NCBI GenBank assembly: GCA_025210965.1
Contig: JAOAQY010000098.1
Coordinates: 1 to 35,373, forward strand
DNA: 35,373 nt
Source of the DNA: Tissierellales bacterium
GTDB taxonomy: Bacteria > Bacillota > Clostridia > Tissierellales > JAOAQY01
Reading direction: 5' to 3'
Shown: in pieces, positions 1-35,373 of the stretch
Layout of the letters: the number at the start of each line of letters is the position of its first letter
Numbering within the stretch: position 1 is the first letter of the stretch
Notes under the pieces: generated by a model
Database searches by the model: none
Seen by the model: the letters and a program-made list of their open reading frames with translations, nothing else
Told to the model about the DNA's origin: nothing
Program-made: the position numbers and the translations under genes

Positions 1-98
1 TCCGTCTCTATTGGCTTAGCATAACCTATAAATCTCGACTTCTTTATTTCTATTTCATCACTAGCTTCTTCTAATACTGTTCGATACTGTGCTTCCAT
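1..98 (-). CDS. yigZ: YigZ/IMPACT family protein, N-terminal fragment
   Basis: Only the first 32 codons lie in the window; the gene continues past the left edge. The visible start reads MEAQYRTVLEEASDEIEIKK and continues SRFIGYAKPIET. This matches the typical N-terminus of the YigZ/IMPACT family, whose members begin with a tyrosine-rich stretch and a KKSRFIG(Y/H) motif. The ATG at 98-96 follows an AGAAGGA-type ribosome binding site. A second ATG at 102-100 is out of this frame. The gene lies downstream of the Nudix-like gene and hflX on the same strand, so it is probably the third gene of that operon. The molecular function of the family is not firmly established (links to translation regulation are known for IMPACT), so I claim only family membership. 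Confidence 0.8.
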   Translation of the reverse strand, partial: MEAQYRTVLEEASDEIEIKKSRFIGYAKPIET

Positions 99-130
99 GC
101 ATATCCTTCTTTCTAAAATGTCTTAATTCA

Positions 131-556
131 CTATATAATTGCTTTATCTGCTGAATTTTTATCTTTCAAACTTTCCTTCAATATTTTTCTTTCTTGAGTG
201 TAAGTCAGTTTTTCTAATGCATCTTTAACTTCATAAAATCCCGCATTTTCTCTACCCTTCACTTTCGTCAAAGTAAAACTTTCTTCTAGTGTCTTCGCTT
301 CATACCAAATAACGGTATTGCACATTGGAACTTCCCGACTTACAGAATAAAACTCATAAACACTATCTCCTATGTGTTCCTTTAGAGCTATTTCCATCTT
401 AAAATATTGCCAAAACAAATCAACATATATATTTTTACTATGCCCAAATTCATCAATTCTAACTCTTGGCAATATCCATTCAAATTTTTCATTCTGTATC
501 ATAAAAACTTTATCTTTATGAAATACTACTCCGCCTATATAATTGCGATATAGCAT
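131..556 (-). CDS. Nudix-fold protein with degenerate Nudix box
   Basis: 141 residues. The N-terminus (YIGGVVFHKDKVFMI, then WILPR at about 27-31) has the beta-strand pattern of Nudix hydrolases. The middle (YEFYSVSREVPMCNTVIWYEA) and the C-terminal FYEVKDALEKLTYTQE also resemble clostridial Nudix-type proteins as I know them. The catalytic Nudix box (GX5EX7REUXEEXGU) should follow the WxLP segment but is not recognisable: residues 32-65 contain no GX5E, and the REUXEE part is reduced to something like KEHIG. The protein is therefore probably catalytically inactive, or uses another chemistry. AGGAGG stands upstream of the ATG. The gene begins 18 bases after hflX ends and is followed by yigZ, so all three are probably co-transcribed. 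Confidence 0.65.
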   Translation of the reverse strand: MLYRNYIGGVVFHKDKVFMIQNEKFEWILPRVRIDEFGHSKNIYVDLFWQYFKMEIALKEHIGDSVYEFYSVSREVPMCNTVIWYEAKTLEESFTLTKVKGRENAGFYEVKDALEKLTYTQERKILKESLKDKNSADKAII

Positions 557-574
557 AACTGAGATGCCTCCTAT

Positions 575-1870
575 TTAATCATATTTTTCAGCCACGTACT
601 GTTGATAGCGATTATACTCTTCCTCATTTAACGTTATCTTAATCTCAATTCCGTCCTCTATATAATTAGTTTCCTGTATATCTCCTGAGTCATGAAAATA
701 AGATAACAAATCCCCTCTATCATATGGCAATATCATTCTAACACTATAATACCTATTTTTCATCCTTTTTTCAATAGTATCAAGCAATACATCTAATCCT
801 TCACCAGACTTTGCAGATAAATAAACAGCATCTGCCTCCAACCCTAACTTCAACTCTTCTATATTTTCTACCACATCAACTTTATTATAAACTACTATTT
901 GTTCTTTCTGTTCGCATCCTAATTCTTTTAGTATCTTCTCCGTTGTTGCTCTTTGAAGATCCAATTTTTCATTAGTCAAATCCATTACATGCAGTATCAA
1001 GTCTGCATAAACTACTTCTTCGAGTGTGCCTTTAAAAGCCTCAACTAAATTAGTAGGCAATTTACTAACAAATCCAACAGTATCTGTAACCAAGAAAGTT
1101 TTTCCATTATTAAGCTTTGATTTTCTAAGTGTAGTATCTAATGTCGCAAAAAGCATATCTTGAACAAACACTTCCCTACTCGCTTCAAACTCGTCATCTA
1201 ATTTAGCTAGTTGATTCATAAGTGTAGATTTTCCCGCATTTGTATATCCGACTAGCGCAACTATTGGTGCTGATGAATTAAGTCTTTGCTTCCTATTTAT
1301 CTCTCTAGTCTTTTCTATCTGCTTAAGCTGCCTTTTTATTTCTGTCACTCTCTCTAGTATATGTCTTCTATCCATTTCAAGTTTTGTCTCACCAGGACCT
1401 CTAGTACCAATTCCAGCACCCATTCTCGATAATGATACCCCTAGCCCAGTTAGTCGAGGAAGTCTGTATTGATGCTGAGCCAATTCTACCTGTAACTTAC
1501 CTTCCTTAGAAACTGCTCGTCTAGCAAATATATCAAGTATAAGCCCCGTACGGTCTATTACTTTACATTCCACTTGCGCTTCTATATTTCTAATCTGTGC
1601 CCCTGAAAGTTCATCGTTAAATACAACAGTGTCGACTTCCATATTTTTGACAAGCTCTGCTAATTCTTCAAGTTTTCCCTTTCCAATGAATGATCTTACA
1701 TCCACTCGTTCTTTCGATTGACTAAGTCTACCAACAACTTCACCATTAGCTGCTTGAGCCAATTCTTCAAGTTCATCTAGCGATATTTCTAACTCTTTTG
1801 CATCTTCACTTTTTAATGCCATTCCAACTACTATTATTCTCTCTTTTGTTTCCAATTTATTTTCACTCAT
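575..1870 (-). CDS. hflX: Ribosome-associated GTPase HflX
   Basis: 431 residues. HflX is a GTPase that binds the 50S subunit and helps split or rescue stalled ribosomes, notably under stress. An N-terminal HflX domain (about 10-160) contains FIGKGK and ends in the signature GTRGPGETKLEMDRR. A coiled-coil linker (about 165-195) follows. The G domain has G1 GYTNAGKS (208-215), G3 DTVGFVSKLP, G4 NKVD and G5 SAKSGEG. I chose the ATG at 1870 because GGAGG lies 5 bases upstream; a longer frame reaching 1888 would place the binding site inside the gene. It heads a leftward unit with the Nudix-like gene and yigZ and diverges from the penicillin-binding protein gene. Confidence 0.95.
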   Translation of the reverse strand: MSENKLETKERIIVVGMALKSEDAKELEISLDELEELAQAANGEVVGRLSQSKERVDVRSFIGKGKLEELAELVKNMEVDTVVFNDELSGAQIRNIEAQVECKVIDRTGLILDIFARRAVSKEGKLQVELAQHQYRLPRLTGLGVSLSRMGAGIGTRGPGETKLEMDRRHILERVTEIKRQLKQIEKTREINRKQRLNSSAPIVALVGYTNAGKSTLMNQLAKLDDEFEASREVFVQDMLFATLDTTLRKSKLNNGKTFLVTDTVGFVSKLPTNLVEAFKGTLEEVVYADLILHVMDLTNEKLDLQRATTEKILKELGCEQKEQIVVYNKVDVVENIEELKLGLEADAVYLSAKSGEGLDVLLDTIEKRMKNRYYSVRMILPYDRGDLLSYFHDSGDIQETNYIEDGIEIKITLNEEEYNRYQQYVAEKYD

Positions 1871-1913
1871 ATTATCCTCCATAATCACACTAAATATATT
1901 GCCACTGTTACCA

Positions 1914-1942
1914 ATTTTAATCTAATTTACACTTAGCTGTAA
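1914..1942 (-). promoter_or_regulatory. Possible hflX promoter
   Basis: On the minus strand, TTACAG (1942-1937) and TAAAAT (1919-1914) are separated by 17 bases, about 45 bases upstream of the hflX start. Both hexamers are imperfect, so this is only a plausible sigma-A promoter. Confidence 0.35.
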
Positions 1943-1973
1943 TAATTATTTAATTTATTGGTTTTTGATGTTA

Positions 1974-1982
1974 TGTTATAAT
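1974..1982 (+). promoter_or_regulatory. Extended -10 promoter for the penicillin-binding protein gene
   Basis: TGTTATAAT forms a TGn-TATAAT extended -10 element. The -35 region is poor (TTTATT at 17 bases), which the extended -10 could offset. Transcription would start near 1989, giving a leader of about 140 bases before the ATG at 2129. I see no clear riboswitch in that leader. Confidence 0.5.
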
Positions 1983-2128
1983 TTACTTGGGCATTGTGGC
2001 TATTTATATACTTTATTGTAACTTATATTTTCACATATGCCTATGCTAAAAACATATAAAATTATTTAAACATAAACAGAGCCATCATAAATATTATTGT
2101 GGTTCTAATTATTTGTCAGGAGGATTAT

Positions 2129-5100
2129 ATGTCTAATACAAAGTCTACTAAGACTAAAAAACCAAAAACCAAAAACAAATTTTTGAAAGCTTTGAAGATT
2201 ACAATCATAACATTAGTATGTATTGGAATCATAGGAGCTGCAACCGGTATAGGTATAATAATGGCTGTCATACAAGATGTGCCTGAAATAGACTATACCA
2301 AAGTCGCTACGTCACTTAATGAAAACTCTGTCATACTTGACGAAGAGGGTCAATTGATAGAAAAAATTCAAGCAGTGGAATTTAGAACTATCGTTGACAT
2401 ATCTCAAATACCAGAACAAGTTCAAAATGCATTTATAGCAATAGAAGATGAGCGTTTTAGAACTCATAATGGATTTGATTTAAAACGTATATTCGGCGCA
2501 TTATGGGCTGATATAAAAGCTCGTCAAGTCGTCCAAGGCGCTAGCACTATCACTCAGCAACTTGTAAAAAACCTTTATCTTTTCGATGAAGTAGATAAGC
2601 ATAATCTGGTAAATGATGTAAAACGTAAAATAAGAGAGGTTTATCTAGCCATTGAAATGGATAAAAATCTTTCTAAAGATCAGATTCTAAACGCATATCT
2701 AAATACAGTAAACTTAGGTCGAGGTGCCTATGGGGTACAAGCTGCTGCAGAACTTTATTTTGACAAAGATGTTTCTGAACTAACTCTAGTCGAAACTGCT
2801 ATGTTGGCCGCCGTTCCAAAAAGTCCAACGGCCTATTCTCCTTATATCCTTCTGAAACCAGAAGATGTGGAAGAAACTCATGTAGTTTTGGGTTCTGTAA
2901 ATGTACTAGGTACTAATTACACTGCTATAGTAAATAAAGAAAATATAAAAAGGCGCAAAACAGTCTTGATAACTATGCTGAACAATAAATTTATCACTAG
3001 AGAACAATATGATGAAGCTCTAGCTCAAGATCCTGCTGATATTATCAAAATCACAAAAAAGATTAATGAGAATATAGAAACATCATACTTTAATGATTAT
3101 GTAAAAGATCAAGTAACCAAGGATTTAATGAAAGAAAAAGGCTACACCAAAAAACAAGCTGGCGATTTAATTCGAAAAGGTGGACTTACAATTTATTCTA
3201 CAATGGATATCGGAATGCAAAGTAATCTAGAAGGCATATATGATCAATTTACAGATTTGATTCTAAAAGCTACTCATAAAACTAGAGCCTCAATAAAGGG
3301 AGCAGTATTAGTTAATCGTAATAATAGAATAAATAACAATATCGCAGATAGCAGAAATAAAATAATCTACTATGAACAGCCTCAATTGTATAACAAAGAT
3401 TATGAGTTAATAATAGACAAAGGAGATTATAGTATAGACGATTCTGGCAATTTAATAATTACTTCTCCTAAGGTAAATTACAGAAACTTTGATACTGCCG
3501 CTCACTATATTATAGATGGTGATAAAAATCTATTGACTTTCGCTGCTGGATATATTCAAAATCTTGAATGGAGTCCTTCTGAGAGCACTCCTAAGATAAA
3601 GATTTTGAAATCAGATCGCGAAAATAAACGAGTAATAGTTAGCAATCGATTCTTAAATTTCACTGATGATTACTACAGAATAGATCCTAATGGCAATTTA
3701 CTACTAAATCCAAAATATCTAGTTGTAAATAAAAATGGAATAGTGCAACCTCAATCTTCTACTATAATAATGGATTATAGGACTGGTAAAATAAAAGCCT
3801 TAGTCGGAGGTCGTGATATAGAAGGTCAAAAGCTTTATAACAGAGCTACATCTGCTAGACAGCCAGGCTCTTCACTAAAACCACTTAGTGTTTACTTACC
3901 TGCATTAGATAGCGGATTGACTGCAGCTAGTACTATGGATGATATTCCTTACTACACAGCTTCTGGTAAACGTTGGCCTGCAAACTGGTATGGTACTAGA
4001 ACCGCAGCTAAAGATGATAATTATCGTGGAATCAACACTTTGAGAGAAGCTGTACAACAATCTATAAATGTTTCAGCAGTAAAATATCTAGAGTATATTG
4101 GAATTCCAACAAGCATTCAATATCTAGGAAAACTTCATCTTATCGATACCGAGAATCCTAGTAATGACTCTTTCATAAGTGCTAAAGAAGCTCAAGCTAA
4201 AGGCTCTGGCGTTTTCGATGAAAACTTATCTGCTTTAGCTTTAGGTGGCATGAGTCATGGTATTTCACCACTTAGAATGACAGCAGGATATGGTGCTATT
4301 GCAAACAATGGAGAATATATAGAACCTATAGCCTATACAAAAGTATTAGATAGACATGGCAAAGTTTTACTTGAAAAAACACCAACTAGCAATATAGTTA
4401 CATCACCACAAGTAGCTTATATAATGTCTGATATCCTAGAGAGTGTTATTTCAAAAGGAATCGGTACTGCCGCTGCTATTTATCCAAGAAATACTACGAT
4501 ACCCGTTGCTGGTAAAACTGGTACTACTCAAAACAAATCAGATGCTTGGTTTGTTGGCTACACTCCATATTATGTTTCAGCTACGTGGATAGGTAATGAT
4601 AGCCCAGCGATAAAATTATCTGAGGGTAGTAAACTAGCTGCTAACCTTTGGAGAATCGTAATGAAAGAAATGCATAAAGACTTACCAGCTAAAGGATTCG
4701 ACAAACCATCTGGTCTCACTACCGTTGCCGTTTGTAAAGATTCTGGCCTATTGCCAAATGAACTTTGTTCAAGAGCTATTAGTGGTTCTACCGTATACAA
4801 TGAAATTTTCATAAAAGGCACTGAACCAAAGGAAAAATGCAATATACATGTAGAAGTTCCTATAGATACCACTACAAATAAATTAGCTACACTGATGACA
4901 CCAATGGAATTTATTGAGAAAAAGGTAGTTATAAAAAGAGAGCCTCCATATAATCCAGATGATCATAATGGATTTATGCCTAGAGATTATCAATATTCAT
5001 ATGACGCTTTTGTGCCAGATGATGGAGTACTTCTTCCTAATGACGAAGTTATTGATCCAAATACAATGCCTGTAACTCCAGGAACTGATAATTCCTTAAT

Positions 5101-5185
5101 GCCTGATGAAGCACCTTCTGGCCCTAGTGAACCTCCTGCATGGTTGTTTGGACCAAGTGATGATGCTTCAAGCTCTGATGAATAA
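2129..5185 (+). CDS. Class A penicillin-binding protein (PBP1A-type, bifunctional)
   Basis: 1018 residues. It is a bifunctional peptidoglycan synthase: glycosyltransferase (GT51) plus transpeptidase, anchored outside the membrane. A lysine-rich cytoplasmic tail (1-20) is followed by a membrane segment (about 23-48). GT51 motifs are EDERF (106-110, catalytic Glu) and QGASTITQQLVKN (136-148). Transpeptidase motifs are SSLK (Ser581, Lys584), SIN (645-647) and KTGT (796-799). About 150 residues between the two domains (about 385-540) form an insert that is larger than usual. After the transpeptidase domain come a four-cysteine segment (CKDSG...LC...KC region) and an acidic, proline-rich tail, with no PASTA repeats. 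The ATG at 2129 has AGGAGG upstream; an upstream GTG at 2099 would contain the binding site. A dehydrogenase gene follows after 12 bases. Confidence 0.93.
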   Translation: MSNTKSTKTKKPKTKNKFLKALKITIITLVCIGIIGAATGIGIIMAVIQDVPEIDYTKVATSLNENSVILDEEGQLIEKIQAVEFRTIVDISQIPEQVQNAFIAIEDERFRTHNGFDLKRIFGALWADIKARQVVQGASTITQQLVKNLYLFDEVDKHNLVNDVKRKIREVYLAIEMDKNLSKDQILNAYLNTVNLGRGAYGVQAAAELYFDKDVSELTLVETAMLAAVPKSPTAYSPYILLKPEDVEETHVVLGSVNVLGTNYTAIVNKENIKRRKTVLITMLNNKFITREQYDEALAQDPADIIKITKKINENIETSYFNDYVKDQVTKDLMKEKGYTKKQAGDLIRKGGLTIYSTMDIGMQSNLEGIYDQFTDLILKATHKTRASIKGAVLVNRNNRINNNIADSRNKIIYYEQPQLYNKDYELIIDKGDYSIDDSGNLIITSPKVNYRNFDTAAHYIIDGDKNLLTFAAGYIQNLEWSPSESTPKIKILKSDRENKRVIVSNRFLNFTDDYYRIDPNGNLLLNPKYLVVNKNGIVQPQSSTIIMDYRTGKIKALVGGRDIEGQKLYNRATSARQPGSSLKPLSVYLPALDSGLTAASTMDDIPYYTASGKRWPANWYGTRTAAKDDNYRGINTLREAVQQSINVSAVKYLEYIGIPTSIQYLGKLHLIDTENPSNDSFISAKEAQAKGSGVFDENLSALALGGMSHGISPLRMTAGYGAIANNGEYIEPIAYTKVLDRHGKVLLEKTPTSNIVTSPQVAYIMSDILESVISKGIGTAAAIYPRNTTIPVAGKTGTTQNKSDAWFVGYTPYYVSATWIGNDSPAIKLSEGSKLAANLWRIVMKEMHKDLPAKGFDKPSGLTTVAVCKDSGLLPNELCSRAISGSTVYNEIFIKGTEPKEKCNIHVEVPIDTTTNKLATLMTPMEFIEKKVVIKREPPYNPDDHNGFMPRDYQYSYDAFVPDDGVLLPNDEVIDPNTMPVTPGTDNSLMPDEAPSGPSEPPAWLFGPSDDASSSDE

Positions 5186-5197
5186 GGAGGTAACTAT

Positions 5198-6142
5198 ATG
5201 AAAATTTTATTTACTTTGAAACATAAAAATCCCAACTACTTTGACAAAGTCAAAGAGTTGGGATATGAAGTACATTTTATAGATGAGAGAAATTTTACTC
5301 TAAATGATGAGGCCAAAGATTGTGACATATTGGTATGTTATGATCCATTTAATGATCTTGACTTATCATCACTTCCAAATCTAAAATGGCTACAATTATC
5401 AAGTGTAGGTATCGATCAAGCACCTTTACAATATCTTGAAAAGAATTCTATAATTCTAACGCATAATAAGGGTGGTTATAGTATCCCTATGGGTGAATGG
5501 ATTGTTCTAAAAATACTAGAGCATTTGAAAAAAACTAAAACTCTAATAGAAAATCAAAATAATCACAAATGGCATATGGATTTTTCACTCCAAGAACTTT
5601 TAGGTAAAACTGTAGGTTTTATAGGTACTGGAACTATAGCACAGGAAGCAGCAAAAAGATTGGTAGGCTTTGAAGCTAATTTGATCGGATTAAATACTAG
5701 TGGTAAAGAAACAACCTATATCAAAAACTGCTATCCACTAAAAGATAAGTCGAAATTTTTAAGTATGTGTGACTTTGTTGTACTTACATTGCCTGCTACA
5801 AATAGCACTAAGGATTTTCTATCGCTTAAAGACTTTGAGACTATGAAAGACACATCATTTTTGATAAATATATCTCGTGGTCAAAACTTAAACGAAACAG
5901 ATTTGATAAAAGCTTTAAATAGCAATATGATTTCTGGAGCTGCGTTAGATGTGTTTGTTGAAGAGCCATTACCTGAATCAAGTCCTCTTTGGGATATGGA
6001 GTCGGTATTTATAAGTTCTCATAATAGCTGGATTTCAAATCAAATATTTGATCGAAGATTTGATTTAGTTTATGAAAATTTGAAAAGATACGCATCAAAA
6101 GAGAAATTACTTCATGTAATTGATTTCAAAAAAGGATATTAA
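5198..6142 (+). CDS. D-isomer-specific 2-hydroxyacid dehydrogenase family protein
   Basis: 314 residues. It is an NAD(P)-dependent oxidoreductase expected to interconvert a 2-oxoacid and a D-2-hydroxyacid in the cytoplasm. The nucleotide-binding loop is GTGTIA (143-148) within GKTVGFIGTGTIAQEAAKRL. The family's catalytic residues are visible: Arg227 (ISRGQ), a Glu at 255-256 (DVFVEEPLP) and His275 (SSHNSW). It is close in layout to phosphoglycerate dehydrogenase-like and glyoxylate/hydroxypyruvate reductase-like proteins, but lacks an ACT domain, so serA is unlikely; the substrate cannot be read from the sequence. GGAGG lies 8 bases before the ATG, and the gene is 12 bases downstream of the PBP gene, so they are probably co-transcribed. 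Confidence 0.88.
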   Translation: MKILFTLKHKNPNYFDKVKELGYEVHFIDERNFTLNDEAKDCDILVCYDPFNDLDLSSLPNLKWLQLSSVGIDQAPLQYLEKNSIILTHNKGGYSIPMGEWIVLKILEHLKKTKTLIENQNNHKWHMDFSLQELLGKTVGFIGTGTIAQEAAKRLVGFEANLIGLNTSGKETTYIKNCYPLKDKSKFLSMCDFVVLTLPATNSTKDFLSLKDFETMKDTSFLINISRGQNLNETDLIKALNSNMISGAALDVFVEEPLPESSPLWDMESVFISSHNSWISNQIFDRRFDLVYENLKRYASKEKLLHVIDFKKGY

Positions 6143-6143
6143 T

Positions 6144-6178
6144 AAAAAAACTCAAGGAAAAATCCTTGAGTTTTTTTT
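6144..6178. terminator. Bidirectional intrinsic terminator
   Basis: Arms CTCAAGGA (6151-6158) and TCCTTGAG (6163-6170) are flanked by seven A residues on one side and eight T residues on the other. It sits between the convergent dehydrogenase and response-regulator genes, overlaps the latter's stop codon by two bases, and can end transcription in both directions. Confidence 0.9.
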
Positions 6179-7352
6179 AAATTTTTATTTCAAAATGCTC
6201 TATAAAGTTTTCCAATTCATTCTTGTCTATCTCCAAATACTCAAAAACATCTTCTACTAGTTTGTTTTTCAAACATTCATGTCCCAACTTCTTCCATGAA
6301 TAATAATTAGCTAAATGAATTACAGAAACTAACTCTTTATTTATTATATTTTCACCAGTAGGATTATGATGAAATAATGTAGCCTCTACAATTGGAAATG
6401 GAAGCTCCCACCAATTAAGCAGATATCCCCCTATTTCTTGATGAGAAACGCCTAGAACTTCTTTTTCTGCCTCCCATGTATCCATATCATCAGAATCTTT
6501 TACCTTAGCTCTAGCGGCGTTTTTTTCATCACTAAAGTGCTCATAAATAACTACCTTACCAATATCATGTAATAACCCTGCACTTGCAAACGTACTTGGC
6601 ATTTTTTTATTGATAAACTCACTATATATGATATTAGCATAAGCATTCGTAAGACTAGCATGCTTCCAAAGCATTTCCTTCTCTTCTTTACCAGTCTTTA
6701 ATTCTTTAAATACACTATTCGTAAGAACTATGTTTTTGACACTTGTAAGTCCAATATAAATGATGGCTTGCTTTATAGAACCTGTTTTAGTACCGTAAAA
6801 AGCTGAATTCGCAACTCTAAGTATTCTAGATGAAATAGCAGGATCTTTCTCAATCTTCGTTGAAATTTCATCTATATCTGCCCCACTTTCAATTAATACA
6901 GCTATCTCTTGATAAAGGTTAGGAACTGTTGGCAAATCATTTATATTATTTATAAGTCTCAATAAATTCTTATCTTTAAGTATAGATTCTTGCTCAAAAA
7001 TCTTGTCAATTACAGTCTTTAATTCATCATTATTCCACGGTTTAAACAAATAAAGTTTGACTATATTATCCTCTAGTGCTTTATAAATCTTTATATTGTC
7101 AGTATATCCACTTAGCGCTACTCTAAGTGTAAGAGGATACTTTTCCTTAACCTTTCTAAGTAACTCATATCCATCCATTATTGGCATACGTATATCTGTA
7201 ATCAATAAGTCTATAGCATGATCTTCTAGTATTTGTAATGCCATCTCTCCGCTTTCAGCATAATAAGTTTCATAATCACTTCTAATAAATAGTCGCTTAA
7301 GCGCTCTCAAAATTTGTTTTTCATCATCTACAAATAAAATGCTCTTCGTCAT
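6177..7352 (-). CDS. Response regulator with HDOD output domain
   Basis: 391 residues. The N-terminal receiver domain (about 1-120) has the acidic pair Asp9/Asp10, phosphoacceptor Asp53 (LLITDIRMPIMDG), Ser81 and Lys104 (LFKPW). A short helical linker leads to an HDOD domain (about 138-345), starting LPTVPNLYQEI and including ANSAFYG, LLHDIGKVV (His262-Asp263) and a conserved SHQEIGGYLLNWW helix. HDOD proteins are usually signalling or scaffold modules; no DNA-binding or cyclase domain is present, so the output is probably protein-protein. I chose the ATG at 7352 because GGAGG lies just upstream; an ATG 12 bases earlier would include that site. No histidine kinase gene is adjacent, so its partner is unknown. 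Confidence 0.9.
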   Translation of the reverse strand: MTKSILFVDDEKQILRALKRLFIRSDYETYYAESGEMALQILEDHAIDLLITDIRMPIMDGYELLRKVKEKYPLTLRVALSGYTDNIKIYKALEDNIVKLYLFKPWNNDELKTVIDKIFEQESILKDKNLLRLINNINDLPTVPNLYQEIAVLIESGADIDEISTKIEKDPAISSRILRVANSAFYGTKTGSIKQAIIYIGLTSVKNIVLTNSVFKELKTGKEEKEMLWKHASLTNAYANIIYSEFINKKMPSTFASAGLLHDIGKVVIYEHFSDEKNAARAKVKDSDDMDTWEAEKEVLGVSHQEIGGYLLNWWELPFPIVEATLFHHNPTGENIINKELVSVIHLANYYSWKKLGHECLKNKLVEDVFEYLEIDKNELENFIEHFEIKI

Positions 7353-7470
7353 GTCGTCCTCCATTTTTAAGTTTAATATTCCTAAGAACCTAGCATCTCC
7401 TATATTTTATATACCTCTATTATAAACCATTAAACAAAAAAACTTAAGAGTCAAAAAAAATCTACTAATT

Positions 7471-7500
7471 TTGTTTTAATCATCATCTCTCGGGTATAAT
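7471..7500 (+). promoter_or_regulatory. Promoter of the candidate structured RNA
   Basis: TTGTTT (7471-7476) and a perfect TATAAT (7495-7500) are 18 bases apart. Transcription would begin near 7507 on the plus strand. No protein gene lies downstream on this strand before ppdK, which is opposite. Confidence 0.7.
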
Positions 7501-7506
7501 ATAATT

Positions 7507-7763
7507 ACATTAGATTTTCCTCTTTTAAAGAGGTTAATTTATAGAGGTGATTCCGGGGACTAAATAACGAGATTATTATCTTGTGATAGTTTACAAGCTA
7601 AAGTAGTACCATAGGTTACTATATTACTTTAATTAAGTTACTTTAGGAGGTATGTACTATCGAGGAAAAACACCAGTACTTTAAAATTAAATATATAAAT
7701 TCTAATAGTGCTTGGTTTCACTGAGACTCGATCAAAGGGTAAATTGCTTTGGTCGAGTTTTTT
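7507..7763 (+). ncRNA. Candidate stand-alone structured non-coding RNA
   Basis: About 257 bases bounded by a good promoter and an intrinsic terminator in a 480-base gap with no convincing protein frame. ATTAGATTT at 7509-7517 can pair with AAAtTCTAAT at 7697-7706 (one bulge), closing the 5' end against the 3' end. Inside are a CCTCT/AGAGG hairpin (7519-7533), a CTTGT/ACAAG hairpin (7581-7598), TAGTAC (7605-7610) that can pair with GTACTA (7654-7659), and an AGTG/CACT hairpin just before the terminator. I do not recognise riboswitch, tmRNA, SRP RNA or T-box signatures. A 6S-like or raiA-like RNA is possible, but I cannot assign it. The RNA limits are inferred. Confidence 0.55.
7725..7763 (+). 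terminator. Intrinsic terminator of the candidate RNA
   Basis: GACTCGATCAAAG (7725-7737) pairs with CTTTGGTCGAGTT (7747-7759) using one G-T pair plus a terminal wobble, with a nine-base loop, followed by a run of T. The 5' arm could also pair six bases (ATCGAG) with 7660-7665. Confidence 0.88.
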
Positions 7764-7799
7764 GTGCTTTAAATGCCCTGCTCTCATAGAAAATTATTT

Positions 7800-7830
7800 A
7801 AAAAAAGCGCACTGGATATCCAGTGCGCTT
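7800..7830 (-). terminator. Intrinsic terminator of ppdK
   Basis: A perfect inverted repeat with 11-base arms (AAGCGCACTGG) around ATAT spans 7805-7830. On the minus strand it is followed by a T run, 18 bases beyond the ppdK stop codon. Confidence 0.92.
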
Positions 7831-7848
7831 CTAATATATTAATCGCTA

Positions 7849-10467
7849 TTACTTGTTGATGATAGCAGCTTGAGCAGCAGCTAATCTAGCGATTGGTACT
7901 CTAAATGGTGAACAAGATACATAGTTCAAACCGATTCTGTGGCAGAATTCGATTGAAGATGGCTCTCCACCGTGCTCTCCACAAATACCTAATTTGATAT
8001 CTGGTCTTGTCTCTTGACCCAATTTTACAGCTGTCTTCATAAGTGAACCAACACCTACTTGGTCGATAGCTTGGAATGGATCTTTCTCGAATATTCCTCT
8101 TTCTTTGTATTCAGAAATGAACTTACCAGCATCATCTCTAGAGAATCCAAATGTCATTTGAGTTAAGTCATTTGTACCAAATGAGAAGAACTCTGCTTCT
8201 TCTGCAACTTGATTAGCAGTAACAGCAGCTCTAGGAATCTCAATCATTGTACCGATTTTGTAGTCTAACTTAACGCCAGCAGCTTCGATGATAGCGTCAG
8301 CTTCTTTAGCAGCTAATGCTTTCATTTCTGCTAATTCGTTTTTGTGTCCTACCAATGGAATCATGATTTCAGGAACAACATTTAATCCACCTTTGTTAAC
8401 TTCAACAGCAGCAGTGATAATTGCTCTAACCTGCATAGCATAGATTTCTGGATAAGTAACACCTAGACGACAACCTCTATGACCTAACATTGGGTTGAAC
8501 TCTGATAATTCTTCAACTTTAGCTTTTAATTCATCAAAGCTTAAGTTTAATGCATCAGCAACCTCTTGGATTTCTTCATCTTTGTGTGGTAAGAATTCAT
8601 GCAATGGTGGATCTAAAAGACGAACTGTAACAGGTCTATCTTCCATTGCTTTATAAATACCAACGAAGTCTTCTTTTTGGTATGGGAATAATTTTTCTAA
8701 TGCTTTTTCTCTTCCTTCAACTGTATCTGAAACGATCATTTGACGGAAGTTGAAAATTCTTTCCTCTTCGAAGAACATATGCTCTGTTCTACACAAACCA
8801 ATACCTTCTGCACCAAACTCAACTGCTTGAGCAGCATCTCTTGGAGTATCAGCATTTGTTCTTACTTTAAGAGTTCTAGTCTCATCAGCCCATCCCATCA
8901 ATGTTCCAAAGTTACCAGATAATTCTGGAGTAACAGTTTTGATAGAACCAGTATAAACATCACCAGTATTACCGTTTAATGAGATAAACTCGCCTTCTTT
9001 AACTTCTTTATCTCCAACGATCATTACTTTCTTTTCTTCATCAACTTTTGCGCTACCACAACCAGCAACACAGCAAGTACCCATACCACGAGCAACAACA
9101 GCTGCGTGAGATGTCATACCACCACGTTGAGTTAAGATACCTTCAGCACTTACCATACCTTCGATATCTTCTGGTGAAGTCTCAGCTCTTACTAAGATAA
9201 CTTTTTCGCCAGCTTCAGCTGCGTTTTTAGCATCTTCTGAAGTGAAGTATACTTTACCTGATGCAGCACCTGGTGATGCTGGTAAACCAGTTGTTAATAC
9301 TTCTGCCTTAGCTAAATCTTCTTTATCAAATGTTGGGTGAAGTAATTGATCCAATTGTTTTGGCTCAATACGCATGATTGCCTCTTCTTTAGTGATTAGA
9401 CCTTCTTCAACCATTTCAACTGCAATCTTAACAGCAGCAGCTGCTGTTCTCTTACCAGTTCTTGTTTGTAAGAAGTATAGTGTACCATTCTCGATAGTAA
9501 ACTCTAAATCTTGCATATCTCTATAGTGGTTCTCTAATTTATTTGCAATTTCCATGAATTGGTTGTAAACTTCTTCATTTATTCTCTTCATATCTTCGAT
9601 GTGAAGTGGAGTTCTGATACCAGCAACAACGTCTTCTCCCTGTGCGTTCATTAAGAACTCACCAAAAATACCATTGTCTCCAGTTGCAGGGTTTCTAGTA
9701 AATGCAACACCAGTACCTGATGTCTCACCTGCATTACCAAATACCATTGCTTGAACATTTACAGCAGTTCCAATGTCATGTGGAATTTCGTTTAAGTTTC
9801 TGTAAACGATAGCTCTTGGGTTATTCCAAGATCTAAATACAGCTTCTACAGCTTCCATTAACTGTGCTTTAGGATCCTGTGGGAAGTCCTTGCCAGTTTC
9901 TTCTTTAACTACTGCTAAATAAGCAGGAATCATTTCTTTTAGGTTTTCTGCAGTTAAGTCAGTATCTGACTCTACGCCATGTTTTTCTTTTGCTTCGTCT
10001 AAAATTGCTTCGAATTTAGATTTTGAAATCTCTAAAACAACGTCAGAGAACATTTGGATAAATCTTCTGTAGCTATCATAAGCCAATCTTTCGTTGTTAG
10101 TCAATTTAGCGAAACCTTCAACAGCTTCTTGGTTTAAACCTAAGTTTAATACTGTGTCCATCATACCAGGCATAGAAATTCTAGCACCTGAACGAACTGA
10201 AAGCAATAATGGATTAGAAACATCCCCGAATTTCTTTCCAAGCTTTTCTTCTACTTTTGCTAAATTTTCAAAAATTTCTGCTTCTACTGAAGCATCAATT
10301 TTCTTACCATCAGCATAGTACTTTGTACACATTTCTGTTGTTACAGTAAATCCTGGAGGAACTGGAACTCCGATGTGAGTCATCTCAGAAAGGTTTGCAC
10401 CTTTACCTCCCAATAAATTCTTCATTTCTTTTTTTCCTTCGTCGAAGGAATAAACATACTTAGCCAT
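7849..10467 (-). CDS. ppdK: Pyruvate, phosphate dikinase
   Basis: 872 residues, the normal length for bacterial PPDK. It interconverts pyruvate + ATP + Pi and PEP + AMP + PPi in the cytoplasm; in fermentative anaerobes it may work in either direction between glycolysis and gluconeogenesis. The N-terminal ATP-grasp part has SFDEGKKEMKNLLGGKGANL, SVRSGARISMPGMMDT and the ETSGTGVAFTRNP loop. The swivelling domain carries GGMTSHAAVVARG with catalytic His454 and regulatory Thr452. The C-terminal PEP/pyruvate barrel has the catalytic-Cys motif GICGEHGGEP. Thr452, two residues before the histidine, is the residue that the PDRP regulator family modifies, and such a gene (ppsR) is present at 17156-17971. 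AGGAG precedes the ATG. The gene has its own promoter and terminator. Confidence 0.98.
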   Translation of the reverse strand: MAKYVYSFDEGKKEMKNLLGGKGANLSEMTHIGVPVPPGFTVTTEMCTKYYADGKKIDASVEAEIFENLAKVEEKLGKKFGDVSNPLLLSVRSGARISMPGMMDTVLNLGLNQEAVEGFAKLTNNERLAYDSYRRFIQMFSDVVLEISKSKFEAILDEAKEKHGVESDTDLTAENLKEMIPAYLAVVKEETGKDFPQDPKAQLMEAVEAVFRSWNNPRAIVYRNLNEIPHDIGTAVNVQAMVFGNAGETSGTGVAFTRNPATGDNGIFGEFLMNAQGEDVVAGIRTPLHIEDMKRINEEVYNQFMEIANKLENHYRDMQDLEFTIENGTLYFLQTRTGKRTAAAAVKIAVEMVEEGLITKEEAIMRIEPKQLDQLLHPTFDKEDLAKAEVLTTGLPASPGAASGKVYFTSEDAKNAAEAGEKVILVRAETSPEDIEGMVSAEGILTQRGGMTSHAAVVARGMGTCCVAGCGSAKVDEEKKVMIVGDKEVKEGEFISLNGNTGDVYTGSIKTVTPELSGNFGTLMGWADETRTLKVRTNADTPRDAAQAVEFGAEGIGLCRTEHMFFEEERIFNFRQMIVSDTVEGREKALEKLFPYQKEDFVGIYKAMEDRPVTVRLLDPPLHEFLPHKDEEIQEVADALNLSFDELKAKVEELSEFNPMLGHRGCRLGVTYPEIYAMQVRAIITAAVEVNKGGLNVVPEIMIPLVGHKNELAEMKALAAKEADAIIEAAGVKLDYKIGTMIEIPRAAVTANQVAEEAEFFSFGTNDLTQMTFGFSRDDAGKFISEYKERGIFEKDPFQAIDQVGVGSLMKTAVKLGQETRPDIKLGICGEHGGEPSSIEFCHRIGLNYVSCSPFRVPIARLAAAQAAIINK

Positions 10468-10540
10468 TTCATCACACTCCTGTTTTATTTTAAACTTTAA
10501 GAGTTTGGTTCTGATATCTTCAAAATATCATACATCAAAC

Positions 10541-10570
10541 ATTATAGCACTTTACCCCTCTAAAAATCAA
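10541..10570 (-). promoter_or_regulatory. ppdK promoter
   Basis: On the minus strand TTGATT (10570-10565) and TATAAT (10546-10541) are 18 bases apart, about 75 bases upstream of the ppdK ATG. A small dyad (CTCTAAAA at 10558-10565, TTTTAGAG at 10576-10583) overlaps the -35 element and could be a regulatory site. Confidence 0.7.
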
Positions 10571-10652
10571 TATAATTTTAGAGAATAAAATAATTCTTTT
10601 CACCTCTGTCTCATATAGAAGCACCGTTTCATTGATACCCATTGTGAAATAA

Positions 10653-10658
10653 ATTATA
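10653..10658 (-). promoter_or_regulatory. Possible second, upstream ppdK -10 element
   Basis: A second TATAAT on the minus strand sits in the same local context (AGTGCTATAAT) as the promoter at 10541-10570. Its -35 region is poor: TTTTCC at 17 bases, or TTGTTT at 20. It may be a weaker upstream start site. Confidence 0.3.
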
Positions 10659-10693
10659 GCACTAATATGTTTAATGGAAAACAATACGCTTAA

Positions 10694-10726
10694 CAAAAAA
10701 CAAAGAGTCTACCATTGGTAGACTCT
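10694..10726 (-). terminator. Intrinsic terminator of rnpB
   Basis: Arms AGAGTCTACC (10704-10713) and GGTAGACTCT (10717-10726) with a three-base loop are followed on the minus strand by TTTGTTTTTT. It lies about 15 bases beyond the RNase P RNA 3' end. Confidence 0.9.
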
Positions 10727-10740
10727 AATTTGCTAATAGA

Positions 10741-11078
10741 GTAAGCAAATCTATAAGCCGAGTTCTGTATTAGATTATCATCAATCTAGACCATTTGTTA
10801 CCAAATGGTTCAAGCAACCTACCATTAGAGAAAACAACGGGCAGCTGTCTTTTCAATCTCATTTTGGTCTTGCTCCAAGTGGGGTTTACATAGCAGACTA
10901 GTCGCCTAGCCTCTGGTGAGCTCTTACCTCGCCTTTCCATCCTTACCACACTAATGTGGCGGTTTATTTCTGTTGCACTATCCTTAGAGTCGCCTCCACT
11001 GGGGATTACCCAGCACCCTGCCCTATGGAGCTCGGACTTTCCTCATGCCAAAGCACGCGATAATCTGACTTACTTACC
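10741..11078 (-). ncRNA. rnpB: RNase P RNA (bacterial type A)
   Basis: About 338 bases on the minus strand. The RNA is the catalytic subunit that removes 5' leaders from pre-tRNAs. Diagnostic elements are GAGGAAAGTCCGAGCTCC near the 5' end (11044-11027), AGGGCAGGGTGCTGGGTAA, the AGTGCAACAGAAA...AAACCGCC core, GGTAAGGATGGAAAGGCG, and the 3' ACAGAACTCGGCTTATAGA that completes the core. The 5' GTAAGTAAGTC and 3' GATTTGCTTAC form the closing helix P1 with G-U pairs, which sets the limits. The overall plan fits type A rather than the Bacillus type B. It has its own promoter and terminator between nif3 and ppdK. Confidence 0.96.
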
Positions 11079-11083
11079 GACAT

Positions 11084-11112
11084 ATTCTAACATAGATTAG
11101 CATCTGTGTCAA
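11084..11112 (-). promoter_or_regulatory. Strong rnpB promoter
   Basis: On the minus strand, consensus TTGACA (11112-11107) and TAGAAT (11089-11084) are separated by exactly 17 bases, with the mature RNA starting six to seven bases downstream. The -35 lies just after the nif3 stop codon. Confidence 0.93.
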
Positions 11113-11128
11113 TTTTTAGCACTAAAAT

Positions 11129-12229
11129 TTATAACTTTTTTGCCAAACTGCCATTATCTAACTCAAAAGGAGCGATTTTAATTTCAAAATCATCTATTTT
11201 ATCATTCAGTAACTTCTCTAATTCATCAAGCACCGGTCTTTCAGAATAATAATGTCCTAAATCAATTACAGCAATATTTTTATCTATCAAATCAAGTACC
11301 TTTGTACTTCTAAGATCAGAGCTTATATATACATCTACATTTCGTACTTTAGATATCAAATCTTCACCACCACCGGGACAAAAAGCAACATTTTCTATAC
11401 CTAAATTTTCATCTCCATAGTAAGTAACGTTCTTACATTTCAAGTCTTTCTTCAGTCTTTCAGCCAATGTTATAAGAGTAGTCTTTTCTATTTTCCCAGC
11501 CCGTCCATGTCCATAAACTTTTTTTAAATTCTTGACTTCAATCACGTCATAAGCTACCTCTTCATATGGGTGATTCAACTTCAATGCAGCTACTACATTT
11601 TTCAAATCAGTCTCTTTCACAATAGCTTCCAACTTTATTTCATCTACAAACTCCAGCTTTCCAAGCTCACCAATATATGGATTTGCACCATCAACTGGTC
11701 TAAACGTTCCTGTGCCTGATTGTCTAAATGTACATGAGTCGTAATCACCATATCTCCCTGCTCCAGCATCCGTTAATGCTTTTGCCACTAACTCAACATG
11801 GTCTTTAGGTATAAAACTAATAATTTTGTAAAATGATTCACTTGTTATAGGTTCTATGATTGATTCATTCTCTAGGCCTATGATTTTCCCAAGCGCATAA
11901 TGAGTACCATAATCACATAAATCTAGCGGAGTATGCCATGCTAATATATTTAAATCATTTATCATGGCCTTCTTTAACAAAAAAGATCTTTTTCGTGCTG
12001 AGTCAAATTTCTTCATTGATTTAAATATCATTGGATGATGCGCCAATATAGTATTTATATTATTTGATATAGCATAATCTAGTACATCCTCAGTTACATC
12101 CATTGCTAACAAAAGTCCACTAACTACACATTCATTGTCTCCTACTATAAGCCCGCAATTATCCCATGATTCAGTAAGTTTTAGCGGTGCAATTTCCTCA
12201 ATTTTATCAATTAAATTACTTAGCTTCAC
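11129..12229 (-). CDS. Nif3-like dinuclear metal-centre protein (YqfO type)
   Basis: 366 residues. This is the Nif3/YqfO family (GTP cyclohydrolase I type 2/NIF3), hexameric metal proteins of uncertain physiological function. The N-terminal half has NTILAHHPMIFKSMKKF (metal-binding histidines), ILAWHTPLD and the DNCGLIVGD start motif. The C-terminal half has LGHYYSERPVLDELEKLL (His and Glu ligands). The roughly 100-residue middle (IISFIPKDHVELVAKAL...) is the CutA/PII-like insert found in the long YqfO form. Its ATG lies inside the end of trmK (14-base overlap), implying translational coupling. trmK-nif3 pairing is common in Bacillota. Confidence 0.92.
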   Translation of the reverse strand: MKLSNLIDKIEEIAPLKLTESWDNCGLIVGDNECVVSGLLLAMDVTEDVLDYAISNNINTILAHHPMIFKSMKKFDSARKRSFLLKKAMINDLNILAWHTPLDLCDYGTHYALGKIIGLENESIIEPITSESFYKIISFIPKDHVELVAKALTDAGAGRYGDYDSCTFRQSGTGTFRPVDGANPYIGELGKLEFVDEIKLEAIVKETDLKNVVAALKLNHPYEEVAYDVIEVKNLKKVYGHGRAGKIEKTTLITLAERLKKDLKCKNVTYYGDENLGIENVAFCPGGGEDLISKVRNVDVYISSDLRSTKVLDLIDKNIAVIDLGHYYSERPVLDELEKLLNDKIDDFEIKIAPFELDNGSLAKKL

Positions 12230-12920
12230 GCTTCATCATCACCTTTTCTAAACTCATAATTATATTTTCAAGTTCAATTAATTCCTCATTTGCATCTTTT
12301 TTAGAATTCTGTTTTATACTTTGATATATATTCTTGTACTTAGAAAGTTTGAATTTATAAAATGCATCTATTTGTTCTCCGACTTTATTCTTTAATACAG
12401 GTCCCACTATAGCATCATTTTTGTCTGTGAAATTCTGACCTATAGCATTAGGCTTTGCAACAATAATTTCATAAAACTTTTTACCTTCTATCGCTATTTC
12501 TTCATCAACAATTTCAAATCCATTTTCATTTAAATACACTCTAAGTATATCGCTAGCAACCATTGGTTGAAAAATAAATTTATCAATGCTATTTGTAATT
12601 TTCAAATCATGGGCTAATAACTCAGTCATTAATACTCCGCCCATTCCAGCAATAACTACAGTTTTAACTTCTCCAGCTCGAAGCACCTCAAGCCCAGAAC
12701 CAAGTCTCGTATCCATTTGTTCTTCGTATCCATACTCTAAAGATATTTCTTTGGCTTTCTGCAAAGGCATTTCATTTATATCTGCAGCTATAGCCGATTT
12801 TACCTTGCCTGTTTCAATAAGATAGATAGGCAAATATCCGTGATCCGTTCCAATATCAGCAATCATTTCCTCTTGTTCTACAAGATCCGCAATCGCCTGC
12901 AATCTAGGTGTTAATTTCAT
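12216..12920 (-). CDS. trmK: tRNA (adenine(22)-N(1))-methyltransferase TrmK
   Basis: 234 residues. TrmK methylates N1 of A22 in the tRNA D-loop using S-adenosylmethionine. The SAM-binding motif IADIGTDHGYLPIYLI (about 19-34) and ADINEMPLQKAKE follow the N-terminal LTPRLQAIADLV. VVIAGMGGVLM and FIFQPM are further family motifs. The C-terminal third is a charged helical region (YKFKLSKYKNIYQSI...). The gene starts 34 bases beyond the rpoD terminator, so it needs read-through or a promoter within rpoD; I see no clear promoter in the gap. It overlaps nif3 by 14 bases. Confidence 0.94.
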   Translation of the reverse strand: MKLTPRLQAIADLVEQEEMIADIGTDHGYLPIYLIETGKVKSAIAADINEMPLQKAKEISLEYGYEEQMDTRLGSGLEVLRAGEVKTVVIAGMGGVLMTELLAHDLKITNSIDKFIFQPMVASDILRVYLNENGFEIVDEEIAIEGKKFYEIIVAKPNAIGQNFTDKNDAIVGPVLKNKVGEQIDAFYKFKLSKYKNIYQSIKQNSKKDANEELIELENIIMSLEKVMMKREAK

Positions 12921-12953
12921 ATAATTCTCGCCTCTTTCAATATAAATAATTCA

Positions 12954-12987
12954 GAAAAAAAGATTCTCTGGTTTATTCCAGAAAATC
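12954..12987 (-). terminator. Intrinsic terminator overlapping the rpoD stop codon
   Basis: On the minus strand GATTTTCTGG (12987-12978) pairs with CCAGAGAATC (12971-12962), one G-T pair, followed by eight T. The 5' arm is the last rpoD codons (KDFLE), and the loop contains the TAA stop, so a ribosome finishing rpoD would cover the hairpin. Confidence 0.82.
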
Positions 12988-14082
12988 TTTTAATTTTTTA
13001 CTGCGACTTGGATGTCTTAACTTTCTAAGCGCTTTAGCCTCTATCTGTCTAATACGTTCTCTTGTAACATCAAACTCTTTACCAACCTCTTCCAAGGTTC
13101 TTGCTCTTCCGTCATCTAAACCAAATCTCAATCTCAATACTTTTTGCTCTCTCGGAGTAAGTGTATCAAGTACATCTACAAGTTGCTCTTTTAGCAATGT
13201 AAACGTAGCTGCTTCTGCTGGTGACTGTGCATCATCATCTGGTATAAAATCACCAAGATGGCTATCCTCTTCCTCACCAATAGGAGTCTCTAACGATACA
13301 GGTTCTTGAGCTATTTTTATAATTTCTCTTACCTTTTCAACTTCTAAGTCCATCTCTTTGGCAATTTCTTCTGGAGCAGGTTCTCTACCTAAATCCTGTA
13401 ACAATTGTCTCTTAACACGAATCAATTTATTGATAGTTTCTACCATGTGCACGGGAATTCTGATAGTTCTAGCTTGGTCTGCTATTGAACGAGTAATTGC
13501 TTGTCTAATCCACCACGTAGCATAAGTACTGAACTTATACCCTTTTCTATAGTCAAATTTTTCTACAGCCTTAATTAGACCCATATTTCCTTCTTGAATC
13601 AAATCCAAGAACAACATACCACGTCCAACATAGCGTTTCGCTATACTAACTACCAATCTCAAGTTTGCCTCTGCTAATTTTTTCTTAGCTATTTCATCGC
13701 CTGCTTCCATTCTCTGCGCTAAATCAATCTCTTCTTCAGCAGTCAATAGTGGTATCTTACCAATTTCTTTAAGATACATTCTAACAGGATCATCTACACT
13801 TATTCCTTTCGGAACATCAATTTCTTGAGTCTTTTTCTTTGATTTTGTAGTTTTTTTACTTTCTTTTGCCTCTGAGTCTGACTCTCCGCCAATAACTTCT
13901 ATCCCTTCGCTCTTAAAAATACCATAGATGTCATCTATTCTATCCGCATCTAACTCGACTTTTTCAAATGAAGACATAATCTCTTCATAAGTTAAAGAAC
14001 CCTCTTCTTTACCTTTTTTTAATAAACTTCCAATCGCCTTTTCAACATCAACCTTGGCTATATTTCCCTTTTTGTCAGCCAT
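12973..14082 (-). CDS. rpoD: Primary RNA polymerase sigma factor (RpoD/SigA)
   Basis: 369 residues, the size of the Bacillota housekeeping sigma factor. Region 1.1 (about 1-75) and a lysine/serine-rich linker ([13 protein letters not shown]) are followed by region 1.2 ([25 protein letters not shown]) and the hallmark region 2 ([41 protein letters not shown]). Region 3 ([18 protein letters not shown]) and region 4.2 ([30 protein letters not shown]) complete it. This factor should read the TTGACA/TATAAT-like promoters in this window. AAAGGAGG precedes the ATG. It lies 19 bases downstream of dnaG, and an intrinsic terminator overlaps its stop codon. Confidence 0.98.
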
Positions 14083-14101
14083 TAAGACGCCTCCTTTAAT
14101 C

Positions 14102-15934
14102 CTACTTCGTTTTCATATACTGATCAATCTCTCTAGCAACCTCTAACGTATCATTGAGCTCAATCATATATTTTTCGCGTTGTTTCTCATCTGACGTTTC
14201 ACTAATCAGCTGTTTCAATTTGTTTTTTTTCTCATTTAAACGATACTTTTTCAATTTTATAATAATCTGGTGCAAACTGTCAATATCCTTTAACTGATTT
14301 AATGATATTTTTTTACTTTGAGCAAGAAATTCTAATTGTTCTTTGATAACTTCTAACGACTCATGAGGATTGCTTTGTTCATAAGCTTGTCCTATGGTCT
14401 CATAAATAATTTTAAGTTCATCGTCAAAACATTCGAGCACATCTTGTTCATTTTGAAGCTGCTCGTAGTACTTCTTTGAAATAGTAACAGTATACAAAAG
14501 CTCATACGGAAGCTGATTTGTTTTTTTCTTTATTAAAACCTTTGTGTTTCTCTCCATTGGCTTTTGAAACAATTGTTCTCTTTCATTCGATGTAAAATCA
14601 CGTTTTTCAGAATTTCTACTTTTTGCAACCACGTTTTTCGCCCTATTTTTGTATCTTTCATAAAAATCATTTCTAATCACATCAGCATTTATCTTCAACT
14701 CATCTGCGATTTTTCTAAGATACAATTCAACTTCAGTCTTATTATCTTGTCTAGACAATACCTCAAACAAATTTTCTAAATACTTTATTTGATCATTGCT
14801 ATCACTTATATCGTATTCTTGCCTCAAGTCATAATCATAATACTCTATAGGTGAAAATGCCTTTTCTAATCTTGCTAAAAAAGATTCCTTTCCAAATTTT
14901 TTAATATATTCGTCGGGATCTTTAGCACCGTCTAGCACAATTATCTTTGGTCTAATTTCTCGTTCTGCCAAACGTTCTATAGCTCTCTTGGTTGCTTTTC
15001 TACCCGCTTGGTCCGTATCATAGCAGATATAAACATCCTCTGCATTTTTTTTAATAAGTTGAACCTGCTCTTTGGTCAAAGCTGTACCAAGTGATGCAAC
15101 CGCATAGTAAATGCCACTTTGAAATAGTGCTATGACATCCATATATCCCTCTGCCAAAATCAATTTTCGCTCTCTTGATTTTTTTCTTAGCAAATTAAGC
15201 GAAAACAAGTTCCAGCCTTTATTAAATACTTCCGAATCTGTAGAATTCAAATATTTAGGTTTTTGACTATCGTCTATAGCTCTACCTCCAAAACCTATGA
15301 CTCGCTGTCTCGTATCTAATATTGGAAACATCAATCTATTTCTAAATCTGTCATAATAACTATCTCTTTTTTCACTGTGAATAATTAAACCCACCGACAA
15401 CATCTCTGCTATAGTAAATCCTTGTGATTTTAGATAATCTAAAAGAGCCGTCCAGCTATCCTGAGCATATCCCAAACCATAAATTTGTATAGATTTATGG
15501 TCAATTTCTCTTCTTTGCAAATATCTAAGCGCTTTCTCTGTCTTTCTCAAATTTTCGCGATAGAATATTGCAGCTGATTTATTGAGTTCATAAAGCCTAT
15601 TTTTTGCATCTTCTCTAGGGTCTCTAGCTATTTCCTGAACTTCGAGTTCTAGTCCAGCTCTTTCCGCCAAAAACTCCACAGCTTCAGAAAACGAAATATT
15701 CTTATACTCCTCAACAAACTTAATTACATCCCCCCCTGCCCCACAGCCAAAGCAATGATAAATTTGCTTAGCCGGAGAGACAACAAAAGAGGGGGTTTTT
15801 TCATTGTGAAAAGGACAAACCCCCTTGTAGTTAACTCCTGCTCTTTTTAATTCTAAACAGTCGCCAATCACATCGACGATGTCAATTTCATCTTTTATTT
15901 TCTCAATAAATTCTTCTCGAAATACTCTTGGCAT
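14102..15934 (-). CDS. dnaG: DNA primase
   Basis: 610 residues. Primase makes RNA primers at the replication fork. The N-terminal zinc-binding domain has [11 protein letters not shown] and [11 protein letters not shown] (Cys40, His43, Cys61, Cys64). The core continues with [11 protein letters not shown] and VIGFGGRA. The TOPRIM domain has [13 protein letters not shown] (catalytic Glu) and [14 protein letters not shown]. The charged, helical C-terminal region (about 430-610) is the expected DnaB-binding part and is poorly conserved. I prefer the ATG at 15934, preceded by GTGAGG at close spacing; a GTG nine bases upstream is an alternative. dnaG and rpoD are adjacent as in the macromolecular-synthesis operon; rpsU, its usual third member elsewhere, lies at 26034. 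Confidence 0.96.
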
Positions 15935-16021
15935 TATCCTCACCTAAACTATATATTCTATAACCACTTCAATTTTCCTCTTTATTTACAAAAAATAATT
16001 TATAATTACTTTTCTACCAAC

Positions 16022-17026
16022 CTAATCAATGCCCCAAGAACTTGGAAGATAATATTCCTTAAACTTCTTCAAAGCATAGCGATCTGTCATACCGGCTATG
16101 TAATATGTTACCTTATTTAGCTCACTAGTATTTAATTCTCTATACTCTTTTACCATCTTGTCTGGATGATCCTTGTAGTAATAATAAAGCATTTTCAAAA
16201 GTGTTTTTGCCTTATTTTCTTCATACTTCGCCTCTGGATTATGATATACCGCTTCAAACATAAAATCTCTCAACAAATCACTGTACTTTGCAATCTTCTC
16301 TCCTCTAGAAATAATATTTTTCCCTTCACTATGATCTACTATGTCTGTAATCATAGTCTCAATTCTATCTCCATGAGTTTTTCCAAGTACTTCAACACAT
16401 TCTGAAGGCAAATCAGACTCGCTCAATATTCCAGCACGAATAGAATCATCTATATCATGATTTAGATAAGCTATCCTATCAGCAATTTTAACAACTTGAC
16501 CTTCTAAAGTCATTGGCAACTTATCTCCAGTATGATTTAGTATCCCATCTCTAACTTCCATGCTCAAATTTAAACCACCTGAGCCTTTATGCTTTTCTAT
16601 ATAATCAACTATAAACAAGCTATATTCATTATGCTTAAACCCTTCTGGATTCAACTTATCAAGAACAAGTTCTCCACAATGTCCAAAAGGAGTATGACCT
16701 AAATCGTGCCCTAGCGCAATAGCTTCTATCAAATCTTCATTTAAACGCAATGCTCTACCTATAGTTCTAGCAATTTGAGAAACCTCTAAAGTATGAGTCA
16801 ATCTTGTTCTATAGTGATCACCTGCTGGCGCTAAAAATACTTGTGTTTTGTGCTTCAATCTTCGAAATGCCTTCGAATGAAGTATTCGATCTCTATCCCT
16901 TTGATATATAGTTCTAAGTTCACATTGCTCCTCTTCAACAAATCTCCCAGATGAGTCAGCACTGTGCATTGCAAATTCACTCAAATTTTCACTTTCCCAT
17001 TGTTCTCGCATTAGTCGATCGTTCAT
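16022..17026 (-). CDS. dgt: dGTP triphosphohydrolase-like HD protein
   Basis: 334 residues. The family hydrolyses dNTPs (classically dGTP) to nucleoside and tripolyphosphate. The HD-domain metal site is visible: Arg75/His78 region (RTRLTHTLEVSQIARTI), His107-Asp108 (ALGHDLGHTPFGHCGE) and later KIADRIAYLNHDIDD. The N-terminal FRRLKHKTQVFL motif is typical. The length matches the shorter clostridial dNTPase-like form, so substrate range may differ from that of E. coli Dgt. GGAGG lies 6 bases before the ATG at 17026. It precedes dnaG (87-base gap) on the same strand, an order common in Clostridia, and may tie nucleotide pools to replication. Confidence 0.92.
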   Translation of the reverse strand: MNDRLMREQWESENLSEFAMHSADSSGRFVEEEQCELRTIYQRDRDRILHSKAFRRLKHKTQVFLAPAGDHYRTRLTHTLEVSQIARTIGRALRLNEDLIEAIALGHDLGHTPFGHCGELVLDKLNPEGFKHNEYSLFIVDYIEKHKGSGGLNLSMEVRDGILNHTGDKLPMTLEGQVVKIADRIAYLNHDIDDSIRAGILSESDLPSECVEVLGKTHGDRIETMITDIVDHSEGKNIISRGEKIAKYSDLLRDFMFEAVYHNPEAKYEENKAKTLLKMLYYYYKDHPDKMVKEYRELNTSELNKVTYYIAGMTDRYALKKFKEYYLPSSWGID

Positions 17027-17101
17027 AGCATTCCTCCAAATTAAGACTTTCTCTATTGATACCCTTTATAAGGATTTCAAACCGAGCTCATAATCAAATA
17101 A

Positions 17102-17128
17102 AGAGTGCAAAGGCCTACTTTGCACTCT
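17102..17128. terminator. Hairpin terminator after ppsR
   Basis: Arms AGAGTGCAAA (17102-17111) and TTTGCACTCT (17119-17128). On the minus strand it is followed by TTATTTGATT, a modest T-rich tract. It lies 28 bases beyond the ppsR stop codon and probably ends the long phoH-to-ppsR operon before dgt. Confidence 0.75.
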
Positions 17129-17155
17129 TGTAAACAAAATAATCTTCAAATTTTC

Positions 17156-17971
17156 TTAAACTACACTTATTTTTCTATGATGATTCAATATAACTTCTGC
17201 TGTCTCTTCAATTGCATTATTCGAAACATTAATCACTTTGCAACCTAATTTTTCAAATACACCATTGGCATGATCAATTTCTTCATAAATTCTATCTAGG
17301 TTTGCATAAGCAGCATTTTCATCTAAACCAAGTGCTTTAAGTCTCTCTATTCTGATTTCGTTAAGCTTTACAGGATTTGCAGTAAGCCCAACTATATGTC
17401 TTGGATCTATTTCAAAAAGCTCTTTTGGAAGACTCGCCTCTGGCACCAACGGTACATTGGCAACTTTCAGCGCCTTGTGAGCTAGGTACATACTAAGCGG
17501 TGTCTTTGAAGTTCTAGAAATTCCAATTAGAACCACATCGGCATCTAATATTCCTCTGTAATCCTTACCGTCATCATATTTCACTGCAAATTCAACAGCT
17601 TCTATTCTGCTAAAATAAGATTTATCCATCTTTTTTGATGCTATCAATATATTCTTGGACTTTTGTCCGAGCTTATCTTCAAAAGTGTCCAACAATGTAC
17701 CATAAACATCGATGACTGTAATCTCACGTTCTCTAGCTTTTTTCATCAAATAATTCTTAATTCTCGGTAAAAATATAGTAACCAAAATCATACTTTGTTG
17801 TGGTTTATCTATTTTTTCAATCAAATCATCAATCTGATCCTTTTCCGTAATATAAGGAAATCTTTTTAATGAAAAATTCGTCATATCAAATTGATTTGTA
17901 ATAGCCCTAGCTAAACTCTCTCCAGTCTCAACAATATAATCAGATACGACATATAGCTCACATATTTCCAT
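17156..17971 (-). CDS. ppsR: Pyruvate, phosphate dikinase regulatory protein (PDRP, DUF299)
   Basis: 271 residues. The family is a bifunctional kinase/pyrophosphorylase that uses ADP to phosphorylate a threonine near the catalytic histidine of PpdK or PpsA (inactivation) and uses phosphate to remove it. The P-loop-like GISRTSKTPLSMYLA (150-164) is clear. The N-terminal VVSDYIVETGESLARA is a variant of the usual SDSTGETA motif, and VPLVPEASLPKELFEID and IVGLTANPVKL are further signatures. The likely target, PpdK with Thr452/His454, is encoded at 7849-10467, so the target is probably PPDK rather than PEP synthase. The gene starts 13 bases after glyQS and is the last gene before a terminator. 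AAGG lies 14 bases upstream of the ATG, a weak binding site. Confidence 0.94.
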   Translation of the reverse strand: MEICELYVVSDYIVETGESLARAITNQFDMTNFSLKRFPYITEKDQIDDLIEKIDKPQQSMILVTIFLPRIKNYLMKKAREREITVIDVYGTLLDTFEDKLGQKSKNILIASKKMDKSYFSRIEAVEFAVKYDDGKDYRGILDADVVLIGISRTSKTPLSMYLAHKALKVANVPLVPEASLPKELFEIDPRHIVGLTANPVKLNEIRIERLKALGLDENAAYANLDRIYEEIDHANGVFEKLGCKVINVSNNAIEETAEVILNHHRKISVV

Positions 17972-17984
17972 TTAAACCACAACC

Positions 17985-19373
17985 TTAAAATTCTATTTTT
18001 TTGTCAATATACGCTTCTAATTCATCAATTTTAATTCTAACTTGCTCCATAGTATCACGATCTCTGACTGTAACACTAGCGTCTTCTAATGAATCATAGT
18101 CAAATGTAATACAAAGTGGCGTACCAATCTCATCTTGTCTTCTATATCTTTTACCAATACTACCAGTAACATCGTAATCTATCATAAATCTCTTAGCCAA
18201 TTTCTCAAAAACTACCTCAGCATCATCTGAAAGTTTTTTAGTAAGTGGAAGTACTGCAGCTTTAAATGGTGCTAATGCTGGATGGAACTTCATAACAGAA
18301 CGTGATGAACCATCTTCTAACTCCTCTTCTTTGTAAGCATCAACTAAGAACGCAAGCGTAACACGATCTGCTCCAAGCGATGGCTCTATAACATATGGTA
18401 CATACTTTTCATTTTTCACCTGATCATGGTATCTCAAATCCTGACCTGAAACTTCCATATGACGTGATAAGTCAAAATCAGTACGATCTGCTATACCCCA
18501 AAGTTCTCCCCAGCCAAATGGGAATAAGTACTCGAAATCTGTAGTAGCATTACTGTAATGAGAAAGCTCTTCTTTGTCGTGATCTCTAAGTCTTAATTTT
18601 TCTTCTTCAATACCAAGATTTAATAACCAATCGCGGCAGAAATCTTTCCAATATGCAAACCACTTAAGATCTTCACCTGGCTCGCAGAAAAACTCAAGCT
18701 CCATTTGCTCAAATTCACGAGTTCTAAATGTAAAGTTACCAGGAGTAATTTCATTTCTAAAAGATTTACCAATTTGAGCTATACCAAATGGAATTTTCTT
18801 TCTAGATGATCTAGTAACACTCTTGAAGTTTGTAAATATACCTTGAGCAGTCTCTGGTCTAAGATAAATCTCTGATTTTGAATCCTCAGTTACACCTTGG
18901 AATGTTTTAAACATAAGATTAAATTGTCTGATATTTGTAAACTCATGCTCTCCACATTTAGGACACTTAATTCCATTTTCAGAAATATATTCTTCCATTT
19001 TTTCATTTGACCAGCCATCAACTACTTCTTCATGACCTTTTTTCTTCATGAAATCTTCAATTAAATTATCTGCTCTCCATCTTGCCTTACATTTTTTACA
19101 GTCCATAAGAGGATCACTAAATCCACCTAAATGTCCTGACGCTACCCAAGTTTGTGGATTCATAAGAATAGCAGCATCTAAACCTACATTGTACTTGCTC
19201 TCCTGTACGAATTTTTTCCACCATGCTTTTTTTACATTATTTTTAAGCTCTACACCTAATGGACCATAGTCCCATGTATTTGCCAATCCACCATAGATTT
19301 CAGATCCTGGGAATACAAAACCTCTAGATTTTGATAGTGATACTATTTTTTCCATTGTCACTTTATTTGCCAT
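17985..19373 (-). CDS. glyQS: Glycyl-tRNA synthetase (single-chain, class II)
   Basis: 462 residues. It charges tRNA-Gly with glycine and is of the homodimeric type, not the alpha/beta heterotetramer. The N-terminus [20 protein letters not shown] and [13 protein letters not shown] is characteristic. Two Cys pairs (CKKC, CPKC) lie in the insertion domain. Class II motifs include [13 protein letters not shown], the motif 2 loop [19 protein letters not shown], and motif 3 [14 protein letters not shown]. The C-terminal anticodon-binding domain runs from about 350 to the end. I chose the ATG at 19373 since AAAGGAGG lies 8 bases upstream; an upstream ATG at 19397 precedes that site. There is no room for a T-box leader: recO ends 27 bases upstream. 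Confidence 0.97.
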
Positions 19374-19400
19374 GTTGAAATCCTCCTTTATCGTCATATG

Positions 19401-20141
19401 CTAATAAAGCATATTTTCTATTTCTTTAATAAATGCCATAGATTTTAACTCACTAATCTCAGTGTGATAATATATATAATCAAGCAAAATTATTGTGATT
19501 TTTTCTACCATCTCTTTATTATAATAAATTTTCGCGATTTCTTCAAATCTTATATAGGTAATCTTCATCAAAAAAGCTGCAATTTCTTCACCAATCGAGT
19601 CATAAGTCATGTCTTTACGCTCATTAGCAAGGCTCCCTTGAGCAATACTAAAAAAACACGGCGTTAGCTTAGAATCATACTCTTGATGATTTATTCTATA
19701 ACCCAATATAGAAATCAACTTTACTGTAAAAGAAAGTGTAAGTATTTTTTTCAACAAATCATCATCCAGCTCAATCAATGTGCGAAGATATTTATCAAAC
19801 ATATCGTAAATCCTATGATGTTCATCTTCTTCCAACAATAATTTTGACAATAACTCTGCACAAAGCATAGCATAAGAATAACCAATCAAATCTTCCCTAA
19901 TCTTATAGTGGCTATCCAAGAGATCACAACCATTTATTGAATAATACTTTTTCCCCCGATAAAGCTGAAATTGTCCCCTAACTAACAATTGAGAGCAAGA
20001 CAAATATTTACTCTTATTTCGTCTTGCTCCTCTTGCCATAACGGCTAAATTTCCTCTATCTTTTGTAAATATGGTCAATATCAGATCATCGTCTCTATAA
20101 TTTACTTTTTTTAAAACGATTCCCTCTATGTCCAAAATCAT
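19401..20141 (-). CDS. recO: DNA repair protein RecO
   Basis: 246 residues. RecO loads RecA onto SSB-coated DNA in the RecFOR pathway. The N-terminal OB-fold has IEGIVLKKVNYRDDDLILTIFTKDRG and the basic MARGARRNKSK motif, followed by the helical domain (YSYAMLCAELLSKLL). In many Bacillota homologues a four-cysteine zinc site lies before the FSxxxGG-like motif. Here that region reads LTPCFFSIAQGSL with a single cysteine, so the zinc site seems lost. The start is one base after the era stop codon, with little room for a separate binding site, so translation is probably coupled to era. era-recO-glyQS is a common clostridial order. Confidence 0.9.
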   Translation of the reverse strand: MILDIEGIVLKKVNYRDDDLILTIFTKDRGNLAVMARGARRNKSKYLSCSQLLVRGQFQLYRGKKYYSINGCDLLDSHYKIREDLIGYSYAMLCAELLSKLLLEEDEHHRIYDMFDKYLRTLIELDDDLLKKILTLSFTVKLISILGYRINHQEYDSKLTPCFFSIAQGSLANERKDMTYDSIGEEIAAFLMKITYIRFEEIAKIYYNKEMVEKITIILLDYIYYHTEISELKSMAFIKEIENMLY

Positions 20142-20142
20142 T

Positions 20143-21030
20143 TTACTTATAACCCATGCGCTTAACTAAGTGTTCTTTTTCTCTCCAGTTCTTATTTACC
20201 TTAACCCAGAGCTGTAAATTTACCTTACTTCCCATGAATTTTTCGATTTCTTCTCTAGCGCTCTTACCTATACCTTTTAGCTTTCGACCGCCTTTTCCTA
20301 TAATTATTCCCTTATGAGATTCCTTCTCACAGTGAATAGTAGCATGTATATCAATAATTTCTTGATTAGCTCTTTGAGAAAATTTCTCTACGCTTACCGC
20401 AATTCCATGTGGAACCTCTTGATCTAAATAGTGAAGTCCTTTTTCTCTAATAATCTCAGAAACGATAACACGCTCAGTTTGATCCGTTATCATGTCATCA
20501 GGGTAATACATCGGACCTTCCTCTAAAACATTGTATAGGGCCGTCATTACACCATTTGTATTGGCTCCCTCTTTCGCTGAAATAGGAACTATAGCGTCAA
20601 ACAATTCCATATCATCAAATTTATCTATCAAACGCTCCAAAAGCGCCTCACTTAACAAATCTATCTTATTTAAAACCAATATTTTAGGAACTTTTAACCC
20701 CTTCATCTTTTCTAATATGAATTGATCCCATTTCCCCATTTCTTTACTATTGTCAACCACCCAAACTACTGCATCAATATCCTTAAGCGCTTCAAACGTC
20801 TGCACTTCCATATATTTTCCTAAATCATTCTTAGCCTTCTGAATACCCGGAGTATCCAAGAACACCACTTGCATTTTGTCATTTGTAAAAATACATTTAA
20901 TTTGATTTCTAGTAGTTTGTGGCTTATCAGAAATTATACTGATTTTCTCTCCGATAATTTGATTTAATAAAGTTGATTTTCCAACATTTGGTCTGCCTAT
21001 AATTGACACAAAACCTGATCTAAATTCCAT
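20143..21030 (-). CDS. era: GTPase Era
   Basis: 295 residues. Era is an essential GTPase in 16S rRNA processing and 30S maturation, binding near the 3' end of 16S rRNA. The G domain has G1 GRPNVGKST, G3 DTPGIQ, G4 NKID and G5 SAKEG. The C-terminal KH domain has HKGIIIGKGGRKLKGIGKSA. AAGGAG stands upstream of the ATG. The gene follows cdd by five bases and sits in the same operon as ybeY, which acts in the same maturation process. Confidence 0.97.
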   Translation of the reverse strand: MEFRSGFVSIIGRPNVGKSTLLNQIIGEKISIISDKPQTTRNQIKCIFTNDKMQVVFLDTPGIQKAKNDLGKYMEVQTFEALKDIDAVVWVVDNSKEMGKWDQFILEKMKGLKVPKILVLNKIDLLSEALLERLIDKFDDMELFDAIVPISAKEGANTNGVMTALYNVLEEGPMYYPDDMITDQTERVIVSEIIREKGLHYLDQEVPHGIAVSVEKFSQRANQEIIDIHATIHCEKESHKGIIIGKGGRKLKGIGKSAREEIEKFMGSKVNLQLWVKVNKNWREKEHLVKRMGYK

Positions 21031-21035
21031 AAATT

Positions 21036-21446
21036 TTAAAACTCCTTTTTCTTAGCACCTAAATCCTCTGGCCCAAAGCCAAATGGGAATAGATCCTCTA
21101 ATGTATATTCCTTATAATCATCTACATCATTTGCAATGATTATTCTAAGTTCTTTTGAAAACTCTCGCATAACTTGTCTGCACACTCCACAAGGATAGGT
21201 ATAACCATCCACATCACTTGTTATTACAATCATTTCAAATTCTTTTACACCTTCTGAAATTGCTTTAAAATAAGCAGTACGCTCTGCACAATTCGTCGGT
21301 GTATAAGATGCTGATTCAATATTACACCCCGTATAAACCTTCCCATTTTTAGCCAACAATGCTGCCCCAACCCTAAACTTAGAATATGGAACATAGGCAA
21401 AATTCTTAGCTTCAATAGCCTTTTCAATCAACGTCTTAATCTCCAA
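21036..21446 (-). CDS. cdd: Cytidine deaminase
   Basis: 136 residues, the homotetrameric cytidine deaminase size. It converts cytidine and deoxycytidine to (deoxy)uridine in pyrimidine salvage. The zinc site is visible: Cys53 and catalytic Glu55 in NCAERTA, and Cys86 and Cys89 in PCGVCRQ. The substrate motif VPYSKFRVGAALL and GCNIESASYTPT are typical. The start codon is TTG (21446-21444), seven bases after AGGAGG. The unit ybeY...cdd-era is widespread in Bacillota; dgkA, often found here, is absent. Confidence 0.96.
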   Translation of the reverse strand: MEIKTLIEKAIEAKNFAYVPYSKFRVGAALLAKNGKVYTGCNIESASYTPTNCAERTAYFKAISEGVKEFEMIVITSDVDGYTYPCGVCRQVMREFSKELRIIIANDVDDYKEYTLEDLFPFGFGPEDLGAKKKEF

Positions 21447-21457
21447 TGTCTTGCCTC

Positions 21458-22606
21458 CTATTCTATCTTCATCTTAGTACTTAATTTAATAACTTGAATC
21501 CAAGTTTTACCAGGATTCAAAGATATTACATTTCCATCAGAATCTTTGTAGATAGTCTTCGCTCTACGATCTGACTTCTCCCAAGTTACAGCGATAGCCT
21601 TACCATTAGTGACATAGTAGCCCTTACCCGTACCAACAAACTTCACAGAATATCTTCCATAACTATCTATAGTATTTGTATCAGCTCTTTGAATTAATAT
21701 ATTCTTAGCTGTAATTGGCTCTTGATTATTCTCATCTACATGAAGCTTACCATCTTTGTAGCGCTTGTAGACCTTATTTTCCGCATCATACTTGTATTCA
21801 GTGATATTTTCCCTTTGATAGTCAATCCATACAAAATTAGCAACATCACCGCTTGCCATATCCGTATCTTCTAAATTAAACTTAAAAGTATCGTACTTTG
21901 GTTCTTGTCTATACTTATGCTGTTTTTGAGCACTTCTAATTTTATCTATATCAGTATACAGAGTATGCTCTCCTTTTTTACCAGTTTTATAATATCTATA
22001 AAAAGCTCCACCAGAATTTCTAATTTCATCAATATCAGCAACTCCAAGAGCCTTAATATCCGCAAAAGCCTGCTCGCTACCACCACAATGAGTATAAACA
22101 GCATCATATTCCAATGCCTTTGTTATAAAATACGGTCTTGCACTTCTAACTGGTCCTATTCTAACTGGTTTATTTTCCAAAAATATAGCCATATACCTAG
22201 TAATAGTTCCCTCTGCTAAAAACTCATATACTATATCCGCTTCACCAACACCAGCTTGCCATCTAGCTGCTCTGTGATTATCTAACATAACTGCTATAGG
22301 TCTTTTTTCAAGAATACTAGCATCCTTAACAAATTGACCTGTAAGAGGTGACAAATACGATACTTCTGCCTCACCTTGCTCACCTTCTGTACCTTGATTA
22401 GAAACATCTTCTTGATCTTTTTCATCGGGCTTAACTTCCGTAGACTCAGAACTACTTTCTTCTTTTCCATCTACAGTTATAGGATTTTCTTGACCTGCTT
22501 CAGTGCTTATACTGTGATCTTTCTCAACTTCAGCTTTTTCTCCGCCACAAGCTGATAACAAACTCGCTGCTACTAATATTGTCAATAAAATCTTTCGTTT
22601 ATTCAT
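21458..22606 (-). CDS. DUF3048 (YerB-like) lipoprotein
   Basis: 382 residues. The N-terminal signal ends in a lipobox (LLSAC, Cys20), so it is a predicted membrane-anchored lipoprotein. A low-complexity acidic linker (about 22-85, rich in Glu, Ser and Asp) precedes the DUF3048 region: PLTGQFV, RPIAVMLDNHRAARWQAGV, EADIVYEFLAEGTITRYMAIF, and IGPVRSARPYF. The C-terminal part (about 300-382) carries a beta-rich section ending in NPGKTWIQVIKL. The molecular role of DUF3048 proteins is unknown to me; proximity to cell-envelope genes does not settle it. It lies between a CNNM-type membrane protein and cdd with spacings of 15 and 11 bases, so it is co-transcribed with ribosome and tRNA genes, an unusual partner. 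Confidence 0.88.
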   Translation of the reverse strand: MNKRKILLTILVAASLLSACGGEKAEVEKDHSISTEAGQENPITVDGKEESSSESTEVKPDEKDQEDVSNQGTEGEQGEAEVSYLSPLTGQFVKDASILEKRPIAVMLDNHRAARWQAGVGEADIVYEFLAEGTITRYMAIFLENKPVRIGPVRSARPYFITKALEYDAVYTHCGGSEQAFADIKALGVADIDEIRNSGGAFYRYYKTGKKGEHTLYTDIDKIRSAQKQHKYRQEPKYDTFKFNLEDTDMASGDVANFVWIDYQRENITEYKYDAENKVYKRYKDGKLHVDENNQEPITAKNILIQRADTNTIDSYGRYSVKFVGTGKGYYVTNGKAIAVTWEKSDRRAKTIYKDSDGNVISLNPGKTWIQVIKLSTKMKIE

Positions 22607-22621
22607 ATCCTCGCTCCCAAT

Positions 22622-23929
22622 CTATTCTTCGATTTCTTCTTCGAATTTTTCTAATATCTCAACAAAAACCTCTTTAACTCTTCGCTTCATTACCTTCTTT
22701 ACTATGAAAATAAGCCCTTCATGCTCAACTTTATCCCCATTTTTAGGAACCCTATCAAGCGTATTGAATATATATCCGCCTACAGAATCATAGTCTTCTT
22801 TATCTTCATCACTAAATTTCACATCAAAGGCATCTTCAACCTCTTCTAAATCCATATCTCCAGTAATAATATACTTGTTGTCGGCAATTTGCTCTATCTT
22901 CTTTTCTTCAGAATCATATTCATCAAATATTTCTCCTACGATTTCTTCCAAAATGTCCTCTATGGTAACCAAACCTTCTGTACCACCATATTCATCAAGT
23001 ACTATGGCCATATGCACCTTTTTTAACTGTAATTCTTTAAGAAGCTTGCTTAGTTTCTTGCCTTCTGGTATATAATATGCCTCTCTCAAGAGTTCATTGA
23101 GCTTTGCAGTCTTTAAATCACGCTTAGCGTCAGCTGCTATCTTTAATAAATCCTTTGCATAAACTATACCTATGATATTGTCTATACTCTCTCTGTAAAC
23201 AGGTATTCTAGAATGTCCCTTCTCCATAACCAAAGCAATGACTTCCTCTACAGAAGTATCATCTTCTATCGCTACCATATCAATTCGCGGAATCATAATA
23301 TCAGACACTTCAGCCTCATCGATTTCGAACACACCCTCAATCATCTCACGCTCTTGATGTTTCACTACGCCCTCTTCTTCGCCAACATCTACTAATGACA
23401 TTATTTCCTCTTCAGTAACCACAGCTGTAACTCCACGCATTTCTCCTCCAGCAATTCTGATAACTAGGTTTGAAATAGTTGTAAACAACCATAAAAGTGG
23501 CTTGAATATAACCTGTAAAAACTGCAGAATTCCTGAAGTCTTTAGTGCAACTTTCTCTGCATTTTGTGCAGCATAGGACTTCGGTGAAATCTCTCCAAAT
23601 ATGAGAATCAACGTAGTCATTATAAAAGTCGCCAAAAGAACACCCTGCCCTCCACCAACTAGTCTTCCAACTAATTGAGTCGTAATAGCAGTAGCCGCAA
23701 TATTTACAATATTATTTCCAAGCAAAATAGTAATCAAAAAATCATTCAATTTGTTTTTCAAAATGTCCATCAAGCGCTCGATATCTTTTTTGCTCTCACT
23801 TTCCTCTAATTGCCTTATCTTAGCAATATTCATCGCCATCAAAGCAGTCTCAGAACTAGAAAAAAACGCCGAGCACAAAAGTAATACAATCAAAATCACC
23901 AAATTCAAATACAAGTCAGCATCCGCCAA
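22622..23929 (-). CDS. CNNM/CorC-type (HlyC/CorC) membrane protein with CBS pair
   Basis: 435 residues. The N-terminal DUF21/CNNM transmembrane domain (about 8-180) has the SSSETALMAMN motif and several hydrophobic helices. A CBS pair follows (IMIPRIDMVAIEDDTSVEEV... and the second CBS with AIVLDEYGGTEGLVTIEDILEEIVGEI), and then the C-terminal CorC_HlyC domain. The family is linked to magnesium or cobalt efflux or homeostasis; older hemolysin names are misleading. The preferred start is TTG at 23929, seven bases downstream of AGGAGG; an ATG at 23950 would place the binding site inside the gene. It is the gene after ybeY in the phoH operon. Transport specificity is inferred, not shown. Confidence 0.9.
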   Translation of the reverse strand: MADADLYLNLVILIVLLLCSAFFSSSETALMAMNIAKIRQLEESESKKDIERLMDILKNKLNDFLITILLGNNIVNIAATAITTQLVGRLVGGGQGVLLATFIMTTLILIFGEISPKSYAAQNAEKVALKTSGILQFLQVIFKPLLWLFTTISNLVIRIAGGEMRGVTAVVTEEEIMSLVDVGEEEGVVKHQEREMIEGVFEIDEAEVSDIMIPRIDMVAIEDDTSVEEVIALVMEKGHSRIPVYRESIDNIIGIVYAKDLLKIAADAKRDLKTAKLNELLREAYYIPEGKKLSKLLKELQLKKVHMAIVLDEYGGTEGLVTIEDILEEIVGEIFDEYDSEEKKIEQIADNKYIITGDMDLEEVEDAFDVKFSDEDKEDYDSVGGYIFNTLDRVPKNGDKVEHEGLIFIVKKVMKRRVKEVFVEILEKFEEEIEE

Positions 23930-23965
23930 AATTAATCCCTCCTGAAGCATAATTATGTGATCTAG

Positions 23966-24421
23966 TTAGTTTTTAAACACTTCTATCTCTTTCATTATCT
24001 CTTTTTCTTTACCTCGCATTATAACCTTTTCTTCTTCAATCATGTGATCATAGCCCAAAAGATGAAGTATACTATGTGCTGTCAAATAAAGCATCTCCCT
24101 CTCGAAACTATGTCCAAAATCAGCAGATTGTTCTAAAGCTCTCTCACACGATATAACTATATCTCCTAGTATTACCTCTTCTTCCATCCCAAACTCATCT
24201 TCTCCCATAGGAAAAGAAAGTACATCCGTTGGCATATCCTTGCCTCTAAAATCAGAATTCAAATTCTGTATTTCATTATTGTCAACAAATGATACACTCA
24301 CCTCTGATTCCAATGTTTGATTTTCCATAACCAATGCTATCTTTATTACTTCTATCATAGAATCCATCAATTCTTGACTAATCTCTAATTTATCTTGTCT
24401 ATCATCGAAATAAACGTTCAC
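23966..24421 (-). CDS. ybeY: Endoribonuclease / rRNA maturation factor YbeY
   Basis: 151 residues. YbeY is a metal-dependent RNase needed for 16S rRNA 3' end maturation and ribosome quality control. The zinc signature HSILHLLGYDH supplies three histidines (HxxxHxxxxxH). MPTDVLSFPM and the ILGDIVIS strand are also typical. The start is GTG at 24421, downstream of AGGAGG; a longer frame to 24484 would overlap phoH and include the binding site. phoH ends four bases upstream, so the two are tightly coupled, the usual phoH-ybeY pairing. Confidence 0.94.
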   Translation of the reverse strand: MNVYFDDRQDKLEISQELMDSMIEVIKIALVMENQTLESEVSVSFVDNNEIQNLNSDFRGKDMPTDVLSFPMGEDEFGMEEEVILGDIVISCERALEQSADFGHSFEREMLYLTAHSILHLLGYDHMIEEEKVIMRGKEKEIMKEIEVFKN

Positions 24422-24425
24422 TGTC

Positions 24426-25424
24426 CTACCTCCTATTGTTATGTTTTTTTTCATGTTTATTCTGATTCTTTTCACTAATTTCATAAGCCTCTATCACTCG
24501 CTGAACCAAAGGATGTCTTACAACATCTACTTTAGAAAAATGACTTATCTCTATACCTTTTATACCCTCTAATATCCTAAGAGCATCAATTAAACCTGAC
24601 TTTTTGCCCCTCGGAAGGTCTACCTGAGTAATATCTCCAGTAATTATTGCTCTAGACCCATATCCAAGTCTAGTCAAAAACATCTTCATTTGCTCCTTAG
24701 TGGTGTTTTGGGCCTCATCTAATATAACATAAGCTGCATCTAGAGTTCGCCCTCTCATGTACGCTAGAGGAGCTATTTCTATAGCACCTTTTTCCTGAAA
24801 TCCCATAAGAGCTTCTGGTCCTAGTATATCATAAAGCGCATCATTTATAGGCCTGAGATAAGGTCCTATCTTATCTTGCAAATCACCAGGTAAAAATCCA
24901 AGATTTTCGCCTGCTTCCACAGCTGGTCTCGTAATTATGATTTTATTAACCTCTCCCTTTTTAAATGCACTGATAGCTTTTGCTACTGCCAAATAAGTCT
25001 TTCCCGTACCCGCTGGACCTATACCAAATACTATATCATTTTTGTGCATACGGTCTATGTACTGCTTTTGCCCCATAGTTTTTGGCTTGATAGGCTTTCC
25101 TTTATAAGTAACACAAAGAATTTCATCTAATTGCTTCGTCAAATCTTTGTGACCATTTTCTCTCATCATCTGAATCTGATAATTCAAATCTTGCTTTGAT
25201 AAATGCTTTTTCTGCTCTATTAGTACTACTAGATTTGAAATCAATTCCTCTACAGCTTCTACTCTCTTCTCGTCACCATTTAACTTCAATCCACTATCTG
25301 TTGGCATAAGCAAAACTTTTGTCTCTCGCTCTATCATCTTTTTAAACTGATCATGTCTGCCAAACAAAGCCTGGATTATTTGCTGGTGATTAACTTCAAA
25401 AACTAATTCTTTATTATAATCCAC
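24426..25424 (-). CDS. phoH: PhoH-like ATPase
   Basis: 332 residues. It is a PhoH-family ATPase, thought to act in RNA metabolism with YbeY. An N-terminal KH-like region (about 10-75) precedes the ATPase domain with Walker A GPAGTGKT (136-143), YMRGRTLDAAYVILDEAQNTT (Walker B) and TRLGYGSRAIITGDITQVDLP. The GTG at 25424 lies seven bases downstream of GGGAGG; another GTG just before it (25427) is possible, and a longer frame reaching 25511 has no binding site. It is the first gene of the long leftward operon and has its own promoter. Confidence 0.95.
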   Translation of the reverse strand: MDYNKELVFEVNHQQIIQALFGRHDQFKKMIERETKVLLMPTDSGLKLNGDEKRVEAVEELISNLVVLIEQKKHLSKQDLNYQIQMMRENGHKDLTKQLDEILCVTYKGKPIKPKTMGQKQYIDRMHKNDIVFGIGPAGTGKTYLAVAKAISAFKKGEVNKIIITRPAVEAGENLGFLPGDLQDKIGPYLRPINDALYDILGPEALMGFQEKGAIEIAPLAYMRGRTLDAAYVILDEAQNTTKEQMKMFLTRLGYGSRAIITGDITQVDLPRGKKSGLIDALRILEGIKGIEISHFSKVDVVRHPLVQRVIEAYEISEKNQNKHEKKHNNRR

Positions 25425-25454
25425 CACGAAGCCTCCCAAAATTTTTGTCTTTAT

Positions 25455-25483
25455 ATAATATACTCTAACAGCCTTTATTTCAA
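25455..25483 (-). promoter_or_regulatory. Promoter of the phoH-ybeY-...-ppsR operon
   Basis: On the minus strand TTGAAA (25483-25478) and TATTAT (25460-25455) are 17 bases apart, about 30 bases upstream of the phoH GTG start. Confidence 0.72.
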
Positions 25484-25542
25484 TAATAAATATACGTCTT
25501 AAATATACCATATATAGCTAAATTAATCCAGTTTTTAGAGTC

Positions 25543-25570
25543 AAAAAAAACCTGGATATAAATATCCAGG
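25543..25570 (-). terminator. Intrinsic terminator after yqeY
   Basis: Arms CCTGGATAT (25551-25559) and ATATCCAGG (25562-25570) are followed on the minus strand by eight T. It begins just past the yqeY stop codon and separates the rpsU-yqeY unit from phoH. Confidence 0.92.
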
Positions 25571-25571
25571 A

Positions 25572-26015
25572 TTAATTTAAATGCTTTTTAACCATTTGAT
25601 TTACAATAGTACCATCGGCGCGTCCTTTCACCTTTGGCATAACAGCTCCCATTACCTTACCCATATCACGCATGCTCTCAGCTCCAGTAGCTTCAATAGC
25701 TTCTTTCACGATAGCTTCAACTTCCTCTTCAGAAAGTTGCTCTGGCATGTACGGTTCAAGTAATTTAATCTCAGACTCTGCTTGCTCAACCAAATCGTCA
25801 CGATTCGCTTTTTTGAAGTCTTCTATGGAATCTTTCTTTTGCTTAATCTGCTTCGCAATAATATCGATAACATCAGCATCAGAAAGCTCTGTTCTAGTAT
25901 CAACTTCCTTTTGCTTGACAGCGGCTCTAGCCATCATCAAGACATCTTTCTTCAACTTTTCTTTGTTGCGCATTGCAACCTTAAAGTCTTCCATCAACTG
26001 CTCTTTTAATGACAT
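25572..26015 (-). CDS. yqeY: GatB/YqeY domain protein
   Basis: 147 residues, the usual length of free-standing YqeY proteins. It resembles the C-terminal tRNA-binding domain of GatB. Visible motifs are the basic N-terminal KEQLMEDFKVAMRNKEKLKKDVLMMARAAVK, the DVIDIIAKQIKQKKDSIEDFKKANR segment, EIKLLEPYMPEQLSEEE and the C-terminal GKVMGAVMPKVKGRADGTIVN signature. The function is likely tRNA- or ribosome-related but is not established. GAGGTGAG precedes the ATG. It follows rpsU by 18 bases, the standard rpsU-yqeY order. Confidence 0.95.
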   Translation of the reverse strand: MSLKEQLMEDFKVAMRNKEKLKKDVLMMARAAVKQKEVDTRTELSDADVIDIIAKQIKQKKDSIEDFKKANRDDLVEQAESEIKLLEPYMPEQLSEEEVEAIVKEAIEATGAESMRDMGKVMGAVMPKVKGRADGTIVNQMVKKHLN

Positions 26016-26033
26016 AACTTCTCACCTCGAGAA

Positions 26034-26213
26034 TTATCTTCTTTTATTTTTTCTTCTTGCAGCCTCAGCTTTTAATTTCTTTTTAACACTAGGCTTTTCA
26101 TAGCGTTGGTGTTTTCTAGCTTCTTTCAAAATACCTGCTTTAGCAATGTCTCTTCTAAATCTCTTTAGTGCGTTTTCCAAAGATTCGTTGTTACCTACTT
26201 TAACTTCTGCCAT
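26034..26213 (-). CDS. rpsU: Small ribosomal subunit protein bS21
   Basis: 59 residues. bS21 is a small, basic 30S protein. The sequence starts [21 protein letters not shown] and ends in a lysine/arginine-rich tail ([16 protein letters not shown]), the standard bS21 profile. The ATG at 26213 has GGGGAGG upstream; an earlier ATG at 26234 precedes that site and adds seven unconserved residues. The leader holds a small hairpin at 26236-26252, and the promoter overlaps the end of hinT. Confidence 0.96.
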
Positions 26214-26235
26214 GTTCATAACCTCCCCTCTCATA

Positions 26236-26252
26236 CCGCAGTAAAACTGCAG
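26236..26252 (-). promoter_or_regulatory. Hairpin in the rpsU leader
   Basis: CTGCAGT (26252-26246) can pair with ACTGCGG (26242-26236), one G-T pair, with a three-base loop, about 23 bases before the rpsU ATG and just ahead of the ribosome binding site. It may be a leader element for translation control; no known family assigned. Confidence 0.35.
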
Positions 26253-26270
26253 GAGAATTCGGACTTTGTT

Positions 26271-26299
26271 ATTATACTATACTTTCACGCATAAATCAA
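26271..26299 (-). promoter_or_regulatory. rpsU-yqeY promoter
   Basis: On the minus strand TTGATT (26299-26294) and a perfect TATAAT (26276-26271) are 17 bases apart, just after the hinT stop codon. It gives rpsU-yqeY an origin independent of mtaB-hinT. Confidence 0.78.
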
Positions 26300-26302
26300 G
26301 CC

Positions 26303-26647
26303 CTAACCTGCTGGCCAATTTAATTTTCTTCCACCTAATAAATGAAAGTGTAAATGCTTAACTTCTTGTCCACCAAGTTCACCACAATTAGCAACCAAAC
26401 GATAGCCGTCAGATGCGATGTTTTCCTGTCTTGCAATCTTTTGAGCTGCTAGCACTAAATGTCCAGCAAGCTCTTTATCCTTATCTTCTAAGGCCTCAAG
26501 TGATTCGATATGAGCTTTAGGTATAATCAAAACATGCGTAGGTGCACTTGGATTAATATCTCTAAAAGCATAAACTAACTCGTCCTCATAGACTTTATCA
26601 GATGGAATATCACCTTTGATGATCTTGCAAAAAATACATTGATCCAT
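26303..26647 (-). CDS. hinT: HIT-family (histidine triad) nucleotide-binding protein
   Basis: 114 residues, the HinT/PKCI subfamily size. Such proteins hydrolyse adenosine phosphoramidates and bind nucleotides. CIFCKIIKGDIPSDKVYED is the typical start (with CxxC), SAPTHVLIIPKAH the core, and HLHFHLLGG the histidine triad with the nucleophilic histidine. The ATG at 26647 follows GGGAGG; an ATG at 26668 precedes it and is unlikely. It begins 47 bases after mtaB. Confidence 0.95.
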   Translation of the reverse strand: MDQCIFCKIIKGDIPSDKVYEDELVYAFRDINPSAPTHVLIIPKAHIESLEALEDKDKELAGHLVLAAQKIARQENIASDGYRLVANCGELGGQEVKHLHFHLLGGRKLNWPAG

Positions 26648-26694
26648 GCTATTCACCTCCCATCTCACTATCTTTTATTATACCTCTTTTACAG

Positions 26695-28050
26695 TTAATT
26701 TAAAATCCCTATTAGCAAATTTCCTAAAACTTTTTCAAGTTTAACAGAAGCAATCGCACCTTCTTCGATTTCTCCCTCTATTCCAACCTTCAAATAATTT
26801 TTCGTATGCCCAACAACATGACCATTTTCATGTTGTTCAAAAAGTACATCATAGCTTTTTCCTAACTGAGACTTTTTAAATTCATTCGAAAGCATTTCAA
26901 CCACATCTATTAAAATTTTACTTCTCTCATTTTTCACATTGCCATCTACTTGGTCTTTTCTCTCTGCTGCTACTGTACCACTTCTTGGAGAATATCTAAA
27001 TACATGAACCTCTGCAAACCTTACAGTCTTTACAAACTCTGCAGTTGTCTTAAACTCTTCATCTGTTTCTCCAGGAAAACCAACTATAATATCAGTAGTA
27101 ATAGCCGCATCTGGATAAAAACTCCTAATATCATCGACTGCATCTAAATACTCTTTTGTGTTGTACTTTCTATTCATTCTCTGGAGCACACTATCACAGC
27201 CACTTTGAAGTGATAAATGAAAATGCGGACAAAAACTATCTATAGACTTCATTCTTTCTAGAAAATCATGTGTAATATACGTAGGCTCTAATGAGCTGAG
27301 TCTAATTCTATCTACACCCTCTACATTAGCAACTTCTTCAATTACATCCACAAGTCTTTGCTCTCCTAAATCCTTACCATACGACCCCACATGAATTCCG
27401 GTAAGCACAACCTCCTTGTAACCATTTGAAACTAACCTTTTAACCTCTTTGACTATATTTTCCATTAATCTACTTCTAATCGGCCCTCTAGCATATGGAA
27501 TTATACAATATGAACAAAAATTATTGCATCCCTCTTGAATTTTTATATATGCTCTAGTCATACCATCCGTTTCCGAAATCTCCGACTCATCAAATACTCT
27601 GTTTTTCATGATATCAGATACAACAGCGATTTTGTGTTGCTCCCTTGCAAACTCCTCACAAAGCTCAACTATCTTGTATTTATCCTTTGTGCCTGCTATA
27701 ACATCTATCTCTTCTATCTCTCGCACCTTATCCTCTGCTACCTGCACATAACAACCAACCGCCGCTACTATTGCATTTGGATTGTGTTTTTTCACTCTTC
27801 TAATAACCTGTCTAGATTTTCTATCACTCAAATTCGTTACCGTACAAGTATTTATGATGCAAACATCCGCAAACTCTTCTTCCGAAACAACTTCATACCC
27901 CTTTGCTTCAAACTTTTCTATCATAGATTCCGTTTCGTAGGAATTCACTTTACAACCTAACGTGAACGTAAATACCGTTTTTTTACGTCCATGCTTCTCG
28001 AAAAATTCTTTACTATCAAGATTTATATCAACTTTTTCCTTAATTTCCAT
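26695..28050 (-). CDS. mtaB: tRNA (t6A37)-C2 methylthiotransferase MtaB
   Basis: 451 residues. This radical-SAM enzyme converts t6A37 to ms2t6A in tRNAs reading ANN codons. The N-terminal methylthiotransferase domain has three cysteines for the auxiliary Fe-S cluster: Cys33 (TLGCKVNSYE), Cys69 (INTCTVT) and Cys100 (AVGCYVQ). The radical-SAM motif is CNNFCSYC (175-182). The TRAM domain is at the C-terminus (about 385-451). The first 25 or so residues (MEIKEKVDINLDSKEFFEKH) are an N-terminal extension beyond the usual start; AGGAGG ahead of the ATG supports it. It is the first gene of its unit, followed by hinT. Confidence 0.95.
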   Translation of the reverse strand: MEIKEKVDINLDSKEFFEKHGRKKTVFTFTLGCKVNSYETESMIEKFEAKGYEVVSEEEFADVCIINTCTVTNLSDRKSRQVIRRVKKHNPNAIVAAVGCYVQVAEDKVREIEEIDVIAGTKDKYKIVELCEEFAREQHKIAVVSDIMKNRVFDESEISETDGMTRAYIKIQEGCNNFCSYCIIPYARGPIRSRLMENIVKEVKRLVSNGYKEVVLTGIHVGSYGKDLGEQRLVDVIEEVANVEGVDRIRLSSLEPTYITHDFLERMKSIDSFCPHFHLSLQSGCDSVLQRMNRKYNTKEYLDAVDDIRSFYPDAAITTDIIVGFPGETDEEFKTTAEFVKTVRFAEVHVFRYSPRSGTVAAERKDQVDGNVKNERSKILIDVVEMLSNEFKKSQLGKSYDVLFEQHENGHVVGHTKNYLKVGIEGEIEEGAIASVKLEKVLGNLLIGILN

Positions 28051-28124
28051 AGTGATAACTTCCTCCTAAATTCTTTCATAACCTAATTCTCTATTCATAA
28101 CATTTCTAATTTACGCATAAATAT

Positions 28125-28153
28125 AATCTACCATACAGTCTGTAAATATTCAA
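28125..28153 (-). promoter_or_regulatory. mtaB promoter
   Basis: On the minus strand TTGAAT (28153-28148) and TAGATT (28130-28125) are 17 bases apart, about 75 bases upstream of the mtaB ATG. Confidence 0.6.
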
Positions 28154-28227
28154 CGTGAAATATAAGTAAATTAAAAACACTTTCTAGTTATTATCTCTTT
28201 TTTCTTAGCAAAAATATTTTTTACAAC

Positions 28228-28267
28228 AAAAAACCTAGAGTTTAGAATTAATCTATACTCTAGGTTT
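28228..28267 (-). terminator. Intrinsic terminator after the YfcC-family gene
   Basis: Arms CCTAGAGT (28234-28241) and ACTCTAGG (28257-28264), with an inner TAGA/TCTA pair, are followed on the minus strand by a T run. It lies 22 bases beyond the carrier gene's stop codon. Confidence 0.88.
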
Positions 28268-28288
28268 TGATTTTAAATTTTGATTTTT

Positions 28289-29833
28289 CTACAAGAATGC
28301 TTGTAATAATAATATTACTACTGAAAATCCACCTATGATACCCATTAGTGGCAATATGAATTTAAGCCATTTATCGTAAGTAACATCAACCATCGACAAT
28401 GTAACTAGAATCAAACCAGTTGGTGTTATAAATGCCATCAAGCCTTGTCCATATTGATATGCACTTACAATTACATCTCTTGATAATCCTACAGTATCCG
28501 CAAGTGGTGCCATGATTGGCATTGCTAAAACTGCTAGACCAGATGATGAAGGTATAAAGAATCCCAATACCGTAAATATAATTAGCATCAATACAGAAAA
28601 TACTCCAACATTCATTCCTGATACCACATTTGTTGCGCTATGAAGAATAGTATCTGATATAAGGCCATTATCCATAATCAAGTTAACAGCTCTAGCCACT
28701 CCAATAGTAAGTGCTACACCTACTAAATCAGCTGCTCCAGCAACAAAATTCTGAACTGCTAGCTTCTCTCCCATACCTGAAGCTATACATATAACTATAC
28801 CAACTGCAAGGAATAGTGATGTCATTTCCATGAACCACCAACCTTGAGATGCAACTCCCCATATCATGACAAAAAATGCCGATGCAAACAATGTAAGCAT
28901 GAATTTTCTTCTACCATTAAATTCTGGAATCTCTTTAGTTGAATGTAAAAATTTCTTTTCGATATCTGCTTTTTGAGAATAGATAAGAGATTTTGTAGGA
29001 TCTTTCTTTATCTTTTCCGCATATTTGATAATATAAACTATAGTTATTATAGTTGCAAGTACAAGACCTATAACTCTAAATACCATACCATCCGTAAATG
29101 ATATTCCTGCCGCATTTGATGCTATAACAGCAGAGAATGGGTTTACTGTAGAAAACATAGTACCTATAGATGATCCCATATAAAGAGCCGCTATACAGAC
29201 TATCGCATCATATCCTGCTAACATAAATACCGGAACTAATATCGGATACAGAGCTATCGTTTCCTCCGCCAAACCAAACGTCGTACCACCACATGAAATC
29301 AAGAATGTAATGATGATAATTAATAAATATTCTTTTCCTTTCGTCGCAGTTGATAAACTAGCAAAACCGGCATCAAACGCTCCGCTTGCATTTAGCACCC
29401 CTATTATACCACCTATTATAAATACGAACATGATAATTTCAATAGTATCATATACTCCTGATATAGGTGCTTGAAGAACCTCTATAAAACCCTGTGGTCT
29501 AGAATCCAATTGTTCGTAAGTACCAGGAATAGCAATTGCTTTATTGATACTACCCTCAGTAAACTTTTCAATACCTACTTTAATTCCCAATTGATCCAAT
29601 GTTTCTTGAGTTGCTCCATACTCTGTAACTGACTTATCTGGCGCAGTTACTACAAACATACTTGACTCATCATCAAATACCAATTTTGCATAAGAACCTG
29701 CCGGAACAAGATGAGTTAACACAGCTGCCAAAATTAAAACAATAAATAATACCGTATACGCTGTTGGGAAACTCCTTTTTTTCTTTTCTGGTGTTGGAAA
29801 ACTCTTTTTCTTCTTTTCTGCTATTGCACTCAT
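28289..29833 (-). CDS. YfcC-family membrane carrier (basic amino acid or carboxylate type)
   Basis: 514 residues, about 12 predicted membrane helices (for example 27-45, 131-150, 170-190, 205-225, 330-350). YfcC proteins belong to the DcuC/ArcD-like ion-transporter group and are usually annotated as basic amino acid antiporters or C4-dicarboxylate-like carriers; the substrate is not readable here. Motifs such as SCGGTTFGLAEETIALYPILVP, STVNPFSAVIASNAAG and FFIPSSSGLAVLAMPIMAPLAD fit the family. The N-terminus has a tandem repeat (KKKKSFPTPE, KKKRSFPTAY) before the first helix. A large extracytoplasmic loop (about 50-125) follows helix 1. GGGGG stands upstream of the ATG. A Crp/Fnr-family regulator gene lies directly upstream on the same strand, with a candidate operator and -10 element between them. 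Confidence 0.85.
   Translation of the reverse strand: MSAIAEKKKKSFPTPEKKKRSFPTAYTVLFIVLILAAVLTHLVPAGSYAKLVFDDESSMFVVTAPDKSVTEYGATQETLDQLGIKVGIEKFTEGSINKAIAIPGTYEQLDSRPQGFIEVLQAPISGVYDTIEIIMFVFIIGGIIGVLNASGAFDAGFASLSTATKGKEYLLIIIITFLISCGGTTFGLAEETIALYPILVPVFMLAGYDAIVCIAALYMGSSIGTMFSTVNPFSAVIASNAAGISFTDGMVFRVIGLVLATIITIVYIIKYAEKIKKDPTKSLIYSQKADIEKKFLHSTKEIPEFNGRRKFMLTLFASAFFVMIWGVASQGWWFMEMTSLFLAVGIVICIASGMGEKLAVQNFVAGAADLVGVALTIGVARAVNLIMDNGLISDTILHSATNVVSGMNVGVFSVLMLIIFTVLGFFIPSSSGLAVLAMPIMAPLADTVGLSRDVIVSAYQYGQGLMAFITPTGLILVTLSMVDVTYDKWLKFILPLMGIIGGFSVVILLLQAFL
29764..29823 (-). repeat. Tandem 30-base imperfect repeat in the carrier N-terminus
   Basis: Two 30-base units (29764-29793 and 29794-29823) encode KKKRSFPTAY and KKKKSFPTPE. 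They differ at a few positions and form an in-frame duplication of the cytoplasmic tail. Confidence 0.85.
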
Positions 29834-29892
29834 ATTATACCCCCTGAATATAATTTTTTAGGCTTTTTGAACTTCTCTTCACCAATATAAAT

Positions 29893-29898
29893 ACTATA
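29893..29898 (-). promoter_or_regulatory. -10 element of the YfcC-family gene
   Basis: TATAGT on the minus strand with no good -35 at 17 bases. A dyad is centred about 40 bases upstream of the expected transcription start near 29886. Confidence 0.5.
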
Positions 29899-29915
29899 TT
29901 AATTTACATTAATTG

Positions 29916-29935
29916 TTTGTAGCTTGGACTACAAA
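29916..29935. promoter_or_regulatory. Candidate Crp/Fnr-type operator
   Basis: TTTGTAG-N6-CTACAAA is a 20-base perfect dyad (7-base half sites, 6-base spacer), the architecture of Crp/Fnr sites (TGTGA-N6-TCACA) with a different half site. It sits 83 bases upstream of the carrier gene's ATG, next to the regulator gene, at about -40 from the predicted start site, as in class II activation. Confidence 0.55.
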
Positions 29936-30017
29936 ACTCCGAACAATAAATTTATATTTTATTTAATTTTTGAACATATAATATGAGCTTTTCTATATAC
30001 CATTTAACCTACATAAG

Positions 30018-30692
30018 TTATATTGGTATATTAGTGAATTTTTCTAATCCTTTTATATCTTTTATCAATATTTTTCTATCAACAAACTCTATCAACTCTA
30101 GCTCTACAAATTTCTTTATCCCTCTAGTTACAGTAACTCTATTGAGCCCCACTCTATTTGCAATATCTTCATGTGTAAATAAAATATCCATAGTTTCTTC
30201 ACATGAAGGATTTTCCTCTGCATAATACAGTCTTATAAAAAAATCTGCCAATCTACCTAGCGAATCATTAAATTTATGATTCGCTAGCTCTAACATCACT
30301 ATGCGATATTTTTTTACTATGCTAGTTAGAAAATAAGAATATATATCTGGATTTTTTTTAAACTTTTCTTCTAGAACCTTTCTGCCTATAACCGCTATCT
30401 TACAACTCTTCATAGTCTTATTCACTACATAACTTCTGCTTCCATCAAAATAATCTATCTCCCCGAATATATTTCCTCTCAAAAGTCTATAGTAATTAAT
30501 CATACTTCCATTTTTAGAAAACATCACTTGATTCAACTCCCCCTCTAGAACCAAGTATATATGATTATTATCTGGCGGATTTATTATCACGCCTTTCTCA
30601 AACCATTTGATAATTCCTTCATTTGCAAAGTTTTCTATAAAAAATCTATCCATCTCAATCTGTGTATTCTGATCAAATATTTTCTCATACAT
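30018..30692 (-). CDS. Crp/Fnr-family transcriptional regulator
   Basis: 224 residues. The N-terminal cyclic-nucleotide-binding-like beta roll (about 20-105) contains IYLVLEGELNQVMFSKNG and LLRGNIFGEIDYFDG. A long dimerisation helix follows (about 112-155), then a C-terminal winged helix with the HTH FTHEDIANRVGLNRVTVTRGIKKF (about 172-195). The N-terminal cysteine cluster of oxygen-sensing FNR is absent (only Cys97 and Cys164), so it is not an Fe-S FNR; the effector is unknown. The preferred start is the ATG at 30692 with GAGAGG nine bases upstream; an ATG at 30734 has a poor site and would add 14 residues. It probably controls the carrier gene downstream, given the dyad there; this is inference. 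Confidence 0.88.
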   Translation of the reverse strand: MYEKIFDQNTQIEMDRFFIENFANEGIIKWFEKGVIINPPDNNHIYLVLEGELNQVMFSKNGSMINYYRLLRGNIFGEIDYFDGSRSYVVNKTMKSCKIAVIGRKVLEEKFKKNPDIYSYFLTSIVKKYRIVMLELANHKFNDSLGRLADFFIRLYYAEENPSCEETMDILFTHEDIANRVGLNRVTVTRGIKKFVELELIEFVDRKILIKDIKGLEKFTNIPI

Positions 30693-30752
30693 CACTTTTA
30701 ACCTCTCTTTAAGTCTTTCGCTTATATGAACCATTGCTCAAAACATCTATGT

Positions 30753-31478
30753 TTAGTTTTTATCACAATCCCTTTGTTTTATAATTCTCTCTACTATTGT
30801 AAAAAACAACCAATTTGGAACTGGCTCATCTAATTTATCCATCCATATTTTTGGAGAATCTATAATTTTTTTATCAGCTAAGTAAACTAACGCTTCTTTT
30901 CCTAATTCATATTTCCAAGAATCACTAGTATTCACTGATGTCATTTTGATTTTGACCTTCTCCTTAAATAATTCAAACTCCTTTGGATGATCCACAAAAT
31001 ACTTTGGACAATTCTTCCAACCTACAACTTGTTTATGAGTCCAAATATCGACTAATGGATCTAAATCGTATCTCGTACACAAATCTGCACATCTAGCTAT
31101 CAGAGTAGCAATCGTCTCATCAGTCATATTTCCTTGCCAATCCACGTGCGTACATTCAATTCCATATGTACAATCATTTGGATAGTCACTGAGACTTACT
31201 AGTGCTTCGTCAGTATATGTCTTAGAGCCGACATGATAAGCTATCTCATTTTCTGGTATAGCAATGACTACATCTCCATTTAAATCTATAATTTCATGAG
31301 CAGATCCATAACTTTTTTCTCCCCCCTTCCTACTTTCAAAAAAGTTCCTGTTCGCAATAGCTGAAGTATTTGGGTTTGCTACCCAGTGTATAACCAACGC
31401 TTTTATCCTCTTTAAATCTTTTTGTGGTCTACTATACTTGTTTGGTGTTATATAATCTTCTATAATTTTGTATTCCAT
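30753..31478 (-). CDS. N-acetylmuramoyl-L-alanine amidase, endolysin-like
   Basis: 241 residues. The Amidase_2/PGRP domain (about 20-165) cleaves the bond between muramic acid and the peptide stem. The zinc ligands are visible: His31 (ALVIHWVANP), His148 (WTHKQVVG) and Cys157 (NCPKYF). SAHEIIDLNGDVVIAIPENEIAYHVG and YGIECTH are the other core strands. The C-terminal part (about 188-241, YELGKEALVYLADKKIIDSP and DEPVPNWLFFTIVERIIK) resembles a module often found in clostridial phage and lysin proteins. There is no signal peptide, like phage lysins, and no holin nearby. GGAGG precedes the ATG and a good promoter lies upstream. It could be a domesticated lysin or a cytoplasmic amidase; evidence does not separate these. 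Confidence 0.9.
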   Translation of the reverse strand: MEYKIIEDYITPNKYSRPQKDLKRIKALVIHWVANPNTSAIANRNFFESRKGGEKSYGSAHEIIDLNGDVVIAIPENEIAYHVGSKTYTDEALVSLSDYPNDCTYGIECTHVDWQGNMTDETIATLIARCADLCTRYDLDPLVDIWTHKQVVGWKNCPKYFVDHPKEFELFKEKVKIKMTSVNTSDSWKYELGKEALVYLADKKIIDSPKIWMDKLDEPVPNWLFFTIVERIIKQRDCDKN

Positions 31479-31561
31479 GATGCATTCCTCCTTATATATA
31501 AGTCACTACTTTATAGATAGATTTGTAAACCTCTAAAATCAACTTTTTTTAAATTAACTTT

Positions 31562-31590
31562 AGTATACAGCGTAATCCCCTAAATTTCAA
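31562..31590 (-). promoter_or_regulatory. Amidase promoter
   Basis: On the minus strand TTGAAA (31590-31585) and TATACT (31567-31562) are 17 bases apart, about 84 bases upstream of the amidase ATG. Confidence 0.8.
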
Positions 31591-31613
31591 TATATTAAAC
31601 AATCAGAAAATAT

Positions 31614-31643
31614 TTGACATTTTAATTCAAACTATGCTACAAT
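31614..31643 (+). promoter_or_regulatory. Plus-strand promoter facing a terminator hairpin
   Basis: Consensus TTGACA (31614-31619) and TACAAT (31638-31643) are 18 bases apart, opposite to all neighbouring genes. Transcription would start near 31650 and meet the hairpin at 31681-31723. Confidence 0.55.
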
Positions 31644-31649
31644 CTCTCC

Positions 31650-31729
31650 AATTACCAAAAATAAATATAAAATAGAAAAAATCATAGATTTAAAGTTCTG
31701 TCAAAAAACTTTAAATCTATGATTTTTAT
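31650..31729 (+). ncRNA. Candidate short non-coding RNA
   Basis: About 80 bases between a near-consensus plus-strand promoter and a hairpin followed by GATTTTTATTT. No start codon and coding frame fit. Alternatively, the hairpin serves only as the terminator of the minus-strand transporter operon and the promoter match is chance. It would share its 3' end with the antisense terminator of that operon. Confidence 0.35.
31676..31729. terminator. Bidirectional terminator of the peptide-transporter operon
   Basis: Arms ATCATAGATTTAAAGTT (31681-31697) and AACTTTAAATCTATGAT (31707-31723) form a 17-base perfect stem, flanked by A and T runs on both sides. It lies 18 bases or more beyond the last permease gene and closes that operon on the minus strand. 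Confidence 0.93.
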
Positions 31730-31747
31730 TTATATAGAATTTACATA

Positions 31748-32572
31748 CTAGAACTTCGTATCCTTGCTTAGTTTTTGTCCAATCAGATTTACACAAAGCA
31801 CTACAAAAAATATGCATATTCCAGCTGGCATCCACTGCCACCAATTATTTTTAAGCACACTCATAGTCCTTGCTGCCATTAAAATATTTCCCCAGCTAGA
31901 ATCCGGCGGCATTATTCCCATGCCGAGGAAACTTAGACTTGATTCAGAAAGTATAGCCGATGATATTGAGAGCGTAACCTGAACTAACATGAGTGGTGCT
32001 ACATTTGGAAGTATATGCTTAAATATTACTCTAGCACCACTCGCTCCTAGGGTTTTAGCCGCTAGTACAAATTCTGACTCTCTAAGCTTTAAACTCTCCG
32101 CTCTTATTATAAAATATATACTAGGCCAGCCAAGTACTCCAAGCACTATTACAACACTCCAAAAACCAGCCCCAACTACTGAGACTAGACTAATAGCCAG
32201 TATGAAAAATGGAAAGCATTGAATCAGCTCTGCAAATTTCATCATCATTATATCTATCCAACCTCCAAAATATCCCGAAGTCATTCCCATCCCTACACCG
32301 ATGGTCAATTGTATAAATGCAACCGTAAAACCAACTGTCATGGATATTCTGCCGCCATATAACATTCTCGAATAGATATCCCTTCCTAATTCATCACACC
32401 CTAGCAAATGCGATGAATTTGGCGGGCTATCTGCTGATATGAGATCTACATCATTCGGATCATAATTAGTTAAAAGAGGTGCCGCAAAACAAACCATAGT
32501 AATAGTCAGCAATATCATAATTAGTAAAATTGTAAATACTCCCCGCTTATTTCGATTTATATTTGATTTCAT
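31748..32572 (-). CDS. ABC transporter permease, DppC/OppC type
   Basis: 274 residues. It is an inner-membrane subunit of a peptide/nickel-type importer, with about six helices starting near residue 12. HLLGCDELGRDIYSRMLYGGRISM is the family motif (Cys where Thr is common). The EAA-like cytoplasmic loop is EFVLAAKTLGASGARVIFKHILPNVAP, and SESSLSFLGMGIMPPDSSWGNIL is the C-terminal signature. GGGGAG precedes the ATG. It starts three bases after the partner permease stop codon, so it is translated with it. No ATPase gene follows; a terminator comes next. Confidence 0.93.
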   Translation of the reverse strand: MKSNINRNKRGVFTILLIMILLTITMVCFAAPLLTNYDPNDVDLISADSPPNSSHLLGCDELGRDIYSRMLYGGRISMTVGFTVAFIQLTIGVGMGMTSGYFGGWIDIMMMKFAELIQCFPFFILAISLVSVVGAGFWSVVIVLGVLGWPSIYFIIRAESLKLRESEFVLAAKTLGASGARVIFKHILPNVAPLMLVQVTLSISSAILSESSLSFLGMGIMPPDSSWGNILMAARTMSVLKNNWWQWMPAGICIFFVVLCVNLIGQKLSKDTKF

Positions 32573-32575
32573 CCT

Positions 32576-33553
32576 CTACTCACTCCCCTTCACTAATCTG
32601 ATTCTAGGGTCAATGAGTGCATAGATAAAATCTGCACAAAAATTCACCACAACTACCACAACAGTATTTACAAGTAGTACTCCCATTATAAGCGGATAAT
32701 CTCTACCAAGCACAGCATCAAATCCGAGTTTACCCATGCCGGGGTAACTAAATATGGTTTCCGTAATCATTGCACCTGAAAATACCATAGGAGCCTGCAA
32801 ACTAAGCAAAGCAACTATAGGAATTGCCATATTTCTAAACGCATGCTTCCAAAGAATCGCCTTTCGTCCTATTCCTTTTGACTTAGCAGTTCTTATATAA
32901 TCAGAGCGCAGCTCTCTCTCCATATTTGTCATTGTAAACTGAACTATAGCAGGTATATTCATGAGCATAAGCACAGCCACCGGAAGTATCATATGTGCTA
33001 TCCTATCTACAAATACGTCCACAAACGGAGCACTACTTGAAATTTTAAGCGAGTACATACCTGAAGCAGGTAGCAATTTCAAATCATAGGCAAACCACTT
33101 TATGAACAATATCCCCATGAAAAAACTTGGAAGACTAAGTAGAGCTATAGAACTTGACTGCACAATATTCTTAAACCACTTAGATCCACCTCCAGCTTTT
33201 ATTCCTATCGCTATTCCAGCGATAGAGCTAAGTACAAAAGATACACTTACAAGCACTATCGAATGTAACAAATACTTCTTGATAAGCATAATTACCGGCT
33301 GTCCATGCTTTATGGAATACCCCAAATCACCAGAAATTACTTGGCGAAGCCATTTAAGATACTTAAGCCAAATAGGATCATAGTAGCCAAGTTTTACAAG
33401 CATCTGCTCAAACTGCTCTGCCGATACATCTGGCCCTAGTCTATCAAGATAGGGATTACCTGGCTGCATGTGAGTAAGAGCAAACACAGCCATTGTAATA
33501 AGTATCAATAGTACAAATGATGATAGTAATTTCTTTAGAACAAATTTTTTCAT
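32576..33553 (-). CDS. ABC transporter permease, DppB/OppB type
   Basis: 325 residues. It is the second inner-membrane subunit of the same importer, with an N-terminal helix (about 10-28) and five more. Typical motifs are HMQPGNPYLDRLGPDVSAEQ, GDLGYSIKHGQPV, the EAA loop SDYIRTAKSKGIGRKAILWKHAFRN and TETIFSYPGMGKLGFDAVLGRDYPLIMG. The ATG at 33553 starts two bases after the binding-protein stop codon. An in-frame TTG at 33574 would add seven residues; neither has a good ribosome binding site, so translation is likely coupled to the upstream gene. Confidence 0.93.
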   Translation of the reverse strand: MKKFVLKKLLSSFVLLILITMAVFALTHMQPGNPYLDRLGPDVSAEQFEQMLVKLGYYDPIWLKYLKWLRQVISGDLGYSIKHGQPVIMLIKKYLLHSIVLVSVSFVLSSIAGIAIGIKAGGGSKWFKNIVQSSSIALLSLPSFFMGILFIKWFAYDLKLLPASGMYSLKISSSAPFVDVFVDRIAHMILPVAVLMLMNIPAIVQFTMTNMERELRSDYIRTAKSKGIGRKAILWKHAFRNMAIPIVALLSLQAPMVFSGAMITETIFSYPGMGKLGFDAVLGRDYPLIMGVLLVNTVVVVVVNFCADFIYALIDPRIRLVKGSE

Positions 33554-33555
33554 AT

Positions 33556-35280
33556 CTAGTTTTCTATCTTCCAATCTTCAACATCTACAAATCTAGTGTA
33601 AGTACTTGGATTGTAATTTTTCAAATGTGGATTATGTGCCATCATGATATCTTTAGAATACAAAGTAACCCAAGGAAGTTCTTTATTCATGAGCACACCA
33701 AAATCATTGTAAATCTTAGTTCTCTCGTTTTGGTCAGTAGTTGCAAGACCAGCTTCCATAAGCGAATCTGCATCAACATTTTGGAACCCAGCTATATTCC
33801 AAGCATATACACCTTTTTCATCACTCATAGCAGTTGAATGCCAGTATGGTTTTGGATCTGGGTCTGAATCTAAACTATTGCCCATTAGATATAAATCAAA
33901 CTCATGATTTCCAACTACTTTGGCCATAGTAGCTTTAAATTCTAACATCTCTAATTCCATATCTACACCCAAATCTTTCATATAGCTTTGAATTATAGGA
34001 GCAGAGTCTTCTCTAGATTTATCACCTGATGGATACGTAAGTACAACCTTAAAATCATTACCATCTTTATCTTCTAGTATTCCATCATTATCTCTATCTT
34101 CCCATCCCGCTTCTGCCAATAAAGCTTTCGCCTTTTCAACATCGTATTCGTAAGGGTTTAAGCTACTCGCATCAGGATATGCCCAGCCAGTTGGAATCAT
34201 AGGAGTATTTATAAGCTGTCCCTGACCGCCTACCAGTACATCTACCATAAGTTTTCTATCTATACCATGCATGATAGCCGATCTAACCTTTATATCTTTG
34301 AATCTATCATCTCTAAGATTAAATCCCATATATTGAATCAAATTGTTTGGGAAAGATGAAAGCGCGATGCCATTTGCCTCTAAATCTTGGATATCATTAG
34401 GTTTCATGTCCGATACATCTGCGATATCTACCTCTCCATTTTCAAGCTCTACTTGAACGCTGTCTCGACTAGTTATTTTAAATATAAAGTTTTTCGTAGC
34501 AACAGGTCCATCAAAATAATCTTCATTTGCTTCTAATTTCAAATGATGTCCATCTTCAAATTCTACAAACTTATAAGGACCACAGCCAATAGGATTTGCA
34601 AGTAATTCAGACGATTCTTGCCAATCAGCTACAGCAACTTCTCCCCAAATATGCTTAGGAAGTATGCCAAATTGACCAATATTCATAAGAGCTGGAGCAT
34701 AAACATCTTTTAGCTCTATAGAAATAGTTTGACCCTCTACATTTATACCACTTATGTGGTCTGCATCTCCTGCATTGTACTCATCATAACCTACTATTCC
34801 TTCCACAGTACTTCCATAAGCACCTGTATATCCTGCATCTGCTAAACTTTCAAATGTAAACACAACATCTTCTGATGTCACCGTCTGTCCATCATGCCAT
34901 TTTATATCATTTCTAAGCTCAAACGATAAAGTCTTTTCATCCTCTGATACGCTCCATGACTTCGCCATAGCAGGTATCATCTTCATATTCACATCATAAC
35001 CTATAAGAGAATCATAAACCAGACCGTTTACCGATCCATCATAAGTAGTATTTGAAAGCGCTGGATTGAAAAATCCATCTGGCGAACTCCAAAGTGCATA
35101 CACTATTGTATCCTTGAATGTAACTTCACTTTCTGCTTTTTGAGCACTCTCAGTGCTTTCTGTTTGAAGTGCTGAAGATTCTTTTTCTACCTTCTCATCT
35201 CCACCATTTGAACAACCAACTCCCGACATCATTATCATAGCTGAAGCCAATAACAATGCCATTATCTTTATCTTTTTCAT
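33556..35280 (-). CDS. Substrate-binding lipoprotein of a peptide/nickel-type ABC importer (SBP family 5)
   Basis: 574 residues. The N-terminal signal ends in a lipobox (SGVGC, Cys23), so it is a membrane-anchored binding lipoprotein. A Ser/Glu-rich spacer (24-48) precedes the SBP_bac_5 fold: YALWSSPDGFFNPALS, WSVSEDEKTLSFELRNDIKWHDGQ (family signature), VSSE-type GCGPYKFVEF, MGFNLRDDRFKDIKVRSAIMHGIDRK and KDLGVDMELEMLEFK. The ligand (peptide, opine, nickel complex or sugar) cannot be told. The ATG at 35280 follows GGGGGTAGG; an ATG at 35295 precedes the site. It is the first gene of the unit, followed by OppB- and OppC-type permeases; OppD/F ATPases are not next to it. Confidence 0.94.
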   Translation of the reverse strand: MKKIKIMALLLASAMIMMSGVGCSNGGDEKVEKESSALQTESTESAQKAESEVTFKDTIVYALWSSPDGFFNPALSNTTYDGSVNGLVYDSLIGYDVNMKMIPAMAKSWSVSEDEKTLSFELRNDIKWHDGQTVTSEDVVFTFESLADAGYTGAYGSTVEGIVGYDEYNAGDADHISGINVEGQTISIELKDVYAPALMNIGQFGILPKHIWGEVAVADWQESSELLANPIGCGPYKFVEFEDGHHLKLEANEDYFDGPVATKNFIFKITSRDSVQVELENGEVDIADVSDMKPNDIQDLEANGIALSSFPNNLIQYMGFNLRDDRFKDIKVRSAIMHGIDRKLMVDVLVGGQGQLINTPMIPTGWAYPDASSLNPYEYDVEKAKALLAEAGWEDRDNDGILEDKDGNDFKVVLTYPSGDKSREDSAPIIQSYMKDLGVDMELEMLEFKATMAKVVGNHEFDLYLMGNSLDSDPDPKPYWHSTAMSDEKGVYAWNIAGFQNVDADSLMEAGLATTDQNERTKIYNDFGVLMNKELPWVTLYSKDIMMAHNPHLKNYNPSTYTRFVDVEDWKIEN

Positions 35281-35373
35281 ATAACCTACCCCCAATAAAC
35301 AAAATAGACGTACCCAAAGAACACAAAGATTCTTTCAAGCACGCCTTAGTATTGTAATACGATAGGAAATCAA

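What the first reader, a model, noticed from the sequence alone, without database searches (positions are those of the whole stretch)
7507..7763. Unassigned structured RNA between the response regulator and ppdK
A strong promoter (TTGTTT-18-TATAAT) and a clear terminator bound about 257 bases with no protein gene, and the predicted 5' and 3' ends can pair. The terminator 5' arm also has a six-base alternative partner (ATCGAG, 7660-7665). I recognise no riboswitch core. The convergent orientation to ppdK argues against a leader and for a free-standing RNA.
Basis: partly seen in the sequence, partly recalled or inferred. Interest (0 to 1): 0.72.

Follow-up and report, generated by a model that had tools for sequence, protein, structure and literature searches.

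The report
Orphan small RNA gene, no relatives
Between two protein genes that point the other way lies what looks like a separate small RNA gene of about 255 letters with its own start and stop signals; it matches no known RNA family and no relative was found, so it is probably an ordinary lineage-specific regulatory RNA whose job is unknown.

Summary
The basic observation holds. A promoter (TTGTTT-18-TATAAT, 7471-7500) and a one-directional 15-bp terminator ending in U6 (7723-7763) bracket about 255 protein-free bases on the + strand. The nearest upstream + strand gene ends about 1.6 kb earlier, so the terminator needs its own transcript. This makes a free-standing RNA gene the best reading. 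The extras are weak. The 5'-3' pairing occurs in the predicted fold, but is no stronger than in shuffled sequence. The six-base alternative partner (actually 7659-7664) appears in 20% of shuffles, and forcing it costs about 20 kcal/mol. Without the terminator the fold is only moderately unusual. Nothing in Rfam matches, and the genome carries its 6S, SRP, tmRNA and RNase P RNAs elsewhere. No homologue appeared in 249 genomes of the order, 391 genomes drawn from the class, 80 ppdK loci, phages or plasmids. No other member of this organism's family turned up among the held genomes, so covariation cannot be tested. Best guess: an Hfq-independent trans-acting sRNA. Its first ~39 bases pair with ribosome-binding sites better than 98% of shuffles, but that stretch is predicted to lie in a hairpin. 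Transcription, structure and targets all remain unshown.

The parts
7471..7500 (+). sigma-70/SigA-type promoter TTGTTT-18-TATAAT; predicted start of transcription near 7507
   Evidence: sequence; 0.3% of shuffles of the gap hold such a site
7511..7541 (+). P0: 5' hairpin whose 5' arm (UUUUCCUCUUUU) is complementary to ribosome-binding sites and whose 3' arm (AAAGAGGUUAAUUUAU) resembles one
   Evidence: pair probabilities about 0.7-1.0; 5' tile 7507-7545 favours translation starts over coding controls, 1.7% of shuffles as strong
7546..7562 (+). P1 5' strand: irregular helix joining the two ends of the core
   Evidence: pair probabilities 0.84-1.0 with 7706-7722; not stronger than chance for end-to-end pairing
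7567..7584 (+). P2 hairpin
   Evidence: pair probabilities 0.87-0.99
7585..7661 (+). P3 irregular stem-loop
   Evidence: pair probabilities 0.8-0.95 at its base, lower at the tip
7662..7705 (+). A/U-rich stretch predicted mostly single-stranded
   Evidence: unpaired probability mostly 0.5-1.0
7706..7722 (+). P1 3' strand
7723..7763 (+). intrinsic terminator, 15-bp helix then U6, + strand only
7800..7833 (-). separate terminator of the convergent ppdK gene (not part of the RNA; marks its 3' boundary)

Best explanation
An autonomous small RNA gene on the + strand, transcribed from about 7507 and ended at about 7763 by its own terminator, giving a structured transcript of about 255 nt. It probably acts in trans as an Hfq-independent antisense regulator: the U/C-rich 5' segment (7511-7526, anti-Shine-Dalgarno) pairs with ribosome-binding regions of mRNAs when hairpin P0 opens, while the folded core and terminator protect the RNA. 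Supported by sequence: promoter, terminator, absence of a reading frame, absence of known family. Inferred: transcription itself, the seed, the mode of action and the targets. I put the existence of the RNA gene at about 0.75 and, given that, the base-pairing mechanism at about one half; the confidence given is for both together.
For: Promoter rare in shuffles. One-directional terminator with no same-strand gene for about 1.6 kb upstream; most comparably strong terminators in 267 kb of this genome directly follow a gene, are the back side of a symmetric one, or (RNase P) end an RNA gene. Fold z -5.8 with terminator, and the + strand folds better than the - strand (z -5.8 against -3.2). No Rfam match and all four housekeeping RNAs found elsewhere. 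Of 9 tiles along the RNA only the 5' one clearly prefers translation starts (-2.9 kcal/mol; shuffles -1.0 +/- 0.7, 1.7% reach it). RBS-blocking sRNAs of this kind exist in related Clostridia (SpoY on spo0A, PMC10267692).
Against: No homologue anywhere searched, so no conservation or covariation. The anti-Shine-Dalgarno stretch is predicted paired inside P0. No single outstanding target: the ideal 22-nt RBS target is absent within 3 mismatches, the best genome-wide complementarities look like chance, and neither neighbour gene ranks high. The tile test was one of nine. No expression data.
Confidence: 0.4

Rival explanations
1. A structured RNA that works by binding a protein or complex (6S-like or raiA/ModT-like) rather than by base pairing.
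For: About 255 nt, closing helix P1, branched interior and an own terminator, larger than many base-pairing sRNAs.
Against: No 6S or raiA match even at E 5; a clear 6S gene lies on another contig; core fold without terminator only moderately better than shuffles; interior 7563-7705 z about -0.9; no phylogenetic conservation found.
Confidence: 0.2
2. A regulator of its neighbours in cis: occasional read-through past 7763 gives an antisense transcript to the 3' end of ppdK, or convergent transcription interferes with it.
For: Convergent arrangement with only about 85 bases between the RNA terminator and the ppdK stop.
Against: Both sides have strong terminators; no special complementarity to the ppdK or response-regulator start regions (ranks about 92-208 of 216); gene order after ppdK is not conserved.
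Confidence: 0.12
3. An orphaned or decayed 5' leader (riboswitch or attenuator) whose gene has been lost or inverted.
For: Terminator at the end and a short alternative partner for its 5' arm (7659-7664).
Against: Alternative partner expected in 20% of shuffles and costs about 20 kcal/mol; no known aptamer; no + strand gene follows.
Confidence: 0.1
4. Non-functional: chance promoter plus terminator in an AT-rich gap, making at most a short-lived transcript.
For: No conservation found; P1 pairing and alternative partner at chance level; the looser promoter scan shows no excess.
Against: Strong one-directional orphan terminator and a promoter site found in 0.3% of shuffles, in the right order and spacing.
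Confidence: 0.18

Closest known systems
SpoY / SpoX-type antisense sRNAs of Clostridioides difficile (PMC10267692)
   Same: Free-standing sRNA genes of a clostridial relative; SpoY blocks a ribosome-binding site by base pairing, as proposed here.
   Different: SpoY works with Hfq; no Hfq gene was found in this genome. Targets here are unknown. Sequence similarity to SpoY or SpoX was not tested directly.
raiA motif / ModT RNA (RF03072; PMC11706538)
   Same: Free-standing, SigA-transcribed, structured, trans-acting RNA of comparable size in Clostridia.
   Different: No raiA match at this locus, and none in this genome or 59 others of the order.
6S RNA (RF00013)
   Same: Ends pair into a closing helix with an irregular inner stem.
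   Different: No match to the model; genome has a true 6S on contig C102; hairpin on the 5' side and a 44-nt single strand on the 3' side instead of the 6S bubble.
Bacterial large SRP RNA (RF01854)
   Same: Similar length (about 256 positions).
   Different: True SRP RNA is on contig C101.

Membership tests
6S RNA (RF00013) | match to the covariance model | tested here: not met
   no 6S match in 7400-7860 at E up to 5; the 6S gene is on C102, 70.3 bits
raiA / ModT RNA (RF03072) | match to the covariance model | tested here: not met
   no match at the locus nor in the genome at E up to 1
SRP RNA, tmRNA, RNase P RNA | match to the covariance model at this locus | tested here: not met
   true copies elsewhere
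Any Rfam 15 riboswitch or leader | gathering-score match plus a regulated gene downstream | tested here: not met
   no gathering-level match; no + strand gene downstream
Free-standing sRNA gene | own promoter and own terminator, no reading frame | tested here: met
   in silico only
Free-standing sRNA gene | a discrete transcript in the cell | not testable with these tools
   no RNA-seq available
Base-pairing antisense sRNA | accessible seed complementary to mRNA translation starts | tested here: inconclusive
   5' tile prefers translation starts but lies in hairpin P0; no outstanding target
Hfq-dependent sRNA | Hfq in the cell | tested here: not met
   no Hfq family match at E up to 0.001 in the 96% complete assembly
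Conserved structured RNA family | homologues with compensatory changes | tested here: inconclusive
   no homologue found, but no other genome of the same family was among those drawn

The most novel reading that the evidence does not exclude
A new class of structured, trans-acting RNA confined to this poorly sampled family, with a function of its own (RNP scaffold or global translation regulator through its anti-Shine-Dalgarno 5' arm).
Probability: 0.1. Interest if true: 0.55.

Novelty: new member of a known kind. Interest (0 to 1): 0.28.

Why it matters
If transcribed, it adds one orphan sRNA to an almost unsampled clostridial lineage that appears to lack Hfq, where how sRNAs act is poorly known. 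As it stands it is a plausible annotation (misc_RNA / putative sRNA) and a candidate for RNA-seq, not a surprise.

Tried and rejected
Known family: cmscan at gathering and at E up to 5 gave only chance-level matches. Divergent housekeeping RNA: excluded, since all four exist elsewhere. Homologues by blastn in relatives, phages and plasmids: none; the single 24-nt match in G026 is antisense to the ribosome-binding site and start codon of an unrelated gene. Covariance model from the single sequence (R1): best matches 32 bits, E 0.006 and 0.002 per genome, over 249 and 391 genomes, which is about what chance gives; the former aligns only P1 with the interior missing. Exact-pattern scans of viral contigs: none. 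The response regulator as an anchor for close relatives: none; ppdK as an anchor: nearest about 70% identical, gene order downstream not conserved. Paralogues in the genome: none. Specific target: none convincing. Terminator switch: rejected. Coding potential: no + strand reading frame with a convincing start inside the RNA.

Full report
Observation. In the 484-base gap between the response regulator with HDOD domain (6177-7364, - strand) and ppdK (7849-10467, - strand) the + strand carries TTGTTT (7471-7476), an 18-base spacer and TATAAT (7495-7500), then about 255 bases without a + strand reading frame with a convincing start, then a 15-bp hairpin with a U6 tail at 7723-7763. A site of the form TTGNNN-16..18-TATAAT appears in 0.3% of dinucleotide shuffles of the gap and seven times in the whole window. 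The generic promoter scan does not list it because TTGTTT matches TTGACA at only three positions, and that scan finds no excess of promoter-like sites.

The strongest evidence is the terminator. It is one-directional (no U-tract on the other strand) and no + strand gene ends within about 1.6 kb upstream. In 267 kb of the same genome most comparably strong terminators sit just after a same-strand gene or are the back side of a symmetric terminator; the RNase P terminator in this window is another that follows an RNA gene. So something on the + strand is probably transcribed into 7763, and the promoter at 7471 is the natural source.

Structure. The minimum-energy fold has a 5' hairpin P0 (7511-7541), an irregular closing helix P1 (7546-7562 with 7706-7722), hairpin P2 (7567-7584), stem-loop P3 (7585-7661), a mostly unpaired A/U-rich stretch (7662-7705) and the terminator, most core pairs having probability above 0.8. 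Energy is -72.5 kcal/mol, z -5.8. The + strand does better than the - strand (z -5.8 against -3.2). Without the terminator z falls to -3.3 to -3.9, and about a fifth of the windows from other long gaps of this genome are as extreme. The pairing of the ends is no better than the best end-to-end duplex of shuffles (35% reach it), and the six-base alternative partner of the terminator arm (7659-7664, not 7660-7665) occurs in 20% of shuffles and costs 20 kcal/mol when forced. The fold is therefore plausible but unproven, and the hinted switch is rejected.

Identity. Nothing in Rfam 15 matches at gathering scores or credibly at E up to 5. The genome has its RNase P RNA (window 10738-11076, - strand), 6S (C102), SRP RNA (C101) and tmRNA (C34) elsewhere, and no raiA RNA was found in it or in 59 other genomes of the order. 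So the RNA is not a disguised housekeeping RNA.

Relatives. blastn over 100 genomes of the order and over phages and plasmids found nothing but one 24-base chance match to a ribosome-binding site. A covariance model from the single sequence, run over 249 genomes of the order, 391 of the class and 80 ppdK loci, gave only matches expected by chance, and there is no second copy in the genome. The comparison is weak: every relative drawn was classed no closer than the same order, the response regulator has no close relative, and the nearest ppdK is about 70% identical. Absence of homologues thus means 'restricted to a poorly sampled lineage or too diverged', not 'not conserved'.

How it may work. 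With no downstream gene it is unlikely to be a leader, so action in trans is the default. When the RNA is tiled against 194 translation-initiation regions of this genome and equal-length coding controls, the 5' tile (7507-7545, containing UUUUCCUCUUUU) is by far the most biased towards translation starts (-2.9 kcal/mol mean difference; shuffles -1.0 +/- 0.7, 1.7% as strong). This suggests an anti-Shine-Dalgarno seed, as in RBS-blocking sRNAs such as SpoY of C. difficile (PMC10267692). Against it, the stretch is predicted to be paired in P0 with a Shine-Dalgarno-like 3' arm, nine tiles were examined, and no single mRNA stands out. No Hfq gene was detected, so an Hfq-independent mode would be needed. 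Neither neighbour's start region shows special complementarity, which speaks against local antisense control.

Verdict. A probable orphan sRNA gene: supported by its transcription signals, unassigned to any family, not shown to be conserved, function inferred only. Ordinary in kind, new as an individual.

Noticed in passing
window 10738-11076, - strand: Class A RNase P RNA between ppdK and the Nif3-like gene, with its own terminator near 10701.
   Followed up: yes
L110:4144-4181, - strand (contig C60 of the same genome): SECIS_4 element (64.8 bits): the organism probably makes a selenoprotein.
   Followed up: no
L100:17999-18093 and L100:6977-7020 (contig C2): THF and PreQ1 riboswitches.
   Followed up: no
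window 7519-7548 and 7644-7653: Three Shine-Dalgarno-like stretches (AAAGAGGT, ATAGAGGTGAT, TTAGGAGGTATG) inside the RNA, none with a usable start codon. The first (AGAGGTTAATTTATAG) closely resembles a probable ribosome-binding site and start elsewhere in the genome (AGGAGGTTAATTTATG, L143 near 1501).
   Followed up: partly
own genome G000: No Hfq family match in a 96% complete assembly, and no raiA RNA in 60 genomes of the order at E up to 1 (stricter filters).
   Followed up: partly
window 131-556, - strand: 141-aa reading frame beside hflX with no Pfam match.
   Followed up: no
window 7515-7522 and 7662-7669: UUUUCCUC and GAGGAAAA are perfectly complementary: a possible long-range alternative to P0. 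Forced as nested pairs it costs about 9 kcal/mol; as a pseudoknot with P1 it could not be scored.
   Followed up: partly
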